A model generated the notes under the pieces. The model worked only from the letters and a program-made list of their open reading frames with translations, was not told where the DNA came from and made no database searches. Below are positions 1 through 64,000 of a stretch of DNA of 64,000 bases, piece after piece. Source of the DNA: Euzebya pacifica (GTDB lineage Bacteria > Actinomycetota > Nitriliruptoria > Euzebyales > Euzebyaceae). The position numbers were made by a program, and so were the translations under genes. Position 1 is the stretch's first letter. Each line of letters begins with the position of its first letter. Where the stretch lies: NCBI RefSeq assembly GCF_003344865.1, contig NZ_CP031165.1:3911910-3975909 (forward strand). The letters are read 5' to 3'.

Positions 1-1189
1 CGGTCGGTTCGCCGCCGGCGCCGCTGGCCAGCGCGTCGGCCGGGACCTCCTCCACCAGCGGGGCCAGGTCGAACCGGTCGGCGAGCGGGCCGGTCAACCG
101 GGCGCGGTACCGCTCGACGTGGTCGGGTCGGCAGCGACAGCCGGTTCGCGCCGGCCCGCACGGGCACGGGTTGCTGGCCCCGACCAGCAGCACGTCGGCG
201 GGATACGTCACCGTCGCGGCCGCGCGGGCGATGCGAACGTTCCCCTCCTCCAGCGGCTCGCGCAGGCCGTCGAGGACGTGGCGTTTCCACTCGAACAGCT
301 CGTCGAGGAACAGCACGCCGTGGGTGGCATGGCTGACCGCGCCGGGTCGGGCGATGCCGCTGCCACCGCCCAGCAACGCCGCAGCGGAGGAGGAGTGGTG
401 CGGGGCGGCGAACGGCGGGCGGACGTCGAGCCTGTCGACCGTACCGACGCGACCGCTGACCGATCGGACCGCCGCGACCGTCAGGGCTGCTTCGTGGTCG
501 AGGTCGGGCAGCAGGCCGGGCAGCCGCTTCGCCAGCATCGACTTGCCCGACCCCGGCGGGCCGAGCAGCAGGACGTGGTGTCCGCCCGCGGCAGCCACCT
601 CGATCGCCCTGCGGGCCTCGGGTTGTCCGACGACATCGGCCATGTCCGGCGGTGGGTCGAGGGGCTCGACCGGGGGCGGGGCCTGGGACACCACCTCGAC
701 GTGACCGCGGAGGACCGCCAGCAGCTCCGACACCGACGCCACCCCGATCGGTGCGCCTGCACCCCCGACGGTGGCCTCGTGGATGTTGGCCAGCGGCACG
801 ACCACGTCGTCGAATCCACGGATGCTGGGCAGCACCCCGGGGACGCCGCGGACACCCCCGTCGATGGCGACCTCGCCGACGAACACCTGCTCGCCCACCG
901 GTAGCTCGCCGATGGCCCGCAGGACCGCCACGACCATCGCGAGGTCGAACCGGGCACCCCGCTTGTCGACGTCGGCGGGTGCGAGGTTGATCAGCACCTT
1001 TCGCTGGATGACGGAGTGTCCGACCGCACCGAGCGCGGCACGGACCCGATCCCCTGCCTGCCGGAAGGACGGGCCGGTCCCACCGAGCACGGTCAGGCCG
1101 GGCAGCCCGACCCCGACGTGCGCCTCGACCGTGACCGGCGTGGCCTCGAGCCCCAGCAGCGCCACCGACCGCGCGACGCCGATGCTCAC
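1..1189 (-). CDS. comM: ComM/YifB-family AAA+ ATPase (Mg-chelatase-like), partial
   Basis: The family comprises Mg-chelatase-like AAA+ ATPases; ComM promotes branch migration of DNA taken up in natural transformation. The reading starts at GTG 1189 (VSIGVARSVALLGLEATPV) and runs off the window after about 396 codons, so the C-terminus is missing. The N-terminal ChlI-type domain (LINLAPADVDKRGARFDLAM) is followed by a Walker A (LLLGPPGSGKSMLAKRLPGL, coded near 535-580), a Walker B-like FLDEL, and the family stretch ASNPCPCG near residue 340. The start overlaps the stop of yraN by four bases (GTGA), so the two are translationally coupled. dprA often follows in relatives but would lie outside the window. 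Confidence 0.9.
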   Translation of the reverse strand, partial: MSIGVARSVALLGLEATPVTVEAHVGVGLPGLTVLGGTGPSFRQAGDRVRAALGAVGHSVIQRKVLINLAPADVDKRGARFDLAMVVAVLRAIGELPVGEQVFVGEVAIDGGVRGVPGVLPSIRGFDDVVVPLANIHEATVGGAGAPIGVASVSELLAVLRGHVEVVSQAPPPVEPLDPPPDMADVVGQPEARRAIEVAAAGGHHVLLLGPPGSGKSMLAKRLPGLLPDLDHEAALTVAAVRSVSGRVGTVDRLDVRPPFAAPHHSSSAAALLGGGSGIARPGAVSHATHGVLFLDELFEWKRHVLDGLREPLEEGNVRIARAAATVTYPADVLLVGASNPCPCGPARTGCRCRPDHVERYRARLTGPLADRFDLAPLVEEVPADALASGAGGEPT

Positions 1190-1551
1190 CACACACCCCG
1201 ATGGTGGGTGATGGCCCAGCGCCCGTCGTCGGCGAGGTCGAGCGCAACGACGTCACCGCGGACCGGCCCGCGGTGCGGATGTTCGGCCAGGTACAGGCCG
1301 GTCAGCCGTCGCAGCCGTCGCCGCTTCTGCCAGCCGACGGCCTCGCTGGCCGTCCCGGCAAGCGTGCTCCGCCGGGTCTTGACCTCGACCACCACGAGCG
1401 TGTCCCGATCACGGGTGACGAGGTCGAGCTCGCCGCGCACCCCCTCCACGGAGGTGCGCCAGTTGCGGTGGAGGATCTCGTGGCCGGCCGCCCGCAGGTG
1501 GTCGGCCGCGAGGGCCTCACCATGGGCACCGAGCTGCTGTCGGTCGTGCAT
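1186..1551 (-). CDS. yraN: YraN/UPF0102 family endonuclease-like protein
   Basis: This is a 121-aa member of the UPF0102 family, which has a restriction-endonuclease-like fold and an unknown role. Visible family features are the HGEALAADHLRAAGHEILHRN start, GELDLVTRD and VVVEVKTRR, which match the usual E...D...ExK pattern of the PD-(D/E)XK fold. I chose the ATG at 1551 (MHDRQQLG) because it gives the usual length of about 120 residues; an upstream in-frame start would add 25 basic, Cys-containing residues unlike the family. The gene overlaps comM by four bases, the usual actinobacterial order. The rnhB gene that often precedes it is absent. Confidence 0.85.
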   Translation of the reverse strand: MHDRQQLGAHGEALAADHLRAAGHEILHRNWRTSVEGVRGELDLVTRDRDTLVVVEVKTRRSTLAGTASEAVGWQKRRRLRRLTGLYLAEHPHRGPVRGDVVALDLADDGRWAITHHRGVW

Positions 1552-1641
1552 GGCTGCACCGTAGGAAGACGCCAGCAGGTGCTGCCGAGAACCTCGACAG
1601 CACCTGTGGACAACCCGTGGGGGCAAGCTCGCTCGGGCCGG

Positions 1642-4600
1642 CTACCCCCCGTGCCCCATGACCACGTCGAAGGTGATCGTCGTGCTGGCGGTCGGCGCCG
1701 TGACCGGCACCGAGTGGGTGCCCAGCCGGGTGTCGGTCGCCACGCCGAACAGCTCGAAGTACACCGTCTCGGCCGCCGCGATCCCGTCGTCCCCTGCGAC
1801 GAGGGTGATCGTGGCGATGCCGTCGTCGTCGACGAGGACATCGACGGTCCCGGTCGGGTAGACGAAGCTCGCGAACGCCGCGCCGTAGTCGACGCCGGCG
1901 GCCTGGGCTGCCGTGACGTCGAAGACGACGGTCTCGCCGGGCGCGAGCGGGTCAGCCAGTCCGACGACCCCGAACTGGTACTGCTCGGCCTGTCCGACCG
2001 ACAGGTCGCCGAGCTCGGGCTGGCCGACGAAGTCGCTGCCGGCGCCGATGTCGAAGACGGCCCGGGCGAACCCGCCGAAGTCGCCGCGGAACCACTCCAG
2101 GGAATGGGTCTCGTCCACGAGGTCGGTGTTGACCCCACGGAGCTCGATGACGATGGTCTCGCCGTCGGCAACACCGGCGGGGCCGGCTGTGTAGCTCACC
2201 TCGGCGTAGTCATCGACGTAGACCGACATCCGTGCGGTGCCGCCGTGGGCGGACACGACCCTGGCCGCGACGCCGCCGTACCGGCCACCCGCCCGTTCGG
2301 CGCCCGGGAAGTAGGCGTACAGGCTCTGCGACGGCCCGAGCGCACCGCGCAGGGTGGCGGTGATGGTCTGGACCTGCCCGTCGACGCCGGACTCCAGGGA
2401 ACTCGCGGTGACCGCAGCGAAGCCGGGAGGGGGTGCGACGCGGAAGGTTCCGACGGCCCGCCGGCTGTCGGACAGGGTGAACCGCGCCTCGTAGGTCTCG
2501 GTGCCGACGCCCGTAGCCACTTCGCTGAGGTAGATCTCCACGAGCGAACCGGCAGCCAGTCCGCCCGGCCCGGTGGTGTAGAGGAGGGTGGCAGAGGCGT
2601 CCGCCACGACGGTGGGGACGACCGAGCCCGGGTCCGGCGTTCCGAACTCGTACAGCTCGACGAACGCATCGGCGTAGTCGACGAGTCCGACCTCGGCCTC
2701 GGACAGGTCGATGGTGAGCGTCTCGCCGGGCGGCAGGTCCGCGGTCGGCACGAACGACAGACGCTGATTGGCAAGGGGGCTGTCATCGGGCAGGTCGCTC
2801 AGCTCGACGCCGGCGAGCACGCTGCCGGTCCCGACGTCGAAGACCGCGGTGCGAACCGCCGAGCCGTCGGATCGTGATGCGCGGATCACCTGTGAGCTGT
2901 CGGCCGGGCCGGTGTCGATGCCGGTGATGTCCAGCACGATCGTGGCGCCGTCCGCATCACCGAGGGAGTCGTAGTAGACGTACGTGACGCCGTCGTAGCT
3001 GTAGGGAGTGACCTCCCCGCTGCCGGCGGCCACGTCGAATTCGGCCGTGGAGTAGTCGATCTGGCTCGAGACCCGCGGAAGGACGACCTCCACGCTGGTC
3101 CCGGCGGGCATGGCGCCATCGAGGGTCATGGTCAGCGTCTGCGCCTGGTCGTCGGTGCCGACCAGCAGGTCGGTGGCGGTCAGGTCGACCAGGTCCCGCC
3201 GGTCGGTCCGGAAGGTCGTGGTGGCCGTCTCACCGGTGGCGAGACGGCTGAAGGTGACGGGTGTCGTGGCCAGCTCGTCCTGCACGACGATCCCACCGAC
3301 GAACAGCTCGATCGTGGGGCCTTCGGGCTGGACTGTGGGGACGCCGTCGGGACCTGCGATGAAGGTCACCACCGAGCGTTCGTCGGCATCGGTGTCGATG
3401 AAGACGGTGCCCAGGGGTGGCGGGGGCGGGCCGTGGTCGGCGACGACGCCGTGCCCACCACCGCCCTGCAGGAAGACGAACGCATCGGCGTAGTCCACGA
3501 CCGTCTGCTCCGATACCGACAGGTCGATGTCGACCCGCTCGTAGGGCGCCAGCGGTTCGCGGAGGGCGAAGGACAGCAGCTGGAAGGTGTGGCCGCTGCC
3601 GGCCGGGACGTCAGAAGCTGTCGGACTGGCCAGCGACGGCCCGTCACCGATGGTGAAGACCCGCTGGACGCCGTGGAGGATGTCGTATCGGTAGAACTGT
3701 CCGACGTGGGTCTCGTCGACGTCGGTGGTGGTGATCCCGTCGATGCGGAACGTCAGCAGTGGGCTGACGCCCGGCGGGTCCACGCGGTCGCCGGGGCCAG
3801 CCACGTAGACGATTCGTGCGACCTCGTCACGGACGACCTCCAGGGTCGCCGTGCCGTTGCCGTTGAGCAGGGTCACTTCGGCAGGCAGCGGGTACTCCGC
3901 GCCGCCGCGTTCGGCCGAACCGAGGTCGATGTCCAGCCTCGTCCCGTCCGCGAGCCCGCCGGCGGGCCGCACAGCGATCAGCTGGGACTGGTCGGCCATG
4001 TCCTCCACCAGCGCGGAGATCAGCGGCGGCGGGAACGTCAGGGCGACGGTGATCACGCCCGGAAGCTCGACGGTGAACGGCGCAGCACGGGTCCCGGGGG
4101 TCACGACGACCCGAAGGTCGAGGACCCCGGCGGTCAGCGGGGCATTCAAGCGGATCGTGTTGCTCCCGACGACCGCGGTGCCCGATGCGGTTCCGTTGGG
4201 GAACGCCAGCCACGTGGATGTCCCGGCAGGCCGGTAGGACACGGTGTAGCGGCCGGCGATGGTGGAGGTGAAGGTGACCGGGAAGCGGTCACCGGGTCGC
4301 AGCGACAGCGGCGCGCCCGGGGTGGGTGAGTCCACGACGACCGGGGCGCCTCCCCCACCCGGCCCCCCGCTACCGGCCTCGCGAGCGGCGAACGGCATGG
4401 CTGGGGTCGTCGCCGCATCCCGGAAACGCCCGATGTCGGGAAGGATGTCGCGGACCATGCCGCCGAGCACCTGCGCGACGCTGTCGCCGATGGCGGCAGA
4501 CCCGCCGAGGACCGCGACGGTGCCGACGTCGAGCCGGTCGACCTGCTCGGCCACCACGTCGGGCACCGAGTCCTGCTCGACCAGCAGCACTGGACCGCCG

Positions 4601-5868
4601 GCGACGACGGCCGCGGGGGTGCCGGCGAGGGCGTCGGGGAAGCTGCTGCCGGTGGCGACCGAGATGCTGTCGACATCGGCAGGGTCGAACATCGCCGCGG
4701 CCACGGCGGCGGAGGTACCGAACCGGTCGGCGCCGGCGTGGCGCGTCACCCCCTCGCTGGCGTTGGCGACGAGCTGTCCGGCGACGGCGTCGCTGATGGC
4801 GGCGGTGCCACCGAGGACGACGATCCGCACGGGACGAAGGGCCCGAAGGGCGGCCGCGGTGGCCTCGGGCAGGGTGTCACGCTCGAGCAGCAGGAGCGGG
4901 CCGCCGTGGTGACCGGCAGCGGCGCCGCCGGACAGGGCGTCGGCGAAGCCCGTCCCTGTGGCAACCACCACCACCGGGACGGGCGCGGTGAAGGCGTCCG
5001 TGGCGACGGCCGCGGCGGTGGCGAAGCGGTCGGGGCCGGCCAGGCGCACGACCGATGCGTCGGGGACCACGGCAGCGACCTGGTCCACGACGGGCTCACC
5101 GATCGCCGCGGTGCCACCCAGCACGACCACCCGGGTCGGCGCCAGCCGCACCAGCTCGGTCGCCGTCGCGTCCGGCAGCTCGTCGTGTCCGGTCAGCAGG
5201 ATGGGGCCGCCCGCCAGGCCCGCCGCAGGACCAGCGCTCAGGGCGTCGGCGAACTCGTCGGCGCGGGCGATCCAGACCGTGTCGGCCCCGTCGGGGAAGG
5301 CACCAGCGGAGACGGCCGCAGCGGTCTCCACCCGGTTCGTACCGGCATGCCGTACGACCTCCGCCGGGCGTTCGTTGGAGACCACCAGCCGAGCGGTCAG
5401 CTGGCGGGTCGTCGTGTCGGGTGCGGTCAGCTCCAGCGCCATCGACAGACCGTCGGGCGAAATCAGCTCGGGGTGGGTGGCCACGCTCAGCGGCGGTCGG
5501 TCCATCGGCGGCAGCACGACACGGCCGTCCTCGTCGGCGTCCACCGGGGTGCCGTCGACGGTGATGCGGACGTCGTCGTCCGGCCCACCCGCGGCGTCGG
5601 TGATGCGGACGACCGCGCGCAATGGCTGGGTCGCCGATGTCCCCTCGTCCACGCCGATGTGCAGCGCAACGCTGCCCGGCTGCCCGATGAGGAGCCCCTC
5701 GAGCCCCTCGACCGCGATCGTTCCGGTCGTGGACGTGCCAGCGGCCAGCGCCCCTCCCCCGGTGGCCAGCATCTGGCCCAGGACGAGGAGGACGACCAGG
5801 ACCGTGATCAGCGTCCTTCGGTGCCGACCCCCGTCGACGATGGTGTGCGTACCCACGGCGGCTCCCAT
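1642..5868 (-). CDS. Large secreted cell-wall-binding repeat 2 protein with repeated beta modules
   Basis: This 1408-aa exported protein has an N-terminal signal/membrane segment (residues 18-40, TLITVLVVLLVLGQMLATGG). A short beta domain comes next (about 45-160). Three cell-wall-binding repeat 2 units (PF04122 type) occupy roughly 168-470, recognisable by repeated RFATAAAVA, FADALSGGAA and VVLGGTAAI motifs. From about 530 to the end there are several related modules of 120-150 residues with recurring VDYADAF, TAGPGGVADG and FDIGAGS motifs, probably beta-sandwiches. No enzyme motif or LPXTG anchor is visible. PF04122 repeats are known to hold proteins non-covalently to the cell wall. I infer a surface structural or adhesive role. 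The gene is monocistronic and its ATG lies 97 bp from tetR. Confidence 0.85.
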   Translation of the reverse strand: MGAAVGTHTIVDGGRHRRTLITVLVVLLVLGQMLATGGGALAAGTSTTGTIAVEGLEGLLIGQPGSVALHIGVDEGTSATQPLRAVVRITDAAGGPDDDVRITVDGTPVDADEDGRVVLPPMDRPPLSVATHPELISPDGLSMALELTAPDTTTRQLTARLVVSNERPAEVVRHAGTNRVETAAAVSAGAFPDGADTVWIARADEFADALSAGPAAGLAGGPILLTGHDELPDATATELVRLAPTRVVVLGGTAAIGEPVVDQVAAVVPDASVVRLAGPDRFATAAAVATDAFTAPVPVVVVATGTGFADALSGGAAAGHHGGPLLLLERDTLPEATAAALRALRPVRIVVLGGTAAISDAVAGQLVANASEGVTRHAGADRFGTSAAVAAAMFDPADVDSISVATGSSFPDALAGTPAAVVAGGPVLLVEQDSVPDVVAEQVDRLDVGTVAVLGGSAAIGDSVAQVLGGMVRDILPDIGRFRDAATTPAMPFAAREAGSGGPGGGGAPVVVDSPTPGAPLSLRPGDRFPVTFTSTIAGRYTVSYRPAGTSTWLAFPNGTASGTAVVGSNTIRLNAPLTAGVLDLRVVVTPGTRAAPFTVELPGVITVALTFPPPLISALVEDMADQSQLIAVRPAGGLADGTRLDIDLGSAERGGAEYPLPAEVTLLNGNGTATLEVVRDEVARIVYVAGPGDRVDPPGVSPLLTFRIDGITTTDVDETHVGQFYRYDILHGVQRVFTIGDGPSLASPTASDVPAGSGHTFQLLSFALREPLAPYERVDIDLSVSEQTVVDYADAFVFLQGGGGHGVVADHGPPPPPLGTVFIDTDADERSVVTFIAGPDGVPTVQPEGPTIELFVGGIVVQDELATTPVTFSRLATGETATTTFRTDRRDLVDLTATDLLVGTDDQAQTLTMTLDGAMPAGTSVEVVLPRVSSQIDYSTAEFDVAAGSGEVTPYSYDGVTYVYYDSLGDADGATIVLDITGIDTGPADSSQVIRASRSDGSAVRTAVFDVGTGSVLAGVELSDLPDDSPLANQRLSFVPTADLPPGETLTIDLSEAEVGLVDYADAFVELYEFGTPDPGSVVPTVVADASATLLYTTGPGGLAAGSLVEIYLSEVATGVGTETYEARFTLSDSRRAVGTFRVAPPPGFAAVTASSLESGVDGQVQTITATLRGALGPSQSLYAYFPGAERAGGRYGGVAARVVSAHGGTARMSVYVDDYAEVSYTAGPAGVADGETIVIELRGVNTDLVDETHSLEWFRGDFGGFARAVFDIGAGSDFVGQPELGDLSVGQAEQYQFGVVGLADPLAPGETVVFDVTAAQAAGVDYGAAFASFVYPTGTVDVLVDDDGIATITLVAGDDGIAAAETVYFELFGVATDTRLGTHSVPVTAPTASTTITFDVVMGHGG

Positions 5869-5965
5869 GACGGGCCGTGCCTTTCGTGAAGGGACGGCTC
5901 CACGAGCCGTCGCAGGGCTGCCGGTCGAACGCCGGCGAACAACGATGGCGAGGCCGCGCCGGTGG

Positions 5966-6508
5966 TCATCGGACCACCCGCAGCGGCGCGAGCGCCGACT
6001 CGATCATGAGGTCCCGGTTGCGGGACACGTCCTCGAGGGGGACGTTGCGGACCGGCCGCCAGAGTGCGCCGAGGGCGACCGCGGCGGCGACGCGGGCACG
6101 AGGGTCCAGCGGCCGGCCGATCATGGCCCGCCGCATGCGGTGGTTGATGTGGGTCAGCCGCCGTCCGATGGGTGCGTTGAGCCGAACGGCACGGTCGCCC
6201 TCGAGCCACGTGGCCACATCGGGGTAGGTCAGCAGCACGTCGAGGTAGCGCTCGATCAGGTGCTGCACACCCTCGGGCCAGGAGGGGTTGGCGTTCTCCC
6301 CGGGCACCACCGCGTCGAGGGCGTCGAGCAGCGGCTCGGCCAGCTCTGCGGCCAGGTCGTCCTTGGCCGGGAAGTGGTAGGAGACCGCCGCCTTGCTGAC
6401 GCCCACCTCGTCGGCGAGCGTGCCGACGCTGGTGCCCTCGTAGCCGTGCTGGGCGAACTGCCCGAGGGCCGCGTCGAGGAGGGCCTGCTTGCGGCTGCTG
6501 CGTGCCAT
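5966..6508 (-). CDS. TetR-family transcriptional repressor
   Basis: This is a 180-aa TetR-type regulator. The N-terminal helix-turn-helix is clear (ALGQFAQHGYEGTSVGTLAD then VGVSKAAVSYHFPAKDDLAA, residues 14-53); the helical C-terminus is the ligand and dimer domain. The start is fixed at ATG 6508 by a strong ribosome-binding site, GGGAGGTGAGG, just upstream; an in-frame start ten codons further out has none. It is transcribed away from the haloperoxidase gene, and a palindromic site lies between them, so it probably represses itself and that neighbour. The ligand is unknown. Confidence 0.9.
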   Translation of the reverse strand: MARSSRKQALLDAALGQFAQHGYEGTSVGTLADEVGVSKAAVSYHFPAKDDLAAELAEPLLDALDAVVPGENANPSWPEGVQHLIERYLDVLLTYPDVATWLEGDRAVRLNAPIGRRLTHINHRMRRAMIGRPLDPRARVAAAVALGALWRPVRNVPLEDVSRNRDLMIESALAPLRVVR

Positions 6509-6567
6509 CCCCTCACCTCCCGGTCCATCCGACAACATTCTGGCGACTGCTGATCGACGCTAGTAAC

Positions 6568-6589
6568 TTACTGGACGTCCGTCAAGTAA
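6568..6589. promoter_or_regulatory. Palindromic TetR-type operator
   Basis: A 22-bp imperfect palindrome has half-sites TTACTGGACG and CGTCAAGTAA around a two-base centre. Only one symmetric pair plus the centre breaks symmetry. It is AT-richer than its surroundings and lies in the 118-bp divergent intergenic region between tetR and the haloperoxidase gene, about 38 bp from the haloperoxidase ATG. Position, length and symmetry fit a TetR-dimer operator controlling both directions. Binding is inferred. Confidence 0.65.
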
Positions 6590-6626
6590 TGACGGCATCG
6601 ACTTGGCTGTAGAGGGAGGCTGGGAG

Positions 6627-8078
6627 ATGGACGCTGTGCACGAGTCCGACGGGTGGGGCGGTGCGAGGGTCAGCCGCCGCAAGGTGCTGCAGGGGGCGGG
6701 GGCCGGCGTGGGCCTGGCGCTGGTCGGGACCGGTCCCGCGCGTGCGACGCCGGCAACGCTGGCGAAGCACCATGCGGCCGACGTGCTGCATTGCTGGGTC
6801 GCCGCGCTGTACCGCTCGCAGGGCCAGGCATGGGCGTGGCCGACGATGGCCGCTCGCTTCTACGGTCTGGCGATGCTGGCCGGATGGGAAGCGGTTGTCG
6901 ACGGCGTGCCCAACCGTCGATCGCTCGGCGGTCGGCTGAACGGGCTGGGTACCTCCCCCGTGGCCGGCGCCAAGAAGATCCACTGGCCGATCGCCGCCAA
7001 CGCGGCCATCGGCCACGTGGCCGCAGCCGCCGCGGCGGCGCCTCCAGCCACGGATGTGCCCGATCGCACCCCGGCAGTCCGCGAGGGCCTCGTGTCGTAC
7101 CGGCAGTCCACTCACACGGCCCTGTCCCGTGGGGTCGCTGCGTCGACCGTGGCGGCGGCGGTGCGGCACGGCGAGGCGGTCGGCCGCTGGCTGGTCACCT
7201 GGGCCGCCGCCGACGGCTTCGACCAGCGCGACGCTGGCCCGAAATACGTGCCGCCGCTCGGGCCGGGCCTGTGGGTCGCGACCCACCCGAACTTCGGTGC
7301 GGCGATCGAGCCGAACTGGCACCGGGTGCGTCCCTTCGCCCTGCAGGTCGCCCGCGATGCGGACGGCCGGGCCGTCTGCCCGGCCGCGCCGACGCCGCCG
7401 ATCCCCTACGACCCCACGCCCGGGTCGGCCTTCCACCGGGAGGCGATGGTCGTGGTCGACGCCCAGGCGAACCTGACCGACGCCCAACGCATGACCGCCA
7501 TGTACTGGCGCGACAATCCCGACGGGGTCACCGGACTGCCGGCCGGCCACTGGATGGGGATCGCCAGCGCCGCCACCGAGGACAGCGGCAAGGACCTCGG
7601 CGAGGCCGCGGAGGTGCTGGCGCTGACGGCGATCTGCATCGCCGACGCCTTCACGTCGTGCTGGATCGAGAAGTACCGCACGAACCTGCTGCGCCCGATC
7701 AGCTACATCAGGGACCACATCAACCCCGGCTGGACCACGTTCGTCAACACCCCGGCGTTCCCCGAGTACACCTCGGGCCACTCCGTCGGCTCCGCCGCCG
7801 CGGCCCACGCGCTGACCACGCTGCTCGGCAACCGTTCCTTCGTGGACCGGCACTCCGAGGGCCGGCGCGTCACGGGCAATCCGTCGGGGACGGCCTACAC
7901 CCTCACCGCCCGGCGGTTCAAGAGCTTCACCGCTGCAGCTGACGAGGCCGCCAGCTCACGGCTGTGGGGCGGGATCCACTACCCCATGGGGATCAGCCAC
8001 GGCCTGACGCAGGGTCGGCGGGTCGCCGAGCTGGTCATGGCCACCGCCCGCACCACGCCGGGCAACGGCCCCCGCTGA
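6627..8078 (+). CDS. Tat-exported vanadium-dependent haloperoxidase-like PAP2 protein
   Basis: This 483-aa exported protein begins with a twin-arginine signal (VSRRKVLQGAGAGVGLALVG, residues 14-33). The C-terminal third carries the vanadium haloperoxidase/PAP2 signature: KYRTNLLRPISYIRD, EYTSGHSVGSAAAAHAL, and RLWGGIHYPMGISHG. These supply the Lys/Arg, Ser-Gly-His and Arg...His residues that bind vanadate or phosphate. I chose ATG 6627 because AGAGGGAGG lies seven bases upstream; an in-frame TTG at 6603 lacks a site. The family includes true haloperoxidases and acid phosphatases, and sequence alone does not decide which. Export by Tat fits a folded cofactor-bound enzyme. It is probably controlled by the divergent TetR protein. 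Confidence 0.85.
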   Translation: MDAVHESDGWGGARVSRRKVLQGAGAGVGLALVGTGPARATPATLAKHHAADVLHCWVAALYRSQGQAWAWPTMAARFYGLAMLAGWEAVVDGVPNRRSLGGRLNGLGTSPVAGAKKIHWPIAANAAIGHVAAAAAAAPPATDVPDRTPAVREGLVSYRQSTHTALSRGVAASTVAAAVRHGEAVGRWLVTWAAADGFDQRDAGPKYVPPLGPGLWVATHPNFGAAIEPNWHRVRPFALQVARDADGRAVCPAAPTPPIPYDPTPGSAFHREAMVVVDAQANLTDAQRMTAMYWRDNPDGVTGLPAGHWMGIASAATEDSGKDLGEAAEVLALTAICIADAFTSCWIEKYRTNLLRPISYIRDHINPGWTTFVNTPAFPEYTSGHSVGSAAAAHALTTLLGNRSFVDRHSEGRRVTGNPSGTAYTLTARRFKSFTAAADEAASSRLWGGIHYPMGISHGLTQGRRVAELVMATARTTPGNGPR

Positions 8079-8092
8079 GGGCCGAGCAGCTC

Positions 8093-8209
8093 CTAGAAGA
8101 CGCCGACTGCCCACGCCAGCAGGCCGCCGACGATCACGATCGCGGCGATCAGCAGGCTGATGTCCCGCCACTTGGCGTCGCGGTACTTGCGTGTGGCGTT
8201 GAATCCCAT
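8093..8209 (-). CDS. 38-residue single-pass membrane protein
   Basis: A short reading frame (MGFNATRKYRDAKWRDISLL..., ending in AWAVGVF) starts 23 bp after the DUF2469 stop on the same strand. It has a basic N-terminus (residues 7-16) followed by one hydrophobic segment (about 18-36), consistent with a single-pass protein with its N-terminus inside. The ribosome-binding site is weak (AGGAT about 10 bases upstream). Position at the 3' end of the rpsP-lepB operon and the clean helix support a real gene. Function is unknown. Confidence 0.55.
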   Translation of the reverse strand: MGFNATRKYRDAKWRDISLLIAAIVIVGGLLAWAVGVF

Positions 8210-8232
8210 GGCGTGATCGATCCTGTCGGCCT

Positions 8233-8553
8233 CTACGACAGCAGGTCGCTGGCGTCGGCGGGGTGGGAGGAGTGGTCGAGCTTCTCGACGTTGACGTCAC
8301 GGAAGGTCAGGACGCGGACGGTGGAGAGGAACCGAACCGGGCGGTACATGTCCCAGACCCACGCGTCGGACAGCTTGACCTCGAACCAGGTGTCGCCCTC
8401 GACCACCTTCGGGGTGACCTCGACGTGGTTGGCGAGGTAGAAGCGCCGTTCGGTCTCCACGACCCAGGTGAACATGCCCACCACGTCGCGGTACTCGCGA
8501 TACAGCGACAGCTCGAGCTCGCTCTCGTACCGCTCCAGGTCCTCCATACTCAC
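8233..8553 (-). CDS. DUF2469 family protein
   Basis: This 106-aa acidic cytoplasmic protein belongs to the actinobacterial DUF2469 family, of unknown function. The N-terminus (MSMEDLERYESELELSLYRE) matches the family start pattern MS-EDLE-YE, and YRDVVGMFTWVVETERRFYL is characteristic. GTG 8553 is chosen because GGAGGT lies six bases upstream; an internal ATG two codons later is less well placed. It follows lepB by 36 bp, the usual neighbourhood. Confidence 0.85.
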   Translation of the reverse strand: MSMEDLERYESELELSLYREYRDVVGMFTWVVETERRFYLANHVEVTPKVVEGDTWFEVKLSDAWVWDMYRPVRFLSTVRVLTFRDVNVEKLDHSSHPADASDLLS

Positions 8554-8589
8554 CTGCCGACCTCCGGTCGGACGCTCACAGGACCGGAC

Positions 8590-9342
8590 TCACTGGTCGG
8601 CGGGCACGGCGTCGTACTCGGCGATGTCGAGGCTGCCGATCTGGTCCAGCGGCCAGATGGTGACGAACGCCCGGCCGAGGATGTCGTCGCGGGGAATCTG
8701 TCCGAGCCCGAAGCGGCTGTCGGAGGAGTTGGGGCGGTTGTCACCCATCATGAAGTAGTGGCCCTCCTCGATCGTGACCGGACCGAAGTCGTTCAGGTCC
8801 GGACGCGAGAGGTAGCCGCCGTCGGCCGTGGCGGCCTCGGGGATGGGCTCGCCGTCGATGAACACGACGCCGCCGCGCATCTCGATGGTCTCACCGGGCA
8901 GCCCGATGATGCGCTTGATGAAGTCGCGCTCGTTCCCCGCACCGAAGCCGAGGCCCGAGGCGAGGGACGACAGCAGCTCGCCGACGCCACCACCCTCGTC
9001 GGTCCCGCCGATGGTCTCCTCGGGCGAGTCGCGGAAGACCACGATCTCGCCGCGCCGCGGCTCCCGGTACAGGTACGCCAGCTTCGTGACGAGCACCCGG
9101 TCCTGGACCATCAACGTGGGTTCCATCGACGAGGACGGGATGTAGAAGGCCTGGACCACGAAGGTCTTCAGCAGCATCGCCAGGACGAGCGCAACGATGA
9201 TCAGGAACGGCAGCTCGGCCCAGAAGGCCCGCTTGTCCGATCGATCGTCACGGCCGCGCCGACGACGCGACGTGTCCGAGGAGTCCTCGGAGTCGAGCGC
9301 TGAGGAACCCTCTTCGCTCGAGTCCAGGTGCAAGTCCGCCAC
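8590..9342 (-). CDS. lepB: Signal peptidase I (downstream copy)
   Basis: Type I signal peptidase, about 250 aa, which cleaves signal peptides on the outer face of the membrane. An acidic, Ser-rich and then Arg-rich cytoplasmic N-terminus precedes one transmembrane helix (FLIIVALVLAMLLKTFVV). The catalytic Ser box is FYIPSSSMEPTL and the catalytic Lys lies in RDFIKRIIGLPGE; the GDNRPNSSDSR box is also intact. The start is uncertain: GTG 9342 keeps the gene clear of rplS (23-bp gap) but has no good ribosome-binding site, and an in-frame start at 9414 would overlap rplS. It is the second of two signal peptidases flanking rplS and has a Gly/Glu-rich insertion (GGTDEGGGVGELLSS) absent from the other. 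Confidence 0.9.
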   Translation of the reverse strand: MADLHLDSSEEGSSALDSEDSSDTSRRRRGRDDRSDKRAFWAELPFLIIVALVLAMLLKTFVVQAFYIPSSSMEPTLMVQDRVLVTKLAYLYREPRRGEIVVFRDSPEETIGGTDEGGGVGELLSSLASGLGFGAGNERDFIKRIIGLPGETIEMRGGVVFIDGEPIPEAATADGGYLSRPDLNDFGPVTIEEGHYFMMGDNRPNSSDSRFGLGQIPRDDILGRAFVTIWPLDQIGSLDIAEYDAVPADQ

Positions 9343-9364
9343 GCAGTAGGAGGCTACTTGCGCG

Positions 9365-9715
9365 TCAGTTGACGCGCTTCTCCTTGATCTTGGCCTTCTT
9401 GCCGACGCGGTCACGCAGGTAGTACAGCTTGGCGCGACGCACCTTGCCGTGACGGGTGACCTCGATCTTGTCGATGATCGGGGCGTGCACCGGGAAGATG
9501 CGCTCCACGCCGATGCCGTTGAAGGAGATCTTGCGGACGGTGAACGTCTCGCGCGGGCCGGAGCCCTTGCGCGCGATGACGTCGCCCTCGAAGACCTGGA
9601 TACGGGAGCGCTCGCCTTCGGTCACGCGGACGTGGACCTTCAGGGTGTCGCCGGGACCGAAGTCCGGGACGTCGTCACGGAGGGTTTCGACGTCGACGAA
9701 GTCGGTGCGATTCAT
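9365..9715 (-). CDS. rplS: 50S ribosomal protein L19 (bL19)
   Basis: bL19, 116 aa, sits at the 30S-50S interface. Diagnostic stretches are [50 protein letters not shown] and [21 protein letters not shown] 9715 gives the family length and has GGAGCG about nine bases upstream. It lies between two lepB genes, and the 151-bp leader upstream contains a strong hairpin. Confidence 0.97.
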
Positions 9716-9743
9716 TGGTTGCTCACGCTCCAAGCAGGGGCTT

Positions 9744-9787
9744 TGCCGGGGGGTTCGTTGCCTCCGCGGCGGAGGCGCCGCCCGGCA
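9744..9787 (-). promoter_or_regulatory. Two-tier hairpin in the rplS leader
   Basis: Within the 151-bp gap between the upstream lepB stop and rplS, two nested perfect inverted repeats occur. The outer arms are TGCCGGG (9744-9750) and CCCGGCA (9781-9787). The inner arms are GCCTCCG (9760-9766) and CGGAGGC (9770-9776), with a three-base loop. The structure ends about 28 bases before the rplS ATG. It could be an L19 autoregulatory leader or an attenuator; no U-tract follows, so a simple terminator is less likely. Confidence 0.5.
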
Positions 9788-9866
9788 CAACGAGGACAGG
9801 AAAAGAGGCGCCGGAAGCGGCGCGAACGGCGAGCATAGGTCGCCGGTGGTGCTTCGTCAACCGCGG

Positions 9867-10655
9867 TCAGCCACCGTCGGTCGTCGAGGGGGACGTGCCG
9901 GCCCCCAGCGGGACGGGGGTCTCTCCCACGTTGGGGTAGTCCTGGTCCATCTGCAGGGTCGCGTTGCTGGGCGGCCACAGGATCACGAACGCCCGCCCGA
10001 TCACGTTCTCCTCGGGGATGGTGCCCAGCGCGAAGCGGCTGTCCAGGGAGTTGCCCCGGTTGTCGCCCAGCACGTAGTAGTGCCCGCCGGGCACGGTCAC
10101 CGCCGGGAAGTCGCGTGACTCCGCGCGGGTGTAGGGCTCGTCCAGGGGCGTGCCGTTGATGTGCACGACCCCGTCGATCATCTCCACCGTCTCGCCGGGC
10201 AGGGCGATGACCCGCTTGATCAGGTCGCGGTCCTCGTCGGGCTCGACCAGGCCAAGGCCCTCGAGGAACGACGTGGCGGTGGCGGTGATGGAGAAGCCGT
10301 CGTCCTCCAGCCCGGGCCGCCGGAAGACGATGATCTCGCCGCGTTCGGGTGGGCGGAAGCGGTACGTCAGCTTCTCGACCAGCACCCGGTCCTGCAGCTG
10401 CAGGGTGTCCAGCATCGAGCCGGACGGGATGTAGAAGGCCTGGATGGCCACGCTCTTGAGCACGAACGCCATCAGCAGCGCGACGACGATCAGCTGCACA
10501 CCCTCCCGGACGCTCCGCAGCGCCCGCAACGCCAGTCCCGGCCCCTGTTCGTCGACGTCGGTCCCCCCGGCCGTGGCGGCCTCCCGTCGCCGTCCCGTCA
10601 GGTCGGCGGGACGGACCGACTCGCGGCGCGACGGCTGGCGGCTGGAGCTGGTCAC
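9867..10655 (-). CDS. lepB: Signal peptidase I (upstream copy)
   Basis: Type I signal peptidase, 262 aa. A basic cytoplasmic tail (about 1-52) is followed by one transmembrane helix (LIVVALLMAFVLKSVAI), the catalytic Ser box FYIPSGSMLDTLQLQDRVLV, the Lys box RDLIKRVIALPGETVEM, and GDNRGNSLDSRF. All key residues are present. GTG 10655 overlaps the trmD stop by four bases, so it is translationally coupled to trmD. It differs clearly from the copy after rplS in its N-terminus, Ser box and C-terminus, so the pair is an old duplication rather than a recent one. Confidence 0.92.
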   Translation of the reverse strand: MTSSSRQPSRRESVRPADLTGRRREAATAGGTDVDEQGPGLALRALRSVREGVQLIVVALLMAFVLKSVAIQAFYIPSGSMLDTLQLQDRVLVEKLTYRFRPPERGEIIVFRRPGLEDDGFSITATATSFLEGLGLVEPDEDRDLIKRVIALPGETVEMIDGVVHINGTPLDEPYTRAESRDFPAVTVPGGHYYVLGDNRGNSLDSRFALGTIPEENVIGRAFVILWPPSNATLQMDQDYPNVGETPVPLGAGTSPSTTDGG

Positions 10656-11353
10656 GGGCGGTCGTCGGGTCTCTCGTCGGCGAGGAGGTCGGGGCGCATC
10701 AGGCGCGTGCGGGTCCGCGCGTGCGCGGTGCGCCAGGCGGCGACACGGCCGTGGTCCCCGGATCGCAGCACGTCGGGCGAGCCCCAGCCACGGTACGTCG
10801 CCGGACGGGTGTACTGGGGGTGTTCGAGCAAACCATCGGCGAAGGACTCGTTGACGCCGCTCTCGGCGTTGCCCATCACCCCGGGCACCAGGCGGGTGAC
10901 GGCCTCGATGACGACGGCAGCCGCCACCTCTCCCCCGGCCAGCACCACGTCACCGATGGAGATCTCGTCGTGGGCCAGGTGCAGGTGCACCCGCTCGTCG
11001 ATCCCCTCGTACCGACCGCACAGCAGCAGCAGCGACGGTTCGGTGGCCATCCCGGTGACCGTGGGCTGGTCCAGCCGGCGACCCCGCGGCGTCATGAGCA
11101 AGGTGCGGGGACGGGCCTCGACGGAGCCGTACAGCTCCTCCACGGCACGGAAGAACGGGTCTGGTCCCATCAACATGCCGGCGCCGCCGCCGTAGGGCGC
11201 GTCGTCGACGGTGCGATGGGCGTCGTCGGTCCAGCGGCGCAGGTCATGCGCCTGGAGCTGGAGGATTCCCCGGTCGACGGCCTTGCCGAGCAGCGAGGTC
11301 GTCAGCGGCCCGGAGAACCACTCGGGGAAGATCGTGAGGATGTCGATCCGCAC
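10652..11353 (-). CDS. trmD: tRNA (guanine37-N1)-methyltransferase
   Basis: TrmD, 233 aa, uses S-adenosylmethionine to methylate G37 of tRNAs and so prevents frameshifting. The start MRIDILTIFPEWF is typical. The trefoil-knot SAM site is visible as LLLLCGRYEGIDERV followed by DEISIGDVVLAGGE, and PYGGGAGMLM is also conserved. It follows rimM by six bases and overlaps lepB by four. Confidence 0.97.
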   Translation of the reverse strand: MRIDILTIFPEWFSGPLTTSLLGKAVDRGILQLQAHDLRRWTDDAHRTVDDAPYGGGAGMLMGPDPFFRAVEELYGSVEARPRTLLMTPRGRRLDQPTVTGMATEPSLLLLCGRYEGIDERVHLHLAHDEISIGDVVLAGGEVAAAVVIEAVTRLVPGVMGNAESGVNESFADGLLEHPQYTRPATYRGWGSPDVLRSGDHGRVAAWRTAHARTRTRLMRPDLLADERPDDRP

Positions 11354-11359
11354 GGGCGG

Positions 11360-11875
11360 CTACCAGGCCTCGTCGGGGTCCAGCAGGCCGGGGATCGGGC
11401 TGACCACGATGGGGTCAACCGCCCAGTCCAGCAACGCCTCGACCATCGGCAGCTGCACGCTGCCGCCGTCGGGGCGCGCCACGACGAGGTAGTCGTGGGC
11501 GTATCCGTCGACGACGGTCTCGACGACGCCGACGAGGTCACCGTTGTCGTCCACGACCTGGCGACCCTTGAGGTCGGCCACCCAGATCATGTCCTCGCCG
11601 AGCTCGACGACGTCGGCCTGCACCGTCAGGACGGTGCCACGAAGGGCCTCGGCGTCCTCTCGGGAGTCGACACCGTCGAAGGCGACGACCGTGCGCCCCT
11701 TCTGGGTGCGCGCCTCGAGGACCTCGAGGGAACCGTGTGCCTCGGCGAAGTAGGTCCGGCCGACCTCGATGGAACCATCGAGGTCGGGGTCGGTGAAGAC
11801 GTAGACCTGGCCGCCCAGACCGAACGGCTTGCCGATGCGGCCGACGACGACCCTCGGGTCGGAATGTTCGGTCAT
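11360..11875 (-). CDS. rimM: Ribosome maturation factor RimM
   Basis: RimM, 171 aa, assists 30S head assembly near uS19. Residues 8-80 form the RimM barrel domain (VVVGRIGKPFGLGGQVYVFT) and residues about 95-170 a PRC-barrel-like domain ending DPIVVSPIPGLLDPDEAW. It sits between khpA and trmD in the conserved order. Confidence 0.95.
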   Translation of the reverse strand: MTEHSDPRVVVGRIGKPFGLGGQVYVFTDPDLDGSIEVGRTYFAEAHGSLEVLEARTQKGRTVVAFDGVDSREDAEALRGTVLTVQADVVELGEDMIWVADLKGRQVVDDNGDLVGVVETVVDGYAHDYLVVARPDGGSVQLPMVEALLDWAVDPIVVSPIPGLLDPDEAW

Positions 11876-11924
11876 GGGTCAACCATCCGATCTGGCGGAC
11901 GGGGTGGGGTACGGCAGGGCGCCG

Positions 11925-12173
11925 TTACTCGATGATCTCCACCGAGGCGTTGACGCCCTCGCGCGTGGCAGCGGCCTTGACCATCGTGCGGATGGCCTTG
12001 GCGGTGCGTCCGCGCTTGCCGATGACCTTGCCCATGTCGTCGGGGTGCACCCGGAGCTCGAGGACGATCGTGCCGTCCTCCTCCTCCGTGGTGGTGATGT
12101 CCACGTCGTCGGGGTGGTCGACGAGGTTCTTGGCGATGAAGTCCAGGACGTCGGAGGTCATGTCCATGCCCAC
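11925..12173 (-). CDS. khpA: KH-domain RNA-binding protein KhpA
   Basis: An 82-aa single KH-domain protein of the KhpA family (COG1837), which binds RNA with KhpB in other bacteria. The KH signature GKVIGKRGRTAKAIRTMVKA contains the GxxG loop (GKRG). It starts three bases after the rpsP stop at GTG 12173; in-frame ATGs two and four codons later are alternatives. Confidence 0.92.
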   Translation of the reverse strand: MGMDMTSDVLDFIAKNLVDHPDDVDITTTEEEDGTIVLELRVHPDDMGKVIGKRGRTAKAIRTMVKAAATREGVNASVEIIE

Positions 12174-12176
12174 CGC

Positions 12177-12728
12177 CTACGCGTCGTCGCTGGTGGCGGC
12201 CTCGGCGTCGGCCTCGGCCGGCGCGTCCTCGGCGGGAGCGTCGGCTGCAGCCTCGTCACCCTCGGCGGCCTCGGCGGTCTCGCCGGCCTCTTCAGCGGCA
12301 GCCTCGGCAGCAGCAGCTTCCTCGGCAGCCTTGCGCTCGGCCTCCTCGGCGGCGGCCTTGTCGGCCAGCTCCTTGGCGGCGGCAGCTTCGGCCTCGGCGA
12401 TCTTCTTGTCGCGGTCCTCGGCGGCCTTGCGACGCTCCTCGATCTTGGCGGTGCGGTCGCGCCCGGGGTCGCCCGGCTTGAACTCTTCCCAGATGCCGGT
12501 CACACGCAGCAGCTGCTTGACCTGGTCCGACGGCTGCACGCCGTTGCCCAGCCAGTAGAGCGCACGCTCGGAGTTGATCTCGATGGTCGAGGGGTCGTTC
12601 AGCGGCTGGTAGTAGCCGATGTCCTCGATGTAGCGACCGTCACGGGGGGACCGGGCGTCGGCGACGACGACACGGTAGAACGGCTGCTTCTTCTTGCCCT
12701 CGCGCCGCAGGCGCATGCGAACTGCCAT
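12177..12728 (-). CDS. rpsP: 30S ribosomal protein S16 (bS16) with long Ala/Glu-rich tail
   Basis: The first 80 or so residues are canonical bS16 ([40 protein letters not shown]). Beyond about residue 90 the protein continues for roughly 90 residues of Lys/Glu- then Ala/Glu-rich low-complexity sequence, ending very acidic. Total length is 183 aa against about 80-90 in many bacteria; tails are known in actinobacterial bS16 but this one is long. The ribosome-binding site GAGG lies eight bases before the ATG. Two tandem hairpins lie upstream in the leader. It is the first gene of the operon running to DUF2469. Confidence 0.96.
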
Positions 12729-12770
12729 CAGGTGTACCTCTTTCGGGGGTCTACGCGTTGTTTGGATCTA

Positions 12771-12814
12771 CCGCCGGAGGAGTCCGGCGGCAACGCAAGG
12801 TGGGGAGCCACCTT
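12771..12814 (-). promoter_or_regulatory. Twin hairpins in the rpsP leader
   Basis: Two perfect stem-loops lie in the transcribed leader 43-86 bases upstream of the rpsP ATG. One has arms CCGCCGGA (12771-12778) and TCCGGCGG (12783-12790). The other has arms AAGGTGG (12797-12803) and CCACCTT (12808-12814). Both have the same four-base loop, reading CUCC in the mRNA sense. CUCC is complementary to the GAGG of the rpsP ribosome-binding site. No U-tract follows either stem. A regulatory leader controlling the ribosomal operon is the likely role. Confidence 0.6.
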
Positions 12815-12891
12815 CGGAAACACGGCTCGTGCGTGGGGATCACTCTGGTGTGGAGACGGATCACGCCCGCACGTGGCGTCCGAACAGCGTA

Positions 12892-13833
12892 TCAGAACGT
12901 CAGGACGGTGGCCGCGACGAAGGCGCCCAGCAACACCAGGCCCTCGGTGCGTTCGATCTGGAAGCCGCGTCGGGCGAAGATCGCGAACAGGATGCACACG
13001 CCGATCATCAGGCCCAGGCTGAGGGACAGCTGGCCGTCGAGGGGAGTCGTGTCGAGCAACCCGGCGATACCTGCGACGGGCAGGGAGTTGAAGATGTTGG
13101 AGCCGACGACGTTGCCGACGATGAGGTCGCGTTCGTTCCGACGGGCCGCGGCGACGGCGGTGACCAGCTCGGGCAACGACGTGCCGACCGCGACGATGGT
13201 CAGGCCGATGACGGCCTCCGGGACGCCGAGTGTCGTGGCCAGGCCCGCGGCACCGGTGACCAGCATCTGGGCGCCGCCCAGCGTGCCGAGCAGGCCCAGC
13301 CCCGTCAGCGTCCAGGCGCGTCGCATGGTCAGGTCCTGGACGTAGCTGGCGACCTCGTCGGACAGGTCGTCTCGTCCCGCACGGCGATCCTCGATGGCCC
13401 ACCAGGTGATCAGGCCGATACAGACGACCGCGGCGACCAGCAGCCCGACGGCCTCGAAGTTCTGGATGCGCAGGTCGAAGCTGACCAGTGCGAGCAGGCC
13501 GACGGCGAACAGCATCAACCGGATCTCCCGCTGCCAGATGCGCAGCGTGATCGGCAGGGTCGCGAAGGCCGCAGCGGCGCCGGCGACCAGGGTGAGGTTC
13601 GCCATGTTGGACCCGACGATGTTGCCGATCGCGATGTCCTGGCGGCCGTCGATGCTGGCAAGGGCCGAGACGAGCAGCTCGGGGGCGCTGGTCCCGAACC
13701 CGATGACGACCGCACCCACCACGACGATGGGCACGTTGAGGAGGGTCGAGACCCCGGCAGCCCCTTCGACGAACCGATCGGCCGAGAACGTCAGGACGGC
13801 GAGGCCGGCGAGCAGGAAGAGGGCGTCAGACAC
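12892..13833 (-). CDS. CaCA-family sodium/calcium exchanger-like protein
   Basis: A 313-aa polytopic membrane protein with the duplicated exchanger domain of PF01699. The two alpha repeats are GFGTSAPELLVSALASIDGR followed by IAIGNIVGSNMANL (about 46-80) and VGTSLPELVTAVAAARRNER followed by LIVGNVVGSNIFN (about 217-250). About ten hydrophobic segments are visible. The acidic residues in GTSAPE and GTSLPE are the cation ligands of the family. The transported ion is not decided by sequence. It is close to E. coli YrbG in size and pattern, and is separate from the rpsP operon. Confidence 0.9.
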   Translation of the reverse strand: MSDALFLLAGLAVLTFSADRFVEGAAGVSTLLNVPIVVVGAVVIGFGTSAPELLVSALASIDGRQDIAIGNIVGSNMANLTLVAGAAAAFATLPITLRIWQREIRLMLFAVGLLALVSFDLRIQNFEAVGLLVAAVVCIGLITWWAIEDRRAGRDDLSDEVASYVQDLTMRRAWTLTGLGLLGTLGGAQMLVTGAAGLATTLGVPEAVIGLTIVAVGTSLPELVTAVAAARRNERDLIVGNVVGSNIFNSLPVAGIAGLLDTTPLDGQLSLSLGLMIGVCILFAIFARRGFQIERTEGLVLLGAFVAATVLTF

Positions 13834-13888
13834 CCGGCGCAGACTAGCGTCGCCGCCGAGACATCCTCGACTCGCCGCAGGCGAGGGG

Positions 13889-14140
13889 TCAGGCGGTGCG
13901 CCGTTCGGTGTCGGCCAGGTCGATGGTCCGCGTCGGAGGCAGGGCCAGCAGGCTCTCGAGCAGTGCGCGGTGGCTCTTGAGGGCGATGTGTCGGGCGCGT
14001 GCGCTGCGGGCCCGGCTCGGGACCTCGCTCTGGTGCTGGCCGGTATCGGCAGCGGCGTCGGCCACGGTGTCGGTACCGTCGACGGTCACGGTGTCGCGGC
14101 GGGCGTCCGTTTCCGTGCGATCGTCGTGTGCAACCGTCAT
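13889..14140 (-). CDS. Small hydrophilic protein of unknown function
   Basis: An 83-aa protein I do not recognise. The N-terminal half is rich in Asp/Thr (DTVTVDGTDTVADAAADTGQ) and probably disordered. The C-terminal half is basic then amphipathic (RSARARHIALKSHRALLESL). It is supported as a real gene by a strong ribosome-binding site (GAGGAGAG, five bases before ATG 14140) and a clear promoter just upstream. It is divergent from the metallopeptidase gene at 14223. Confidence 0.55.
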   Translation of the reverse strand: MTVAHDDRTETDARRDTVTVDGTDTVADAAADTGQHQSEVPSRARSARARHIALKSHRALLESLLALPPTRTIDLADTERRTA

Positions 14141-14169
14141 CGGACTCTCCTCGGGAGACTACTCTTGGC

Positions 14170-14197
14170 AAGTTATACACACGCAGAGTGCTGTCAA
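14170..14197 (-). promoter_or_regulatory. Sigma-70-like promoter for the small protein gene
   Basis: Reading on the minus strand, a consensus -35 TTGACA (14192-14197) is followed after 16 bases by TAACTT (14170-14175), overlapping a TATAAC string two bases earlier. This is one of the best promoters visible in the window and is distinctly AT-richer than its surroundings. It points at the 83-aa gene starting at 14140. Confidence 0.55.
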
Positions 14198-14222
14198 GCA
14201 TCCGCCGACCGAGAGCGTCGTC

Positions 14223-14567
14223 GTGGATGCCGTTGACCGCGAGACGTTCGACCGGCTGGTCGACGACGGCCTGGAGCGGGTGCCACAGGGCCTGCTCGAC
14301 ATGCTGGACAACGTGGTCATCGTCACCGAGGACGAACATCCCGACGAGCCCGACCTCCTGGGCCTCTACGAGGGCATCCCGCTGACCGAACGTGACTTCT
14401 ACGCCGGCGTCCTCCCCGACCGGATCAGCATCTACCGGCTGCCGTTGTGCGCGATGTGCGAAACCCAGGAGGAGCTGGTGGAGGAGGTCGCGATCACCGT
14501 CGTGCACGAGATCGCCCACCACTTCGGCATCGACGACGACCGCCTCCACGAATGGGGTTGGGCCTGA
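14223..14567 (+). CDS. HExxH zinc metallopeptidase-like protein (DUF1025 type)
   Basis: A 114-aa protein of the small actinobacterial zincin family. The catalytic-type motif VVHEIAHHFGID near the C-terminus supplies HExxHxxG. The start RETFDRLVDDGLERVPQGLL and the LDNVVIVTEDE strand match the family. GTG 14223 gives the family length of about 115; its ribosome-binding site is weak. Substrate unknown. It is convergent with the GGDEF-EAL gene that ends at 14586. Confidence 0.8.
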   Translation: MDAVDRETFDRLVDDGLERVPQGLLDMLDNVVIVTEDEHPDEPDLLGLYEGIPLTERDFYAGVLPDRISIYRLPLCAMCETQEELVEEVAITVVHEIAHHFGIDDDRLHEWGWA

Positions 14568-14585
14568 GCCGCCAGCCTGCCAGCG

Positions 14586-17201
14586 CTAGCGAGTCCAGAC
14601 TGCGCGCTGAGTACCGGCATGGCGGGCAGCCCAGCGGCGGTCCTGTCCGGAGTGGCCGTCGGTCAGGACCTGCAGCTCGACCTCGGGCGCACGGGGCGCT
14701 GACGTCGACAACCAGGTGAACAGCTCGTCGGCGGGCAGCGGGTCCGACCACAGGTAGCCCTGGGCCTCCTCGCAGCCGAGCGCCATCAGGGCCAGCACCG
14801 TCTCGTCGTCCTCCACGCCCTCGGCGACGCAGGACATGCCCAGGTTGTGGGCGAGGTCGACGATGCTCTGCACGATGACGCGGTCGTTGTCGTCGGTCAG
14901 CATGTGCCGGACGAAGCCCTGGTCGACCTTGATCTCGTGCAGCGGAAGCCGCTTGAGGTAGGCCATGGAGGAGAACCCGGTACCGAAGTCGTCGATCGCG
15001 AGGCGTACCCCCATCCGGGCCAGCGCCTCGAGCGTGGCCACCGCCCTGACCGGGTCGGTCAGCATGCTGGACTCGGTGACCTCGAGGGTCAGCATGTCGG
15101 CCGGGAACGCCGTTCGGCGCAGCACCTCGGTCACGTGGGCCGGGAACGCCGGATCCATGACGCTGCGGGCGGAGATGTTGACCGACAGCTCGATCTGTTG
15201 CCCGTCACGGTGCCATCGGATGGCATCGGCGATGGCCCGCTCGAGGACGATGCGGGTCAGCTCGTCGATCAGGCCGGCCTCCTCCGCGATCGGGATGAAC
15301 TCCTGCGGAGGGACGGGACCGAGCTCGGGGTGGGCCCACCGCGCGAGCGCCTCGACGCCGAGCACCTTGCGGTCGGCCAGTCGCAGTCGTGGCTGGTAGC
15401 GGACCTCGAGGTCACCGCGGTGCAGGGCGGTCCGCAGCTCCGCCGCGAGCGCCAACCGGCGGTGGGTGAAGACATCGAGCGAGGGGTCGTACAGGCGCGG
15501 CCGCCCACCCGCGCTCTTGGCGGCGTACATGGTGACGTCGGCGCGCTGCATCAGGTCGTCGGGGTCGGTCGCATGATCGGGGCACATGGCCACCCCGATG
15601 CTGGCGCGGACGTCGACGGCGATGTCGTGCAGCACGCAGGGCTGGTGCAGCTCGGCGGTGACTCGGTCAGCGATGACCAGGGCTTCGTCGGCGTCGACAT
15701 CGGCCACGAGCAGCGCGAACTCGTCCCCGCCGAGTCGGCCGACCACGTCTCCCGGGCGAAGCAGGCCCTGCAGCCGCCCGGCGACTTCCTGCAGCAGCAG
15801 GTCGCCGGTGGCGTGGCCGAGGGTGTCGTTGACCTGCTTGAAGTTGTCGAGGTCGAGGAAGAGCACGGCGAACCGGCTGCCATCGCGGCGCGACCGGTCG
15901 CATGCGCGCCCGAGCTCCCGGTGCAGCAGCGTGCGGTTGGGCAGCTGGGTCAGGCTGTCGTGGTTGGCCTGGTGTGCCTTGTCGGCGGCTTCCCGACGCA
16001 GTCGCTCGACCAGCTGCCCGTTCTCCAGCGCCACGCCGGCGTGACGGGCGAGGGCCCCGACCAGCTCGGCATCGGTCCCGTCGAAGGTGCTGATCTCACT
16101 GGTCCGGTTGGCGGCGACGATCACGCCGCGCAGGCGCTGGACCAGCTCGAGGTCGAGGGACGCCAGGACCGCGTCCTTGACGGGCACGTCGGTGAGGTAG
16201 CGGGTCAGGGGCGCCTCGGTCCGGCCGGCCGGGAACAACGCGGGCCCGTCGGCCACCCGGGCTAGGCACCAGGCCAGGTCGTCGGTGTGGGGTGCCGGCA
16301 GGTCATCGTCCTGACGCAGCTGACCGTCCTGGTGCCGGATGCGCAGGACGGGCTCACCGTCCTCGGCGACCAGGACGAACTCGGCCATCTCGCAGCGCAG
16401 CAGCTGGCAGACCTCCTCCAGCATCGCGGCGGCGGCCTCGCGGGTGTCGCCGGATCGAGCGGTCGAGCTGGTGAACCGATAGAGCGTCTGCAGGTTGGCG
16501 TGGCGCTCGCGGAGCGAGAGATAGGCCTGATAGCCGATGTAGAGGAAGACCGCGACGGCCACGAGTGGCAGCAGCGCCTCGGGTGCGGTCCAGGTCACGC
16601 CGATGACGAAAGCCCCGGCAGCGGCGTTGCCGACGGCCAGGACCGTCCCGATGGTGACGACCTCGCGCAGCATGGCGAGCTGCACCCGCCCCTCGGTCAG
16701 CCAGATCACGGCGGACACCGCCAGCGTGCCCAGCAGGTTCGTGGCGAGGATCGACAGCAGGGCGGCGACCCAGGCCCGCACGCCCAGCGGGGCCTGACCG
16801 TCCAGCACGGCTCGGAAGATCAGCAGGCCGAGCAGGACCTCCGAGGCGAACAGCGCCATGTTGAAGGCGAGCTTCGTGGGACCCTGGCGCTTGACCACCA
16901 GCAGCGTGAACGCCGACCCCAGCAGGCGTGCGCCGACCAGCGCGACAGGGCCCAGCATGCTGTAGCCAAGGAGGAGTGGCAGCTCCGACAATGACAGCGA
17001 GTGGGCGTCCCGGCGGCGGTGCAGGTGGATGACGAACTGTTCGGTGGCGGCGAACGCCAGCGCGAACGCCCACCAGGGACCGACGAAGCGCGGCTGCGCC
17101 ATGGGCAGATCCGTCACTGGGGAGGCCACGAGGAGCGCGACGGCGAACGCCGTCAGCACGCCAGTGACGATCCAGGCGCCCGACTGACCGCGGGTCCTCA
17201 T
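14586..17201 (-). CDS. Membrane-bound GGDEF-EAL protein 1
   Basis: An 871-aa c-di-GMP enzyme. About 250 residues of N-terminal membrane segments include the stretch HLHRRRDAHSLSLSELPLLL. A GAF-like sensor domain follows (about 265-425), then GGDEF (GRLGGDEFALLV, with the RPGD inhibitory I-site five residues before) and EAL (GVEALARWAHPE). EAL catalytic residues are all present: NISARS, LEVTESS, IDDFGTGFSS, the Lys of IKVDQGF, EGVED and QGYLWS. Both cyclase and phosphodiesterase activities are therefore possible. ATG 17201 overlaps the subtilase stop by four bases (ATGA), so the two are coupled. A longer frame to 17417 would run through the subtilase repeat region and is not the start. Confidence 0.9.
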   Translation of the reverse strand: MRTRGQSGAWIVTGVLTAFAVALLVASPVTDLPMAQPRFVGPWWAFALAFAATEQFVIHLHRRRDAHSLSLSELPLLLGYSMLGPVALVGARLLGSAFTLLVVKRQGPTKLAFNMALFASEVLLGLLIFRAVLDGQAPLGVRAWVAALLSILATNLLGTLAVSAVIWLTEGRVQLAMLREVVTIGTVLAVGNAAAGAFVIGVTWTAPEALLPLVAVAVFLYIGYQAYLSLRERHANLQTLYRFTSSTARSGDTREAAAAMLEEVCQLLRCEMAEFVLVAEDGEPVLRIRHQDGQLRQDDDLPAPHTDDLAWCLARVADGPALFPAGRTEAPLTRYLTDVPVKDAVLASLDLELVQRLRGVIVAANRTSEISTFDGTDAELVGALARHAGVALENGQLVERLRREAADKAHQANHDSLTQLPNRTLLHRELGRACDRSRRDGSRFAVLFLDLDNFKQVNDTLGHATGDLLLQEVAGRLQGLLRPGDVVGRLGGDEFALLVADVDADEALVIADRVTAELHQPCVLHDIAVDVRASIGVAMCPDHATDPDDLMQRADVTMYAAKSAGGRPRLYDPSLDVFTHRRLALAAELRTALHRGDLEVRYQPRLRLADRKVLGVEALARWAHPELGPVPPQEFIPIAEEAGLIDELTRIVLERAIADAIRWHRDGQQIELSVNISARSVMDPAFPAHVTEVLRRTAFPADMLTLEVTESSMLTDPVRAVATLEALARMGVRLAIDDFGTGFSSMAYLKRLPLHEIKVDQGFVRHMLTDDNDRVIVQSIVDLAHNLGMSCVAEGVEDDETVLALMALGCEEAQGYLWSDPLPADELFTWLSTSAPRAPEVELQVLTDGHSGQDRRWAARHAGTQRAVWTR

Positions 17202-18913
17202 CGCCACGAGGCGGAGCTCCATGTCGCGTTCGACCACTGGTGCCCCGACCACTGGTGGCCCGACCACTGGTGACCCGCCCACTCTCCGCCGGACCACTGG
17301 TGCCCCGACCACTGATGCCCCGACCACTGATGCCCCGACCACTGGTGGCCGGCCCAGTCGGTGCCGGTCCACGCCAGTCCGATCCAGCGGAGCCCGTCCC
17401 AGCCGTGGCCGGTCCACTGGTTGCCGTTCCAGGCGCCGTCGACCCAGGTGCCGCCGTTGGCCAGGCCCTTGGCCAGGGCAGCGGTGTCCAGGGGCTGGCC
17501 GAAGATGTCGCGGTTGCCGGTCAGCTCGACGCCGTCGGCGGTGGCCAGCACGGCGTCGCCGCGGGTGGCGTCGAGGTCGCCGCCACCTGCGGAGGGCCGG
17601 TGGGTGGGGATGCGGTTGGGCGGGGTGGCACCGGCCATCGTGTCCAGCCGGAGGGCCAGCTGGCCCGTCTCGGGGGTGAACTCGCGCCCCAACCGGTCGC
17701 CGTTGGCCAGCAAAGCCGCCTTGACCATGTCAGGGGTCCAGCGCGGGTTGGCACCGACGACGAGGGCGGCGGCCCCGGACACGATCGCAGCGGACTGGGA
17801 GGTGCCGCTGCCCTTGAAGAACCGTTCGTCGACCGTCGCGGTGTCGCCGTACAGCAGGTCCAGCTGCGAGCCGGGGACCCGCAGGCTGGCCACGGACGCA
17901 CCGGGGGCCAGCAGGTCGGGGTTGCGGCTGCCGTCACCCCGTGCGGAGAACGACAGCGGACGCCAACGCCAGTCGAGGGAGGAGTCGTTGGTGTCGACGG
18001 CACCAACCGCGAGGATCCGCGGGTCGATGGCGGGAGTGGTCAGTCCCCTGACGGTGTCGCCGTCGTTGCCGGCCGCGGCCACGACGACGATGCCGGCGTC
18101 CCATGCGGCCTCGGCGGCGTGGGACAGCGGGTCGGTGGTGTAGCGCTGGCGCGAGTAGGTGCCGTAGGACAGGTTGAGGACGCGGATGTTCAGGCCGGGG
18201 TCGTCGTGATGGGTGACGACCCAGTCGATGGCCGCGATGACCTGCGAGACGTCGGTGACGCCATGCGCGTCGGCGACCTTGAGGCTGATCAGGTGGGCGT
18301 CCGGCGCCATGCCGAGGAAGCCGCCGGCATCGGGGCGCGTCGGATGGGCGTCGGCATCGCGTCCGACGATCAGCCCGGCCATGTGGGTCCCGTGGCCGTA
18401 GGTGTCGAGGTGCCGCAGCTCGGGGGCGTTGGCCTCGAAGGACAGGTCGGGACCGTGCCGGACCTGGCCGGCGTCGAGGCCCTGCACCGGGGCGACGCCG
18501 GTGTCGATCAACGCCACGCCCACCCCGGCGCCCGTCGCACCGGAGGCCCAGTAGTCCTCGGCGCCGGTGACGTCGACGACCGTTCGGACGGTCACGGGCT
18601 GGGTGGCGTCGACCCGCGAGTCGGCGAGCGGTTGGATCCGCTCGTCGGGGGTGATGGTCAGGTCGGCGGCACGCAGGTCGGCCACCCGGTCGGCGGGCAC
18701 CTCGGCGGCCACGCCGTCGATGACCTCGAGCGTCAGCTCGACGTCCCCGCCCGCGTCACGGACAGCGGCTGCCGCGTGGGCGGTGGACTGCTCGCTGCGG
18801 ACGATCACCGACACCATGTCGGCATCCGCCATGGCCGGCTGCACGAGCACGGCGGCGACCACGACCCCAAGGATCGCGGCCGCGGATGCTCGGACACGCA
18901 CTGACCAGGACAC
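17198..18913 (-). CDS. Secreted subtilase (S8) 1 with HQWSG repeats
   Basis: A 571-aa exported serine protease. Signal peptide 1-30 (cleavage near AMADA), I9-like prodomain about 33-95, catalytic Asp137 (ALIDTG), His174 (YGHGTHMAG), oxyanion Asn283 (AAGND) and Ser372 (GSGTSQSAA). After a linker comes a Trp-rich array of five-residue units, mainly HQWSG with variants (TDWAG, GEWAG, LAWTG), from about 500 to the end (NATWSSASWR). No sorting signal or membrane anchor is seen, so the array may bind the surface or a partner. It is translationally coupled to the GGDEF-EAL gene. GTG 18913 is the only start that keeps the whole signal peptide. Confidence 0.9.
   Translation of the reverse strand: MSWSVRVRASAAAILGVVVAAVLVQPAMADADMVSVIVRSEQSTAHAAAAVRDAGGDVELTLEVIDGVAAEVPADRVADLRAADLTITPDERIQPLADSRVDATQPVTVRTVVDVTGAEDYWASGATGAGVGVALIDTGVAPVQGLDAGQVRHGPDLSFEANAPELRHLDTYGHGTHMAGLIVGRDADAHPTRPDAGGFLGMAPDAHLISLKVADAHGVTDVSQVIAAIDWVVTHHDDPGLNIRVLNLSYGTYSRQRYTTDPLSHAAEAAWDAGIVVVAAAGNDGDTVRGLTTPAIDPRILAVGAVDTNDSSLDWRWRPLSFSARGDGSRNPDLLAPGASVASLRVPGSQLDLLYGDTATVDERFFKGSGTSQSAAIVSGAAALVVGANPRWTPDMVKAALLANGDRLGREFTPETGQLALRLDTMAGATPPNRIPTHRPSAGGGDLDATRGDAVLATADGVELTGNRDIFGQPLDTAALAKGLANGGTWVDGAWNGNQWTGHGWDGLRWIGLAWTGTDWAGHQWSGHQWSGHQWSGHQWSGGEWAGHQWSGHQWSGHQWSNATWSSASWR
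17231..17352 (-). repeat. 15-bp tandem repeat encoding HQWSG units
   Basis: Direct repeats of about 15 bp, core CGACCACTGG on the + strand with the rest varying between TGCCC, TGGCC and TGACC, code for the HQWSG pentapeptides at the end of subtilase 1. The array is interrupted by one diverged unit (17271-17290). The reading frame is kept throughout. Confidence 0.8.
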
Positions 18914-18928
18914 GGACTGCTCCGAACG

Positions 18929-19011
18929 GTTACTGAACGTTACTCAGTCCGTCGGCACTAGTTCATCTGAACTTGAGTACGAACTGTGTCGGCTTTCTGA
19001 CGTTCAGTAAC
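18929..19011. promoter_or_regulatory. Nested inverted repeats upstream of subtilase 1
   Basis: In the 206-bp gap upstream of the subtilase 1 start, 12-bp arms GTTACTGAACGT (18929-18940) and ACGTTCAGTAAC (19000-19011) face each other. Between them lies a second palindrome, AGTTCATCTGAACT (18960-18973). All share a TTCA/TGAA core and are AT-rich for this genome. TTACTGAA also recurs upstream of subtilase 3. The arrangement suggests binding sites for one regulator; which one is unknown. Confidence 0.5.
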
Positions 19012-19119
19012 ACTGCCCCGTTGCACGAACGGGCAACCGTCGTGCGCGAGTTCGCCAGCCTCCTCGGTTCGACGAGGACCGCCTGCTCGAGCCGGGCTGG
19101 GCTGACCCGCAGGGCCGGG

Positions 19120-21666
19120 TCAGATGGCGACGGGCCGAGCCGCGCTGACCGGCACGACGGACCGGTCCTCGTGGACCAGCAGCTGCAGCAGCGCCGAGGC
19201 CGACACCGGTCGGGACCACAGATAGCCCTGGGCGACCCCACAGCCGAGCGCCAGCAGCGCGTCGCTGGTCGCGGTGTCCTCGACCCCTTCGGCGACGGTC
19301 GACATCCCGAGGTTGTGGGCGAGGTCGAGGATGCTGCGCACGATCACCGCGTCGCTCTCGTCCACGAGCATGGTCCGGATGAAGCCCTGATCGATCTTGA
19401 TCTCGTCCAGCGGCAGCCGCTTGAGGTACGCCATGGACGAGAACCCGGTCCCGAAGTCGTCGATGGACAGCTCCACGCCGAGCGCCGCGATGGCCGTCAG
19501 GTTGGCGACGGCCTGCTCGCGGTCGGTCATCATGCTGGACTCGGTGACCTCGAGGGTCAGCAGGTGCGGGGCGATGCCGGTGGTCCGCAGCAGGTCGGTC
19601 AGGTGCGCCGGGAAGTCCTGGTCGATCACGCTGCGGGCGGAGATGTTGACGGCGACGCTGATGAGGTGACCCCGGGCATGCCAGACCTGCGCGTCCTCGA
19701 TGGCGCGGTGCAGCACATGGGTCGTCAGCTCACGGATCAGGCCGGTCTCCTCCGCGATGGGGATGAACTCGTCGGGGCCGATCTGTCCCATCTCGGGGTG
19801 GTTCCAACGGGCCAGCGCCTCGGCGCCGACCACGACGTCGTCGGACAACCGCACCTTGGGCTGGTAGGCGACGCCGATTCGCCGTTCCCTGATCGCGGTC
19901 CGCAGCTCGGCGGCGAGGGCCAGCCGTCTGTGGGTGTGGACGTCCAGCTCCGGGGCGTACATGACCGGTCCCCTGCCGTCGTGCTTGGCCGCGTACATCG
20001 CCACGTCGGCGCGCTGGAGCAGCTCGTCGGGGTCCCCGGCGTGCTGGGGGCAGGTCGCCACGCCGAGGCTGGCCCGGACGTCGACGGCGATGCCGTCCAG
20101 GGCGCACGGCCTGTTGAGCTTCTGGATCAGCCGGTCGGCGACCACCATCGCCGCATCGGGTGCCACGTCTCGGACCAGCACCGCGAACTCGTCGCCGCCC
20201 AGCCGGGCCACGCTGTCGCCGGGCCGAAGTGACGCGGAGAGCCGCAGCGCGACCTCCTGGAGCAGCAGGTCACCGGTGGCATGGCCGAGGGTGTCGTTGA
20301 CGTCCTTGAAGTTGTCGAGGTCCAGCAGCAGCACGGCGAAGCCGGTGCCGTCGTCCAGCGACGTCTGGCACGCGGCGGTGAGCTCGACCTGGAACAGCTT
20401 GCGGTTGGGCAGGCCGGTCAGGCTGTCGTGGTTGGCCTGATGGGCCTTCTCGGCAGCCTCGCTCTGGAGGCGTTCCACGAGTCGGCCGTTCTCCAGCGCC
20501 ACGCCCGCGTGTCGGGCGAGGGCCTCGAACAGCTCGACATCCTCGTCATCGAACGTGCTGACCTCGCTCGTCCGGTTCGCCGCGACCACGATCCCGACGT
20601 GGTACTCGGCCAGCTCCAGGGCGATGGGTGCCAGCATGACGTCCTTGAGGGTCAGCCCCTCCATGTGTGCCCGAACTGGTGGGGGCAACGAGCTGCCCGA
20701 GAAGCGGACGGCCCCACCGGCGGTCTGGGACAGGCACCACTGGATCTCCGCAACGTCGACGGCCGGCAGGTCGTCGTCCACGAGGAGCCGGTCGTCCTGG
20801 AGGCGCAGGCGGAGCACCACCTGGCCGTCGGGCTGGACCAGCGCGAACTCGGCCGCCTCGCAGCGCAGCAGCTCGCAGACCTCCGCCAGCATCGCGGCCG
20901 CGGCTTCCCGGGTGTCTCCGGACCGGGCGGTGGCGCTGGTGAACCGGTACAGCATCTGCAGGTTGGCATGACGCTGTCGCAGCATCAGGTGGGCGCGGTA
21001 GCCGATGTACATGAACGCCGCGACGGCCACGAGCGGCACGATCGCCTCCGTGGAGGTCCACAGGACCGACAGCACGAGGACACCCACCGCGGCGTTGCAC
21101 AGCGCCAGGAAGGTGCCGATGACACCGACCTCCCGCAACATGCCGAGCTGCACCCGCCCTTCGGTCGACCAGATGGCCGCGGAGATGGCGACGCTGCCGA
21201 GGACGTCGGTCGCCAGGGTCGCCGCGCCGGCCGCGATCCAGGCCCGGGAGTCCGTCGGGGGGTGGGCGCCCAGGATGCTGCGGAAGATGATCAGGCCGAC
21301 GACGGCTTCGAGGGCGAACAGCGAAAGGTTGAACGCCAGCTTCGCGGACACCTGGCGGCGCAACACGACCAGCGTGAACGCGGCACCCAGCAGCCTGGCC
21401 AGCAGCAGTGTTGGGGCGGCCAGGAACCCGTAGCCGAGCAGGAGGGGGAGCTCCGACAGCGACAGGGAGTGGGCGTCGCGCCGCAGGTGGAGGTGGATGA
21501 CGAAGTACTCGGTCGCCGCGAAGCCGATCGCGAACCCCCACCAGGGCAGCTCCACCGGTGGGGTGGCGAACGGCAACGAGCGGACCGGACCCATGAACAG
21601 GACGAGCGCGCCGACGGCGAGGAGGCCGATGAGCCCCCACACGCGTACAGCAGCCCTGCGGTTCAC
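19120..21666 (-). CDS. Membrane-bound GGDEF-EAL protein 2
   Basis: An 848-aa paralog of the protein at 14586-17201, with the same order: hydrophobic N-terminal segments (about 1-230, including HLHLRRDAHSLSLSELPLLL), GAF-like domain, GGDEF (ARLGGDEFAVLV, with RPGD I-site) and EAL (GAEALARWNHPE). EAL residues NISARS, LEVTESS, IDDFGTGFSS, IKIDQGF, EGVED and QGYLWS are intact. GTG 21666 has GGAGGAG about nine bases upstream. The stretch after the subtilase stop contains a structured element. Similarity to paralog 1 is high across the membrane region, so both probably sense the same kind of signal. Confidence 0.9.
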   Translation of the reverse strand: MNRRAAVRVWGLIGLLAVGALVLFMGPVRSLPFATPPVELPWWGFAIGFAATEYFVIHLHLRRDAHSLSLSELPLLLGYGFLAAPTLLLARLLGAAFTLVVLRRQVSAKLAFNLSLFALEAVVGLIIFRSILGAHPPTDSRAWIAAGAATLATDVLGSVAISAAIWSTEGRVQLGMLREVGVIGTFLALCNAAVGVLVLSVLWTSTEAIVPLVAVAAFMYIGYRAHLMLRQRHANLQMLYRFTSATARSGDTREAAAAMLAEVCELLRCEAAEFALVQPDGQVVLRLRLQDDRLLVDDDLPAVDVAEIQWCLSQTAGGAVRFSGSSLPPPVRAHMEGLTLKDVMLAPIALELAEYHVGIVVAANRTSEVSTFDDEDVELFEALARHAGVALENGRLVERLQSEAAEKAHQANHDSLTGLPNRKLFQVELTAACQTSLDDGTGFAVLLLDLDNFKDVNDTLGHATGDLLLQEVALRLSASLRPGDSVARLGGDEFAVLVRDVAPDAAMVVADRLIQKLNRPCALDGIAVDVRASLGVATCPQHAGDPDELLQRADVAMYAAKHDGRGPVMYAPELDVHTHRRLALAAELRTAIRERRIGVAYQPKVRLSDDVVVGAEALARWNHPEMGQIGPDEFIPIAEETGLIRELTTHVLHRAIEDAQVWHARGHLISVAVNISARSVIDQDFPAHLTDLLRTTGIAPHLLTLEVTESSMMTDREQAVANLTAIAALGVELSIDDFGTGFSSMAYLKRLPLDEIKIDQGFIRTMLVDESDAVIVRSILDLAHNLGMSTVAEGVEDTATSDALLALGCGVAQGYLWSRPVSASALLQLLVHEDRSVVPVSAARPVAI

Positions 21667-21705
21667 CGTCCGACTCCTCCTGGTCCAGCGACATACGGCT
21701 TCCGG

Positions 21706-21762
21706 CCCGTGTCAGGGGCGTTGTCCTCCTGATCGGCAGGTGTCCTGCCCACCTGACACGGG
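21706..21762 (-). promoter_or_regulatory. Intercistronic structured element between subtilase 2 and GGDEF-EAL 2
   Basis: The 115-bp gap contains a perfect 11-bp inverted repeat, CCCGTGTCAGG (21706-21716) and CCTGACACGGG (21752-21762). Inside it is a smaller hairpin, GGCAGG (21735-21740) and CCTGCC (21744-21749). In mRNA sense the unpaired part also holds an AGGAGGA sequence resembling a ribosome-binding site. It lies about 40 bases before the GGDEF-EAL start. Possible roles are attenuation, mRNA processing or uneven expression of the two products. Confidence 0.5.
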
Positions 21763-21781
21763 CGCCTCTCCTTCGGTGTGA

Positions 21782-23281
21782 CTACCTCCAGGCCCCGGTC
21801 GACCAGCTGCGGCCGCTCCAGGACCGTCCCGACCACGACCGCCCTGACCACGACCGTCCAGACCAGGAACGACCCGACCACGACCGCCCCGACCACGAGC
21901 GTCCGCTGAACTCGTCGGCGGAACCCCACTCCTGCCCGGTGAAGCTGGTCGACCACACCGCCGGGCTCCATGCCGGTCCGGCGAAGGAGTCGGTGCAGAA
22001 GCAGTCGCCGGTCCACCGCACGCCGCGGTAGACGCCACCGTCCCATGCATGGTTCGTGCCGACCCACGAGACGCCGTGGATGTCGACCTCGGTGTCGAGC
22101 TCGACCTCGTCGTGGGCCACGTGCTCGCCGTTGCGGCTCGCCTCCAGGCTGCCCGTCCCCAGGTGGGTGAACGCTTCCCGTGCCCCGTCGGACACGTCAC
22201 GGGCCGCGGCCCGGCTGATGTCGAGCATGCCCTGGCCCCTGCTGCGCCGGTCGGCGTGCAGGAGGTTGGCGCTCGTCGTGCGGAGCAGCTGGTTGACCTG
22301 CTCGGGCTGCAGCTGCGGGTTGTCCTCGATCAGCAGCGCGATCGCGCCGGAGACGACCGCGGCCGCCTGGGAGGACCCCGAGCCCAGGAAGAGGGCGTCG
22401 CCGACACGGGCGGACGCGTGCTCGGTGTCGATGGTCGAGCCCGGGTTGCGCAGGCTGGTGATGGAGGTGCCCGGTGCGACGATGTCCGGGTGGCGCGTAC
22501 GGTCGCCGGTGCTGGAGAACAGCGCCACGATGTCGTCGTCGATGGTGGAGGTGTCCCGCAGGTCCGCGGCACCAGCGGCGATGACCCGTGGGTGGGTGGC
22601 CGGGGCGTTCAGCGATGCGCTGCCGAACCCTTCGTTGCCGGCGGCGACGACGACGACGATGCCGGCGTCCCAGGCCCGGCCGACGGCGGCGGCGAGCGGG
22701 TCGACCTCGACGGGCTGCACCCCCGTGGTGCCGTAGGAGAGGTTGATGATCCTGATGCCGAGCTCGTCGGCGTGGGCCACGGTCCAATCGATGGCGGCGA
22801 TGGCCTGGGTCACGTCGACGGCGCCGTCGTGACCGGCGATCTTGACGTTGACCAGGTGCGCCCCGGAGGCCAAACCGCGGGAGGAGTCGTCGATCCCGGT
22901 GCCGGCGATGATCCCCGCGATGTGGGTGCCGTGGCCGTAGGTGTCGAGGTAGCGCAGCGCCGCGATCTGGGACTCGAAGGACAGGTCGGGGCCGTTGATG
23001 ACCTTGCCCGGGCCGTCGAGACCCGGGACGGGGACCACGCCGGTGTCGATCAGGGCGACGCCGACCCCGGCACCGGTGAGGCCGCGGTCGTGCAGGTCGT
23101 CGGCCCCGATGGCCTCGGCGACCTGCGCGAGGGTGAGCGGTCCGTTCGTTGCGACGGTGGCGGTGTGGTTGCCACGCCCTCCAGCGGAGGCCCCGGTGGC
23201 GGACACGGTGAGGAACAGGGCCATCGTCACTGCGAGGGCGGCGCTGAGGAGGCGGTTCGGGCGTGCGGGATACTGGATCAT
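21782..23281 (-). CDS. Secreted subtilase (S8) 2 with RSWSG repeats
   Basis: A 499-aa exported serine protease. ATG 23281 is set by AGGAG seven bases upstream and begins a signal peptide (LSAALAVTMALFLTVSATGA, ending near ASA). No I9-like prodomain is present: the mature protein goes almost directly into the catalytic domain. The triad is visible in VALIDTG, YGHGTHIAG and GSGSSQAAA; the oxyanion Asn is in AAGNE. The tail is an array of RSWSG units ending in WSTGAWR, preceded by a short Cys-containing Trp-rich stretch (TGDCFCTDSF). It is 62 bp downstream of subtilase 3 with no room for an obvious promoter, so they are probably cotranscribed. Confidence 0.88.
   Translation of the reverse strand: MIQYPARPNRLLSAALAVTMALFLTVSATGASAGGRGNHTATVATNGPLTLAQVAEAIGADDLHDRGLTGAGVGVALIDTGVVPVPGLDGPGKVINGPDLSFESQIAALRYLDTYGHGTHIAGIIAGTGIDDSSRGLASGAHLVNVKIAGHDGAVDVTQAIAAIDWTVAHADELGIRIINLSYGTTGVQPVEVDPLAAAVGRAWDAGIVVVVAAGNEGFGSASLNAPATHPRVIAAGAADLRDTSTIDDDIVALFSSTGDRTRHPDIVAPGTSITSLRNPGSTIDTEHASARVGDALFLGSGSSQAAAVVSGAIALLIEDNPQLQPEQVNQLLRTTSANLLHADRRSRGQGMLDISRAAARDVSDGAREAFTHLGTGSLEASRNGEHVAHDEVELDTEVDIHGVSWVGTNHAWDGGVYRGVRWTGDCFCTDSFAGPAWSPAVWSTSFTGQEWGSADEFSGRSWSGRSWSGRSWSGRSWSGRSWSGRSWSGRSWSTGAWR
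21801..21910 (-). repeat. 15-bp tandem repeat encoding RSWSG units
   Basis: About seven direct repeats of roughly 15 bp, core GACCACGACCG on the + strand, encode the RSWSG pentapeptides at the end of subtilase 2. The unit differs from those of the other two subtilases, showing separate homogenisation. Confidence 0.75.
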
Positions 23282-23343
23282 CGTGGTGCTCCTGGGGTGT
23301 GGTGCGGCGGTGGCGGTGCGGCGGGTGCGGTGGGTGCGGTGGT

Positions 23344-25044
23344 TCACCGCCACGTCGTGGCACTCCAGGTCGCGTTGGACCACTGGTTGCCGGACCACTG
23401 GTTGCCGGACCACTGGTTGCCCGACCACTGGTTCCCGGACCACTGGTTGCCCGACCACTGGTTGCCCGACCACTGGTTGCCGGCCCAGTCGGTTCCGGAC
23501 CACTGGTTGCCGGACCACTGGTTGCCCGACCACTGGTTGCCCGACCACTGGTTGCCGTTCCATGTGCCGCCGACCCAGGAGCCGCCGGTCTCGAGGGCCT
23601 GGGCCAGCGCTGCGGTGTCCACGGGTGCACCGAAGATGTCGACCTCTCCGGACAACCGCACCCCGCTGGGGGACTCCAGGACCGCATCGCCGCGGGAGGC
23701 GTCGAGGCTGCCGCCACCGGTCGCGGGGACGTCGCGCTGCACGGATGCGTTCGGGGTGACCCCGTGCATCTGGTGCATGCGCAGGGCGTCCTTGCCGGTG
23801 ATCCGGGTGAACCCGGCACCGGGCCGAAGCCCGTTGGCCTCCTCGAGCAGCGCGTCCTTGACCATGTCGGGGGTCCACGACGGGTTCGCGCTGACGACCA
23901 GCGCGGCAGCACCCGAGACGAGCGCGGCGGCCTGCGAGGTGCCGGACCCCTTGAAGAAGCGTCCGTCGACGACGGCGGTGTCGCCGTACGCCTGGTCGAG
24001 GAAGGAGCCGGGCACCCGGAGGCTGGCAAGCGACGAGCCCGGTGCGAGGATGTCGGGGTTGCGATGTCCGTCACCGCGGGCGGAGAACGACAGGGGGTTC
24101 CAGTGTGAGTACCGGGTGCTGCCGTGGGTGTCGACCGCGCCGACGGCGATGACCCTCGGGCTGTAGGCCGGCGAGGTCAGGCCGACGCGCTCGTCGCCGT
24201 CGTTGCCGGCAGCGGCGACCACGACGATGCCGTGGTCCCAGGCGGCCTCCGCAGCATGGGCCAGCGGATCGGTCTCGTAGCCCTGGTCGGGGTAGGTGCC
24301 GAAGGAGAGGTTCAGCACACGGATGTTGAGGCCGGGGTCGTCACGATGGGTGATGACCCAGTCGATCGCGGCGATGACCTGCGACACATCGGTCGCGCCG
24401 CGGGAGTCAGCGACCTTCAGGCTGATGACGTGGGCGTCGGGAGCCATGCCGAGGAAGTCGTCCGGCCGGCTGGCGAAGCTCTCGGGGGACGCACCGGGGT
24501 CGCGGCCGGCGATGAGGCCGGCCATGTGCGTGCCGTGCCCGAAGGTGTCGAGGGAGCGCAGGCTGGTGGCGCTGGCCTCGAAGGAGAGGTCCGGGCCGTG
24601 GATCACCTGGCCGTCGAGCCCCTGGACGGGTGCGACACCGGTGTCGATCAGCGCAACGCCGACCCCCTCACCGGTGGCGCCGCGCGCCCAGTACCTGTCG
24701 GCGCCGGTGACGTCGATGGCGGTACGGACCGTGTAGGTCTCGTCACCGCTGTTGTGGCGACCGTGCATGGCGAGCCGGTGGTCGCGGGTGACGGTGTGGT
24801 CGTCGTCGAGGGTGTCCAGCGCATGGATCGGGACCTGCGCGGCGACGGCGTCGACCACGTCAAGCGTTCGGACGACCTGCCCGCCGGCGTCGAGCACGGC
24901 GGCGCCAGCGGCAGCCGCCGAGTCCGTGCTGCGCACGATGACCGATACCAGCTCACCAGCAGGTGACGGGGGTATCTGGAGGAGCGCCGCGAGCATGGCC
25001 GCGAGCAGGAGAAGCACAGGAGTGCGCCGAGAACGAGCGAGCAC
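23344..25044 (-). CDS. Secreted subtilase (S8) 3 with NQWSG repeats
   Basis: A 566-aa exported serine protease, a close paralog of subtilase 1. Signal peptide 1-29 (PVLLLLAAMLAALLQIPPSP), I9-like prodomain about 32-95, triad in VALIDTG, FGHGTHMAG and GSGTSQAAA, oxyanion Asn in AAGND. The tail holds eleven NQWS units with one TDWAG interruption and ends NATWSATTWR, almost the same ending as subtilase 1. GTG 25044 is the start that keeps the signal peptide; its ribosome-binding site is poor. It is first in the probable operon subtilase 3 - subtilase 2 - GGDEF-EAL 2. Confidence 0.9.
   Translation of the reverse strand: MLARSRRTPVLLLLAAMLAALLQIPPSPAGELVSVIVRSTDSAAAAGAAVLDAGGQVVRTLDVVDAVAAQVPIHALDTLDDDHTVTRDHRLAMHGRHNSGDETYTVRTAIDVTGADRYWARGATGEGVGVALIDTGVAPVQGLDGQVIHGPDLSFEASATSLRSLDTFGHGTHMAGLIAGRDPGASPESFASRPDDFLGMAPDAHVISLKVADSRGATDVSQVIAAIDWVITHRDDPGLNIRVLNLSFGTYPDQGYETDPLAHAAEAAWDHGIVVVAAAGNDGDERVGLTSPAYSPRVIAVGAVDTHGSTRYSHWNPLSFSARGDGHRNPDILAPGSSLASLRVPGSFLDQAYGDTAVVDGRFFKGSGTSQAAALVSGAAALVVSANPSWTPDMVKDALLEEANGLRPGAGFTRITGKDALRMHQMHGVTPNASVQRDVPATGGGSLDASRGDAVLESPSGVRLSGEVDIFGAPVDTAALAQALETGGSWVGGTWNGNQWSGNQWSGNQWSGNQWSGTDWAGNQWSGNQWSGNQWSGNQWSGNQWSGNQWSGNQWSNATWSATTWR
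23378..23557 (-). repeat. 15-bp tandem repeat encoding NQWSG units
   Basis: Twelve consecutive 15-bp units with the + strand core GACCACTGGTTGCC, eleven nearly identical and one diverged (GGCCCAGTCGGTTCC), encode the NQWSG array of subtilase 3. The high identity implies recent expansion or gene conversion. Confidence 0.85.
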
Positions 25045-25090
25045 GTGGGTTCCATCCGTAGAGTGACTCCACGTATGGATCGACTACTCT

Positions 25091-25118
25091 GCGTTCAACC
25101 TTGAACGCCATTCAGTAA
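25091..25118. promoter_or_regulatory. Palindrome and TTACTGAA motif upstream of subtilase 3
   Basis: A perfect palindrome GCGTTCAACCTTGAACGC (25091-25108) lies 47 bp upstream of the subtilase 3 start. Next to it is TTCAGTAA (25111-25118), the same motif found twice upstream of subtilase 1. The cluster is AT-rich for the genome. A shared regulator of the two subtilase operons is inferred. Confidence 0.5.
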
Positions 25119-25154
25119 AAGATCCCCATTACTTGCTGGAGGGGCGCCGGTGGA

Positions 25155-26687
25155 CTAGCGCTTCTTCTTCTTGCGCTTCGGGACCTTCTTGTTACGGCGC
25201 GGTCCGCCACCCCCGCCGCTGGGGCCGCCCATGCCGGGCATGCCCGACATCGGGTCACCGGCGTTCATCGCGGCGAGCTGCTCCATGAGGTCACCCTCGC
25301 CGCCGCCGGCCATGGCCTTCTGCAGCTGGCGGGCGGCCTTGGCCTGGCCGAGCATGCCGCCGCCTCCGCCGCCGCCCATCCCCATGCCCCCGAGCATCGG
25401 CCCGAGGTTCTTCATCATCTTGCGCATCTCCTCGTAGGAGCGCAGCAGCTCGTTGATCTCCTGGGACGAGCGGCCACAGCCCTTGGCGACGCGCTTCTTG
25501 CGCTTGCCGTTGAGGATCTTGGGGTTGCGTCGTTCCTCGAGGGTCATCGACTGGATGATGGCCTCGATGCGCTTCAGGTCGTCCTCGTCGACCTCGGCCT
25601 GGGCGTCCTTCATGGCCTTGCCCATGCCGGGGATCATCTCCAGCAGCTTGCCGATGGGGCCCATCTGCTTGACCGACTGCAGCTGGTTGAGGAAGTCCTC
25701 GAGGGTGAACTCACCCTTCATCAGCTTCTCGGCCTGCTCCTCGCGCTGCCCCTCCTCGTAGACCTCCTCGGCCTTCTCGATGAGGGTCAGGACGTCACCC
25801 ATGCCGAGGATGCGGCCGGCCATGCGGTCGGGGTGGAAGGCCTCGAACTCGTCGAGCTTCTCCCCCACCGAGGCGAACTTGATGGGCCGTCCCGTGACCT
25901 CGGCCACCGACAGCGCGGCACCACCGCGGGCGTCACCGTCGAGCTTGGACAGGATGACACCGGTGAAGTCGACGGCCTCCTGGAAGGCCTTGGCGACGTT
26001 GACGGCCTCCTGGCCGATCATGGCGTCGATGACGAAGAGGGTCTCGACGGGGTTGACCGCGGCCTTGATGTCGGCCGCCTGCTGCATCATCTCCTCGTCG
26101 ACGTTGGTCCGACCCGCCGTGTCGACGATGACCACGCCGCAGTTGAGGCGCTTGGCCTCGGCGATGGCGTTCTGGGCCACCTCGACGGGGTCGCCCTCGA
26201 GCTTGGGCGCGTACACCGGCACGTCGATGCGCTCGCCCAGCACCTTCAGCTGCTTGACGGCGGCAGGACGCTGCAGGTCGCAGGCGACGAGGAGTGGCTG
26301 GCGGCCCTTGGACTTCAGCAGCTTGGCCAGCTTGCCCGACGCGGTGGTCTTTCCGGCGCCCTGCAGGCCCGCCATCATGATCACGGCCGGCGACGCCGAG
26401 CCGAGGTCGAGGGGAGCCGACTGCTCACCCAGGATCGTCACGAGCTCCTCGTTGACGATCTTGATGATCTGCTGCCCCGGGTTCAGCGCCTCCGAGACCT
26501 CCGCGCCGATCGAGCGTTCGCGGATACGACCGACGAAGGTCTTGACGACCTTGAAGTTGACGTCGGCCTCGAGGAGGGCAAGGCGGATCTCGCGCAGGCC
26601 TTCGCCGACCTGCTCCTCGGTCAGGGTCTTGGAGCCCCGGAACCGGTCGAAGACGGCATCGAGGCGTTCCTGGAGTGCGTTGAACAT
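25155..26687 (-). CDS. ffh: Signal recognition particle protein Ffh (SRP54)
   Basis: Ffh, 510 aa, is the GTPase that with SRP RNA binds signal sequences on ribosomes and docks with FtsY. N domain 1-90; G domain with G1 MAGLQGAGKTTASGKLA, CDLQRPAAVKQL, DTAGRTNVDEEMM and SKLDGDARGGAAL; Met-rich M domain from about 320 with the RNA-binding region KRKKRVAKGCGRSSQEINEL. The C-terminus is Gly/Met-rich and ends in a strongly basic tail. In many relatives ffh is close to rpsP; here more than 12 kb separates them. Confidence 0.97.
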   Translation of the reverse strand: MFNALQERLDAVFDRFRGSKTLTEEQVGEGLREIRLALLEADVNFKVVKTFVGRIRERSIGAEVSEALNPGQQIIKIVNEELVTILGEQSAPLDLGSASPAVIMMAGLQGAGKTTASGKLAKLLKSKGRQPLLVACDLQRPAAVKQLKVLGERIDVPVYAPKLEGDPVEVAQNAIAEAKRLNCGVVIVDTAGRTNVDEEMMQQAADIKAAVNPVETLFVIDAMIGQEAVNVAKAFQEAVDFTGVILSKLDGDARGGAALSVAEVTGRPIKFASVGEKLDEFEAFHPDRMAGRILGMGDVLTLIEKAEEVYEEGQREEQAEKLMKGEFTLEDFLNQLQSVKQMGPIGKLLEMIPGMGKAMKDAQAEVDEDDLKRIEAIIQSMTLEERRNPKILNGKRKKRVAKGCGRSSQEINELLRSYEEMRKMMKNLGPMLGGMGMGGGGGGGMLGQAKAARQLQKAMAGGGEGDLMEQLAAMNAGDPMSGMPGMGGPSGGGGGPRRNKKVPKRKKKKR

Positions 26688-26723
26688 GGGATCGACGAGT
26701 GTAGCGGTCTACCGTGGGCCGCT

Positions 26724-27239
26724 GTGACGCGTCTGATCATCCCCCGGGTGCTGTCGATCGGCCTGCTGCTGGTCGGGGCAGTGACCGTTGTCGTGGCCGG
26801 GATCGGGCTGTCCCGGCGGCTGGCGGCGCTGGGCGGCAACCAGATCACCCCGTTGACGTCGCCGTTCGGCATGGTGTGGACCGGTGTCGGCCTGCTGGTC
26901 GGGGTCCTGCTGCTCCGCGTGGGGATCCGGTGGGTGGTCACGTCGGTGACGGTTGACGAGGAAGGGCTGCACGTCCGCCGGTTGTCGGGGATGACCGACC
27001 TGCCCTACGCGGCGCTGAAGGGGGTGGTCCTGCAGCAGTCCGGCAGCACGCCTGCACTGCGGTTGGTCCTCCACGAGGGCGAGACGATCGTCCTGCCCGG
27101 CTGGAGCCTACGGGCCGTGCACGACGACGGCGAGGTCGAACCGGCTGGGCCGGCGCTGCAACGGCTCGGGGCGATCCACCGGTTCAAGGTGAAGCACGCC
27201 ACCCTGCTCGGCCCGGTCGAGGGCGGCCCCCGCCCCTGA
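26724..27239 (+). CDS. Two-helix membrane protein with PH-like domain
   Basis: A 171-aa protein with two N-terminal membrane helices (about 9-28 and 48-68) and a soluble beta-rich C-terminal half (VTSVTVDEEGLHVRRLSGMT, then LPYAALKGVVLQQSG) resembling a bacterial PH domain. GTG 26724 begins 36 bp from the divergent ffh start and has no ribosome-binding site, so the mRNA may be leaderless. Function unknown. Confidence 0.65.
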   Translation: MTRLIIPRVLSIGLLLVGAVTVVVAGIGLSRRLAALGGNQITPLTSPFGMVWTGVGLLVGVLLLRVGIRWVVTSVTVDEEGLHVRRLSGMTDLPYAALKGVVLQQSGSTPALRLVLHEGETIVLPGWSLRAVHDDGEVEPAGPALQRLGAIHRFKVKHATLLGPVEGGPRP

Positions 27240-27262
27240 AACCTCGAATCGAGGCAGCCCGG

Positions 27263-28090
27263 TCAGCCCTCGGCCGTGGCGTCCTCGGTGTCGCGCTTGC
27301 GGTTCCACTCCCAGCCGGTGGCCACCTTCCCGAAGCCGAGGCGGGCGTACCAGTCCTTGGGCCAGTCATCGGCGTCGGCGATGAGGAACACGGTCTCGGC
27401 GTCGGCGCACTCGCGCATCGCCGCGGCCATCAGCCCGGCGCCGAGGCCCCGACCACGTGACTCGGTCAGCACCCCGACCGCCTCGATCTGGGCGGTCGTG
27501 CCGTGGCGGTACACGTGACAGCCCGCGTCGTCGTCGGGGGCCAGCACGAACCGCGCGTCCATGCGGGCCTGCAGCCTGGCGTCGCGACGGACCATCTGCT
27601 CGGCCACCGGCGGGCTGCCCCACTCCTCCTCCATCACGAAGGGCCGGGTGAAGACCGCGTACTCCTCCGCGTCGACGGTCCGGAACCCCAGCGGGGAGAC
27701 CGTCGGCTCGGTCGTGCGGTCGTGGACCATGAACACGACCCGGCTGAGGGTCCACCCGTCCTCGGTCATCGCCCCACCGAGCGACCAGGCAACCTCTGCT
27801 CGGGTCGTCCACACGCCCTGGTTGGGCAGGTCGCCCATCCAGCGGTCCACCGCGACGCGTAGCTCGCTCAGCGCGACGGGACGGTCGATGTGCATGCCGC
27901 TGAGGGAGTAGACCAGCGGCAGGTCCGGGGTCACGCGCACCGAGCCGAACGGCAGGCGTTCGGTCGAGGTCGCCATGCGCTTGTGCAGCGCCTCGTCGAA
28001 GCCGACCACGCGTCGGGCCAGCAGCGCACGGGACGGGCGGCCGTCGGCGTCGGGGTGGTCGGGACGGTCTTCGGGGCGGTCGTCGGTCAC
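27263..28090 (-). CDS. GNAT-type acetyltransferase domain protein
   Basis: A 275-aa cytoplasmic protein. The C-terminal third has the GNAT fold: acetyl-CoA loop ESRGRGLGAGLMAAAMREC (RGxGxG) and a late strand DWYARLGFGKV. The N-terminal 150 residues (LARRVVGFDEALHKRMATST; VYSLSGMHIDRPVALSELRV) match no domain I can name. GTG 28090 is chosen to clear the upstream ABC gene. Substrate unknown. Confidence 0.75.
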   Translation of the reverse strand: MTDDRPEDRPDHPDADGRPSRALLARRVVGFDEALHKRMATSTERLPFGSVRVTPDLPLVYSLSGMHIDRPVALSELRVAVDRWMGDLPNQGVWTTRAEVAWSLGGAMTEDGWTLSRVVFMVHDRTTEPTVSPLGFRTVDAEEYAVFTRPFVMEEEWGSPPVAEQMVRRDARLQARMDARFVLAPDDDAGCHVYRHGTTAQIEAVGVLTESRGRGLGAGLMAAAMRECADAETVFLIADADDWPKDWYARLGFGKVATGWEWNRKRDTEDATAEG

Positions 28091-28133
28091 GGCGCGATCA
28101 TCGCATCGGGGTACGACATCCGCGGGGGTCCCG

Positions 28134-28928
28134 TCAGGACAGGTCACGACGGTCGAACACCACGACCCCCGCGGCCATCAGCAGCAGCGCCACGACGGCG
28201 AACACCATCGGGGTGGCCCAGCCGAGCCCCTCGGCCAGGACGACGGTGCCGTCGTAGGCCGAGAAGGGGCTGACGGCCGACAGCGGCTCGAGCCAGTCGA
28301 CGAGCGAGGCGAACCCGGTGAGGAGGAACAACCCGCCGGCCAGCCCTCCGGCGATGCCGACGGCCGCGCCCCGGCTGCCCGTCGCCGCGCCCACCGCGAA
28401 GGCCAGGCCGCCGAACACGGCGCTGAGCAGGTACAGGCCGGTCGAGGCGGCCAGGACATGGCCGATGGCGAAGTCCAGGTCGGCCAGCGGCATGGCGACG
28501 ACCAGGATCACCAGCTCGAGCACGACCAGGCCGGCCAGCCCCAGCATCATGGCGATGATCTTGTCGACGGCGACCGCGGTTCGGCTGACGGGGAGGGTGA
28601 CCAGCAGCTCCAGCGTCCCGTCGCCCTCCTCCCCGGCGATGCTCCGTGCCCCGCGCGAGACGGCGTAGCCGATGAACAGGCCCATCCCGATCGTGCCGTA
28701 CAGCCGCGAGCCGACGACGGCCGCGGCGGAGAAGCTGGCGATCCCCTCGCCGAAGAACGCCGTGAGGGCGGCCGGCATGTTGGTCATCAACGCCTCGAAG
28801 TCGGCGCTGGACTGGGCGATGGTGGGCCAGGACGCCACGGTGATCAGGCTGATGAGGGCGACGCCGACGACCCAGCCGATGATCGGCCGGCGTTCGCGGG
28901 CGAGGGTCCGTCCCAGGACGGGGGTCAT
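28134..28928 (-). CDS. ABC transporter permease, ABC-2 type
   Basis: A 264-aa permease with six hydrophobic segments (LISLITVASW, LFIGYAVS, LGLAGLVVLELVILVVAMPL, YLLSAVFGGLAFAVGAATG, GIAGGLAGGLFLLTGFASL, FAVVALLLMAAGVVVF). The conserved EEGDGTLELLVTLPVSR between segments 2 and 3 is typical of ABC-2 exporters. Its ATG overlaps the ATPase gene by four bases. Substrate unknown. Confidence 0.85.
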   Translation of the reverse strand: MTPVLGRTLARERRPIIGWVVGVALISLITVASWPTIAQSSADFEALMTNMPAALTAFFGEGIASFSAAAVVGSRLYGTIGMGLFIGYAVSRGARSIAGEEGDGTLELLVTLPVSRTAVAVDKIIAMMLGLAGLVVLELVILVVAMPLADLDFAIGHVLAASTGLYLLSAVFGGLAFAVGAATGSRGAAVGIAGGLAGGLFLLTGFASLVDWLEPLSAVSPFSAYDGTVVLAEGLGWATPMVFAVVALLLMAAGVVVFDRRDLS

Positions 28929-29872
28929 GGGTGGGCCTCCCCGGCCTGGTCGGCGGTTCCGCCATCGTCGGCGTAGTAGCGCAGGAAGATGGCTTCGAGG
29001 TCGGCGTCCTCGCCGCGCAGCCCGGTGACGGTGTGGCCGGCGAGGGCCTTGACGAAGGTGTCCATGACCGACCGCCCGTCGGGGCCGGGGCCACCAGCAA
29101 CGTCGTACCGGCCGACCCGTCCCTCGGTCACGAGCTCGGTGACACCGGCGAGGTGGGCGAGGCCCGCGGGCGCGTCGTGGGCGAAGGTCACCTCGAGGGT
29201 TCGGCTGGCCTGTGCCTTGAGGTCGGCGACGCCGAGCACGTCGACCAGCCGGCCCCGGCGGATGATGCCGACCCGGTCGGCGACGTGTTCGACCTCACTG
29301 AGGACGTGGGAGGACAGCAGCACCGAGGCCCCGTCGGCGGCGGCTTCGCGCACCAGCCGGAGGAACTCGACCTGCAGCAGGGGGTCCAGCCCGCTGGTGG
29401 GTTCGTCGAGGATCAGCAACTCGACCCGTGGGGCGAACGCCGCGACCAGCCCGACCTTCTGCTTGTTGCCCTTGGACAGGTTGCCGACCTCCCGGTCGAG
29501 ATCGAGGTCCAGCCGGTCGGCCACATCGGCGATCCGAGCGTCCTCGACCCCACCGCGCACGGCCGCCAGGTAGCCGATGATCTCGCGGGCGGTCCAGCCC
29601 GACCAGAGGTTCAGCTCGCCGGGGACGTAGGCGATCCGCTCGCGGCGGGCGGGGTCGCCATGGCGTGGGTCGTGGCCGAGCACCGTGGCGGTGCCGCGGG
29701 TGGGACGGACGAGGTCCAGCAGCATGCGGATCGTGGTGGACTTGCCCGACCCGTTGGGTCCCAGGTAGCCGAACACCTCGCCGGCCGTGACGTGCAGGTC
29801 GAGGTCGAAAACGCCGTGGCCGTCGCCGTAGTCCTTGGTGAGGCCGCTGGTGCTGATCACCTGCTCGGACAA
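28925..29872 (-). CDS. ABC transporter ATP-binding protein
   Basis: A 315-aa ABC ATPase of the ABC-2 exporter type. Walker A GPNGSGKST, Walker B LLILDEPTSGLDP and H-loop SSHVLSEVEHV are intact. The signature is NLSKGNKQ instead of LSGGQ, a variation seen in this exporter group. TTG 29872 is preceded by GGGGAAGAG. A C-terminal extension (about 225-315) may dimerise or contact the permease. It is coupled to the permease. Confidence 0.9.
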   Translation of the reverse strand: MSEQVISTSGLTKDYGDGHGVFDLDLHVTAGEVFGYLGPNGSGKSTTIRMLLDLVRPTRGTATVLGHDPRHGDPARRERIAYVPGELNLWSGWTAREIIGYLAAVRGGVEDARIADVADRLDLDLDREVGNLSKGNKQKVGLVAAFAPRVELLILDEPTSGLDPLLQVEFLRLVREAAADGASVLLSSHVLSEVEHVADRVGIIRRGRLVDVLGVADLKAQASRTLEVTFAHDAPAGLAHLAGVTELVTEGRVGRYDVAGGPGPDGRSVMDTFVKALAGHTVTGLRGEDADLEAIFLRYYADDGGTADQAGEAHP

Positions 29873-29908
29873 GACTCTTCCCCTCCCCTGTGGGCGTCGG
29901 CGGTCCGG

Positions 29909-30790
29909 CTACTCCACCGGGTCGTGGGTGCGGTGGGTGCTGAGCAGCCGTGCCCGGCCGATCCGGTCGACGGCGAACGTCCGCTCCCCCTCCCGCAGGT
30001 GGCAGTAGCCCCGGAGCAGGTCGTCGGTGAACGTCCACGGGTCGACGACCCGTTCGGTGGCCTGGCCCCCGCGAGAGGATGCGAAGTACTCCAGCCTGAT
30101 CTGCCGCTGTTCCTCCAGCGACTGTTCGAGCAGCCGGCGGATGGCGCGTGGGCCGACCGCTTCCTGCTCGGTGCCGGGCAGCCCGAGGGTCATGGCCTGG
30201 GGCGCATCGGCGGTGGCGGCGGAGACCGTCAGGCCGGCGGATTCCAGCGCCGCGTGGACGGCGGCGGGCGAGCGGTCGCTGACGGCGACGGTGGCGGACA
30301 CGGCCCGGAGGGCGGCGCCGGGGACGGCGGTCGCCCGGTCCAGGGCGCCCTCGTTGGGGGCGACGAGCACGGTGCGGGCGGCCTCGACCATCAGCGGCGC
30401 GTCGTCGATCGGCGGTTCCTCCCGCAGGTCGAGGACCATGGTCGAGAACCCCTCGCGGGCGGCGTCGGTGGCGTGCACCAGTCCCTCGCGGCCGACGATG
30501 ATCATGGCGCGTCGCTGCAGCCAGTCCAGCGGTTCGGGCAGCCGGCCCACACCGGCCCAGCCGCGCGACAGCAGGTCCTCCACCGACGCGGCACCGTCCA
30601 CGGCGATGTGTCGGAACGCCTCGGCGGCACCGTCGGGCGCCAGGTCGAGCAGGTCAGTCACGCGGCCGGGCGCGACCAGCTGGTCCCGCAGGACCCGCCG
30701 GTTGCCGCTGGCGATGGCGGCGTCCTCGGCGTTGAGCAGCCGCAGGGCATCGCGGACCTCGTCCGCGGACAGATCAGCGATGCCGGGCAT
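29909..30790 (-). CDS. WYL-domain-like regulator
   Basis: A 293-aa protein. The C-terminus (about 225-285) resembles a WYL ligand-binding domain: IRLEYFASSRGGQ, VVDPWTFTDD, GYCHLREGERTFAVDRIGRA. The W-Y-L triad itself is not intact at the expected place (DDLLRGYCHL). The N-terminal 130 residues are helical with no clear HTH. It lies 36 bp upstream of the ABC ATPase on the same strand and may regulate it. Confidence 0.65.
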   Translation of the reverse strand: MPGIADLSADEVRDALRLLNAEDAAIASGNRRVLRDQLVAPGRVTDLLDLAPDGAAEAFRHIAVDGAASVEDLLSRGWAGVGRLPEPLDWLQRRAMIIVGREGLVHATDAAREGFSTMVLDLREEPPIDDAPLMVEAARTVLVAPNEGALDRATAVPGAALRAVSATVAVSDRSPAAVHAALESAGLTVSAATADAPQAMTLGLPGTEQEAVGPRAIRRLLEQSLEEQRQIRLEYFASSRGGQATERVVDPWTFTDDLLRGYCHLREGERTFAVDRIGRARLLSTHRTHDPVE

Positions 30791-30909
30791 GGCACCTGCT
30801 CGGGGTGGGCGCGAGCGGGTCCGCCAGACGACGAGGCACAGTGGCTGTTGGAAACATCGACCGGCAGGCTACCGCCGAGGGGTGACACACGAACACGGAG
30901 ACCGCGATG

Positions 30910-32142
30910 TCACCCGGTTCGGAACGGGACCGGGTCGTGCTCGAACGCGTCCAGCAGGTCGAAGATCTCGGCGGCCTCGTACAGGCGATTGCCCCTGCCC
31001 GCGGTGACCTGGCGGACGATTCCGGCGTTCTGCAGCTCGACCACGGCGTCCTGGGCTGCCCTCCAGGTGACGCCGAGGCGCTCGGCCAGGTCCTTGGCAT
31101 GGAAGGCCGGTAGGTCGGCGAGGACGTCCAGGCTGGCGACCAGGGCGGAGTCCGATCGTGGCGCACGACGGCCGGCGGTGGTCCGGGCCGTCCGCAGGGT
31201 ACTCCCCCACTGCCGGCGCAGATCCTCCAGTCGTCGCGCCAGGCCGGTCGTTGCCTCGCATGCGAGGGTGATCGCCGGGGCGAAGGTCGAGATCCAGCCG
31301 TCGAGGTCGTTGCGGCGGAAGGCGTTGAGTCCGTCAACGTACCGCCGTCCCATGTTCGCGATGGCGATGGACACCGGTGGCATCACGGGTCCGAACCCGC
31401 CGCGGCGCAGGACGGTATGGACCAGGCATCGGCCGACCCGACCGTTGCCGTCGTGGAACGGATGGATGGACTCGAACTGCGCATGGGCCACCGCGGCGAC
31501 AACCGTCGGCGACAGGTCCTGCCGCGTGTTGACGAAGTCCACGAGGTCAGCAACCAGGTCGTTGACCCGGGCCGCCGGTGGACCGACGTACTCCGCATCC
31601 TTCGGGGTCGTTCCACCGATGAAGACCGGCTCGGTCCGGAACGTCCCGGCCCGTTCCCGATCCTCCCGAACGCTCGACGTGGCCATCAGCATCCCGTGCA
31701 TCGACTGGATGTCGGTGACCTCGAAGGGCGTGCTGGCCGCTCCGATCTCCACCGCGGCCGCCAGGGCGTGGACGTTGCCAAGGACCCGGCGGGCCTCGTC
31801 GTAGGACTGGCCGGGCGCGCCACGCTCGGCTTCGGCCAGCCGCCGGTGGGAGACCCGCAACGCCTCGATCCATGACGACGCGACTGCTTCGGATCGCAGC
31901 AGGCTGCGCCCGAGCGTCTCCAGGCCGGCCGTTCCGGCACCGGCCTGATCCATCCGCGCGAGCGCGGCTTCCGCGTCGGCGACGTCACTGGCGGCATGCC
32001 CGGCGAGGACGATGTCGATGTCGGCAACCGGTGTCGGGACGAAGGCCTCGTAGGTCATGGCCCGACGGTTGGCACGCCCGCCGTAGCCGCCAGGATCGGC
32101 TGGACGCTGCTGCGCCACGTAGGTCCCTCGCGTGAACCGCAT
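30910..32142 (-). CDS. Fic-family AMP-transferase-like protein with C-terminal winged helix
   Basis: A 410-aa protein. The Fic core motif HPFHDGNGRVGRCL is complete (catalytic His, DGNGR phosphate loop). The upstream loop AGTFRTEPVFIGG and the N-terminal helix with SSWIEAL fit class II Fic proteins; the inhibitory Glu is present, though the next residue is Ala rather than Gly/Asn. The C-terminus (about 330-405, FHAKDLAERLGVTWRAAQDA) is a winged helix. The family AMPylates proteins, and some members regulate their own genes. ATG 32142 has ACGAGGT upstream; a TTG seven codons earlier abuts the palindrome. No separate antitoxin gene is seen. Confidence 0.88.
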   Translation of the reverse strand: MRFTRGTYVAQQRPADPGGYGGRANRRAMTYEAFVPTPVADIDIVLAGHAASDVADAEAALARMDQAGAGTAGLETLGRSLLRSEAVASSWIEALRVSHRRLAEAERGAPGQSYDEARRVLGNVHALAAAVEIGAASTPFEVTDIQSMHGMLMATSSVREDRERAGTFRTEPVFIGGTTPKDAEYVGPPAARVNDLVADLVDFVNTRQDLSPTVVAAVAHAQFESIHPFHDGNGRVGRCLVHTVLRRGGFGPVMPPVSIAIANMGRRYVDGLNAFRRNDLDGWISTFAPAITLACEATTGLARRLEDLRRQWGSTLRTARTTAGRRAPRSDSALVASLDVLADLPAFHAKDLAERLGVTWRAAQDAVVELQNAGIVRQVTAGRGNRLYEAAEIFDLLDAFEHDPVPFRTG

Positions 32143-32163
32143 CCGACGACCTCGTTCGTCCAA

Positions 32164-32192
32164 AATAGTAGGATAGAATCTATCCTACTATT
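32164..32192. promoter_or_regulatory. 29-bp perfect palindrome at the fic start
   Basis: A palindrome with 14-bp arms (AATAGTAGGATAGA and its complement TCTATCCTACTATT) around a single central base lies 22 bp upstream of the fic ATG. It is extremely AT-rich for this genome. A second partial copy, ATTCTATCC (32190-32198), overlaps its right end. It is a strong operator candidate, probably for the Fic protein's own winged helix. As RNA it would be a weak AU hairpin, so it is not a likely ftsY terminator. Confidence 0.65.
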
Positions 32193-32228
32193 CTATCCCG
32201 GCCTCGCGGTTGGAAAGGACTCCCGCGA

Positions 32229-33500
32229 TCAGGCGGTGCCGTCGCCCTGCTGGTCGTCCTGCTGGTCAGCGACCAGCTCGGCCAGCTCGGCGTCGAAGTC
32301 CTCGAGCTCGACATCCTGCACGACCTCGGCGAACAGCGCGTCGATGAACGCGTCGGGATCGAACTCGGCCAGGTCCTCGATGCCCTCGCCGAGGCCGACG
32401 AGCTTGACGGGCAGGCCGAGGGCGCGCTGGATGGCGATGACGATGCCGCCCTTGGCGGTGCCGTCGAGCTTGGTGAGGACGACACCGGTGACCTCGACGG
32501 CCTCGGTGAACGCCTTGGCCTGCGACAGGCCGTTCTGGCCGGTGGTGGCGTCGATGACCAGCAGGACCTCGTCGAGGTGCTCGGCCTCGCGCACGACGAC
32601 CTTCTTGACCTTGGTCAGCTCGGCCATCAGCTCCTTCTTGTTCTGCAGCCGGCCGGCGGTGTCGATCATCAGCAGGTCGGCGTTGGCGGCGGTCGCGGCC
32701 TTCCAGCCGTCGAAGGCGACGGCGGCCGGGTCGGCCCCCTCGTCCTGGCGGATGACGCGGGCGCCGGAGCGTTCGCCCCAGATCTCCAGCTGTTCGGACG
32801 CGGCAGCACGGAAGGTGTCGGCGGCGGCCAGGACAACCTTCTCCCCCGCGTCGACGTGGCGCTTGGCGAGCTTGCCGATGGAGGTGGTCTTGCCGGTTCC
32901 GTTGACGCCGGTGAACAGCCACACGGTGGTGCCCTCGGGACGGCGGGCCATGGTCCGGTCGGCGGTGCCGAGCTCGAGGCGCAGGACCTCCTTGAGGAGC
33001 GCGAGCGCCCCCGCGCCGTCGGTGATGCCCTGTTCCTTCACGCGGGCACGAAGGCCCTCGACCAGCTCGAGGGTGGCGTCCACGCCGACGTCGGCGGCGA
33101 TGAGGGACTCCTCCAGCTCCTCCCACGCCTCTTCGGTGAGGCCGCTGGAGAAGATGCCGCGGAGGTTGCTGCCCAGCGCCGACGAGGCGCGGGTCAGCTG
33201 CTGGCGGAACCGCTGGACGAGGCTCATCGGCTCGTCGACGACGACCACGTCGGGCTCGTCCTCGGTGAGCAGGTTCGGGCCGCCCGGGTAGGGGTCGATG
33301 TCCTCGTCGGGCTCGGGCGTCTCGATGGCCGGCGTCTTCGCCGGATCGATCGCGTCCTCAGTGGGGGTCGAGGAGGGGGTCGGAGCCTTCGTCTCGGGGG
33401 GCAGGGTGGCGGTGCCGCCCTTGGACCGCCCGACGAAAAGGCCACCGACGACCACGAGGGTCAGGACGGCAACGACCGCGAGGATGATGATGAGTTCCAT
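32229..33500 (-). CDS. ftsY: SRP receptor FtsY
   Basis: FtsY, 423 aa, is the membrane-docked receptor for Ffh. It starts with a true transmembrane helix (MELIIILAVVAVLTLVVVGG), then an acidic/Pro linker, N domain (from SLVQRFRQQLTRASSALGSN), and G domain with GVNGTGKTTSIGKLA, AADTFRAAASEQL, IDTAGRLQNKKEL and TKLDGTAKGG. ATG 33500 makes the helix N-terminal. Confidence 0.96.
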   Translation of the reverse strand: MELIIILAVVAVLTLVVVGGLFVGRSKGGTATLPPETKAPTPSSTPTEDAIDPAKTPAIETPEPDEDIDPYPGGPNLLTEDEPDVVVVDEPMSLVQRFRQQLTRASSALGSNLRGIFSSGLTEEAWEELEESLIAADVGVDATLELVEGLRARVKEQGITDGAGALALLKEVLRLELGTADRTMARRPEGTTVWLFTGVNGTGKTTSIGKLAKRHVDAGEKVVLAAADTFRAAASEQLEIWGERSGARVIRQDEGADPAAVAFDGWKAATAANADLLMIDTAGRLQNKKELMAELTKVKKVVVREAEHLDEVLLVIDATTGQNGLSQAKAFTEAVEVTGVVLTKLDGTAKGGIVIAIQRALGLPVKLVGLGEGIEDLAEFDPDAFIDALFAEVVQDVELEDFDAELAELVADQQDDQQGDGTA

Positions 33501-33556
33501 GGCGACTCGCAGGCTACCGCCGGACGCCGACATCGCCGCTGTCCGCCGGGCGGCTC

Positions 33557-34549
33557 GTGCGATGGTTGACCCCATCTCCAGCGCATGAGAACGTCAGTCG
33601 AGCGGGAACCGAGACGGCCCGCGTGGCGAGGGGACAGCATGGCGCGGGCCTTCCGATACTCGTGACCGGCGCGAACCGGTCGGGCACGACGTGGATGGGC
33701 AACGTCCTGTCGCTGGCCGTCGATGTGGCGTACGTCCACGAGCCGTTCAGCCCGTCGCTGGACCCGGCGGTCAGCCGGATCCCGACCCGCGCCCATTTCA
33801 CGTACGGCACGACGCTGGACCCGGTGCAACGGGCGGCGCTGGATCGGTTGCTGGCCGGGCGGCTGCCGAACCCGTCGGGCTGGCGGCGGGACATCACGGC
33901 CTGGAAGCCGTTCGGCATGGGGGTCCGCGAGGTCGGCCGCGCGCTCGGCCGACGCCGGCGACGGGTGTTGATCAAGGATCCGACGGCGTGCCTGCTGTCC
34001 CCTGCGGTTCAGGCGGCAACGGGTGGGCCGGTCGTGTTCATGGTCCGCCGCCCGGAGGCCTACGTGAGCAGCATCACCCGTCTGGGCTGGGGGTTCGACT
34101 TCGCCGTCTGGGCCGACGACGATCAGCTGATGGACCTGCTGGGTGACGTGGCCGAGGAGGTGGAGCGGGCGGCGACGACGGACCTTCCCGTCTTCGACCA
34201 GGCGATCACCATCTACAACGGCATCTACACGATGGCCGACAGGTTCAGGCAGGACCACCCCGACTGGCTGTTCCTGCGGCACGAGGAGATGGCCGCCGAC
34301 CCGCTGGAGACCCTGCCCCCCGTGTACGAGCAGCTCGGCCTCGCCTGGACGCCGGAGGTCGCCCGAGCGGTGGATCGCGACAACGTCAGGGCGCCGTCCA
34401 AGGACATTGCCCCGGCCGAGTTCCGCACGGTGGTCCGGCAGAGCTCGGCCACGGTGGACACGTGGCGGTCCCGGCTGGACGACGACCAGGCCGCGACCAT
34501 CAGGTCACGAACCGAAGCCGTCGCCAGCCACTTCTACGACAACGCCTGA
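33557..34549 (+). CDS. PAPS-type sulfotransferase
   Basis: About 300-330 aa. The 5' PAPS-binding loop TGANRSGTTWMGNVLSL lies near the N-terminus and a 3'-phosphate-type motif VFMVRRPEAYVSSITRLGW at about residue 160. This matches the sulfotransferase family (PF00685/PF13469 types), which transfers sulfate from PAPS to an acceptor. The start is uncertain: GTG 33557 gives a longer N-terminus, while GTG 33623 would begin 14 residues before the PAPS loop. Acceptor unknown; it is divergent from ftsY. Confidence 0.8.
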   Translation: MRWLTPSPAHENVSRAGTETARVARGQHGAGLPILVTGANRSGTTWMGNVLSLAVDVAYVHEPFSPSLDPAVSRIPTRAHFTYGTTLDPVQRAALDRLLAGRLPNPSGWRRDITAWKPFGMGVREVGRALGRRRRRVLIKDPTACLLSPAVQAATGGPVVFMVRRPEAYVSSITRLGWGFDFAVWADDDQLMDLLGDVAEEVERAATTDLPVFDQAITIYNGIYTMADRFRQDHPDWLFLRHEEMAADPLETLPPVYEQLGLAWTPEVARAVDRDNVRAPSKDIAPAEFRTVVRQSSATVDTWRSRLDDDQAATIRSRTEAVASHFYDNA

Positions 34550-34567
34550 CGATGGGCCGCGCTGGGG

Positions 34568-36862
34568 TCAGCCCGGGCCGGAGCGGTACACGTCGTAGCC
34601 GCCGAGCGCGTTCTGGTGTTCGTCGTTGCCGTCGTGGAGCGCGGCGAAGTGGTCGGTGACGACCGTGCCATCGTCTGCCACGTCGGCACGTATCGGGCAG
34701 TTGTTGGAGTCACCGGGCCCCTGGTCGATCCGGGTGATCGTGCCGTCGAGGACCGAGAAGCGGAACACGCCACAGCCGAACCGGCCGGTGGCAGTCGGGT
34801 CGTTGCTGCTGGCGAAGACCGCCCAGCGGCCGTTGGTCGACAAGCCGGCGGTGGCCTCGGTGTAGATGCCGCCAGCGGGGTCGGGGCCGGTCAGCCGGAC
34901 CGTCGTCCCCGTCGACCGGTCGCGGAGGTAGACCTGCCCGGACTCGGCGCCGTCGCCGGCAACCAGGTCCCCGGCGGTCGAGGCGAACGTCACCACCGAG
35001 GCATCGTGGCTGACGCCGACCTCGCTGGACGGGTTGAAGTCCGTCGTCGTCCCGGCATGGCCGTCTGGGCCGACCGAGATCAGCTCGAGGGTGCCGGTGG
35101 TGATGTCGTACAGGTAGGTGTCGGCACCGTCGTTGTCGTCTCCTGGCAGGAGCCCCGTGGCAGTCATGAAGACCAGCGCGGTGCCGTCGCCCGACAGCTT
35201 GGGTCGGGTGCCGCCAGCGGCTTCGACCGGCGCGCCGTCCGGGGTCCGGACGACCCCGACCTCTCCGCTGTCCAGGTCGTGCCACCACATCCAGTAGCAC
35301 GCGCAGCCGGCATCCTGACCGACGTCGCCCTGGGAGACGTAGGAGACCACCGACCCGTCGGCATCGATCGAGGGGCTGCCGACGTAGTTGCCCGGGGCGC
35401 CGGTGCCGTCGATCGAGACGTGGGCGGTGTCGCCGGTCTGGAGGTCGTGCACGTAGGCGCTGCGGAGCTGCCCGAGGTCTCCGCCGGCGAGGGTCTGGTC
35501 CTCGCTGGTGAACACGACCCAGCGGCCGTCGGCCGACACTTGTGCTTCCGGGTCGAAGGTGGCTGCGGGGCTCCCGTCGGGGGTGCGGTCGATCATGACG
35601 AGGCCGTCGGCGGTGTGCGCCCACACGTGCAGGGCCCCGTCGGCGTCAGGCGACAACGGTCCGTCGCTGAGGAACGCCACGGTGCGCCCGTCTGCGGAGG
35701 TTGACGGCGCGTATCCGCCGGCCGCAATGCCGTCTGGGTCGGTGCTGAGCAGCTCCAGCGGGCCACCGGCCGGGCTGTCCGGTGGCAGGCCGAGGGTGAC
35801 GCGGGCCTCCTCGCAGAGGGAGGGGACGACCACACAGGTCAGCACCGGGCTGCCATCGGCGGGCACGACCGCATAACCGGGGTCGGTCGCCCCGTCACGC
35901 AGCCAGTCCAGCGTGGCCGGCGGCAGGGTGTCACCGGTCGCCAGCACGATCGGCGCGTCCAGCAGCGCCGCATGGGCTGCCGCGGCGAACCCGCCGGCCC
36001 AGGCGTCGGGGGCCTGGCCCTGCACGAGAACGACGTGATCGGCCTCGGCAGCCGTCGGGGCACCCAGCTTGTCGGCCACCGCAAGGGCGGTCTCGGCCCG
36101 GCTGTTGCCGGCCAGCCGTTCGGTAGTGATGCCCATGTCGCGGATCTGCTGCTCCACCGCAGCTGAGATCGCCGCCGTGCCACCCATGATCTCCACCCGC
36201 GTGATGCCGGCCTCGGCCAGGTAGGCGCGGGTGGGCTCGGTCAGGGTGTCGGTCTGGGTCAGCAGCACCGGCCACCCGAACTCCGCTGACATGCCACCGG
36301 CGGCGATCGAATCGGCGAACCCCTGGGTCAGGTCGGTCGCACCGGGTGCAGGGAACGCCCGGGCGAGGATCACCGTGTCCGCCCCAGCCGCGTCGTTGCG
36401 GGCGATGTCGATCGCCGTCTCGAACCGCGACCCACCTGCCCGCCGCTCGACCGCAAGGCCCAGGTCCTGCAGCTCCTGGTCGATCGCCGGCTGGACCGCC
36501 GCCTCACCACCCAGGATGACCGCACGCGTAGAGCCGAGCCGCCGCACCTCCTCGACGACCGTCTCGGGCAGCGGACCCGCCGAGGGCACCAGCAGCAGCG
36601 GCGAGCGGGACTGCATCACGCCCGAGGCGAGGGCGTCGGCGAAGTCGTCGTCACGCCCGATCAGCACCGTCTCCGGTGCGGGGAGCGGCGTGGCCTGGCT
36701 GAGGGCCACGGCGATATCGACGTTCGAGAGAGGCGCCTCGTCCTTGACGATGACGAGGGTGTCGGACGGCTGAGATGACGACGGCGCAGGCATCCCGAGC
36801 ACGGCAACAACCACAGCCGCAACCACGACCCCCGCACCGCCGCACGAAGATGCGACGTTCAT
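34568..36862 (-). CDS. Secreted cell-wall-binding repeat 2 protein with beta-propeller-like domain
   Basis: A 764-aa exported protein. Signal peptide 1-30 (GVVVAAVVVAVLGMPAPSSS), then about three cell-wall-binding repeat 2 units (about 40-340: DDDFADALASGV, VILGGEAAV, RFETAIDIA, VEIMGGTAAI). The second half is made of TolB/PD40-like repeats (PSTSADGRTVAFLSDG, QVSADGRWVVFTSEDQ, PSIDADGSVVSYVSQG, LSTNGRWAVFASSN), probably a beta-propeller. No catalytic motif is seen. It is 53 bp downstream of smc and is unlikely to be functionally linked. Confidence 0.85.
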   Translation of the reverse strand: MNVASSCGGAGVVVAAVVVAVLGMPAPSSSQPSDTLVIVKDEAPLSNVDIAVALSQATPLPAPETVLIGRDDDFADALASGVMQSRSPLLLVPSAGPLPETVVEEVRRLGSTRAVILGGEAAVQPAIDQELQDLGLAVERRAGGSRFETAIDIARNDAAGADTVILARAFPAPGATDLTQGFADSIAAGGMSAEFGWPVLLTQTDTLTEPTRAYLAEAGITRVEIMGGTAAISAAVEQQIRDMGITTERLAGNSRAETALAVADKLGAPTAAEADHVVLVQGQAPDAWAGGFAAAAHAALLDAPIVLATGDTLPPATLDWLRDGATDPGYAVVPADGSPVLTCVVVPSLCEEARVTLGLPPDSPAGGPLELLSTDPDGIAAGGYAPSTSADGRTVAFLSDGPLSPDADGALHVWAHTADGLVMIDRTPDGSPAATFDPEAQVSADGRWVVFTSEDQTLAGGDLGQLRSAYVHDLQTGDTAHVSIDGTGAPGNYVGSPSIDADGSVVSYVSQGDVGQDAGCACYWMWWHDLDSGEVGVVRTPDGAPVEAAGGTRPKLSGDGTALVFMTATGLLPGDDNDGADTYLYDITTGTLELISVGPDGHAGTTTDFNPSSEVGVSHDASVVTFASTAGDLVAGDGAESGQVYLRDRSTGTTVRLTGPDPAGGIYTEATAGLSTNGRWAVFASSNDPTATGRFGCGVFRFSVLDGTITRIDQGPGDSNNCPIRADVADDGTVVTDHFAALHDGNDEHQNALGGYDVYRSGPG

Positions 36863-36915
36863 CGGCGGAGTATCCGCAGCCCCGCCCGGACCGTCAACGG
36901 CCTGTTTCGAATCTG

Positions 36916-39900
36916 TCAGGGTGTCCGGGCGAGGCCTGACTGGTCCAGCTTCCGGCTCACGACACGGGACACACCGGCGGAGCCCATGGACACGCCGTAG
37001 ATCGTGTCGGCGATCTCCATCGTCCGGCGCTGGTGGCTGACGATGATCCACTGGCTGAAGCCGCGGAACTCCTCCACCACGCTCAGGAACCGACCCAGGT
37101 TGGCGTCGTCCAGGGCAGCCTCGACCTCGTCGAGCACGTAGAACGGCGACGGGCGGGCGGCGAAGATCGCGAACAGCACCGCCAGGGCGGTCAGGGAGCG
37201 TTCGCCACCCGACAGCAGCGACAGGCGCTTGACCTTCTTGCCGGGCGGCCGTGCCTCGACCTCCACGCCGGTGGTCAGCATGTCGTCGGGGTCGGTCAGG
37301 ATCAGCTTGCCCTGCCCCCCGGGGAACAGCTTGGGGAAGATGTGCTCGAAGTGGCCGGCCACGTCGGCGAACGCGGCGGCGAACACCTCGCGGATCCGAT
37401 CGTCGACCGCCTCGACGACCCGCATCAGGTCCTTCTTGGACGTGCGCAGGTCCTCCAGCTGGCCGGTCATGAACTCGTGCCGCTCCTGCAGCGCGTGGAA
37501 CTCCTCCAGGGCCAGCGGGTTCACCGTCCCGAGCAGACCGATCTTGCGGGCCAGGTCGTCCTCGGCCTCGGCCAGCTCCGCGTCGCGTTCCTCGCCGCCC
37601 GCCAGCAGGTCGTCCTCGGGGTCGGCGGTGCGTTCCTTGAGGGCCGCCTCGCCGTCGTCGATGCCGATCTCGCGCAGCCGAGATCGGACGCCGTCGAGCT
37701 GCATGGACAGCTCCTGGCGGATCAGGTCCTCGCGGTGGCGGCTGTCGCGCAGGGACTCCAGCTGCTGGGCGAGCTCCGCCAGCTTGGAGCGTGCCACCCC
37801 CAGACGGCGCTGCTGCTCGGCACGCGCCTCCTCCAGCCGGTCGCGTTCGGCCGCAGCCTCGACGCGCGAGGCCTCGGCGCGGGCCAACGCCGCGCGGGCG
37901 ACGTGCTCGAGCTCGTCACAGCGGGCGATCGCGGCAAGGCGGGCCTTCTGGCGCCGCTCGCGTTCGGCCAGCTGGGCCTCGACCCGCTGGGCCTCCTGCT
38001 CCAGCGCCGCGATGCGACGCCGCAGCTCGCCGGCCTCCTGCTCGGCGGTGGAATGGTTCAAGCGGGCCTGCACCTCGGCCTCGCGGGCCTCGGTCAGGAG
38101 GTCGTCCAGCCGTTCGGCCTCGACGTCGCCGCCGCCCTCCTCGTCGGCGAACCGCGGGTCGGGCACGTAGGGCTCGGGACCGCGGGCCTCCAGCTCGTCC
38201 AGCTTCTCCTGCCGCGCCTTGGTCTGGGCGACCAGCTGGTCGTGCTGCTTCTGGACCTGGTCGCGCTCCCGGTGACAGCGGAACAGCTCCTTGTTCAGCC
38301 GTCCCAGCCGCTCGGCAGCGGAGGTGATCTGGGCGTCGGACTCCTGCATCTGCGCCTGGGCGGTCTCCAGCTGCTGGCGGACCTCCTCCAGCTCCCGGTC
38401 GGCGTCGCCGACCTTGCGGTGCACGATCCGCAGCTCCGCACCGACCGCGTCGGCCTGCTGCTTGGCCTCCTCCGCCGCGGCACGCGACAGCACGGCGGTG
38501 TGGGCGACCGCTCCCCCACCGGCATGCCCTCGGGCACCGGCGATCTGCCCGTCGGTGGTGACGAAGACCAGCTCGGGCTTGGTGTCGGCCAGCCGCAGCG
38601 CCGTGTCGAGGTCGTCGCAGACGTAGACGCCGGCAAGGGCCCGGCGAGCTGCCGCGCGGATGCCGGGGTCGCCGTCGACCATGGGGGCCAGGGGCCGGGC
38701 GCCGATCGCGTCCAGCGACGGCTGGTCGGTCGGTTCGTTGTGCGGGGCCCCGGCGACCAGCAGGAGGGTGCGGCCGGCCTCGCGATCGGCCACGAAGCCG
38801 AGCGCCGATTCGGCGGCGGACCGGCCGGCGACGACGAGGGCATCGGCCAGCGGGCCGAGGGCAGCGGACACGGCGACGGCGTGGCCGTCGGCGACCTGCA
38901 ACAGCGCGGCGAGCGGGCCGAGGACGCCGTCGACCTGCCCCTTCTCGGCCGCCTCGGCCAGGACGGAGGCACCTTCGCTCGGTTCGGCGGACGCCGCGAA
39001 CAGCGCGTCGGCGCGGGCCTCGAGGCTCGCCCGGCGCCGTTCGAGCTCGCGTTCTTCCTTGGCGGCGTCGCTGGCGGCCTTCTGGGCCCGGGCGCGCCGC
39101 TCCTCCATGGTCCTGAGGTGGTCCGACAGGTCTGGGACGGCCGCGTCGAGGCGCTGGATCTCGTTCTGGACGGCGGTGACGTCGGCCTCGAGCTCGTCGG
39201 AGCGGTCCTGCTGGGCCTGCAGCTGGATGCTCAGCCGGCCCTCCTCACCGGAGGCCTGCGCCAGGGAGCTGCGCAGCCCCCCGATCTCGCCCTCCCAGCG
39301 GATCTGGCGTTCGCGGGCCTCGACCCGACGACGGGCCTCCGCAGCGGCCGCCTGCTCGTGGGCGCGGCGCGCCTGCTCGGCATGACGGGTGTGCTGGCGG
39401 GCGCGTTCCAGCAGGCCGGAGGTGGTGGTGACGTGTTCGGCGACCTCCGCCAGGTGGCCGCGGTCGCGCTGTGCCTCACCGCGAAGCTCCTCGGGGTCGC
39501 GACCGGCGACGGGTTCCTCGGCGGCTTCGGCTAGGCCGTTGCGACGTTCGACGATGCGCTCGACGATGCCGCTGGACCGCTCGACGAGGTTGGCGAGGGC
39601 GAACTGGGTCTCGGTGGCCAGGCGCACGGCCGGGGTCAGCTCCGACAGGCCCTGGGCGATGGCCTGCTCGTCCCGCTTGAGGGTGGCGTTGGTCTCCTCC
39701 AGCTCGCGCAGCCGCTGGTCGGAAGCCGAGCGGCTGGCCTGCTCGGTGGACCAGCGGTCCAGCAGTCGAGCCAGGTCACGCAGGCCGCGATCGGTGCGGA
39801 TGGCGTGCAGCTGATCGGAGAGGTTGCGGTGCTTGGCTGCGGCTTCGGCCTGGCGTTCCAGGGGGCGCAGCTGTCGGCGCATCTCGCTGAGCAGGTCGAC

Positions 39901-40473
39901 CAGTCGTTCGAGGTGGCCCTCCATCTGCCCGAGCTTGCGCAGCGCCCGTTCCTTGCGGCGGCGGTGCTTGAGGATGCCGGCCGCTTCCTCGATGAACGCG
40001 CGGCGTTCCTCGGGGCGGGCGTTGAGGACGGCGTCGATGCGTCCCTGCCCGACGATGGTGTGGGTCTCCCGGCCGAGTCCCGTGTCGGACAGCAGCTCGG
40101 CGACGTCCAGCTGGCGGCACTCGACGTCGTTGATCGTGTAGGCGTTCTCGCCGGTGGCGAACATGGCCCGGCCGACGGTGACCTCGGTGAACTCGATCGG
40201 CAGGCTGTCGTCGGAGTTGTCGATGGTGATCTCCACCGACGCCCGCCCCATGGCCTTGCGGCTGCCCGCACCGGCGAAGATGACGTCCGACATCGAACCA
40301 CCACGCAGGTCTTTGGCGGACCGGGTTCCCATCGACCACGTGAGTGCGTCCACGATGTTGGACTTGCCCGACCCGTTGGGTCCGACGATCACGGTGATGC
40401 CGGGCTCGAAGTCCAGCCGAGTCGAGTCGGCGAAGGACTTGAAGCCACGCAGGGCGAGAGACTTGAGATACAC
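36916..40473 (-). CDS. smc: Chromosome segregation ATPase SMC
   Basis: SMC, 1185 aa, drives chromosome organisation with ScpA/ScpB. N-terminal head with Walker A GPNGSGKSNIVDALTW and GRETHTIVGQGRIDAVL; long coiled coil; hinge about 505-650 (VDGVLGPLAALLQVADGHAV); second coiled coil; C-terminal head with LSLLSGGERSLTALAVLF and Walker B FYVLDEVEAALDDAN. GTG 40473 begins the canonical MYLKSLALRGFKSFA. scpA/scpB are not in the window. Confidence 0.97.
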   Translation of the reverse strand: MYLKSLALRGFKSFADSTRLDFEPGITVIVGPNGSGKSNIVDALTWSMGTRSAKDLRGGSMSDVIFAGAGSRKAMGRASVEITIDNSDDSLPIEFTEVTVGRAMFATGENAYTINDVECRQLDVAELLSDTGLGRETHTIVGQGRIDAVLNARPEERRAFIEEAAGILKHRRRKERALRKLGQMEGHLERLVDLLSEMRRQLRPLERQAEAAAKHRNLSDQLHAIRTDRGLRDLARLLDRWSTEQASRSASDQRLRELEETNATLKRDEQAIAQGLSELTPAVRLATETQFALANLVERSSGIVERIVERRNGLAEAAEEPVAGRDPEELRGEAQRDRGHLAEVAEHVTTTSGLLERARQHTRHAEQARRAHEQAAAAEARRRVEARERQIRWEGEIGGLRSSLAQASGEEGRLSIQLQAQQDRSDELEADVTAVQNEIQRLDAAVPDLSDHLRTMEERRARAQKAASDAAKEERELERRRASLEARADALFAASAEPSEGASVLAEAAEKGQVDGVLGPLAALLQVADGHAVAVSAALGPLADALVVAGRSAAESALGFVADREAGRTLLLVAGAPHNEPTDQPSLDAIGARPLAPMVDGDPGIRAAARRALAGVYVCDDLDTALRLADTKPELVFVTTDGQIAGARGHAGGGAVAHTAVLSRAAAEEAKQQADAVGAELRIVHRKVGDADRELEEVRQQLETAQAQMQESDAQITSAAERLGRLNKELFRCHRERDQVQKQHDQLVAQTKARQEKLDELEARGPEPYVPDPRFADEEGGGDVEAERLDDLLTEAREAEVQARLNHSTAEQEAGELRRRIAALEQEAQRVEAQLAERERRQKARLAAIARCDELEHVARAALARAEASRVEAAAERDRLEEARAEQQRRLGVARSKLAELAQQLESLRDSRHREDLIRQELSMQLDGVRSRLREIGIDDGEAALKERTADPEDDLLAGGEERDAELAEAEDDLARKIGLLGTVNPLALEEFHALQERHEFMTGQLEDLRTSKKDLMRVVEAVDDRIREVFAAAFADVAGHFEHIFPKLFPGGQGKLILTDPDDMLTTGVEVEARPPGKKVKRLSLLSGGERSLTALAVLFAIFAARPSPFYVLDEVEAALDDANLGRFLSVVEEFRGFSQWIIVSHQRRTMEIADTIYGVSMGSAGVSRVVSRKLDQSGLARTP

Positions 40474-40600
40474 GGTCGAGTGAAGGTTAACGGGCGTGGA
40501 CGGACGCCCGGATCAGGCCGGACGGCCGGGTGGCCGGTGCGGGTGGACGCTGGATGCGGTAGCGGGCAGGACGCCCGGGCCGCACATCGGACACAACAAG

Positions 40601-40626
40601 AGCCCCTGCCGGGTTCGGCAGAGGCT
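40601..40626 (-). terminator. Rho-independent terminator after the coiled-coil gene
   Basis: Arms AGCCCCTGCCG and CGGCAGAGGCT around a four-base GGTT loop form an 11-bp stem with one mismatch. On the minus strand the hairpin is followed by a T-rich CTCTTGTTGTG. It lies 17 bp after the stop of the 67-aa gene and 128 bp before smc, separating the two. Confidence 0.7.
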
Positions 40627-40642
40627 CGCGTCGTGTGGGCTG

Positions 40643-40846
40643 CTAGGCGGAGGCGGTGGCCAGGTTCTCGGCCACCATCTCGACACCGGCGTGGTCGTCT
40701 GCATCGACGAGGCCCCGCAGCATGGCGTTCTCGGCCTGCAGGCCCTCGTTCTCGGCCTTCAGCTGGGCAACCTTGCTGCGCAGTGCGGTGATCTCCGCGA
40801 GCAGCTTGTGGGGAGCGGCGTCCCAGGATCCGACGAGCGCCTTCAT
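40643..40846 (-). CDS. Small coiled-coil protein
   Basis: A 67-aa protein starting at ATG 40846 with an excellent ribosome-binding site (AGGAGA). Residues about 15-45 form a leucine-rich coiled coil (LLAEITALRSKVAQLKAENE followed by GLQAENAMLRGLV). It has its own terminator, so it is an independent transcription unit. Size and coiled coil resemble small structural or regulatory proteins, but I recognise no family. Confidence 0.75.
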   Translation of the reverse strand: MKALVGSWDAAPHKLLAEITALRSKVAQLKAENEGLQAENAMLRGLVDADDHAGVEMVAENLATASA

Positions 40847-41064
40847 GCGTTCTCCTAGAGAGGTCTTGAGGTAGCGTGCGATCGTGACCCGGCACGGCGG
40901 GTGGTGGGCGCCTGACAGTGAGTGGCACCTCGGGAACGCCAGCCGCACACGTCGTGCGCAGCGACCGTCCCTTGCGGAGTGTACGACGCGAAACGCCGCC
41001 GAAACAAGGGGGTTTCGGGGTCTCGCAGCGTCGATCGTACAGGGGTCCTACCCTTCGGGACGAC

Positions 41065-42081
41065 ATGAGTCGAACCAGCTGGATCCTGACCGCGGCCGGC
41101 GGCGCCGCCGCCGTCACCGCCGCCACCGCATGGGTGACGGGCCGTTCCCGCCCCGACGACAGCTCCCTGGGGGTCGCGAGGCCACCCGGGGACCTGCCGC
41201 CGTCGCGCACCGTCTCCCTCGACGGGCACGGGGAGATCTTCTTCCGCGACCAGCCCGGACCCGCGGACCAGCCACCCATCGTGCTGGTGCACGGCTGGGT
41301 CGTCTCCGCGGACCTCAACTGGTTCACGACCTACGGGGCGCTGGAGGAGGTGGGCCGGGTGATCGCTCCCGACCACCGGGGCCACGGGCGCGGCGCCCGC
41401 CACAGCATGCCCTTCCGCCTGGCCGACGTGGCTGACGACATCGCCGCGCTGCTGCGCGCGGAGGGCACGGGCCCGGCCATCATCGTCGGCTACTCCATGG
41501 GCGGCCCGCTGACCCAGCTGCTGTGGCAGCGCCATCCCGACGTCGTCGCTGGCGTCGTCCTGTGCGCCACCGCTGCCCACTTCAACTTCTCCACTGTCAC
41601 CGCCCTCGGCTGGCGGTTCATCACCCTCTACCAGCTCGGCCAGCGGCTCCTCCCCCGCACGTGGATCGAGCGGGTCCTGCTGACCCAGGCCCAGGACGCG
41701 GTCGGCCCCAACCTGCTGCGCCGCGCCGCCCCGGGCATCTCCGAGCTCTCGCCCCTCCTCCCCTGGGTGGTCGGCGAGCTCCAGCGCGGGGAGATCGAGG
41801 ACCTGGCCGAGGCCGGACGCGAGCTGTCCCGCTTCGACTCGCGCGGCTGGATCACCGGCATCGACGTTCCCTCCGCCGTGCTGGTCACCACCCGCGACCG
41901 CCTCGTCCCGCCGAGCGCGCAGCTGCAGCTGGTCGACCTGCTCGACGACCCGCTGGTGGTGGAGGTCGAGGGCGATCACGACGCCTCGGCAGCCATGGCC
42001 ACGGAGTTCAACTCGGCCCTGCGCAAGGCCATCGACCACATCGCCAGCCGCAACGACACCCGGATCGGCGGCGTCGCGTGA
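41065..42081 (+). CDS. Alpha/beta-hydrolase
   Basis: A 338-aa alpha/beta-hydrolase with an N-terminal signal or anchor (SWILTAAGGAAAVTAATAWV). Key points are VLVHGWVVSADLNWF (oxyanion), the nucleophile elbow GYSMGGPL, APDHRGHGRG, and a catalytic Asp/His in TTRDRLVPP and EGDHDA. The family covers esterases, lipases and C-C hydrolases; the substrate is not predictable. The 3' end overlaps the next gene by four bases. Confidence 0.88.
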   Translation: MSRTSWILTAAGGAAAVTAATAWVTGRSRPDDSSLGVARPPGDLPPSRTVSLDGHGEIFFRDQPGPADQPPIVLVHGWVVSADLNWFTTYGALEEVGRVIAPDHRGHGRGARHSMPFRLADVADDIAALLRAEGTGPAIIVGYSMGGPLTQLLWQRHPDVVAGVVLCATAAHFNFSTVTALGWRFITLYQLGQRLLPRTWIERVLLTQAQDAVGPNLLRRAAPGISELSPLLPWVVGELQRGEIEDLAEAGRELSRFDSRGWITGIDVPSAVLVTTRDRLVPPSAQLQLVDLLDDPLVVEVEGDHDASAAMATEFNSALRKAIDHIASRNDTRIGGVA

Positions 42082-42467
42082 CCGACCGCCCTGCCCCCGA
42101 GGTGCCGGTCAGCCGGCAGCTGGGACGGGCGACGGGCCGCTGGTGGAACCGCCACGGTGACACGGTCAAGCAGGTCAGCCGTCCGGCACGCAAGGGTTGG
42201 GCGACCCTTGCCGGCTACCTGTGGTTCGTCGCCTACATGTGGGTCGGGCTGATGATCGCCGTCGGGGTGCGCAACATCACCGGCACCAACGGCCCGTTCG
42301 TCATGGTTGCCGCCGTCGGCGGTGGCGCGGTCCTCGGCTGGTGGCAGGCCCAGCACCGCATGGCCCGCCACGTCGACCCCGACACCCCGCCGATGAACCG
42401 CTTCGGGCTGGCGCTGTGCGCCTGGCTGGCCGTCGTCGGCCTCGCCCTGCTGCTGGACCTTCCCTGA
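42078..42467 (+). CDS. Small membrane protein coupled to the hydrolase
   Basis: A 129-aa protein with a basic N-terminus and three hydrophobic segments (TLAGYLWFVAYMWVGLMIAV, PFVMVAAVGGGAVLGWW, LALCAWLAVVGLALLLDLP). GTG 42078 overlaps the hydrolase stop (GTGA). No family recognised; it may keep the hydrolase at the membrane. Confidence 0.7.
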   Translation: MTDRPAPEVPVSRQLGRATGRWWNRHGDTVKQVSRPARKGWATLAGYLWFVAYMWVGLMIAVGVRNITGTNGPFVMVAAVGGGAVLGWWQAQHRMARHVDPDTPPMNRFGLALCAWLAVVGLALLLDLP

Positions 42468-42492
42468 CCGGTCCAGCAGCGAAGCCCTGGGA

Positions 42493-43326
42493 TCAGGTCT
42501 GGGTGCGGGGCGAGTGGTAGGCGTACAGGCCCTTCTTGATCTTGCCGTACTCGATGATGGCGCGGGACCGGGCGTCGGCCTGGCCCTCGCGGGCGTAGAT
42601 CTTGAGGTGGCCGACCTCGTCGTAGGGCAAGAACCCCTTGTCGGTCTCGCTGGGGGCCTTGTCGGTGCCGCCCTGCTTGATGGCCTCGTAGATGACCTCG
42701 AGGATCGCGCGGTGCAGGCGGCGGACCTCCTGGCTGGACAGCGTCGCCGAGTTGCGGGCGGGGGCCAGACCCGCCTCGAACAGGATCTCGTCGGAGTAGA
42801 TGTTGCCCAGGCCCACCACGAAGCTGTCGTCGACCATGACGGCCTTCAGCAGGTCCTTGCGGTCGGTCAGGGCGGAGGAGAACACCGGCCACGGGATCGG
42901 CTCGGCCAGCGGGTCCATGCCCAGCTTGGCGAGGTCGTCCAGCTCGTCGACCTTGTCGGTGTCGACGACGAACAGCTCACCGTCGGCCTCCAGGTCGTGG
43001 TAGTGCACCGACCCGCCGGTGGTCCACTGCAGCACCATCCGGGTCGCGTCGCCGCGCGCCTCCTTGGCCGTCTCCTTGGTCATGCGCGCACGGCTGCCGG
43101 GGATGGCCACCAGCGTCGTGTCGTTGTCCAGCTCGAACAACAGGCACATGCCCTTGCGGTCCACCGACACGATCTTGTTGTCGACCAGGCTGGCGGAGAA
43201 GTCCTTGATCGTGCCGTGGCGCTTGACCAGCTCCGCCGGCGACAGCCAGACGTCCTTGATCTTCTTGCCGACGAGCTCTTTCTCCAGCTCTCGCTTGATG
43301 ACTTCGACCTCGGGCAACTGGGTCAC
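42493..43326 (-). CDS. MutM/Fpg-family protein lacking catalytic residues
   Basis: A 277-aa homolog of formamidopyrimidine-DNA glycosylase in the usual mutM place after rnc (GTGA overlap). The family N-terminus MPELPEVE is here MTQLPEVE: the nucleophile Pro2 is Thr and the essential Glu3 is Gln. The beta-hairpin Lys (RRGKYLLF in the family) is Met in DRKGMCLLF. The zinc finger is missing; no Cys pairs occur at the C-terminus. The H2TH DNA-binding region VVGLGNIYSDEILFEAGLAP is well kept. It is probably a DNA-binding protein without glycosylase/lyase activity. A TTG at 43317 would start MPEVEV but shifts Pro-Glu by three residues. Confidence 0.85.
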   Translation of the reverse strand: MTQLPEVEVIKRELEKELVGKKIKDVWLSPAELVKRHGTIKDFSASLVDNKIVSVDRKGMCLLFELDNDTTLVAIPGSRARMTKETAKEARGDATRMVLQWTTGGSVHYHDLEADGELFVVDTDKVDELDDLAKLGMDPLAEPIPWPVFSSALTDRKDLLKAVMVDDSFVVGLGNIYSDEILFEAGLAPARNSATLSSQEVRRLHRAILEVIYEAIKQGGTDKAPSETDKGFLPYDEVGHLKIYAREGQADARSRAIIEYGKIKKGLYAYHSPRTQT

Positions 43327-44099
43327 TGACTGTCCTTCTGTCGGTTGGTGAGTCGTGTCTTGAGCAGGCTGTAGGCCTCGGCGGCGGCGCCCTGTTCGGC
43401 TTCCTTCTTGCTGCGTCCCTCGCCGCGCCCGAGCTCCTCGCCGGCGACCCGCACGATCGCCGTGAAGGTCTTGGCGTGGTCCGGGCCGACGTCGCTCAGC
43501 TCGTAGCTGGGGAGGGTCGACAGCTCGCCGGCCGTCAGCTCCTGCAGGGACGTCTTGTAGTCCAGGGAATCGCGACGGTCGATGATGTCGTCGAGCAGGT
43601 CACGGGTCAGGTCCAGCACGACGGTCGTGGCCGCCTCGATGCCTGAGTCCAGGAACACCGCGCCGATGACGGCCTCCATCGTGTTGGCGAGGATCGAGTC
43701 CTTGTCACGCCCACCGGACTGCTCCTCGCCCACGCCGAGGTGGACCGCCTCGCCGATGCCGATGCCCCGGGCGAGGTCGGCCAGGCTGAGGGTGTTGACC
43801 GCGGCCGACCGCACCTTGGCAAGCCGTCCCTCGGCGGACTGGGGCAGCCGGGTGAAGATCTCGTGGGTGACGATCACGCCGAGCACCGCGTCGCCGAGGA
43901 ACTCCAGCCGTTCGTTGTCGGCCAGTCCCCCGGCCTCGAAGGCGTAGCTGCGGTGGCTGAGCGCCTTGTGCAGCAGCCCCTGGTCGACGAAGCGGTACCC
44001 CAGCGCCTCCTCCAGCGCGACCTCGGCGGCCGGACGCTCCTCGGCAGAGGCCGTCGGCTCGGTGGAGCCGTCGTCGGGGGTGGTGTCCTGGGTCTTCAC
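43323..44099 (-). CDS. rnc: Ribonuclease III
   Basis: RNase III, 258 aa, cleaves double-stranded RNA in rRNA and mRNA maturation. The signature NERLEFLGDAVLGVIVTHEI and the acidic DSILANTMEAVIGAVFLDSG supply the metal ligands; the C-terminal dsRNA-binding domain (YKTSLQELTAGELSTLPSYE through GRSKKEAEQGAAAEA) is intact. An acidic extension of about 25 residues precedes the catalytic domain. It overlaps acpP and the mutM homolog by four bases each. Confidence 0.96.
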   Translation of the reverse strand: MKTQDTTPDDGSTEPTASAEERPAAEVALEEALGYRFVDQGLLHKALSHRSYAFEAGGLADNERLEFLGDAVLGVIVTHEIFTRLPQSAEGRLAKVRSAAVNTLSLADLARGIGIGEAVHLGVGEEQSGGRDKDSILANTMEAVIGAVFLDSGIEAATTVVLDLTRDLLDDIIDRRDSLDYKTSLQELTAGELSTLPSYELSDVGPDHAKTFTAIVRVAGEELGRGEGRSKKEAEQGAAAEAYSLLKTRLTNRQKDSQ

Positions 44100-44362
44100 T
44101 TCGGCTCCTTCCGTGTCAGCGCGGCGAACGCCTCGGCGGCGTCCCGGACGGTTTCGAGGTCGCGGAGCTCGTCCTCGGGCAGCCGGACGCGGACACCGGC
44201 GTCGGCCAGGTCCTGCTCGACGCCCTCCACGACCTCCACGAGGTCCAGGGAGTCGGCATGCAGGTCCTCGTCGAACCGGGCGGTCGGTGCCGGCAGCGCA
44301 TCGAGCGCCAGCACCGCCTGGAGCCGCGGAGCGAGGAGGCTGTAGATCTCGTCACCTGTCAT
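44096..44362 (-). CDS. acpP: Acyl carrier protein
   Basis: An 88-aa acyl carrier protein with the phosphopantetheine Ser in HADSLDLVEVVEGVEQ. It carries fatty acyl intermediates. ATG 44362 overlaps the plsX stop by four bases; the plsX-acpP-rnc order is conserved. The C-terminal half (LPEDELRDLETVRDAAEAFA) fits helices 3 and 4. Confidence 0.93.
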   Translation of the reverse strand: MTGDEIYSLLAPRLQAVLALDALPAPTARFDEDLHADSLDLVEVVEGVEQDLADAGVRVRLPEDELRDLETVRDAAEAFAALTRKEPK

Positions 44363-45225
44363 TGTCGTGTGCCAGCCGTTGCGCAACGAGCGGCCAGTGA
44401 GACCGCCTCGGCGAAGTCCTCGCCGGTCGCAGCACCGTGCATCACCAGCACCGTACCCCGAACGCCGAGGAGATGGGCGGCTCGGTCACGCGTGGCCCGC
44501 CTGTCCGCGACATCCGACATCCCGGCCGACAGTCCCTCGATCGTCTTCAGCACGAGGTTGCCGGTGAAACCGTCGCAGACGACGACGTCGACAGCGCCGC
44601 GGAGGACATCTGCCGGTTCGACGTTGCCGACGAACCCCGCGGAGCCGGCCAGCAGGCCCTCGGCGGCGATCGTCCGGCGGGTGCCCTTGCGCGGCTCGAC
44701 GCCCATGTTCAGCAAACCGACGCGGGGGTGATCGACCCCCATGGCACGTGCGTGCGCGGCGCCGAGTCGTGCCATGGTGGGGTAGGCCTCGGGTTGCGGG
44801 TCGGGGTCTGCGCCGACGTCCAGCAGCACGACGGTTCCCCCGTCGGGCAACGGCACACGGGCAGCGACGACCGGGCGGCGGACCCCATCGAGTCGGCCGA
44901 GCTCGAGCAGGGCAGCCCCGACGGTGGCGCCGGTCGACCCGGCCGACAGCAGCACGCTGCCGGGAGCATCGGCCACGGTGCGGGCGGCCACCCGGATCGA
45001 GGCGTCGGGCAGGCGACGCAGGCCCATTGCCGCGTCCTCGTCCATGCCCACGACGCCGTCGGCGACGACGACGGGCAGGTCGGTGCGGTCACGCAACGAG
45101 GCGTCCCCGCACAGCACGACGTCGACCCCTCGCCCTGCGGCGACGGCCGCGCCGTCCAGCGCGGCCGAGGGGGCGTGGTCGCCACCCATGGCGTCCACGA
45201 CGACGGCCCCGGCGGGGATCGTCAT
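44359..45225 (-). CDS. plsX: Phosphate acyltransferase PlsX
   Basis: PlsX, 288 aa, makes acyl-phosphate from acyl-ACP for phospholipid synthesis. Motifs: VVVDAMGGDHAPSAALDGA, SAGSTGATVGAALLELGRL, LLNMGVEPRKGTRRT, VVVCDGFTGNLVLKTIEGL. It is at the short end for the family (usually about 330), with the shortening in the middle and C-terminal parts. Cotranscribed with rpmF and acpP. Confidence 0.93.
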   Translation of the reverse strand: MTIPAGAVVVDAMGGDHAPSAALDGAAVAAGRGVDVVLCGDASLRDRTDLPVVVADGVVGMDEDAAMGLRRLPDASIRVAARTVADAPGSVLLSAGSTGATVGAALLELGRLDGVRRPVVAARVPLPDGGTVVLLDVGADPDPQPEAYPTMARLGAAHARAMGVDHPRVGLLNMGVEPRKGTRRTIAAEGLLAGSAGFVGNVEPADVLRGAVDVVVCDGFTGNLVLKTIEGLSAGMSDVADRRATRDRAAHLLGVRGTVLVMHGAATGEDFAEAVSLAARCATAGTRQ

Positions 45226-45256
45226 GGGGTCATCCGCGTACGCGGATGGGCAACGC

Positions 45257-45439
45257 CTACAGCTTCGGCTCGACGGCCTGACGACCGCGGTAGGTGCCGC
45301 AGGTGTTGCAGGCGGTGTGGGGCCGGGTGTCGCTGCCGCACTGGGGGCACTTGGTGACGGTGGGGGCTGCAGTCTTCATCCACTGCGCCTTGCGGTGCCG
45401 GGTGGTGCTGCGGGACTTCTTGCGCTTCGGGACTGCCAT
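45257..45439 (-). CDS. rpmF: 50S ribosomal protein L32 (bL32)
   Basis: A 60-aa bL32 starting MAVPKRKKSRSTTRHRKAQW, with a zinc ribbon (CPQC...CNTC). ATG 45439 has GAGGAGC about ten bases upstream. The four Cys indicate the zinc-bound form; no second, Cys-free copy is in the window. Confidence 0.97.
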   Translation of the reverse strand: MAVPKRKKSRSTTRHRKAQWMKTAAPTVTKCPQCGSDTRPHTACNTCGTYRGRQAVEPKL

Positions 45440-45485
45440 GGCAGAGCTCCTCGGATGGGTTGGTCGGTCGGGAGAGTTGGGGGGA

Positions 45486-46028
45486 TCAGCTGTCGAGGTC
45501 GAGGTCGGCCAGGGCCGACCAGCGGTCGTCGACAACCGTGTCGTGGCAGTCGCAGGTGGCCTCGTTGCGGTTGATGCCGCAGGTGGGGCACAAGCCCTTG
45601 CAGTCGGGCCGGCAGTGCGGTGCCGTGTCGATGTCGGCGGCCAGCGCGTCACGGATCAGGGTGTCGATGTCGATGACCCCGCCACGGATGGTGTAGCCGA
45701 CCTCGACGTCCTCGGGGTCCTCTGCCGTCGCCGGGTCGGAGAACAGCTCGGCGACATCGGCGGTGGACGGGTGCCGGTCGATGGGCTCCAGGCACATCGC
45801 GCACTGCTGGTCCACGTCGATCTCCACGGTGCCGCGCAGCAGCACGCCATCGACCAGGGACTCCAGGACACCGTCGACACGGACCTCGTCGCCGAACGCG
45901 GTGAGCGGTACCTCGAACCCCTCGGGAACGGGCAGGTCCAGCTCCACCTCGCGCGTTGCGCCGGGTGTGTCGAGCAGCTCGGCGACATCGATCTTGGTCG
46001 ATGCCAGCTCGGTCGGGTCGTTGGTCAT
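45486..46028 (-). CDS. DUF177/YceD family protein
   Basis: A 180-aa protein of the DUF177 family, linked to 23S rRNA/large subunit biogenesis in other bacteria and plants. Features are CAMCLEPIDRH in the middle and the C-terminal CRPDCKGLCPTCGINRNEAT with paired Cys. Always next to rpmF, as here (46 bp). ATG 46028. Confidence 0.88.
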   Translation of the reverse strand: MTNDPTELASTKIDVAELLDTPGATREVELDLPVPEGFEVPLTAFGDEVRVDGVLESLVDGVLLRGTVEIDVDQQCAMCLEPIDRHPSTADVAELFSDPATAEDPEDVEVGYTIRGGVIDIDTLIRDALAADIDTAPHCRPDCKGLCPTCGINRNEATCDCHDTVVDDRWSALADLDLDS

Positions 46029-46217
46029 GGGAGATGGCCGTGGCGGCAGGCCGCGGTCGTGAATCCTTCTGGATCGGGGCGTGGCATCCGCCCGGACCGG
46101 GTCGGGATGCAGGCACGCGAACGTGCGCGGGAATCGCGCAGGGTCAGAAAGCGTAGCGCACACCGAAGGGTCTGGCCACCGGTGCGGCGTAGGTGCCTCG
46201 CTCGGCCTGCTGACCGG

Positions 46218-46880
46218 TTAGAGCGTTTCCTCGTGGTCGAAGAACTTCACGCCACCGGTGCGGGGCGACATGTCGTCGGCGGGCTGCTCCGGCCCCGCCC
46301 CGGGCCACTGGGTGGCCTCACCGGGCGGAACGGTGTCCTCGGGGCCGTGCTGGCCCTGCGGTCCGGGCTGGTCCTGCTGGACGGGCAGCCCACCCGGCAG
46401 CGTCGGATCCTCGCCAGCGCGGATCTCCGAGGAGGCCTGTCGGCCGCGCAGCCGGTCGCGACCACGGGTGACCGTCGAGAGGGTCTTCTGCAGGACGACC
46501 TCGAAGTCGCCGAGCTTGGCGTCGACGTAGTCCTCGGCCTCGTTGCGGATGCGCCGCCCCTCCTCCCCTGCGCGGTCCACGATCCGCTGGGCCTCGCGGT
46601 GGGCTTCGCGGACCAGCTCGGTGTCGGCCACCATCCGGTCGCGTTCACGGCGGCCGTCCTCGACGACCTGCTCGGCATCGCGGGACGCCTGGGCGAGGAT
46701 CGTGTCGCGCTCCTTGAGCACCCAGCGTGCCTGGCGGATCTCCTCGGGCAGGGCCGCACGGATGGCCTGGGCGACGCGTTCCAGCTCGTCCTTGTTGACC
46801 ATCACCGACGCCGACAGCGGTACGGGACGTGCGTCGGCGAGCTGGTGCTCCAGCTGCGCGAGGGCGTTCTCGAGGTCCAT
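46218..46880 (-). CDS. sepIVA: DivIVA-like coiled-coil protein SepIVA
   Basis: A 220-aa coiled-coil protein. Residues about 30-140 form a long charged helix (ERVAQAIRAALPEEIRQARW; QASRDAEQVVEDGRRERDRM; EAQRIVDRAGEEGRRIRNEA), followed by a Pro/Gln-rich tail. Position between DUF177 and coaD corresponds to Rv2927c in Mycobacterium, a septum/cell-growth protein. The role is by synteny and type, not strong sequence identity. Confidence 0.75.
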   Translation of the reverse strand: MDLENALAQLEHQLADARPVPLSASVMVNKDELERVAQAIRAALPEEIRQARWVLKERDTILAQASRDAEQVVEDGRRERDRMVADTELVREAHREAQRIVDRAGEEGRRIRNEAEDYVDAKLGDFEVVLQKTLSTVTRGRDRLRGRQASSEIRAGEDPTLPGGLPVQQDQPGPQGQHGPEDTVPPGEATQWPGAGPEQPADDMSPRTGGVKFFDHEETL

Positions 46881-46891
46881 CGTGGCTCCGA

Positions 46892-47404
46892 TCAGGACTC
46901 GTCGTGTGACTCGACGTGGGTTTCCGCGTACTTGGCCAGCAGGCGCTTCTCGACGCCCGGGGGCACGAAGGCGCTGACGTCACCGCCGAAGCGGGCCACC
47001 TCCTTCACGAGGGAGGAGGACAGGAAGGAATGGTCGGGGTTGGCCGACATGAACAGCGTCTCGATGCCACCACCGATCGAGTGGTTCATCTGGGCCATCT
47101 GCAGCTCGTACTCGAAGTCGCTGACCGCCCGCAGCCCCTTGACGATGACGTTGATGCCGTTGTCGCGGGCGAACTCCACCAGCAGGCCCTTGAAGACGGC
47201 CAGCTCGACGTTGGGCAGGTCGGCGGTGACCTCCTCCAGCATCTCCAGCCGCTCGTCCAGCTCGAACAGCCCACCGCGCTTGGACACGTTGCGCATGCAC
47301 GCGACGGTCACGTGGTCGAAGGTGTTGCTGGCGCGTCGGATCACGTCGAGGTGTCCGTGGGTCACCGGGTCGAAGGACCCCGGGCAGACGGCGCGGACGG
47401 TCAC
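46892..47404 (-). CDS. coaD: Phosphopantetheine adenylyltransferase
   Basis: CoaD, 170 aa, the fourth step of coenzyme A synthesis. Nucleotide-binding CPGSFDPVTHGHLDVIRRA, VIVKGLRAVSDFEYELQMAQ and SSSLVKEVARFGGDVS are characteristic. Start at GTG 47404 overlaps the rsmD stop (GTGA). Confidence 0.97.
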   Translation of the reverse strand: MTVRAVCPGSFDPVTHGHLDVIRRASNTFDHVTVACMRNVSKRGGLFELDERLEMLEEVTADLPNVELAVFKGLLVEFARDNGINVIVKGLRAVSDFEYELQMAQMNHSIGGGIETLFMSANPDHSFLSSSLVKEVARFGGDVSAFVPPGVEKRLLAKYAETHVESHDES

Positions 47405-48024
47405 GAGGACACCTCGTCTCGAAGCGGTTCATCGGATGCGTCGGCGGCCGGTGTCGATGCGAGGGGGGCCGTCGCGGGGAGGTACGTGAAGTAGCGCAGC
47501 ACGGTCTCACCGTACGTCCGGTCCCGATCATGGGAAAGGAGGCGGGGCGGCGGTTCGGGACGACGCTTGTCGCGTTCGATGACCACCCGGGCGCCGGAGC
47601 GCAACGCTTCGCCGTCGACGAGGACCTGCAGCGTCTCGGCGATGTCGTGCATGGCCATCACGTAGGGCGGGTCGACGAACACGACGTCGAAGGGCCCGCC
47701 GCTGGGGTCCGTCGCGAACCGCTCGGCGGAGGTGTTGACCACCCGGGCACGCTCGGTGACGTCCGCCGCATCCAGGTTGGCGCGGACGGTGGCCACGGCG
47801 CGCCGGTCCTGCTCGACGAAGACTGCTCGTGTCGCGCCTCGCGACAGCGACTCGATGCCCAGTCCCCCCGTGCCGGCGAACAGGTCGAGCACGACCGCAT
47901 CGGTCAGGTCACCGAGGGAGGAGAACAACGCTTCCTTCACTCGGTCGCCGGTGGGGCGTGTCCGTCGTCCGTCCGGGACGGCGAGGGGCCGGCCGCCGGC
48001 GGTGCCCGCGATGACTCTGGTCAT
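47401..48024 (-). CDS. rsmD: 16S rRNA (guanine966-N2)-methyltransferase RsmD
   Basis: RsmD, about 207 aa, methylates G966 of 16S rRNA. SAM-binding LDLFAGTGGLGIESLSRGA, catalytic DPPY in VVFVDPPYVMAMHD. ATG 48024 begins the family pattern MTRVIAGTAGGRPLAVP; a TTG three codons earlier is an alternative. Order rsmD-coaD is conserved. Confidence 0.94.
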   Translation of the reverse strand: MTRVIAGTAGGRPLAVPDGRRTRPTGDRVKEALFSSLGDLTDAVVLDLFAGTGGLGIESLSRGATRAVFVEQDRRAVATVRANLDAADVTERARVVNTSAERFATDPSGGPFDVVFVDPPYVMAMHDIAETLQVLVDGEALRSGARVVIERDKRRPEPPPRLLSHDRDRTYGETVLRYFTYLPATAPLASTPAADASDEPLRDEVSS

Positions 48025-48082
48025 GGAGGCCAACCGTAGGCGGCGCCCGGGCGTCCGTCACGGCCGGCGCCCGTCCGGTGGA

Positions 48083-50479
48083 TCACCCGACCCCGGTCGG
48101 CACCCCGAAGGTTGCCCGCAGAAGGTGCATGACCAGCACCAGCTCCTCCCGCATCGACCGGACCAGCACCTCGACGACATCGAGATCGCCCTCCTCGGCG
48201 GACAGCTCCAGCCGTTCGGCCATCGCTGCCAGCCGAGCAGCGGCCAGGTTGCCGCTGCTGCCGCGCAGGCTGTGCGCGGCCAACGCCACGGTGTGGGCGT
48301 CCCCGCGGGCTGCTGCTGCGGTGATCTCTCGCAGGCGTTCCCTCGCGCGCAGCTCGAACCCGTCCAGCAGCTCGTCGAGGCGCTGACCGGAGCGGTGCAG
48401 CAGCACCAGCCCGTGGAGGATGCGCTGGTCGAGCGGGTCCTGGCCGGGCTCGTGGTGGTCGTCCTCGGGAGTCGTGGCGTCGGGACGGCTGATGACGGCC
48501 CGTTCGAGGACCGCACGCAGGTCGTCCCAGACGAGCGGCTTGAACGCGCAGTCGTCCATGCCGCCGGCGAGGAACCGGTCGCGGTCGGCGTCCAGGGCGC
48601 TGGCGGTCATGGCGATGATGGGGGTCGCCGACTCCGGACCGGGCAGCGCGCGGATGGCCGCCGTTGCCTCCAGTCCGTCCATGATCGGCATCTGGGCGTC
48701 CATGAACACCGCGTCGACGGGGACCGACCGCACCATCTCGACGGCTTCTCGACCGTCCCCGACCAGCAGGACCTCGTGGCCGAGCGCCCCAAGGAGGCCA
48801 CGGGCGACCCGCCGGTTGATCTCGTTGTCGTCCGCCACGAGCAGTCGCAGGGGGGTGTCGGCGACCTCGAGAGCGAGGTCGCCCTCGGCGGGGACAGCCG
48901 GGGACGGCTGGTTGGTCACCTCTCGGAAGGGCAGGACGAACCAGAAGCAGCTGCCGACGCCCACGCTGCTGCGGACCCCGATCGTGCCGCCCATCCGTTC
49001 GACGAGCTTCTTGGCGATGGAAAGGCCCAGGCCAGTGCCCGTCGCCAGCGCCGAATCGTCGTCGTGGGCCTGGACGAAGCTGTCGAAGATCACGTCGACC
49101 ATGTCGGCGGGGATCCCTCCCCCGGTGTCGAACACCGCAACGGAGAGGGTCCGCCCGTCATCAGCGGGGCGAACCCCTGCGGAGACCAGCACCCGGCCGC
49201 CGTCGGTGAACTTCACGGCGTTGCCGACGAGGTTCAGCACGATCTGCCGCAGGCGCTGGGGGTCGCCGAGGACCAGCTCGGGCAGGTCGGGTTCCAGGTG
49301 CAACGACAGGTCGATGGACTTGTCGGCGGCCATGCCCTCGAACAGGTCGACCGCTTCGCCGATCACCTCCCCGGGGTTGTGGACCTCCTCGCGGATGCCG
49401 AACGTGCCGGCCTGGACCTTCGTGGCGTCCAGCAGCTCGTTGAGCAGCTCGAGCATCGATTCGGCCGAGGACCGGATGATCCCGACGTGCTGTCGTTGCT
49501 CGGCGTCGAGCTCGCTGACGTTCAGGAGGGCCGTCATGCCGAGCACACCGTTCATCGGGGTGCGCATCTCGTGGCTGACGTTGGCCAGGAACGCCGTCGT
49601 CGCGCGGGACGCCGCCGTGGCCTGATCGGCACGCCGGGCGAGCAGCCGGCTGGCCCGGTGCACCGCGGCGGCGCAGCGGCCGAGTTCGTCGTCGGGCCAG
49701 TCCTCCTCCAGCACCTCCAGCGCAGCCCCGTTCGCCAGCAGGCCGGCGTCGTCCTGCAACCGGACGACCCGGTCGGCGAAGCGCCCGCCGAGGGTCCGGA
49801 CGGCCAGCAGCACCAGCGCGGCACCGAGCAGCAGCACCGCCGTGAGCCAGCGCAGGGCCTGCTCGTCGCGGTCACCGTCCGCACGGCTGTCCTGCAGGCG
49901 GTCCCAGCCGTCCCCGAGCTGCAGCTCGATCTGCTGCTGCAGCACACGGGAGACAGTCTCGTGACTGGGCGGGAGCGGCGTGACCGGTGGGCCGTCGACC
50001 GTCAGCGGCGGCTCGACCAGCGCCAGCGAGGACAGGACGGCCTCGGCCAGCTGGCGGACCACGTGGTGGCGCAGCCGGTCGGTCAGGGTGCGGTCGATGC
50101 CGTCCAGCCGATCCAACCCCTCGCGCGCGCGGTCCAGGCCCTCCGCCCGGATGGCCTCGGCGGCAACGATGTCACCACCGTGTGCCACGTCGTGCGCGGC
50201 GTGTCCGGCCTCGGCCAGGCCCAGGAAAAGGTGGTAGGCCCCCTCCCCCATCGTCGCCAGCTGGGCGTCGAGCACGGCGTGCGACCGGTGGGCGGCGGCG
50301 GAGGACACGAGGACGGCGAAGGTGAGCAGCAGCAGCACCAACGGGATCGTCACCACCGCCGCGACCTTGCGGGTGATCGACAGGTCGTCCCACCGGCTCG
50401 ACGTCCGTCGTCGATCCAACCGCCGCCCTCCCTCGTCGATCCTGTCCTTCGACTCGCTTCCTGACTGGTTGTCCGGCAT
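48083..50479 (-). CDS. Hybrid sensor histidine kinase with REC and Hpt domains
   Basis: A 798-aa hybrid kinase. Two transmembrane helices (about residues 38-60 and 208-230) flank an extracytoplasmic helical sensor region. HisKA H-box FLANVSHEMRTPMNGVLGMT; HATPase boxes NLVGNAVKF, DTGGGIPADM, GTGLGLSIAKKLVERMGG; receiver domain with phospho-Asp in VDAVFMDAQMPIMDGLEA and TASALDADRDRFLAGGMDD; Hpt with phospho-His in ALAAHSLRGSSGNLAA. ATG 50479 has GGAGGGG upstream. No response regulator is adjacent, so its output is elsewhere. Signal unknown. Confidence 0.92.
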   Translation of the reverse strand: MPDNQSGSESKDRIDEGGRRLDRRRTSSRWDDLSITRKVAAVVTIPLVLLLLTFAVLVSSAAAHRSHAVLDAQLATMGEGAYHLFLGLAEAGHAAHDVAHGGDIVAAEAIRAEGLDRAREGLDRLDGIDRTLTDRLRHHVVRQLAEAVLSSLALVEPPLTVDGPPVTPLPPSHETVSRVLQQQIELQLGDGWDRLQDSRADGDRDEQALRWLTAVLLLGAALVLLAVRTLGGRFADRVVRLQDDAGLLANGAALEVLEEDWPDDELGRCAAAVHRASRLLARRADQATAASRATTAFLANVSHEMRTPMNGVLGMTALLNVSELDAEQRQHVGIIRSSAESMLELLNELLDATKVQAGTFGIREEVHNPGEVIGEAVDLFEGMAADKSIDLSLHLEPDLPELVLGDPQRLRQIVLNLVGNAVKFTDGGRVLVSAGVRPADDGRTLSVAVFDTGGGIPADMVDVIFDSFVQAHDDDSALATGTGLGLSIAKKLVERMGGTIGVRSSVGVGSCFWFVLPFREVTNQPSPAVPAEGDLALEVADTPLRLLVADDNEINRRVARGLLGALGHEVLLVGDGREAVEMVRSVPVDAVFMDAQMPIMDGLEATAAIRALPGPESATPIIAMTASALDADRDRFLAGGMDDCAFKPLVWDDLRAVLERAVISRPDATTPEDDHHEPGQDPLDQRILHGLVLLHRSGQRLDELLDGFELRARERLREITAAAARGDAHTVALAAHSLRGSSGNLAAARLAAMAERLELSAEEGDLDVVEVLVRSMREELVLVMHLLRATFGVPTGVG

Positions 50480-50605
50480 CCACGCATCCCCTCCGTCGCA
50501 TGCAGCGATCGGCCGTTCGCGAACCGACCTGAGCCGCTGCGCTCGGGGATCTGCATCCATCGATGCTGACTGCCCGACCAGCATCCACCCCTGAACCGGG
50601 TTCGG

Positions 50606-52756
50606 TCAACCCCCCTCGAGCACGCCGAAGTCCGCAGCTGTCCAGCGCTCGGCCACGACGGCCAGCAGGTCGGGATGCCGATCGAGGTCGGGATCCTCCT
50701 CCAGCAGTGCCCTCGCGTCGTCGCGGGTTCGCGCCACCACGTCGACGTCGCTGACCACCGAGGCGATCCGCAGGTCGCCCTCGCCGGTCTGGGCGGTGTC
50801 GAACAGCTTGCCCTCGCGACGCAGCTTGAGGTCCTCCTCCGCCAGCTCGAACCCGTCGTCGCTGGCGGCGAGCGCCTCGAGCCGGGGGTTGTCGGTCGGG
50901 TCCTCGGCGAACAGCACGCAGAAGTTCGTCGGATAGCCGCGGTACAGGCGGCCGCGGAGCTGGTGCAGCTGGGAGATGCCGAAGCGGTCGGCGTCCTCGA
51001 TGATCATCACCGACGCCTCGTCGACGCTGACACCGACCTCGATCACGGTCGTGGCGACCAGGATCGGCACAGTGCCGTCCCGGAAGGCCTTCATCACCGC
51101 GTCGCGGTCCTCCGCGGACATGCGGCCGTGCATCAGCCCGACCTCGTAGCCCTTGAACGGCCCCTCGGCCAGCTCCTCGTGCATCTCCACCGCCGACGTC
51201 ACCGTCTCCAGGGCCTCGGAGGGGTCGATCAGCGGGCAGACCACGTACGCCCGACGGCCGGCGTCGACCTCGCTGCGCACGAAGCCGTACAGCTTGTCGC
51301 GTCGGTCGGAGTGGGACGGGATGACCTCGGTGCGCACCGTGATGGTGTCGGCGCCGGGCCGGTTGCGCAGGACGGTGACGTCGAGGTCGCCGTAGATCGT
51401 CAGGGCCAACGACCGCGGGATGGGCGTGGCGGTCATGACCAGCACGTCGGGGGACGCGCCGTCGGGGCGTTTGTTGGCGAGGGCCGCCCGGTGTTCGACG
51501 CCGAAGCGGTGCTGCTCGTCGATGACGACCACGCCGAGGTCGGCGAAGGCGACGTTGTCCTCGAGGATCGCGTGGGTGCCGATCAGCAGGTCGCAGTCCC
51601 CCGACACGACATCCGACATCACACGGGCCCGGTAGGACTTCGGCATCGCCGAGGTCAGCAGGTGGACTCGCGGTGGCCGGCCGAGCGCGGGGATCATCAC
51701 CTTCTCCATCAGCGCCTGGAAGGTGACGAGGTGCTGCTCGGCGAGGACCGTGGTCGGGGCCATCAGCACAGCCTGTCGACCCGCATCGACGGCGCGGAGC
51801 ATCGCGTGGGCCGCCACGATCGTCTTGCCGGTCCCCACGTCGCCCTGCAGCAGCCGGTGCATCGGGGCGCTCTCGGCGAGGTCGGCATCGATCTCGTTGA
51901 ACGCCTGCTCCTGATCGGCGGTGGGGGCGAACGGCAGGGAGGCACGGAACGCGTCGACCGCCCCCATGGCGACCGGATGGTGGATCAGGCCGACGGCGTC
52001 GGACTCCAGCTCGATGCGACGTCGCTGGAGGACCAGCTGCAGGACGAGGAGCTCGTCGTACACGAGGCGTTCGCGGGCGATGGCCAGGTCGGCCTGGTCC
52101 GGGGGTGCGTGGATGGTGCGCAGCGCCCAGTCGAGGCGGGCCAGCTCGTGGCGGCCGCGCAGGTCCTCGGGCAGGTGGTCGGGGATCGCCGGGAGCAGCT
52201 CGAGCGCCTGCTGGACCAGCCGGGCGATGCGGGGCGAGGACACCTTTTCGGTGGCCTTGTAGACCGGGACGAACTGGTTCTCCTCCAGGTCGCTGGCCAC
52301 CACGTCGTCGTCGAGCGACGTCATCTTGGGCGCCTTGATCCGCAGCTCGGTGCGCCACTTCTCCACCGTGCCGGAGATCGCCACACGGCTGCCCTCGGCG
52401 TGCTTGCCCGGCAACCAGGGCTGGTTGAAGAACGACGCGGTGATCGTGCCGCGTTGCTCGTCGCGGAGGGTCGCCTTCTGGATGGTCAGCTTCTTGCCGC
52501 CCCGGCCCCGCTTCTGCGGGAAGACCTTGTCCCAGCGGACCAGCGTGGCGACCACCGTCGCCGGCTTGCCGATCTCGAGGTCCGCGATCGGCACGAGGGC
52601 GCCGAGGTCGCGGTAGGCGCCCTGGCGTGGCAGGTACCAGACCAGGTCACGCACCGTTTCGATGCGGAAGGGGTCACCGGCCAGGTCACCGGCAAGGCGA
52701 GCGGTGACGCCCGGGACGTCGGTGACCGGGTCGTCGAGGGACAGGGAGGGCGACAC
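50606..52756 (-). CDS. recG: ATP-dependent DNA helicase RecG
   Basis: RecG, 716 aa, remodels stalled forks and branched DNA. N-terminal wedge/OB domain (about 1-200; RDLVWYLPRQGAYRDL). Helicase motifs: I LLQGDVGTGKTIVAAH, Ia APTTVLAEQH, II VVIDEQHRFGVEHR, III VMTATPIPRSLALT, VI QLHQLRGRLYRG. No motif is lost. The synteny recG-rsmD-coaD is common in actinobacteria; here the histidine kinase is inserted between them. Confidence 0.96.
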   Translation of the reverse strand: MSPSLSLDDPVTDVPGVTARLAGDLAGDPFRIETVRDLVWYLPRQGAYRDLGALVPIADLEIGKPATVVATLVRWDKVFPQKRGRGGKKLTIQKATLRDEQRGTITASFFNQPWLPGKHAEGSRVAISGTVEKWRTELRIKAPKMTSLDDDVVASDLEENQFVPVYKATEKVSSPRIARLVQQALELLPAIPDHLPEDLRGRHELARLDWALRTIHAPPDQADLAIARERLVYDELLVLQLVLQRRRIELESDAVGLIHHPVAMGAVDAFRASLPFAPTADQEQAFNEIDADLAESAPMHRLLQGDVGTGKTIVAAHAMLRAVDAGRQAVLMAPTTVLAEQHLVTFQALMEKVMIPALGRPPRVHLLTSAMPKSYRARVMSDVVSGDCDLLIGTHAILEDNVAFADLGVVVIDEQHRFGVEHRAALANKRPDGASPDVLVMTATPIPRSLALTIYGDLDVTVLRNRPGADTITVRTEVIPSHSDRRDKLYGFVRSEVDAGRRAYVVCPLIDPSEALETVTSAVEMHEELAEGPFKGYEVGLMHGRMSAEDRDAVMKAFRDGTVPILVATTVIEVGVSVDEASVMIIEDADRFGISQLHQLRGRLYRGYPTNFCVLFAEDPTDNPRLEALAASDDGFELAEEDLKLRREGKLFDTAQTGEGDLRIASVVSDVDVVARTRDDARALLEEDPDLDRHPDLLAVVAERWTAADFGVLEGG

Positions 52757-52771
52757 GTGCGCTCGTGCGGC

Positions 52772-53614
52772 CTACCGGGCCTGCGCGTCGTCGGTGGGAG
52801 GCACCGGGCGGCGAGGCCAGCCGTGGTCGACCGGGCCGATGCCCGCCCCGATCCGCAGGCCGTGCGTGATGGCGCCGGTGATGTAGTCCTTGGCGACCTG
52901 GGCCGCGGAGGGGACGTCCATGCCCTTCGCCAGGTTGGCGGCGATCGCGGAGGAGAGGGTGCAGCCGGTGCCGTGGGTGTCGGTGGACGCCGAACGCGCC
53001 GTGGCGATCTCGATCATCCGCTCGCCGTCGAACAGCAGGTCGACGGCCTCGAGGTTGTCCGGCAGGTGGCCGCCCTTGATCAGCACCCACTGCGGCCCGA
53101 GCGCCTTCATGGCCTCGGCGGCCTTGTCGAGGTCGTCGGTGCCGGTGACCTCCACACCCGTCAGCAGCGCCACCTCACCGAGGTTGGGGGTGACGATGGT
53201 GGCGACGGGCAGCAGCACGTCGCGGACGGTGGCCAGCGCCTCGGGGGCCAGCAGCGCGTCACCGTGCTTGCTGGCCGCGACCGGATCGACGACGACGTTG
53301 GTCAGGCCGTGCCGGCGGATGCCCTTGACGACGGTGTGGACCAGCTCGCTGGTGGCCAGCATGCCCGTCTTGGTCGCGCGAACGTCCATGTCGGAGGCGA
53401 CGGCGTCGAGCTGGGCGGTCACGAAGTCCGCCGGGACCTCGTGGACGCCGTGCACGCCCAGGGTGTTCTGGGCGGTCAGGGCGACGATGACGGACGTCCC
53501 GAAGACGTCGTGTTCCTGGAAGGTCTTCAGGTCGGCCTGTATGCCGGCCCCACCACCGGAGTCGGAGCCGGCGATGGTCAGGACGACCGGCAGGTCGGAG
53601 GACGTGGTTGCCAT
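52772..53614 (-). CDS. thiD: Hydroxymethylpyrimidine/phosphomethylpyrimidine kinase
   Basis: ThiD, 280 aa, phosphorylates HMP and HMP-P in thiamine synthesis. [51 protein letters not shown] and [20 protein letters not shown] (anion hole/catalytic) are all present. ATG 53614 chosen; no TPP riboswitch is visible upstream. 15 bp from recG. Confidence 0.95.
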
Positions 53615-53666
53615 GGCCGTCCACGGTAGCGCCGGGGTGCGACGGCCCGGCTGTACCGTCCACACG

Positions 53667-54389
53667 GTGGTGGCCTACCTGACCGATGTCCGCCTCGGCG
53701 AGGATGCGCCGACGGAGGGATATCCGTGGAGCCTGCCGGCGGTCCGGCACGTGGCCGACCTGCGCTTCGGTGACGTGACGGTGCTGGTCGGCGACAACGG
53801 GACCGGCAAGTCGACCCTCGTTGAGGCGCTGGCGGTCGCGGCCGGCTTCAACGCCGAGGGCGGCAGCAGGAACCTGCGATTCCGGACCCACGCCACGCAC
53901 AGCGACCTGTCGGAACACCTGCGCCTGGGGTGGCGGCAGCGACCCCGGTGGGGCTGGTTCCTGCGGGCCGAGACCTTCTACGGCATGGCAAGCCACATCG
54001 CGGAGGACGACGATCCGGTGTCCGGGATCGCCGCGATGTTCCCCGACCTGCACGCCCGTTCCCACGGCGAGTCGTTCCTGCTGCTCGTGGAGGAGCGGAT
54101 GCGCAGCGCCGGCCTGTACGTCCTGGACGAGCCGGAATCGGCCCTGTCGGTCCACGGCCAGCTGCGGCTGCTCGCGATGATGCACGAGGCGGTGGCGGAG
54201 GGGGCCCAGTTCGTCGTGGCCACCCACTCGCCGTTGCTGATGGCCTACCCCGGGGCCGTGATCCACGAGCTGCACGCGGGCGGCATGGACGTCGTGGCGT
54301 GGGAGCACGTCGACGCCGTGACGCTGTGGCGCACCGTTCTGGACGACCCCGAGCGGGTGCTCCGCCACCTGTTCGCCCCGGAGGACTGA
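53667..54389 (+). CDS. ABC-type ATPase of the COG3910 kind
   Basis: A 240-aa cytoplasmic ATPase. Walker [21 protein letters not shown]; signature-like [15 protein letters not shown]; Walker [15 protein letters not shown]-loop [16 protein letters not shown]. This compact form without coiled coil matches predicted ATPases of COG3910, of unknown role. Starts at GTG 53667 or 53670, 53 bp from divergent thiD, without a ribosome-binding site (probably leaderless). Confidence 0.85.
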
Positions 54390-54428
54390 ACGGTGGACCG
54401 GCCGCCGGACCTATCCTCGGCGTCAGTG

Positions 54429-54625
54429 TCATGCTCCCCAGGCCCCGCCCAGTTGGCTCATAGCCTCGCTGCCTCGCTCTGGTGATGGCTTCCACGCGAA
54501 GTGTCGCTGGGTGGGGGCGTCGGACCGGCCGGCGTGACTTGATAGGAGCTTGGCGTTTCCTGACCTCAACTGAGGTGTGTCCACCGACCGGTCCTGTCAC
54601 CCATCAACGACAGGAGACACATCCC
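54429..54625 (+). ncRNA. Candidate bridge RNA region of the IS110 element
   Basis: IS110-group elements encode a bridge RNA in the noncoding end upstream of the transposase. This 197-bp stretch has no gene. At 54542-54553 it contains TAGGAGCTTGGC, close to TAGGAGATTCGC at the right end (55681-55692), as a donor guide would. Joining right end to left end would place TTGACA 16 bases before CATGCT, a possible promoter. RNA ends and fold are not determined. Confidence 0.35.
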
Positions 54626-55678
54626 ATGATCAGGCTCGGAGTCGACGCGCACAAGCGCACCCACACCATCGTCGCCATCGATGATGCAGGCCGTGTCCTG
54701 GATGACATCACCGTGCAGACCACGGTGGCCGGCCACGTGAAGGCCGTCGCGTGGGCTGAACAGCTCGGCGATGAGCGCTGCTGGGCGCTTGAGGACTGCC
54801 GGCACCTCACCCGCCGGCTGGAGCAGGACCTGATCCGCGCCGGCGAGGCGGTCGTGCGAGTCCCACCGCGCCTGATGGGCCAGGCCCGCCGCGGCGGCCG
54901 CAAGCGCGGCAAGTCTGACCCGATCGATGCCGAAGCGGTCGCCATCGCCGCGCTGCGCAACCCCCAGCTGGCCTCAGCACGACTGGACGGGCCCGAGCGG
55001 ACCATCCGCCTGCTGGTGGATCATCGTGAGGACCTGGTCACTGAGCGCACCCGCATCCACAACAGGATCCACTGGCACCTACACGAGCTGCGCATCGACG
55101 ACATCGCCCCCAAGACCCTCAGCCGCTACACGGTGCTCGACGGGCTGACCGCCAGGCTGGCTGAGCACGATGGAACGGTGGCCAACATCGCCACAGAGCT
55201 CATCGACCGGTGCCGCCATCTGACCGTGCGGATCAACGACCTGGAGCGGGAGATCGCCGAGCTGACCGCTGCCCAGGCCCCGTCGCTGCTGGCGCTGCCA
55301 GGCTGCGGGGCGCTGACCGCAGCCAAGCTGATCGGCGAGACCGCTGGAGTGGATCGCTTTCACTCCAAGGCCGCGTTCGCGATGGTCAACGGCACCGCGC
55401 CGATCCCGGTGTGGTCATCCAACCGTGAACGGTTCCGGCTCAACCGTGGCGGCAACCGGCAGCTGAACGTGGCGTTGCACCGCATCGCGATCACCCAGAT
55501 GCGCATCCACCCCCCGGCACGCGCCTACGTCGACAAGAAGCTTGCCGAGGGCAAGACCAAGACCGAAGCGATCCGGGCGCTGAGACGACGCCTCTCCGAC
55601 GTCGTCTACCGCGCCATGGTCACCGACCAACAGACCCCTCAACCGGCCCCGGCGACTTGCGTCGCACTCGCCGCTTGA
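54626..55678 (+). CDS. IS110-family transposase
   Basis: A 350-aa DEDD recombinase. N-terminal RuvC-like domain: Asp in RLGVDAHKRTHTIV, Glu in WALEDCRHLTRRL, Asp pair in KSDPIDAEAVAIA; C-terminal Tnp domain LLALPGCGALTAAKLIGE and PVWSSNRERFRLNRGGNRQL with the conserved Ser. No frameshift or truncation, so it may be active. ATG 54626 has CAGGAGA about ten bases upstream. Confidence 0.92.
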   Translation: MIRLGVDAHKRTHTIVAIDDAGRVLDDITVQTTVAGHVKAVAWAEQLGDERCWALEDCRHLTRRLEQDLIRAGEAVVRVPPRLMGQARRGGRKRGKSDPIDAEAVAIAALRNPQLASARLDGPERTIRLLVDHREDLVTERTRIHNRIHWHLHELRIDDIAPKTLSRYTVLDGLTARLAEHDGTVANIATELIDRCRHLTVRINDLEREIAELTAAQAPSLLALPGCGALTAAKLIGETAGVDRFHSKAAFAMVNGTAPIPVWSSNRERFRLNRGGNRQLNVALHRIAITQMRIHPPARAYVDKKLAEGKTKTEAIRALRRRLSDVVYRAMVTDQQTPQPAPATCVALAA

Positions 55679-55692
55679 CATAGGAGATTCGC

Positions 55693-56220
55693 GTGGACGA
55701 CGTGACCTTGATGCTGCGGCCGGAGACCCCGGGGGATGCCGAGGCGGTGGCGGCGGTGCACCGTGCCGCGTTCCCTGCGCCGGAGGGTGCAGAGGAGCCG
55801 GTCGAGGTGGGGTTGGTCGACGCGCTGCGCTCCGGCGGCCACCTGATCGATGGGCTGACGCTGGTCGCCGAGGTCGACGACCGCGTGGTCGGCCACGTCG
55901 CCTGTTCCCGTGGCGTTGTGGCCGGTAGTGCAGCCGCGGTGGGTATCGGCCCGATCGGGGTGCTGCCCGACGTGCAGGGCCGGGGCGTCGGCGCCGCGCT
56001 GATGACCACCGTCGTCCGGTTGGCCACGGAGTCCGGCGAGACGCTGCTGGCCCTGCTGGGTGACCCGGCGTACTACGGCCGTTTCGGCTTCGTCCCCTCG
56101 ACCGACGTCGGCGTCGAGGCCCCCGACCCCGCATGGGGTGTCCACTTCCAGGCCCTCCCCCTCGCCACCGACCACCCCCGCGGCCCCTTCACCTACCCCC
56201 CGCCGTTCTCGGCCCTCTGA
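55693..56220 (+). CDS. GNAT N-acetyltransferase
   Basis: A 175-aa GNAT enzyme: LRPETPGDAEAVAAVHRAAF, VGIGPIGVLPDVQGRGVGAA (acetyl-CoA loop QGRGVG), LGDPAYYGRFGFVPSTDVGV. The latter is typical of YhbS-like predicted acetyltransferases. GTG 55693 lies 14 bp after the transposase stop, with AGGAG six bases upstream that appears to belong to the insertion element's right end. Its native promoter was probably separated by the insertion. Confidence 0.88.
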   Translation: MDDVTLMLRPETPGDAEAVAAVHRAAFPAPEGAEEPVEVGLVDALRSGGHLIDGLTLVAEVDDRVVGHVACSRGVVAGSAAAVGIGPIGVLPDVQGRGVGAALMTTVVRLATESGETLLALLGDPAYYGRFGFVPSTDVGVEAPDPAWGVHFQALPLATDHPRGPFTYPPPFSAL

Positions 56221-56238
56221 CGCCCCACCCCACCCCCG

Positions 56239-56388
56239 CGTGTCGCCTCACTCGACCCCCTCGCGACTGAGCCAACACACCTCCGATGCGTGTCGTCAGA
56301 GTCGACCCCCCTGCGAGTGAGCCAACACACCTCCGATGCGTGTCGTCTGAGTCGACCCCCTTGCGAGTGAGCCGACACACCTCCGGGT
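56239..56388. repeat. 50-bp tandem repeat between convergent genes
   Basis: Three units of exactly 50 bp, plus a partial, fill the gap between the GNAT and thiL stops. GAGCCAACACACC recurs at 56269 and 56319, and as GAGCCGACACACC at 56369. GTGTCG recurs at 56240, 56290 and 56340. The middle copies differ at only a few bases. No coding sense is kept. Identity of adjacent copies points to recent slippage or duplication. Confidence 0.8.
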
Positions 56389-56395
56389 GAGCCGA

Positions 56396-57382
56396 TCACC
56401 CGTGGTCGTAGCCCCAGGCGTCGATGCGTTCCGGTGGGCCGGCGGGGGTGTCGAGCCACACGGCGGGGGTCGACGGATCGGCCGGGGGTTCGACGGTGCC
56501 GATCCAGCGCCACGGGGCCTCGGCGGTTTCCGTCAGCGCGGCCTCGCAAGCGTCGACGCGATCAGCGGGGACAGCGGCAAGGAGGGCGAAGTCCTCTCCC
56601 CCGCCCAGCGCCACCCGGGCCAGCAGGTCCTCGGGCAGCAGGTCCACCACGGTGGAGGGGACGGCGGCCATGACGGCGGTGCGATCGATCCGAAGGTCGA
56701 CGCCGGAGGCCCGGGCGACGTGACCGGCGTCAGCCCCCAGCCCGTCGGACAGGTCGATCATCGCCGTCGCGCCGGCACGGGCAAGGGCCACGCCGGAGGA
56801 GGGGAGGGCACGCGGTCGACGATGGGCGGCCAGCAGGTCATCGGGCACGGGCAGCCCCTCGCCGTCGGCCCACAACGCCGCTGCCGCCGCGCCCAGCGGC
56901 CCGACCAGGACCAGCCGATCGCCGGGCCGTGCGCCCCCACGGGTGATCGACGCCGCCGCCGGCCGGCCGATCGCCGTCAACGACACCGACCACACCGGCG
57001 CGGTCACCGTGTCGCCGCCGACGATGGCCACTCCCCACTCGCGGCCTGCCTCGGCCATGCCCGCGTACAGCTGGTCGATCGCATCCTCCGTCAGCTCCGG
57101 GGAGCGCTGCAGGCCGACCACCGCGGCCTGCGGGATCGCCCCCATCGCCGCGAGGTCGCTGACGTTGACCGCGACGGCCTTCCAGCCGACGTCGGCCGGC
57201 GAGGACAGGTCGGTCCGGAAGTGCACCCCGTCGACGATCACGTCGACGCAGACGACGACGTCCTGCGCACCGACCCGCACCACCGCCGCGTCGTCTCCCA
57301 CGCCCACGGGGACCGCGGGGCTGCTGCCGGCCAGGTGAGGGCCGAGGTCGGCCAGCCGCTGGAACTCGCCTCTGGAGGTCAT
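56396..57382 (-). CDS. thiL: Thiamine-monophosphate kinase
   Basis: ThiL, 328 aa, phosphorylates thiamine phosphate to the active diphosphate. VGVGDDAAVVRV, VDVIVDGVHFRTDLSSPADV, AVNVSDLAAMGAIPQAAVVG, IVGGDTV and MIDLSDGLGADAGHVARASG are the metal/ATP motifs of the PurM-like fold. ATG 57382. Confidence 0.95.
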   Translation of the reverse strand: MTSRGEFQRLADLGPHLAGSSPAVPVGVGDDAAVVRVGAQDVVVCVDVIVDGVHFRTDLSSPADVGWKAVAVNVSDLAAMGAIPQAAVVGLQRSPELTEDAIDQLYAGMAEAGREWGVAIVGGDTVTAPVWSVSLTAIGRPAAASITRGGARPGDRLVLVGPLGAAAAALWADGEGLPVPDDLLAAHRRPRALPSSGVALARAGATAMIDLSDGLGADAGHVARASGVDLRIDRTAVMAAVPSTVVDLLPEDLLARVALGGGEDFALLAAVPADRVDACEAALTETAEAPWRWIGTVEPPADPSTPAVWLDTPAGPPERIDAWGYDHG

Positions 57383-57445
57383 CAGCGGAGTATGGCGCGG
57401 TTGCCTGCGCGGACCGGGGATCTCGTGGCGTAGGATCTCCCGAAC

Positions 57446-57655
57446 ATGCCGGTCCTCAACTCGATCGAACTCGAAGGCGTCTCCAGCATCGGCTGGGACG
57501 ACGCCGCCCAGGATGCCGTGCGCGAAGCCGGCCGGACGTTGCGACGCATCATGCGCCTGGACGTCCTGGCCGTCGGCGTGGGGGTCGACGCGGAGGGGGA
57601 ACGGGAGTACCGGACGACCATCCGGCTCTTCTTCGAGGTCGATCGGCAGCCGTGA
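57446..57655 (+). CDS. Dodecin-like protein
   Basis: A 69-aa protein of dodecin type (PF07311): ELEGVSSIGWDDAAQDAVRE, AGRTLRRIMRLDVLAVGVGV, YRTTIRLFFEVD. Known dodecins form hollow dodecamers storing flavin or CoA. The Trp that stacks on flavin (LDWFEV type) is Arg/Leu here (MRLDV). Ligand is therefore uncertain. Divergent from thiL by 63 bp. Confidence 0.7.
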   Translation: MPVLNSIELEGVSSIGWDDAAQDAVREAGRTLRRIMRLDVLAVGVGVDAEGEREYRTTIRLFFEVDRQP

Positions 57656-57680
57656 TGCACATCATCGAAGGGACACACAC

Positions 57681-57914
57681 GTGGTTTCCGCCTACATCCT
57701 CATCCTGACCGAGGTCGGCAAGGCCGCCGAGGTCGCCGCCGCAGTCGCGGAGATCCCCGGGGTGAAGGCCGCCGACGACGTCACGGGCCCCTACGACGTG
57801 GTCGTGCGCGCCGAGGCCCAGGACATGGACGAGCTCGGCCGGTTGGTCGTCGCTCGGGTGCAGTCCATCGAGGGCATCGACCGGACACTCACGTGCCCGG
57901 TCGTGCACCTGTAG
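57681..57914 (+). CDS. Stand-alone Lrp/AsnC ligand-binding (RAM) domain protein
   Basis: A 77-aa protein without DNA-binding domain: VSAYILILTEVGKAAEVAAA, IPGVKAADDVTGPYDVVVRA, VQSIEGIDRTLTCPVVHL. It matches the small single RAM-domain proteins found next to thiL in actinobacteria. GTG 57681 follows GAAGGGA. 25 bp after the dodecin gene, likely same transcript. Confidence 0.88.
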   Translation: MVSAYILILTEVGKAAEVAAAVAEIPGVKAADDVTGPYDVVVRAEAQDMDELGRLVVARVQSIEGIDRTLTCPVVHL

Positions 57915-57944
57915 GGGTCGATCCCCGGCGGCACGCGAGCCGGG

Positions 57945-58595
57945 TCAGGTCTTCCGCAGCGTGATGAGGGTGCCAAGCGTCGCCCCGACGGCGCCGACGA
58001 GGCACACCCACAGGCCGATGCCGACGGTGGCGCCCACGTCGCTGACGCTGCCGACGTCGATGACGACGGCCAGCAGGGTGAAGAGGGCGAACAGGAGGGC
58101 GACGATCGACACCCAGCGGAACCGCAGCCGTGCCCGCACCACGCCGGCGACCAGCAGGATCGTGGCCAGGACGATGACGATCACGCCGTCGTCAGAATCG
58201 AGGCCCGTCAGCGTGATGACGCCGAGGTCGATCCACGGCAGGAAGGTGCCGATGATCAGCAGCACCGACGACACGACGGTGAGCCACGCGATCGGGTCGC
58301 CCTTGCCCTTGGCCCCCGGCTGCGCGAACCCGGCCGCGCCGTAGCCCGGCTGCCCGCCGGGTCCCGGCTGACCGCCCGTTCCGGGCTGCCCGTATCCCTG
58401 CGGCGGATACCCGGGCTGACCTCCCGGTTGCCCGCCCGTTCCGGGCTGCCCGTACTGCTGGGCGTAGCCCTGCTGGGGGGCCTGCGGCGGCGGGTTGTAG
58501 GCCTGCGGCGAACCCGGTGGTGCGGCGGTGGCGCCTCCGGGCCCACCGAACGGCGTGGGCGGTGGCCCACCGGATCCCTGCTGGTAGTCGCTCAT
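57945..58595 (-). CDS. Pro/Gly/Gln-rich membrane protein
   Basis: A 216-aa protein. Residues 1-95 are low-complexity with repeats such as GQPGTGGQPG and GYGQPG; the rest holds four transmembrane helices (LTVVSSVLLIIGTFLPWI, VIVIVLATILLVAGVV, WVSIVALLFALFTLLAVVI, GIGLWVCLVGAVGATLGTLI). Such disordered cytoplasmic N-termini on four-helix proteins are common in actinobacteria. Function unknown. Confidence 0.8.
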   Translation of the reverse strand: MSDYQQGSGGPPPTPFGGPGGATAAPPGSPQAYNPPPQAPQQGYAQQYGQPGTGGQPGGQPGYPPQGYGQPGTGGQPGPGGQPGYGAAGFAQPGAKGKGDPIAWLTVVSSVLLIIGTFLPWIDLGVITLTGLDSDDGVIVIVLATILLVAGVVRARLRFRWVSIVALLFALFTLLAVVIDVGSVSDVGATVGIGLWVCLVGAVGATLGTLITLRKT

Positions 58596-58723
58596 CTCTC
58601 GGCGTCCTTTCCCTCGGTGACGCGCGCCCCTCACAGACGCTGATCGCTCGACACTAGCACCGAGGGAGGAGGGAACGTCACGCTCGTTCCGAGCCCGTCA
58701 CATTCCGCCGTGGACCGCCTGGA

Positions 58724-59896
58724 TCAGGGTGAGTAGCGTGCCGACTCCTCGCTGGCTTCCATCGCGTAGGCCAGCAGCCGGTCGATGAGCACGCGGAAGG
58801 CCACGCCCTGGGCCTCCCACACCGGCGGGAACATCGACTGCGGCGTCAGACCGGGGATGGTGTTGATCTCGTTGACCAGCACCTCGTCGCTGTCGGGCAG
58901 GTAGAAGAAGTCGACACGGGCCAGCCCGCGGGCGCCGACGGCGTCGTAGGCCTGGGCGGCGTAGTCACGGCAGCGCTCGATCACGTCGTCGGGGACGTCT
59001 GCCGGGCACTGCAGCTTCACCGGCTCGAGGTACTTGGCGTCGAAGTCGTAGAACGACGCACCCGTGTGGATCGTCTCGCCGGGCGCGGTGATCACGGGGT
59101 CGTCGTTGCCGACCACCCCGCACTCCAGCTCACGGACGCCGTCCAGGCCGCGCTCGATGATGACCACCCGGTCGTAGCCCAGCGCATCCTCCACACCCGC
59201 CCGCAAGCTTTCGGTGTCGGTGCACCGGCTGATGCCGATGGAGGAACCCTGGCGGGCCGGCTTGGTGAAGACCGGGTACTCCAGCAGCCCCTCGATCCGG
59301 GCGAGCTCGCCCTCGGGGTCACGCTCCCAGTCGGCCCGACGGACCACGTCGTGGGCGACCTGCGGCAGCCCGGCAGCGGCGAACACGTGCTTCATCTGCC
59401 GCTTGTCCACGGCGATGGCGCTAGCCGCCACGTCGGCGCCGACGTAGGGCACCCCGACGCTGGCCAGCAGCCCCTGGATGGTGCCGTCCTCGCCATAGGG
59501 GCCGTGCAGCACGGGGAAGCAGATGTCGATCCCGCCGAGGTCGACGGTCCGACCCCGATCGGCGTCGACGACGTCCGCCGCCCCGGCATCGACGTCGTCG
59601 GGCAGCAGCATCAGCCGCGGGCCGACACGGGTCTGCACCAGCGTCACGGTCTCGCCGTCCTCGGGCACCGCCGGCAGGGTCCCCTCGCGGGTCCGCGGCA
59701 CGCCATGGGGCATCAGCGTCCAGCGCCCGGTCCGGGTGATCCCGACGCTGACGACGTCGTAGATGTCGGGGTCGATGGCCCACAGCACCCCGCGTGCCGA
59801 CAGGCACGACACCTCGTGCTCGCTGGACCGGCCCCCGAACAGGACCAGGACGCGCGGCTTGTCCGCCGTCGGCGTCTCGTGTGATTCCTGGCTCAT
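58724..59896 (-). CDS. ddl: D-alanine-D-alanine ligase
   Basis: Ddl, 390 aa, ligates D-Ala pairs for peptidoglycan. LVLFGGRSSEHEVSCLSARG, FPVLHGPYGEDGTIQGLLAS, VFTKPARQGSSIGISRC, VDFFYLPDSDEVLVNEINTI and NTIPGLTPQSMFP are the ATP-grasp motifs. The YxE-type position (SSIGIS, LHGPYGEDG) fits D-Ala-D-Ala specificity. ATG 59896 overlaps the gpsA stop by four bases. Confidence 0.96.
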   Translation of the reverse strand: MSQESHETPTADKPRVLVLFGGRSSEHEVSCLSARGVLWAIDPDIYDVVSVGITRTGRWTLMPHGVPRTREGTLPAVPEDGETVTLVQTRVGPRLMLLPDDVDAGAADVVDADRGRTVDLGGIDICFPVLHGPYGEDGTIQGLLASVGVPYVGADVAASAIAVDKRQMKHVFAAAGLPQVAHDVVRRADWERDPEGELARIEGLLEYPVFTKPARQGSSIGISRCTDTESLRAGVEDALGYDRVVIIERGLDGVRELECGVVGNDDPVITAPGETIHTGASFYDFDAKYLEPVKLQCPADVPDDVIERCRDYAAQAYDAVGARGLARVDFFYLPDSDEVLVNEINTIPGLTPQSMFPPVWEAQGVAFRVLIDRLLAYAMEASEESARYSP

Positions 59897-60918
59897 CCTC
59901 GTGCCTCCTCCATGCCGTGGAACTCCGACTTGGGAGATCGTCCCATGAGCGCCACGGCCATGTCCTGCGGGTCGAGTCCATCGTGGAGGACACGAACCAC
60001 GTGCTCCACGATGGGCATCTCGACGTCGTGGTCCCGCGCGATGCCTGCGATCGCGGGGGACGATTTCACTCCTTCGGCCACCATGTTCATCTCGTCGATG
60101 ATCACCTGGAGGGGTCGGCCCCGGCCCAGCTGCTCGCCGACGTGGCGGTTGCGCGACTGGCTGCTGGTGCAGGTGGCGACCAGGTCGCCCATGCCCGCCA
60201 GCCCCGCGAAGGTCATCGCGCGTCCGCCCAGGGCAAGGCCCAGGCGGGTCATCTCGGCCAGCCCCCGGGTCAGCAGCATCGCCTTGGTGTTCTCGCCGTA
60301 GCCCATCCCGTCGGCCATCCCGGCGGCGAGGGCGATGGCGTTCTTCACGGCCCCGCCCACCTCCACACCGGTGCGATCGGGGTTGGTGTAGACCCGGAAC
60401 CAGGGGGTGTGGCAGATGGCCTGCACCCGAGCGCAGACGGCCTCGTCCGGGCCCGCCACCACGGTGCCGGAGGGGAACCGCTGTGCGCACTCGCGAGCCA
60501 GGTTCGGCCCGCTCGCCACGACCGCTCGCCCGTCGGGAAGGTCCCAGGCGTCACGGATGACCTCGCTGGCCCACCGGCCCGTGTCCAGGGCGATCCCCTT
60601 CACGAGGCTGACGGCCACCGCATCGCGTGGGACGAGGGCGTGCCACGCGGCCAACGACTCGACCAGCGCGTGGCTCGGCACGGCGAGGACCACGATGTCG
60701 GCGCCGGACAGCGCCTCGTCGGGGTCCGCGGTGGCCCGCAACGCCTCGTTCAGCCCGATGTCGGGCAGGTACTCGGGGTTACCGAGGCCCGCGTTGATGG
60801 TGTCGGCCACCTCGGGTCGCCGGGCCCACAGCCGCACGTCCGCCCCGGTGTCGGCGCAGATCGAGCCGAACGCGGTCCCCCACGACCCGGCGCCCATGAC
60901 CGCAACGGTGGTGGTCAC
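59893..60918 (-). CDS. gpsA: Glycerol-3-phosphate dehydrogenase [NAD(P)+]
   Basis: GpsA, 341 aa, makes sn-glycerol-3-phosphate for phospholipids. NAD loop VMGAGSWGTAFGSICADTG; VVASGPNLARECAQRFP; catalytic Lys in GGAVKNAIALAAGMADGMGY; FAGLAGMGDLVATCTSSQSR. GTG 60918 has GAGGAGG upstream. Confidence 0.96.
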   Translation of the reverse strand: MTTTVAVMGAGSWGTAFGSICADTGADVRLWARRPEVADTINAGLGNPEYLPDIGLNEALRATADPDEALSGADIVVLAVPSHALVESLAAWHALVPRDAVAVSLVKGIALDTGRWASEVIRDAWDLPDGRAVVASGPNLARECAQRFPSGTVVAGPDEAVCARVQAICHTPWFRVYTNPDRTGVEVGGAVKNAIALAAGMADGMGYGENTKAMLLTRGLAEMTRLGLALGGRAMTFAGLAGMGDLVATCTSSQSRNRHVGEQLGRGRPLQVIIDEMNMVAEGVKSSPAIAGIARDHDVEMPIVEHVVRVLHDGLDPQDMAVALMGRSPKSEFHGMEEARG

Positions 60919-61167
60919 GGCTGGCCTCCTCGGGTCGACTGGGTGGACGTGCCACCGCCGCCGGACGGGGTGCCCGACGGGACCGCAGTCTACGGGCGCA
61001 CGAGACCTCGACGGCGGCACCGTGCCGGCCCGACCGGCCGACCACCCTGTCGCCCATCCGACATTGTGAAGGAGCCGTCCACTTCTCCTGTCCAATGTCC
61101 CACCGTCGGGTTACCCTCCCACGATCGGCCCGGTGGGGGTCGTCGCGGTCACCCGAAAGGTTCCTTC

Positions 61168-64000
61168 GTGTCCAGACGTTTTCTCGTGTTCGCCCTCGTG
61201 CCCTGCTTGTTGGCCACCCTGCTGGTGGCTGCCCCCGTCGTGGCGCACCCCGAACGGCCCGCCGAGTTCCCGGCCGGCGCGCTCGGGACACCGTCCTACC
61301 GCTTCGACGGCAACACCTACGTGGTCTGCAAGCCCGACTCCGAGGCGCGCCTGCAGGTGCTGCCCGAGGCGCTGCGCACCCGCAACGAAGCGGTGCTCGA
61401 CGACTGTGCGTTCGAGCACATCAACGAGGCGATCGCCGAGGTCGAGGCCAACGGCGAGCAGGGCAGCCGGATCCTGGTGATGCCCGGCGTGTACCGCGAG
61501 GAGCCCTACGTGGGCGCCGTCGACCCGGCGTGCCTGGAGATCGAGCCCCCCGCCGACGACGAGGGCGGCGGCATCATGGACATCGGCGCCATCCCCCTGC
61601 CCCCCATGCAGCAGCACGAGCTGAACCAGCAGGAGGACCCCACCGAGGACGAGGGCAACAACAACCCCGGCGCGCTGGTGCTGTCCTACGAGCAGCAGCG
61701 TGAGTGCCCGTTCCTGCAGAACCTGATCCCGATCCTGGGCGACACCGACGACGACGGGGTCTGCGACAACAACCTCTGCAACCTGCAGATCGAGGGCACC
61801 GGCGCCTCGCCCCTGGACACCGTGATCGACGGCGACTACTCCCAGCTCAACGGCATCCGTGCCGACCGGGCCGACGGGTTGTACCTGCGGAACTTCACCG
61901 TCCAGCGGTTCGAGTTCAACGCCGTCTACATCATCGAGTCCGACGGGTTCGTCTTCGAGGAGATGATCACCCGCTGGAACGACGAGTACGGGTTCCTGTC
62001 CTTCGCCGTGGACCACGGGCTGTACCAGAACTGCGAGGGGTACGGCAACGGCGACTCCGCCATCTACCCGGGCTCGGCGACCGACCTCAACCAGGAGGCG
62101 GGCCTCTTCGACGACAACGAGGGCCTGCGCTTCGGCACCGAGATCCGCGGCTGCCGTGGCCACCACAACACCCTCGGCTACTCCGGCACGGCCGGCAACT
62201 CCGTGCACACCCACCACAACGAGTTCGACCGCAACCTCGTCGGTGCGGCGACCGACTCGTTGTTCCCCGACCACCCGGGCCTGCCGCAGGACCACGCCTA
62301 CTTCCACGACAACCTGTTCCACTCCAACAACACCGGCTACTACGAGCGTGACCTGCTGGCCGGCAAGTGCACCGGGCCGTTCAGCGAGCGGGACTACGAC
62401 GAGGGCGTCGTCTGTCCGGTCGTGCCCCTCCCCGTCGGAACCGGCCTCGTGCTGGCCGGCGGCAACTACAACCTCTTCGAGAACAACCGCTTCTACGACA
62501 ACTGGCGCCAGGGCACCTTCCAGTTCTTCGTGCCGGCGACGCTGCGTGGCGAGGACGCCCCCGACAAGCAGTTCGACACCTCCAACTTCAACACCTGGCG
62601 CGGGTCGACCTACGGCGTGAACATCAACGGCCTGGCCCAGCCCAACGGCACCGACATGGTGTGGGACGGCGAGGGCGAGGGCAACTGCTGGACCGACAAC
62701 GTCGGCATCGACGGCGGAGCTCCCACCACCGCCGTCGGCGACGGGTCCGGCATCTTCGAGGTCCCGGGCATCCCGTTCCCCGGCTGCGACCCGCGTCCCC
62801 CGTTCACCCCCGGGCCGGGCATCGTCACGGCCGCACAGTGCGCCTCCTACTCACGCGGCAGCGAGCCCAACCCGCCCGGCTGCAACTGGTTCTCCACCCC
62901 CGAACCGCCGGCCGACCGCACCCCCGAGGGCCCCACGGTCGACCGACTGGCCGGTGCCGAGCGCATCGAGACCAACCTGCTGACCTCCCGCTCGGCCTTC
63001 CCGGGTCAGTCCGCCAACGTCGTGCTGGCCACGGCGGACAACTTCGCCGACGCCCTCGCGGGTGCCCCGCTGGCGGCGCACCTCGAGGCCCCGCTGCTGA
63101 TCACCCCGACCGGCGGCCTGGACGACCGCGTCGCCGAGGAGATCACCCGCCTGGGCGCCCAGCGCGTCTGGCTGCTCGGCCAGACGGCGGCCCTCTCCGA
63201 CACCGTGGTCGCCGACCTCGAGGCGCTGGGGATCCGTGAGATCACCCGCGTCGGTGGCGCGAACCGCTTCGAGACGGCCACGTTGATCGCAGGGATGATC
63301 GGGTCCGGCAACGCCTTCCTCGTCGAGGGTGGCGACTTCGCCTCAGCGCTGTCGGCCTCCGCCGTCGGTGCCCTGGTCGGACGGCCCGTGCTGCTGACGT
63401 CAGCCGACACCATCTCCCCCGAGCTCGAGACCTTCCTCGAGGGCGGCCTGATGGTCGACATCCGCCTGGTGGGTTCGGCCGTGTCCGACGCGGTGATGGC
63501 CGAGCTGCCGGTCGTGCAGCCCCGCATCGTCGACATCGAGCGGACCGCAGGTGCCGACGCGACCGAGACCAGCGCGTTGATGGCCGAGCTCGGCGTCCAG
63601 ATCGGGCAGGACGACACCGAGCTGTGGATCGCCACGGTCGACAACTGGCCGGACGCGCTGGGCGCGGCCGCGGCAGCTGCCGTCGACGAGGGCGTCCTGC
63701 TGCAGGTCCCGTCCTCGCTGGACGGCGAGTCGCCGGCGCTGGACTACATCACCGAGAAGAACGCGATCCTCGAGCACATCCGCATCGCCGGTGGGACCGC
63801 CGCGGTCAGCCAGGAGGTGGAGGACACCATCCTCACCGCCACCGGCGGCGCCACGGGCGACGTCCGGGGTGACCGTTCGCACGGCACGTTCGTGTCGACC
63901 GGTTCCGTCGCGCCGCTGCCCGACGTCGACGCGGCCTACGCCGACGTGACCGGGACGGCCACGATGGTCCGGACGATCCACGGCACCACCGAGGTCGAGG
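61168..64000 (+). CDS. Secreted parallel beta-helix/cell-wall-binding repeat 2 protein, partial
   Basis: A long exported protein that runs off the window (about 944 codons seen). GTG 61168 with AAAGG upstream begins a signal peptide (FLVFALVPCLLATLLVAAPV). Residues about 50-560 resemble a right-handed beta-helix (GIRADRADGLYLRNFTVQRF; EIRGCRGHHNTLGYSGTAGN; GGNYNLFENNRFYDNW). An internal Asp-rich DTDDDGVCDNN may bind calcium. From about 590 three cell-wall-binding repeat 2 units follow (VDRLAGAERIETNLLTSRSA; NFADALAGAPLAAHLEAPLL; RFETATLIAG). The beta-helix family includes pectate-lyase-like and carbohydrate-binding proteins. Confidence 0.85.
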   Translation, partial: MSRRFLVFALVPCLLATLLVAAPVVAHPERPAEFPAGALGTPSYRFDGNTYVVCKPDSEARLQVLPEALRTRNEAVLDDCAFEHINEAIAEVEANGEQGSRILVMPGVYREEPYVGAVDPACLEIEPPADDEGGGIMDIGAIPLPPMQQHELNQQEDPTEDEGNNNPGALVLSYEQQRECPFLQNLIPILGDTDDDGVCDNNLCNLQIEGTGASPLDTVIDGDYSQLNGIRADRADGLYLRNFTVQRFEFNAVYIIESDGFVFEEMITRWNDEYGFLSFAVDHGLYQNCEGYGNGDSAIYPGSATDLNQEAGLFDDNEGLRFGTEIRGCRGHHNTLGYSGTAGNSVHTHHNEFDRNLVGAATDSLFPDHPGLPQDHAYFHDNLFHSNNTGYYERDLLAGKCTGPFSERDYDEGVVCPVVPLPVGTGLVLAGGNYNLFENNRFYDNWRQGTFQFFVPATLRGEDAPDKQFDTSNFNTWRGSTYGVNINGLAQPNGTDMVWDGEGEGNCWTDNVGIDGGAPTTAVGDGSGIFEVPGIPFPGCDPRPPFTPGPGIVTAAQCASYSRGSEPNPPGCNWFSTPEPPADRTPEGPTVDRLAGAERIETNLLTSRSAFPGQSANVVLATADNFADALAGAPLAAHLEAPLLITPTGGLDDRVAEEITRLGAQRVWLLGQTAALSDTVVADLEALGIREITRVGGANRFETATLIAGMIGSGNAFLVEGGDFASALSASAVGALVGRPVLLTSADTISPELETFLEGGLMVDIRLVGSAVSDAVMAELPVVQPRIVDIERTAGADATETSALMAELGVQIGQDDTELWIATVDNWPDALGAAAAAAVDEGVLLQVPSSLDGESPALDYITEKNAILEHIRIAGGTAAVSQEVEDTILTATGGATGDVRGDRSHGTFVSTGSVAPLPDVDAAYADVTGTATMVRTIHGTTEVE

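Follow-up and report, generated by a model that had tools for sequence, protein, structure and literature searches.

Two modules of exported proteases and membrane-bound GGDEF-EAL proteins beside ffh

The window, by which we mean the whole 64 kb stretch of Euzebya pacifica DNA under study (part of a 5.8 Mb contig in a genome of 6.37 Mb), holds a block of five minus-strand genes in two modules, in the order of transcription S8-3, S8-2 and sensor 2, followed by S8-1 and sensor 1. The block is flanked by ffh (25155-26687) on one side and, on the other, by genes that by eye look like rpsP, rimM, trmD and lepB, together with one for an antiporter-like membrane protein. S8-3 (23344-25044, minus strand) encodes an exported subtilase with a signal peptide, an I9-like propeptide predicted from its structural model, a catalytic domain, a conserved linker and a C-terminal (W-x4) array of the WSGNQ type with 16 periodic Trp residues (23347-23577, minus strand). 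Exported subtilases are likewise encoded by S8-2 (21782-23281, minus strand), which has a short N-terminus and an array of WSGRS units with 8 periodic Trp residues (21785-21895, minus strand), and by S8-1 (17198-18913, minus strand), whose array is of the WSGHQ type with 17 periodic Trp residues (17201-17446, minus strand). Sensor 2 (GGDEF-EAL-2, 19120-21666, minus strand) consists of a membrane domain of predicted S-component fold (20926-21666, minus strand) and of GAF, GGDEF and EAL domains, an architecture that recurs in sensor 1 (GGDEF-EAL-1, 14586-17201, minus strand; membrane domain 16458-17201, minus strand). The Pfam E-values for these genes are 1e-38 to 6e-44 for S8 (the latter for S8-3), about 5e-48 for GGDEF and 1e-73 to 1e-75 for EAL, and the GAF match is weak. 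The five genes and their intact motifs bear out the first-pass annotation, which had described three exported S8 proteases and two GGDEF-EAL proteins in two same-strand modules: the S8-1 stop and the sensor 1 start do overlap in an ATGA (17201-17198; the in-frame ATG at 17222 could serve as the start instead), and both sensors have the HLH-RRDAHSLSLSELPLLL stretch along with the RLGGDEF and EALARW/DDFG motifs.

All three window proteases belong to the S8 family (PF00082; 133-151 bits versus a cut-off of 21.8), and the catalytic Asp, His and Ser as well as the oxyanion Asn are invariant across the protease alignment. The best NCBIfam relatives of the protease domain are the type VII secretion mycosins (TIGR03921, E 1e-38 to 1e-43), an assignment that we rejected on the grounds that the scores of 130-149 bits reach about half the cut-off of 278.75; the tail also differs, being a Trp array here. 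No Pfam repeat family, including the pentapeptide repeats (PF00805), matched the three window proteases at E 0.1. The linker follows the consensus GxGSLExxRG ... GExDIFG ... SWxGGxWNG and in 32 of 42 tails the final or penultimate residue is a Trp, which suggests a capped repeat domain; in the protease model the array has a pLDDT of about 23, with only short strands modelled in the linker and the first repeats.

A decamer, TTACTGAAYG, occurs three times in the 349 kb of sequence from this genome that we examined, each time 5' of one of the two window modules: once as two inverted copies of TTACTGAACG in front of S8-1 (18930-19010) and once, as TTACTGAATG, next to the 18-base palindrome GCGTTCAAGGTTGAACGC upstream of S8-3 (25091-25118). 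Both are presumed regulatory sites, and from its placement the decamer is likely a site for a regulator shared by the two modules. The modules resemble duplicates, the membrane domains of the sensors being 60% and the proteases 64% identical. In another genome of the genus (G002, locus L126) the syntenic place beside ffh is occupied by one sensor gene without a protease; the genus thus varies in its module content at this locus.

Trp arrays accompany the membrane domain throughout the genome

The 6.4 Mb genome has a rich c-di-GMP repertoire of 49 EAL-domain loci, eight of which possess the membrane domain of the window sensors. Nine loci matched when residues 1-400 of sensor 1 (membrane domain plus GAF) served as the query: eight GGDEF-EAL proteins and a distant GGDEF-only protein. 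An array neighbour is present at 8/8 membrane-domain EAL genes versus 0/41 other EAL genes (Fisher 2e-9), which agrees with the first-pass judgement that the repeated pairing is unlikely to be due to chance; an S8 neighbour is present at 6/8 versus 0/41 (p=2e-6), with no S8 gene within 5.5 kb of the other 41 loci. The partners of the eight sensors are S8 proteases for six (one has two) and tiny stand-alone array peptides for two. Beyond the WSGHQ, WSGNQ and WSGRS units of the window, a three-module cluster at 1.014-1.026 Mb has arrays of WGWDG, WSWNG and WSWHG units and a divergent pair at 4.98 Mb has WVGAR units, while divergent micro-peptides of 31 aa (MTRKTDGASWAGAS...) and about 77 aa (...NWAGINWAGIN...) lie at 1.005 and 2.928 Mb, respectively. 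The surroundings of the remaining S8 genes of this genome, when read, contained no arrays, and the remaining matches to Trp-periodic DNA, among those fetched, fell outside called reading frames. One divergent, GGDEF-only paralogue of the domain (L047, C1:3764114-3764791, and L152) lacks an array neighbour and is kept in the genus.

The association holds in both directions and across phyla

The membrane domain was found in 39 of 61 relatives. Among the 95 non-redundant sensor loci that could be assessed, 67 have an array gene and 28 have none, a ratio that is biased low because the pool includes 16 loci picked for having no linker match. Of the 67, a filter detected 66 and missed the 1.005 Mb peptide, and three cases without a period of five were entered by hand after inspection. 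We counted only period-5 arrays and individually inspected peptides because a Trp search at any period proved too permissive (6/22 control windows positive). Typically the protease precedes the sensor on the same strand, with a median gap of 73 bases between array and domain and often an overlap; in several Chloroflexi the order is reversed and in others the genes diverge, with adjacency kept. Assembly gaps (N) lie inside the arrays at L134/L169, L130/L178 and L245, so that the absence of an array from metagenome assemblies is unreliable. Apparent single-frame fusions of array and sensor at L204 and L245 were dismissed, since the frames differ at L204 and the array of L245 has an assembly gap.

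Conversely, scoring adjacency from the side of the array across 246 Actinomycetota genomes, as the first-pass annotation had proposed, found the membrane domain within 5 kb for 32 of 36 linker/array genes, where about 0.6% per gene is expected by chance; this test is not fully independent in that the 36 include six genes of the query genome and some whose loci had served in model building. The four exceptions comprise one gene at a contig end, one beside a histidine kinase and two real orphans. In the same 246 genomes, the co-occurrence of linker/array genes and membrane domain was 23/24 versus 29/222 (p=6e-17), and in a Chloroflexota sample 8/8 array genes adjoin a sensor (within 5 kb, by comparison of coordinates). 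By the refuting outcome named beforehand, homologous pairs lying apart in related genomes, the pairing is clearly not refuted. The pair is widespread, occurs in at least two phyla and is apparently undescribed.

The array is the constant partner and the output is swappable

The pairing of protease and GGDEF-EAL protein claimed from the window is real, repeated and conserved, but the protease is not its invariant element: the constant partner of the sensor is the (W-x4)n array, because arrays occur without a protease at seven sensor loci. In three further genomes of the genus, the orthologue of the 2.93 Mb sensor faces a tiny Trp-repeat peptide as well, the units being WAGVN, GTSWGITD and DGWSWTVTSL; array-only partners are hence kept in four genomes of the genus with differing repeat units. 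Micro-peptides at the orthologous position in L135 (7029-7100) and L143 (6956-7057) keep the Trp repeats although the units are wholly altered in both sequence and length (8 or 10 residues instead of 5). At L162 the kinase is preceded, in place of a protease, by a Trp-repeat protein of 159 aa whose N-terminus is hydrophobic and signal-like. In two micro-peptides the differences between units are confined to third codon positions (0/0/17 and 0/0/18), which argues that these frames are translated and selected, and in many arrays identical units are spelled with different codons, indicating selection on the amino-acid unit. No signal peptide was recognisable in either micro-peptide type of this genus.

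Among the array-paired sensors, 42 have a GGDEF-EAL output (43 when the added peptide locus is counted), 22 a histidine kinase and 2 GGDEF only, with HisKA and HATPase confirmed by Pfam in five kinase-type sensors. Thus GAF-GGDEF-EAL and histidine kinase are swapped while partner and membrane domain stay constant. Of the c-di-GMP output proposed in the first-pass annotation, the preserved GGDEF/EAL motifs of the window sensors stand (overall, the GGDEF letters are kept in 66/86 domains and the EAL and DDF motifs in 74/79), but the output is not specifically c-di-GMP because one third of the array-paired sensors are histidine kinases. An informal look at a few kinase loci revealed no obvious response-regulator neighbour.

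A membrane domain with a predicted S-component fold

The membrane domain was modelled with high confidence (pLDDT 93.4 for sensor 2, from 52 sequences) and is predicted to adopt the fold of ECF S-components, which are the best structural matches of sensor 2. The best match among solved structures is RibU (Z 14.4, 163 residues, 3.0 A, for the predicted model); the top 22 rows are all S-components or metal-transporter relatives and the next rows, at about 9, are unrelated, while Foldseek E-values taken alone are weak (0.02). An additional hydrophobic C-terminal helix follows the S-component core and leads into the cytosol. Positive charges lie at the N-terminus, in a hairpin, in an RRQxxxK loop and in the C-terminal helix, and together with the cytosolic output they point to a domain that probably has eight membrane helices, the N-terminus inside and an inverted core. 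The conserved hairpin and RRQxxxK loop are predicted to be cytosolic, and with the core inverted the S-component-like binding cavity would face inward.

The S-component fold is also that of 5TMR sensor kinases with GGDEF, EAL, GAF, PAS and kinase outputs (Partipilo and Slotboom 2024, PMC11109136), so this class of receptor fold is already known, and the modelled domain would share the fold of known binding proteins and receptors. The likeness to 5TMR-LYT (PF07694) extends to the six-helix S-component core, present in the predicted model, to an extra N-terminal helix, to the cytosolic GAF and to the cytosolic outputs (GGDEF-EAL or histidine kinase). By contrast, the domain described here has the additional hydrophobic helix past the core and a dedicated exported Trp-array partner adjoining, and none of its 52 members matched PF07694 at E 0.05. 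Where 5TMR-LYT receptors have seven helices, an outside N-terminus and a core oriented as in S-components, its charges point to eight helices, an inside N-terminus and an inverted core. MASE9 (PF20972) gave weak matches in 15 of the 52 membrane domains (best 3.6e-5) and none in the genome of the window at E 1; L155 reached 19.7 bits, below the cut-off of 24.3.

Protease and membrane domain diverge together

A mirror-tree comparison of protease and membrane-domain distances gave r=0.81 over 55 pairs, a value that 0/5000 permutations reached. For the six paralogous pairs of the window genome the correlation was r=0.92 (exact p=0.003), and as paralogues of one genome are concerned, species history is excluded as its cause. 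Duplication of the pair as a unit may explain this co-divergence as well as specificity does.

A proposed pair of dedicated partner and receptor, and the alternatives

We think it somewhat probable that these loci encode dedicated pairs of an exported partner and a receptor, in which the S-component-fold membrane domain recognises the array, tethering the protease and/or reporting its state to the output. The partner would be a protein that ends in, or is made of, an array of Trp-spaced five-residue repeats, most often at the C-terminus of an exported subtilase whose catalytic residues are intact, and the receptor would be the membrane domain with its GAF-GGDEF-EAL or histidine-kinase output. 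As the element most likely recognised by the membrane domain, the array may tether the protease to the sensor and/or report protease abundance, release or cleavage, upon which the sensor would change c-di-GMP (or phosphorylation); the protease could be a common but dispensable carrier of the array or the enzyme that alters it. We infer the physical contact, the outside-in direction, the kind of change sensed and the role of proteolysis, and it is plausible that the membrane domain senses the state or the product of the protease outside-in, as first hypothesised from the window. Against the dedicated pair speak the leaderless micro-peptides, the predicted inward-facing cavity, the 28/95 array-less loci, the two orphans, the low confidence of the array model and the possible duplication as a unit; the lack of leaders and the cytosolic placement of the conserved motifs stay unexplained by it.

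Several other arrangements could underlie the same loci. The array might be a multi-copy pro-peptide, cut by the linked subtilase or another protease into short, near-identical Trp peptides that an S-component-like pocket senses as a self-made signal, a logic comparable to that of yeast alpha-factor and the subtilase Kex2. Near-identical units maintained at the amino-acid level in many arrays, units that differ between paralogues, the existence of stand-alone arrays and a carrier that is usually a protease would all fit, but the units of some other arrays vary or are of two alternating kinds (L133, L148, L196, L204), we recognised no conserved cleavage site, and the conserved linker and terminal Trp of the tails suggest a capped repeat domain, such that we consider processing of this kind unlikely. 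A bacterial multi-copy peptide signal in the wider sense, with Trp-pentapeptides released from a protease tail or a micro-peptide, read by an S-component-fold receptor and giving each genome many private channels, side by side, into both c-di-GMP and two-component signalling, is a slightly less doubtful prospect. The array could also anchor the protease to the cell envelope or surface while the sensor shares its regulatory programme (e.g. biofilm or envelope remodelling) without contacting the array. Repeat tails of secreted proteases often bind the wall or polymers and the upstream motif is common to both window modules, but an anchor fails to explain the 31-77 aa array-only peptides adjoining sensors, the one-to-one pairing across phyla, the histidine-kinase versions or why hardly any array genes lie apart from these sensors, and seems to us a rather doubtful account.

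Inside-out control has a precedent in LapD/LapG, where a membrane GGDEF-EAL protein reading cytosolic c-di-GMP gates a periplasmic protease and, as here, protein and exported protease are co-encoded (PMC3032545, PMC3032553). The present pairs differ in their S8 protease, their other membrane domain and their histidine-kinase versions, the GGDEF/EAL motifs are intact in both window sensors and most relatives rather than degenerate, and array-only partners leave no protease to be gated, which makes such control distinctly improbable. Tandem duplication with chance proximity and no functional link draws on the duplicate-like window modules and is hardly credible, being already contradicted by an association that holds at dispersed loci, across phyla and with changed gene order.

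The proposed pair follows a known logic, that of an exported partner and a membrane sensor, but its partner family is apparently undescribed and its receptor is divergent. In NspS/MbaA and YfiR/YfiN, an exported regulator encoded beside a membrane GGDEF-EAL protein controls that enzyme, but partner and membrane domain are unrelated to those described here, where the partners are Trp arrays and usually proteases. No known family tested accounts for the pair, although its parts resemble known classes. As a role in anti-phage defence, PADLOC returned only a generic subtilase and weak IetS matches, and this candidate was rejected. The first-pass statement that no described system of this composition was known agrees with our literature search, in which nothing relevant was found on a pair of this kind, on subtilases with Trp repeats or on MASE9; this is weak evidence, with most subscription journals outside the search.

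To our knowledge, most GGDEF-EAL proteins of the membrane and many membrane kinases have no known ligand. The sensor family described here has a probable partner encoded beside it; the pair exists in many natural versions and its two outputs are interchangeable, so that signal recognition is testable by swapping parts. Recognition of the array would supply an unnamed repeat family with a function and would extend the link between S-component transporters and receptors to Actinomycetota. In two genomes, array-less sensors (L157 and L159) lie directly 3' of groES-groEL-like genes.
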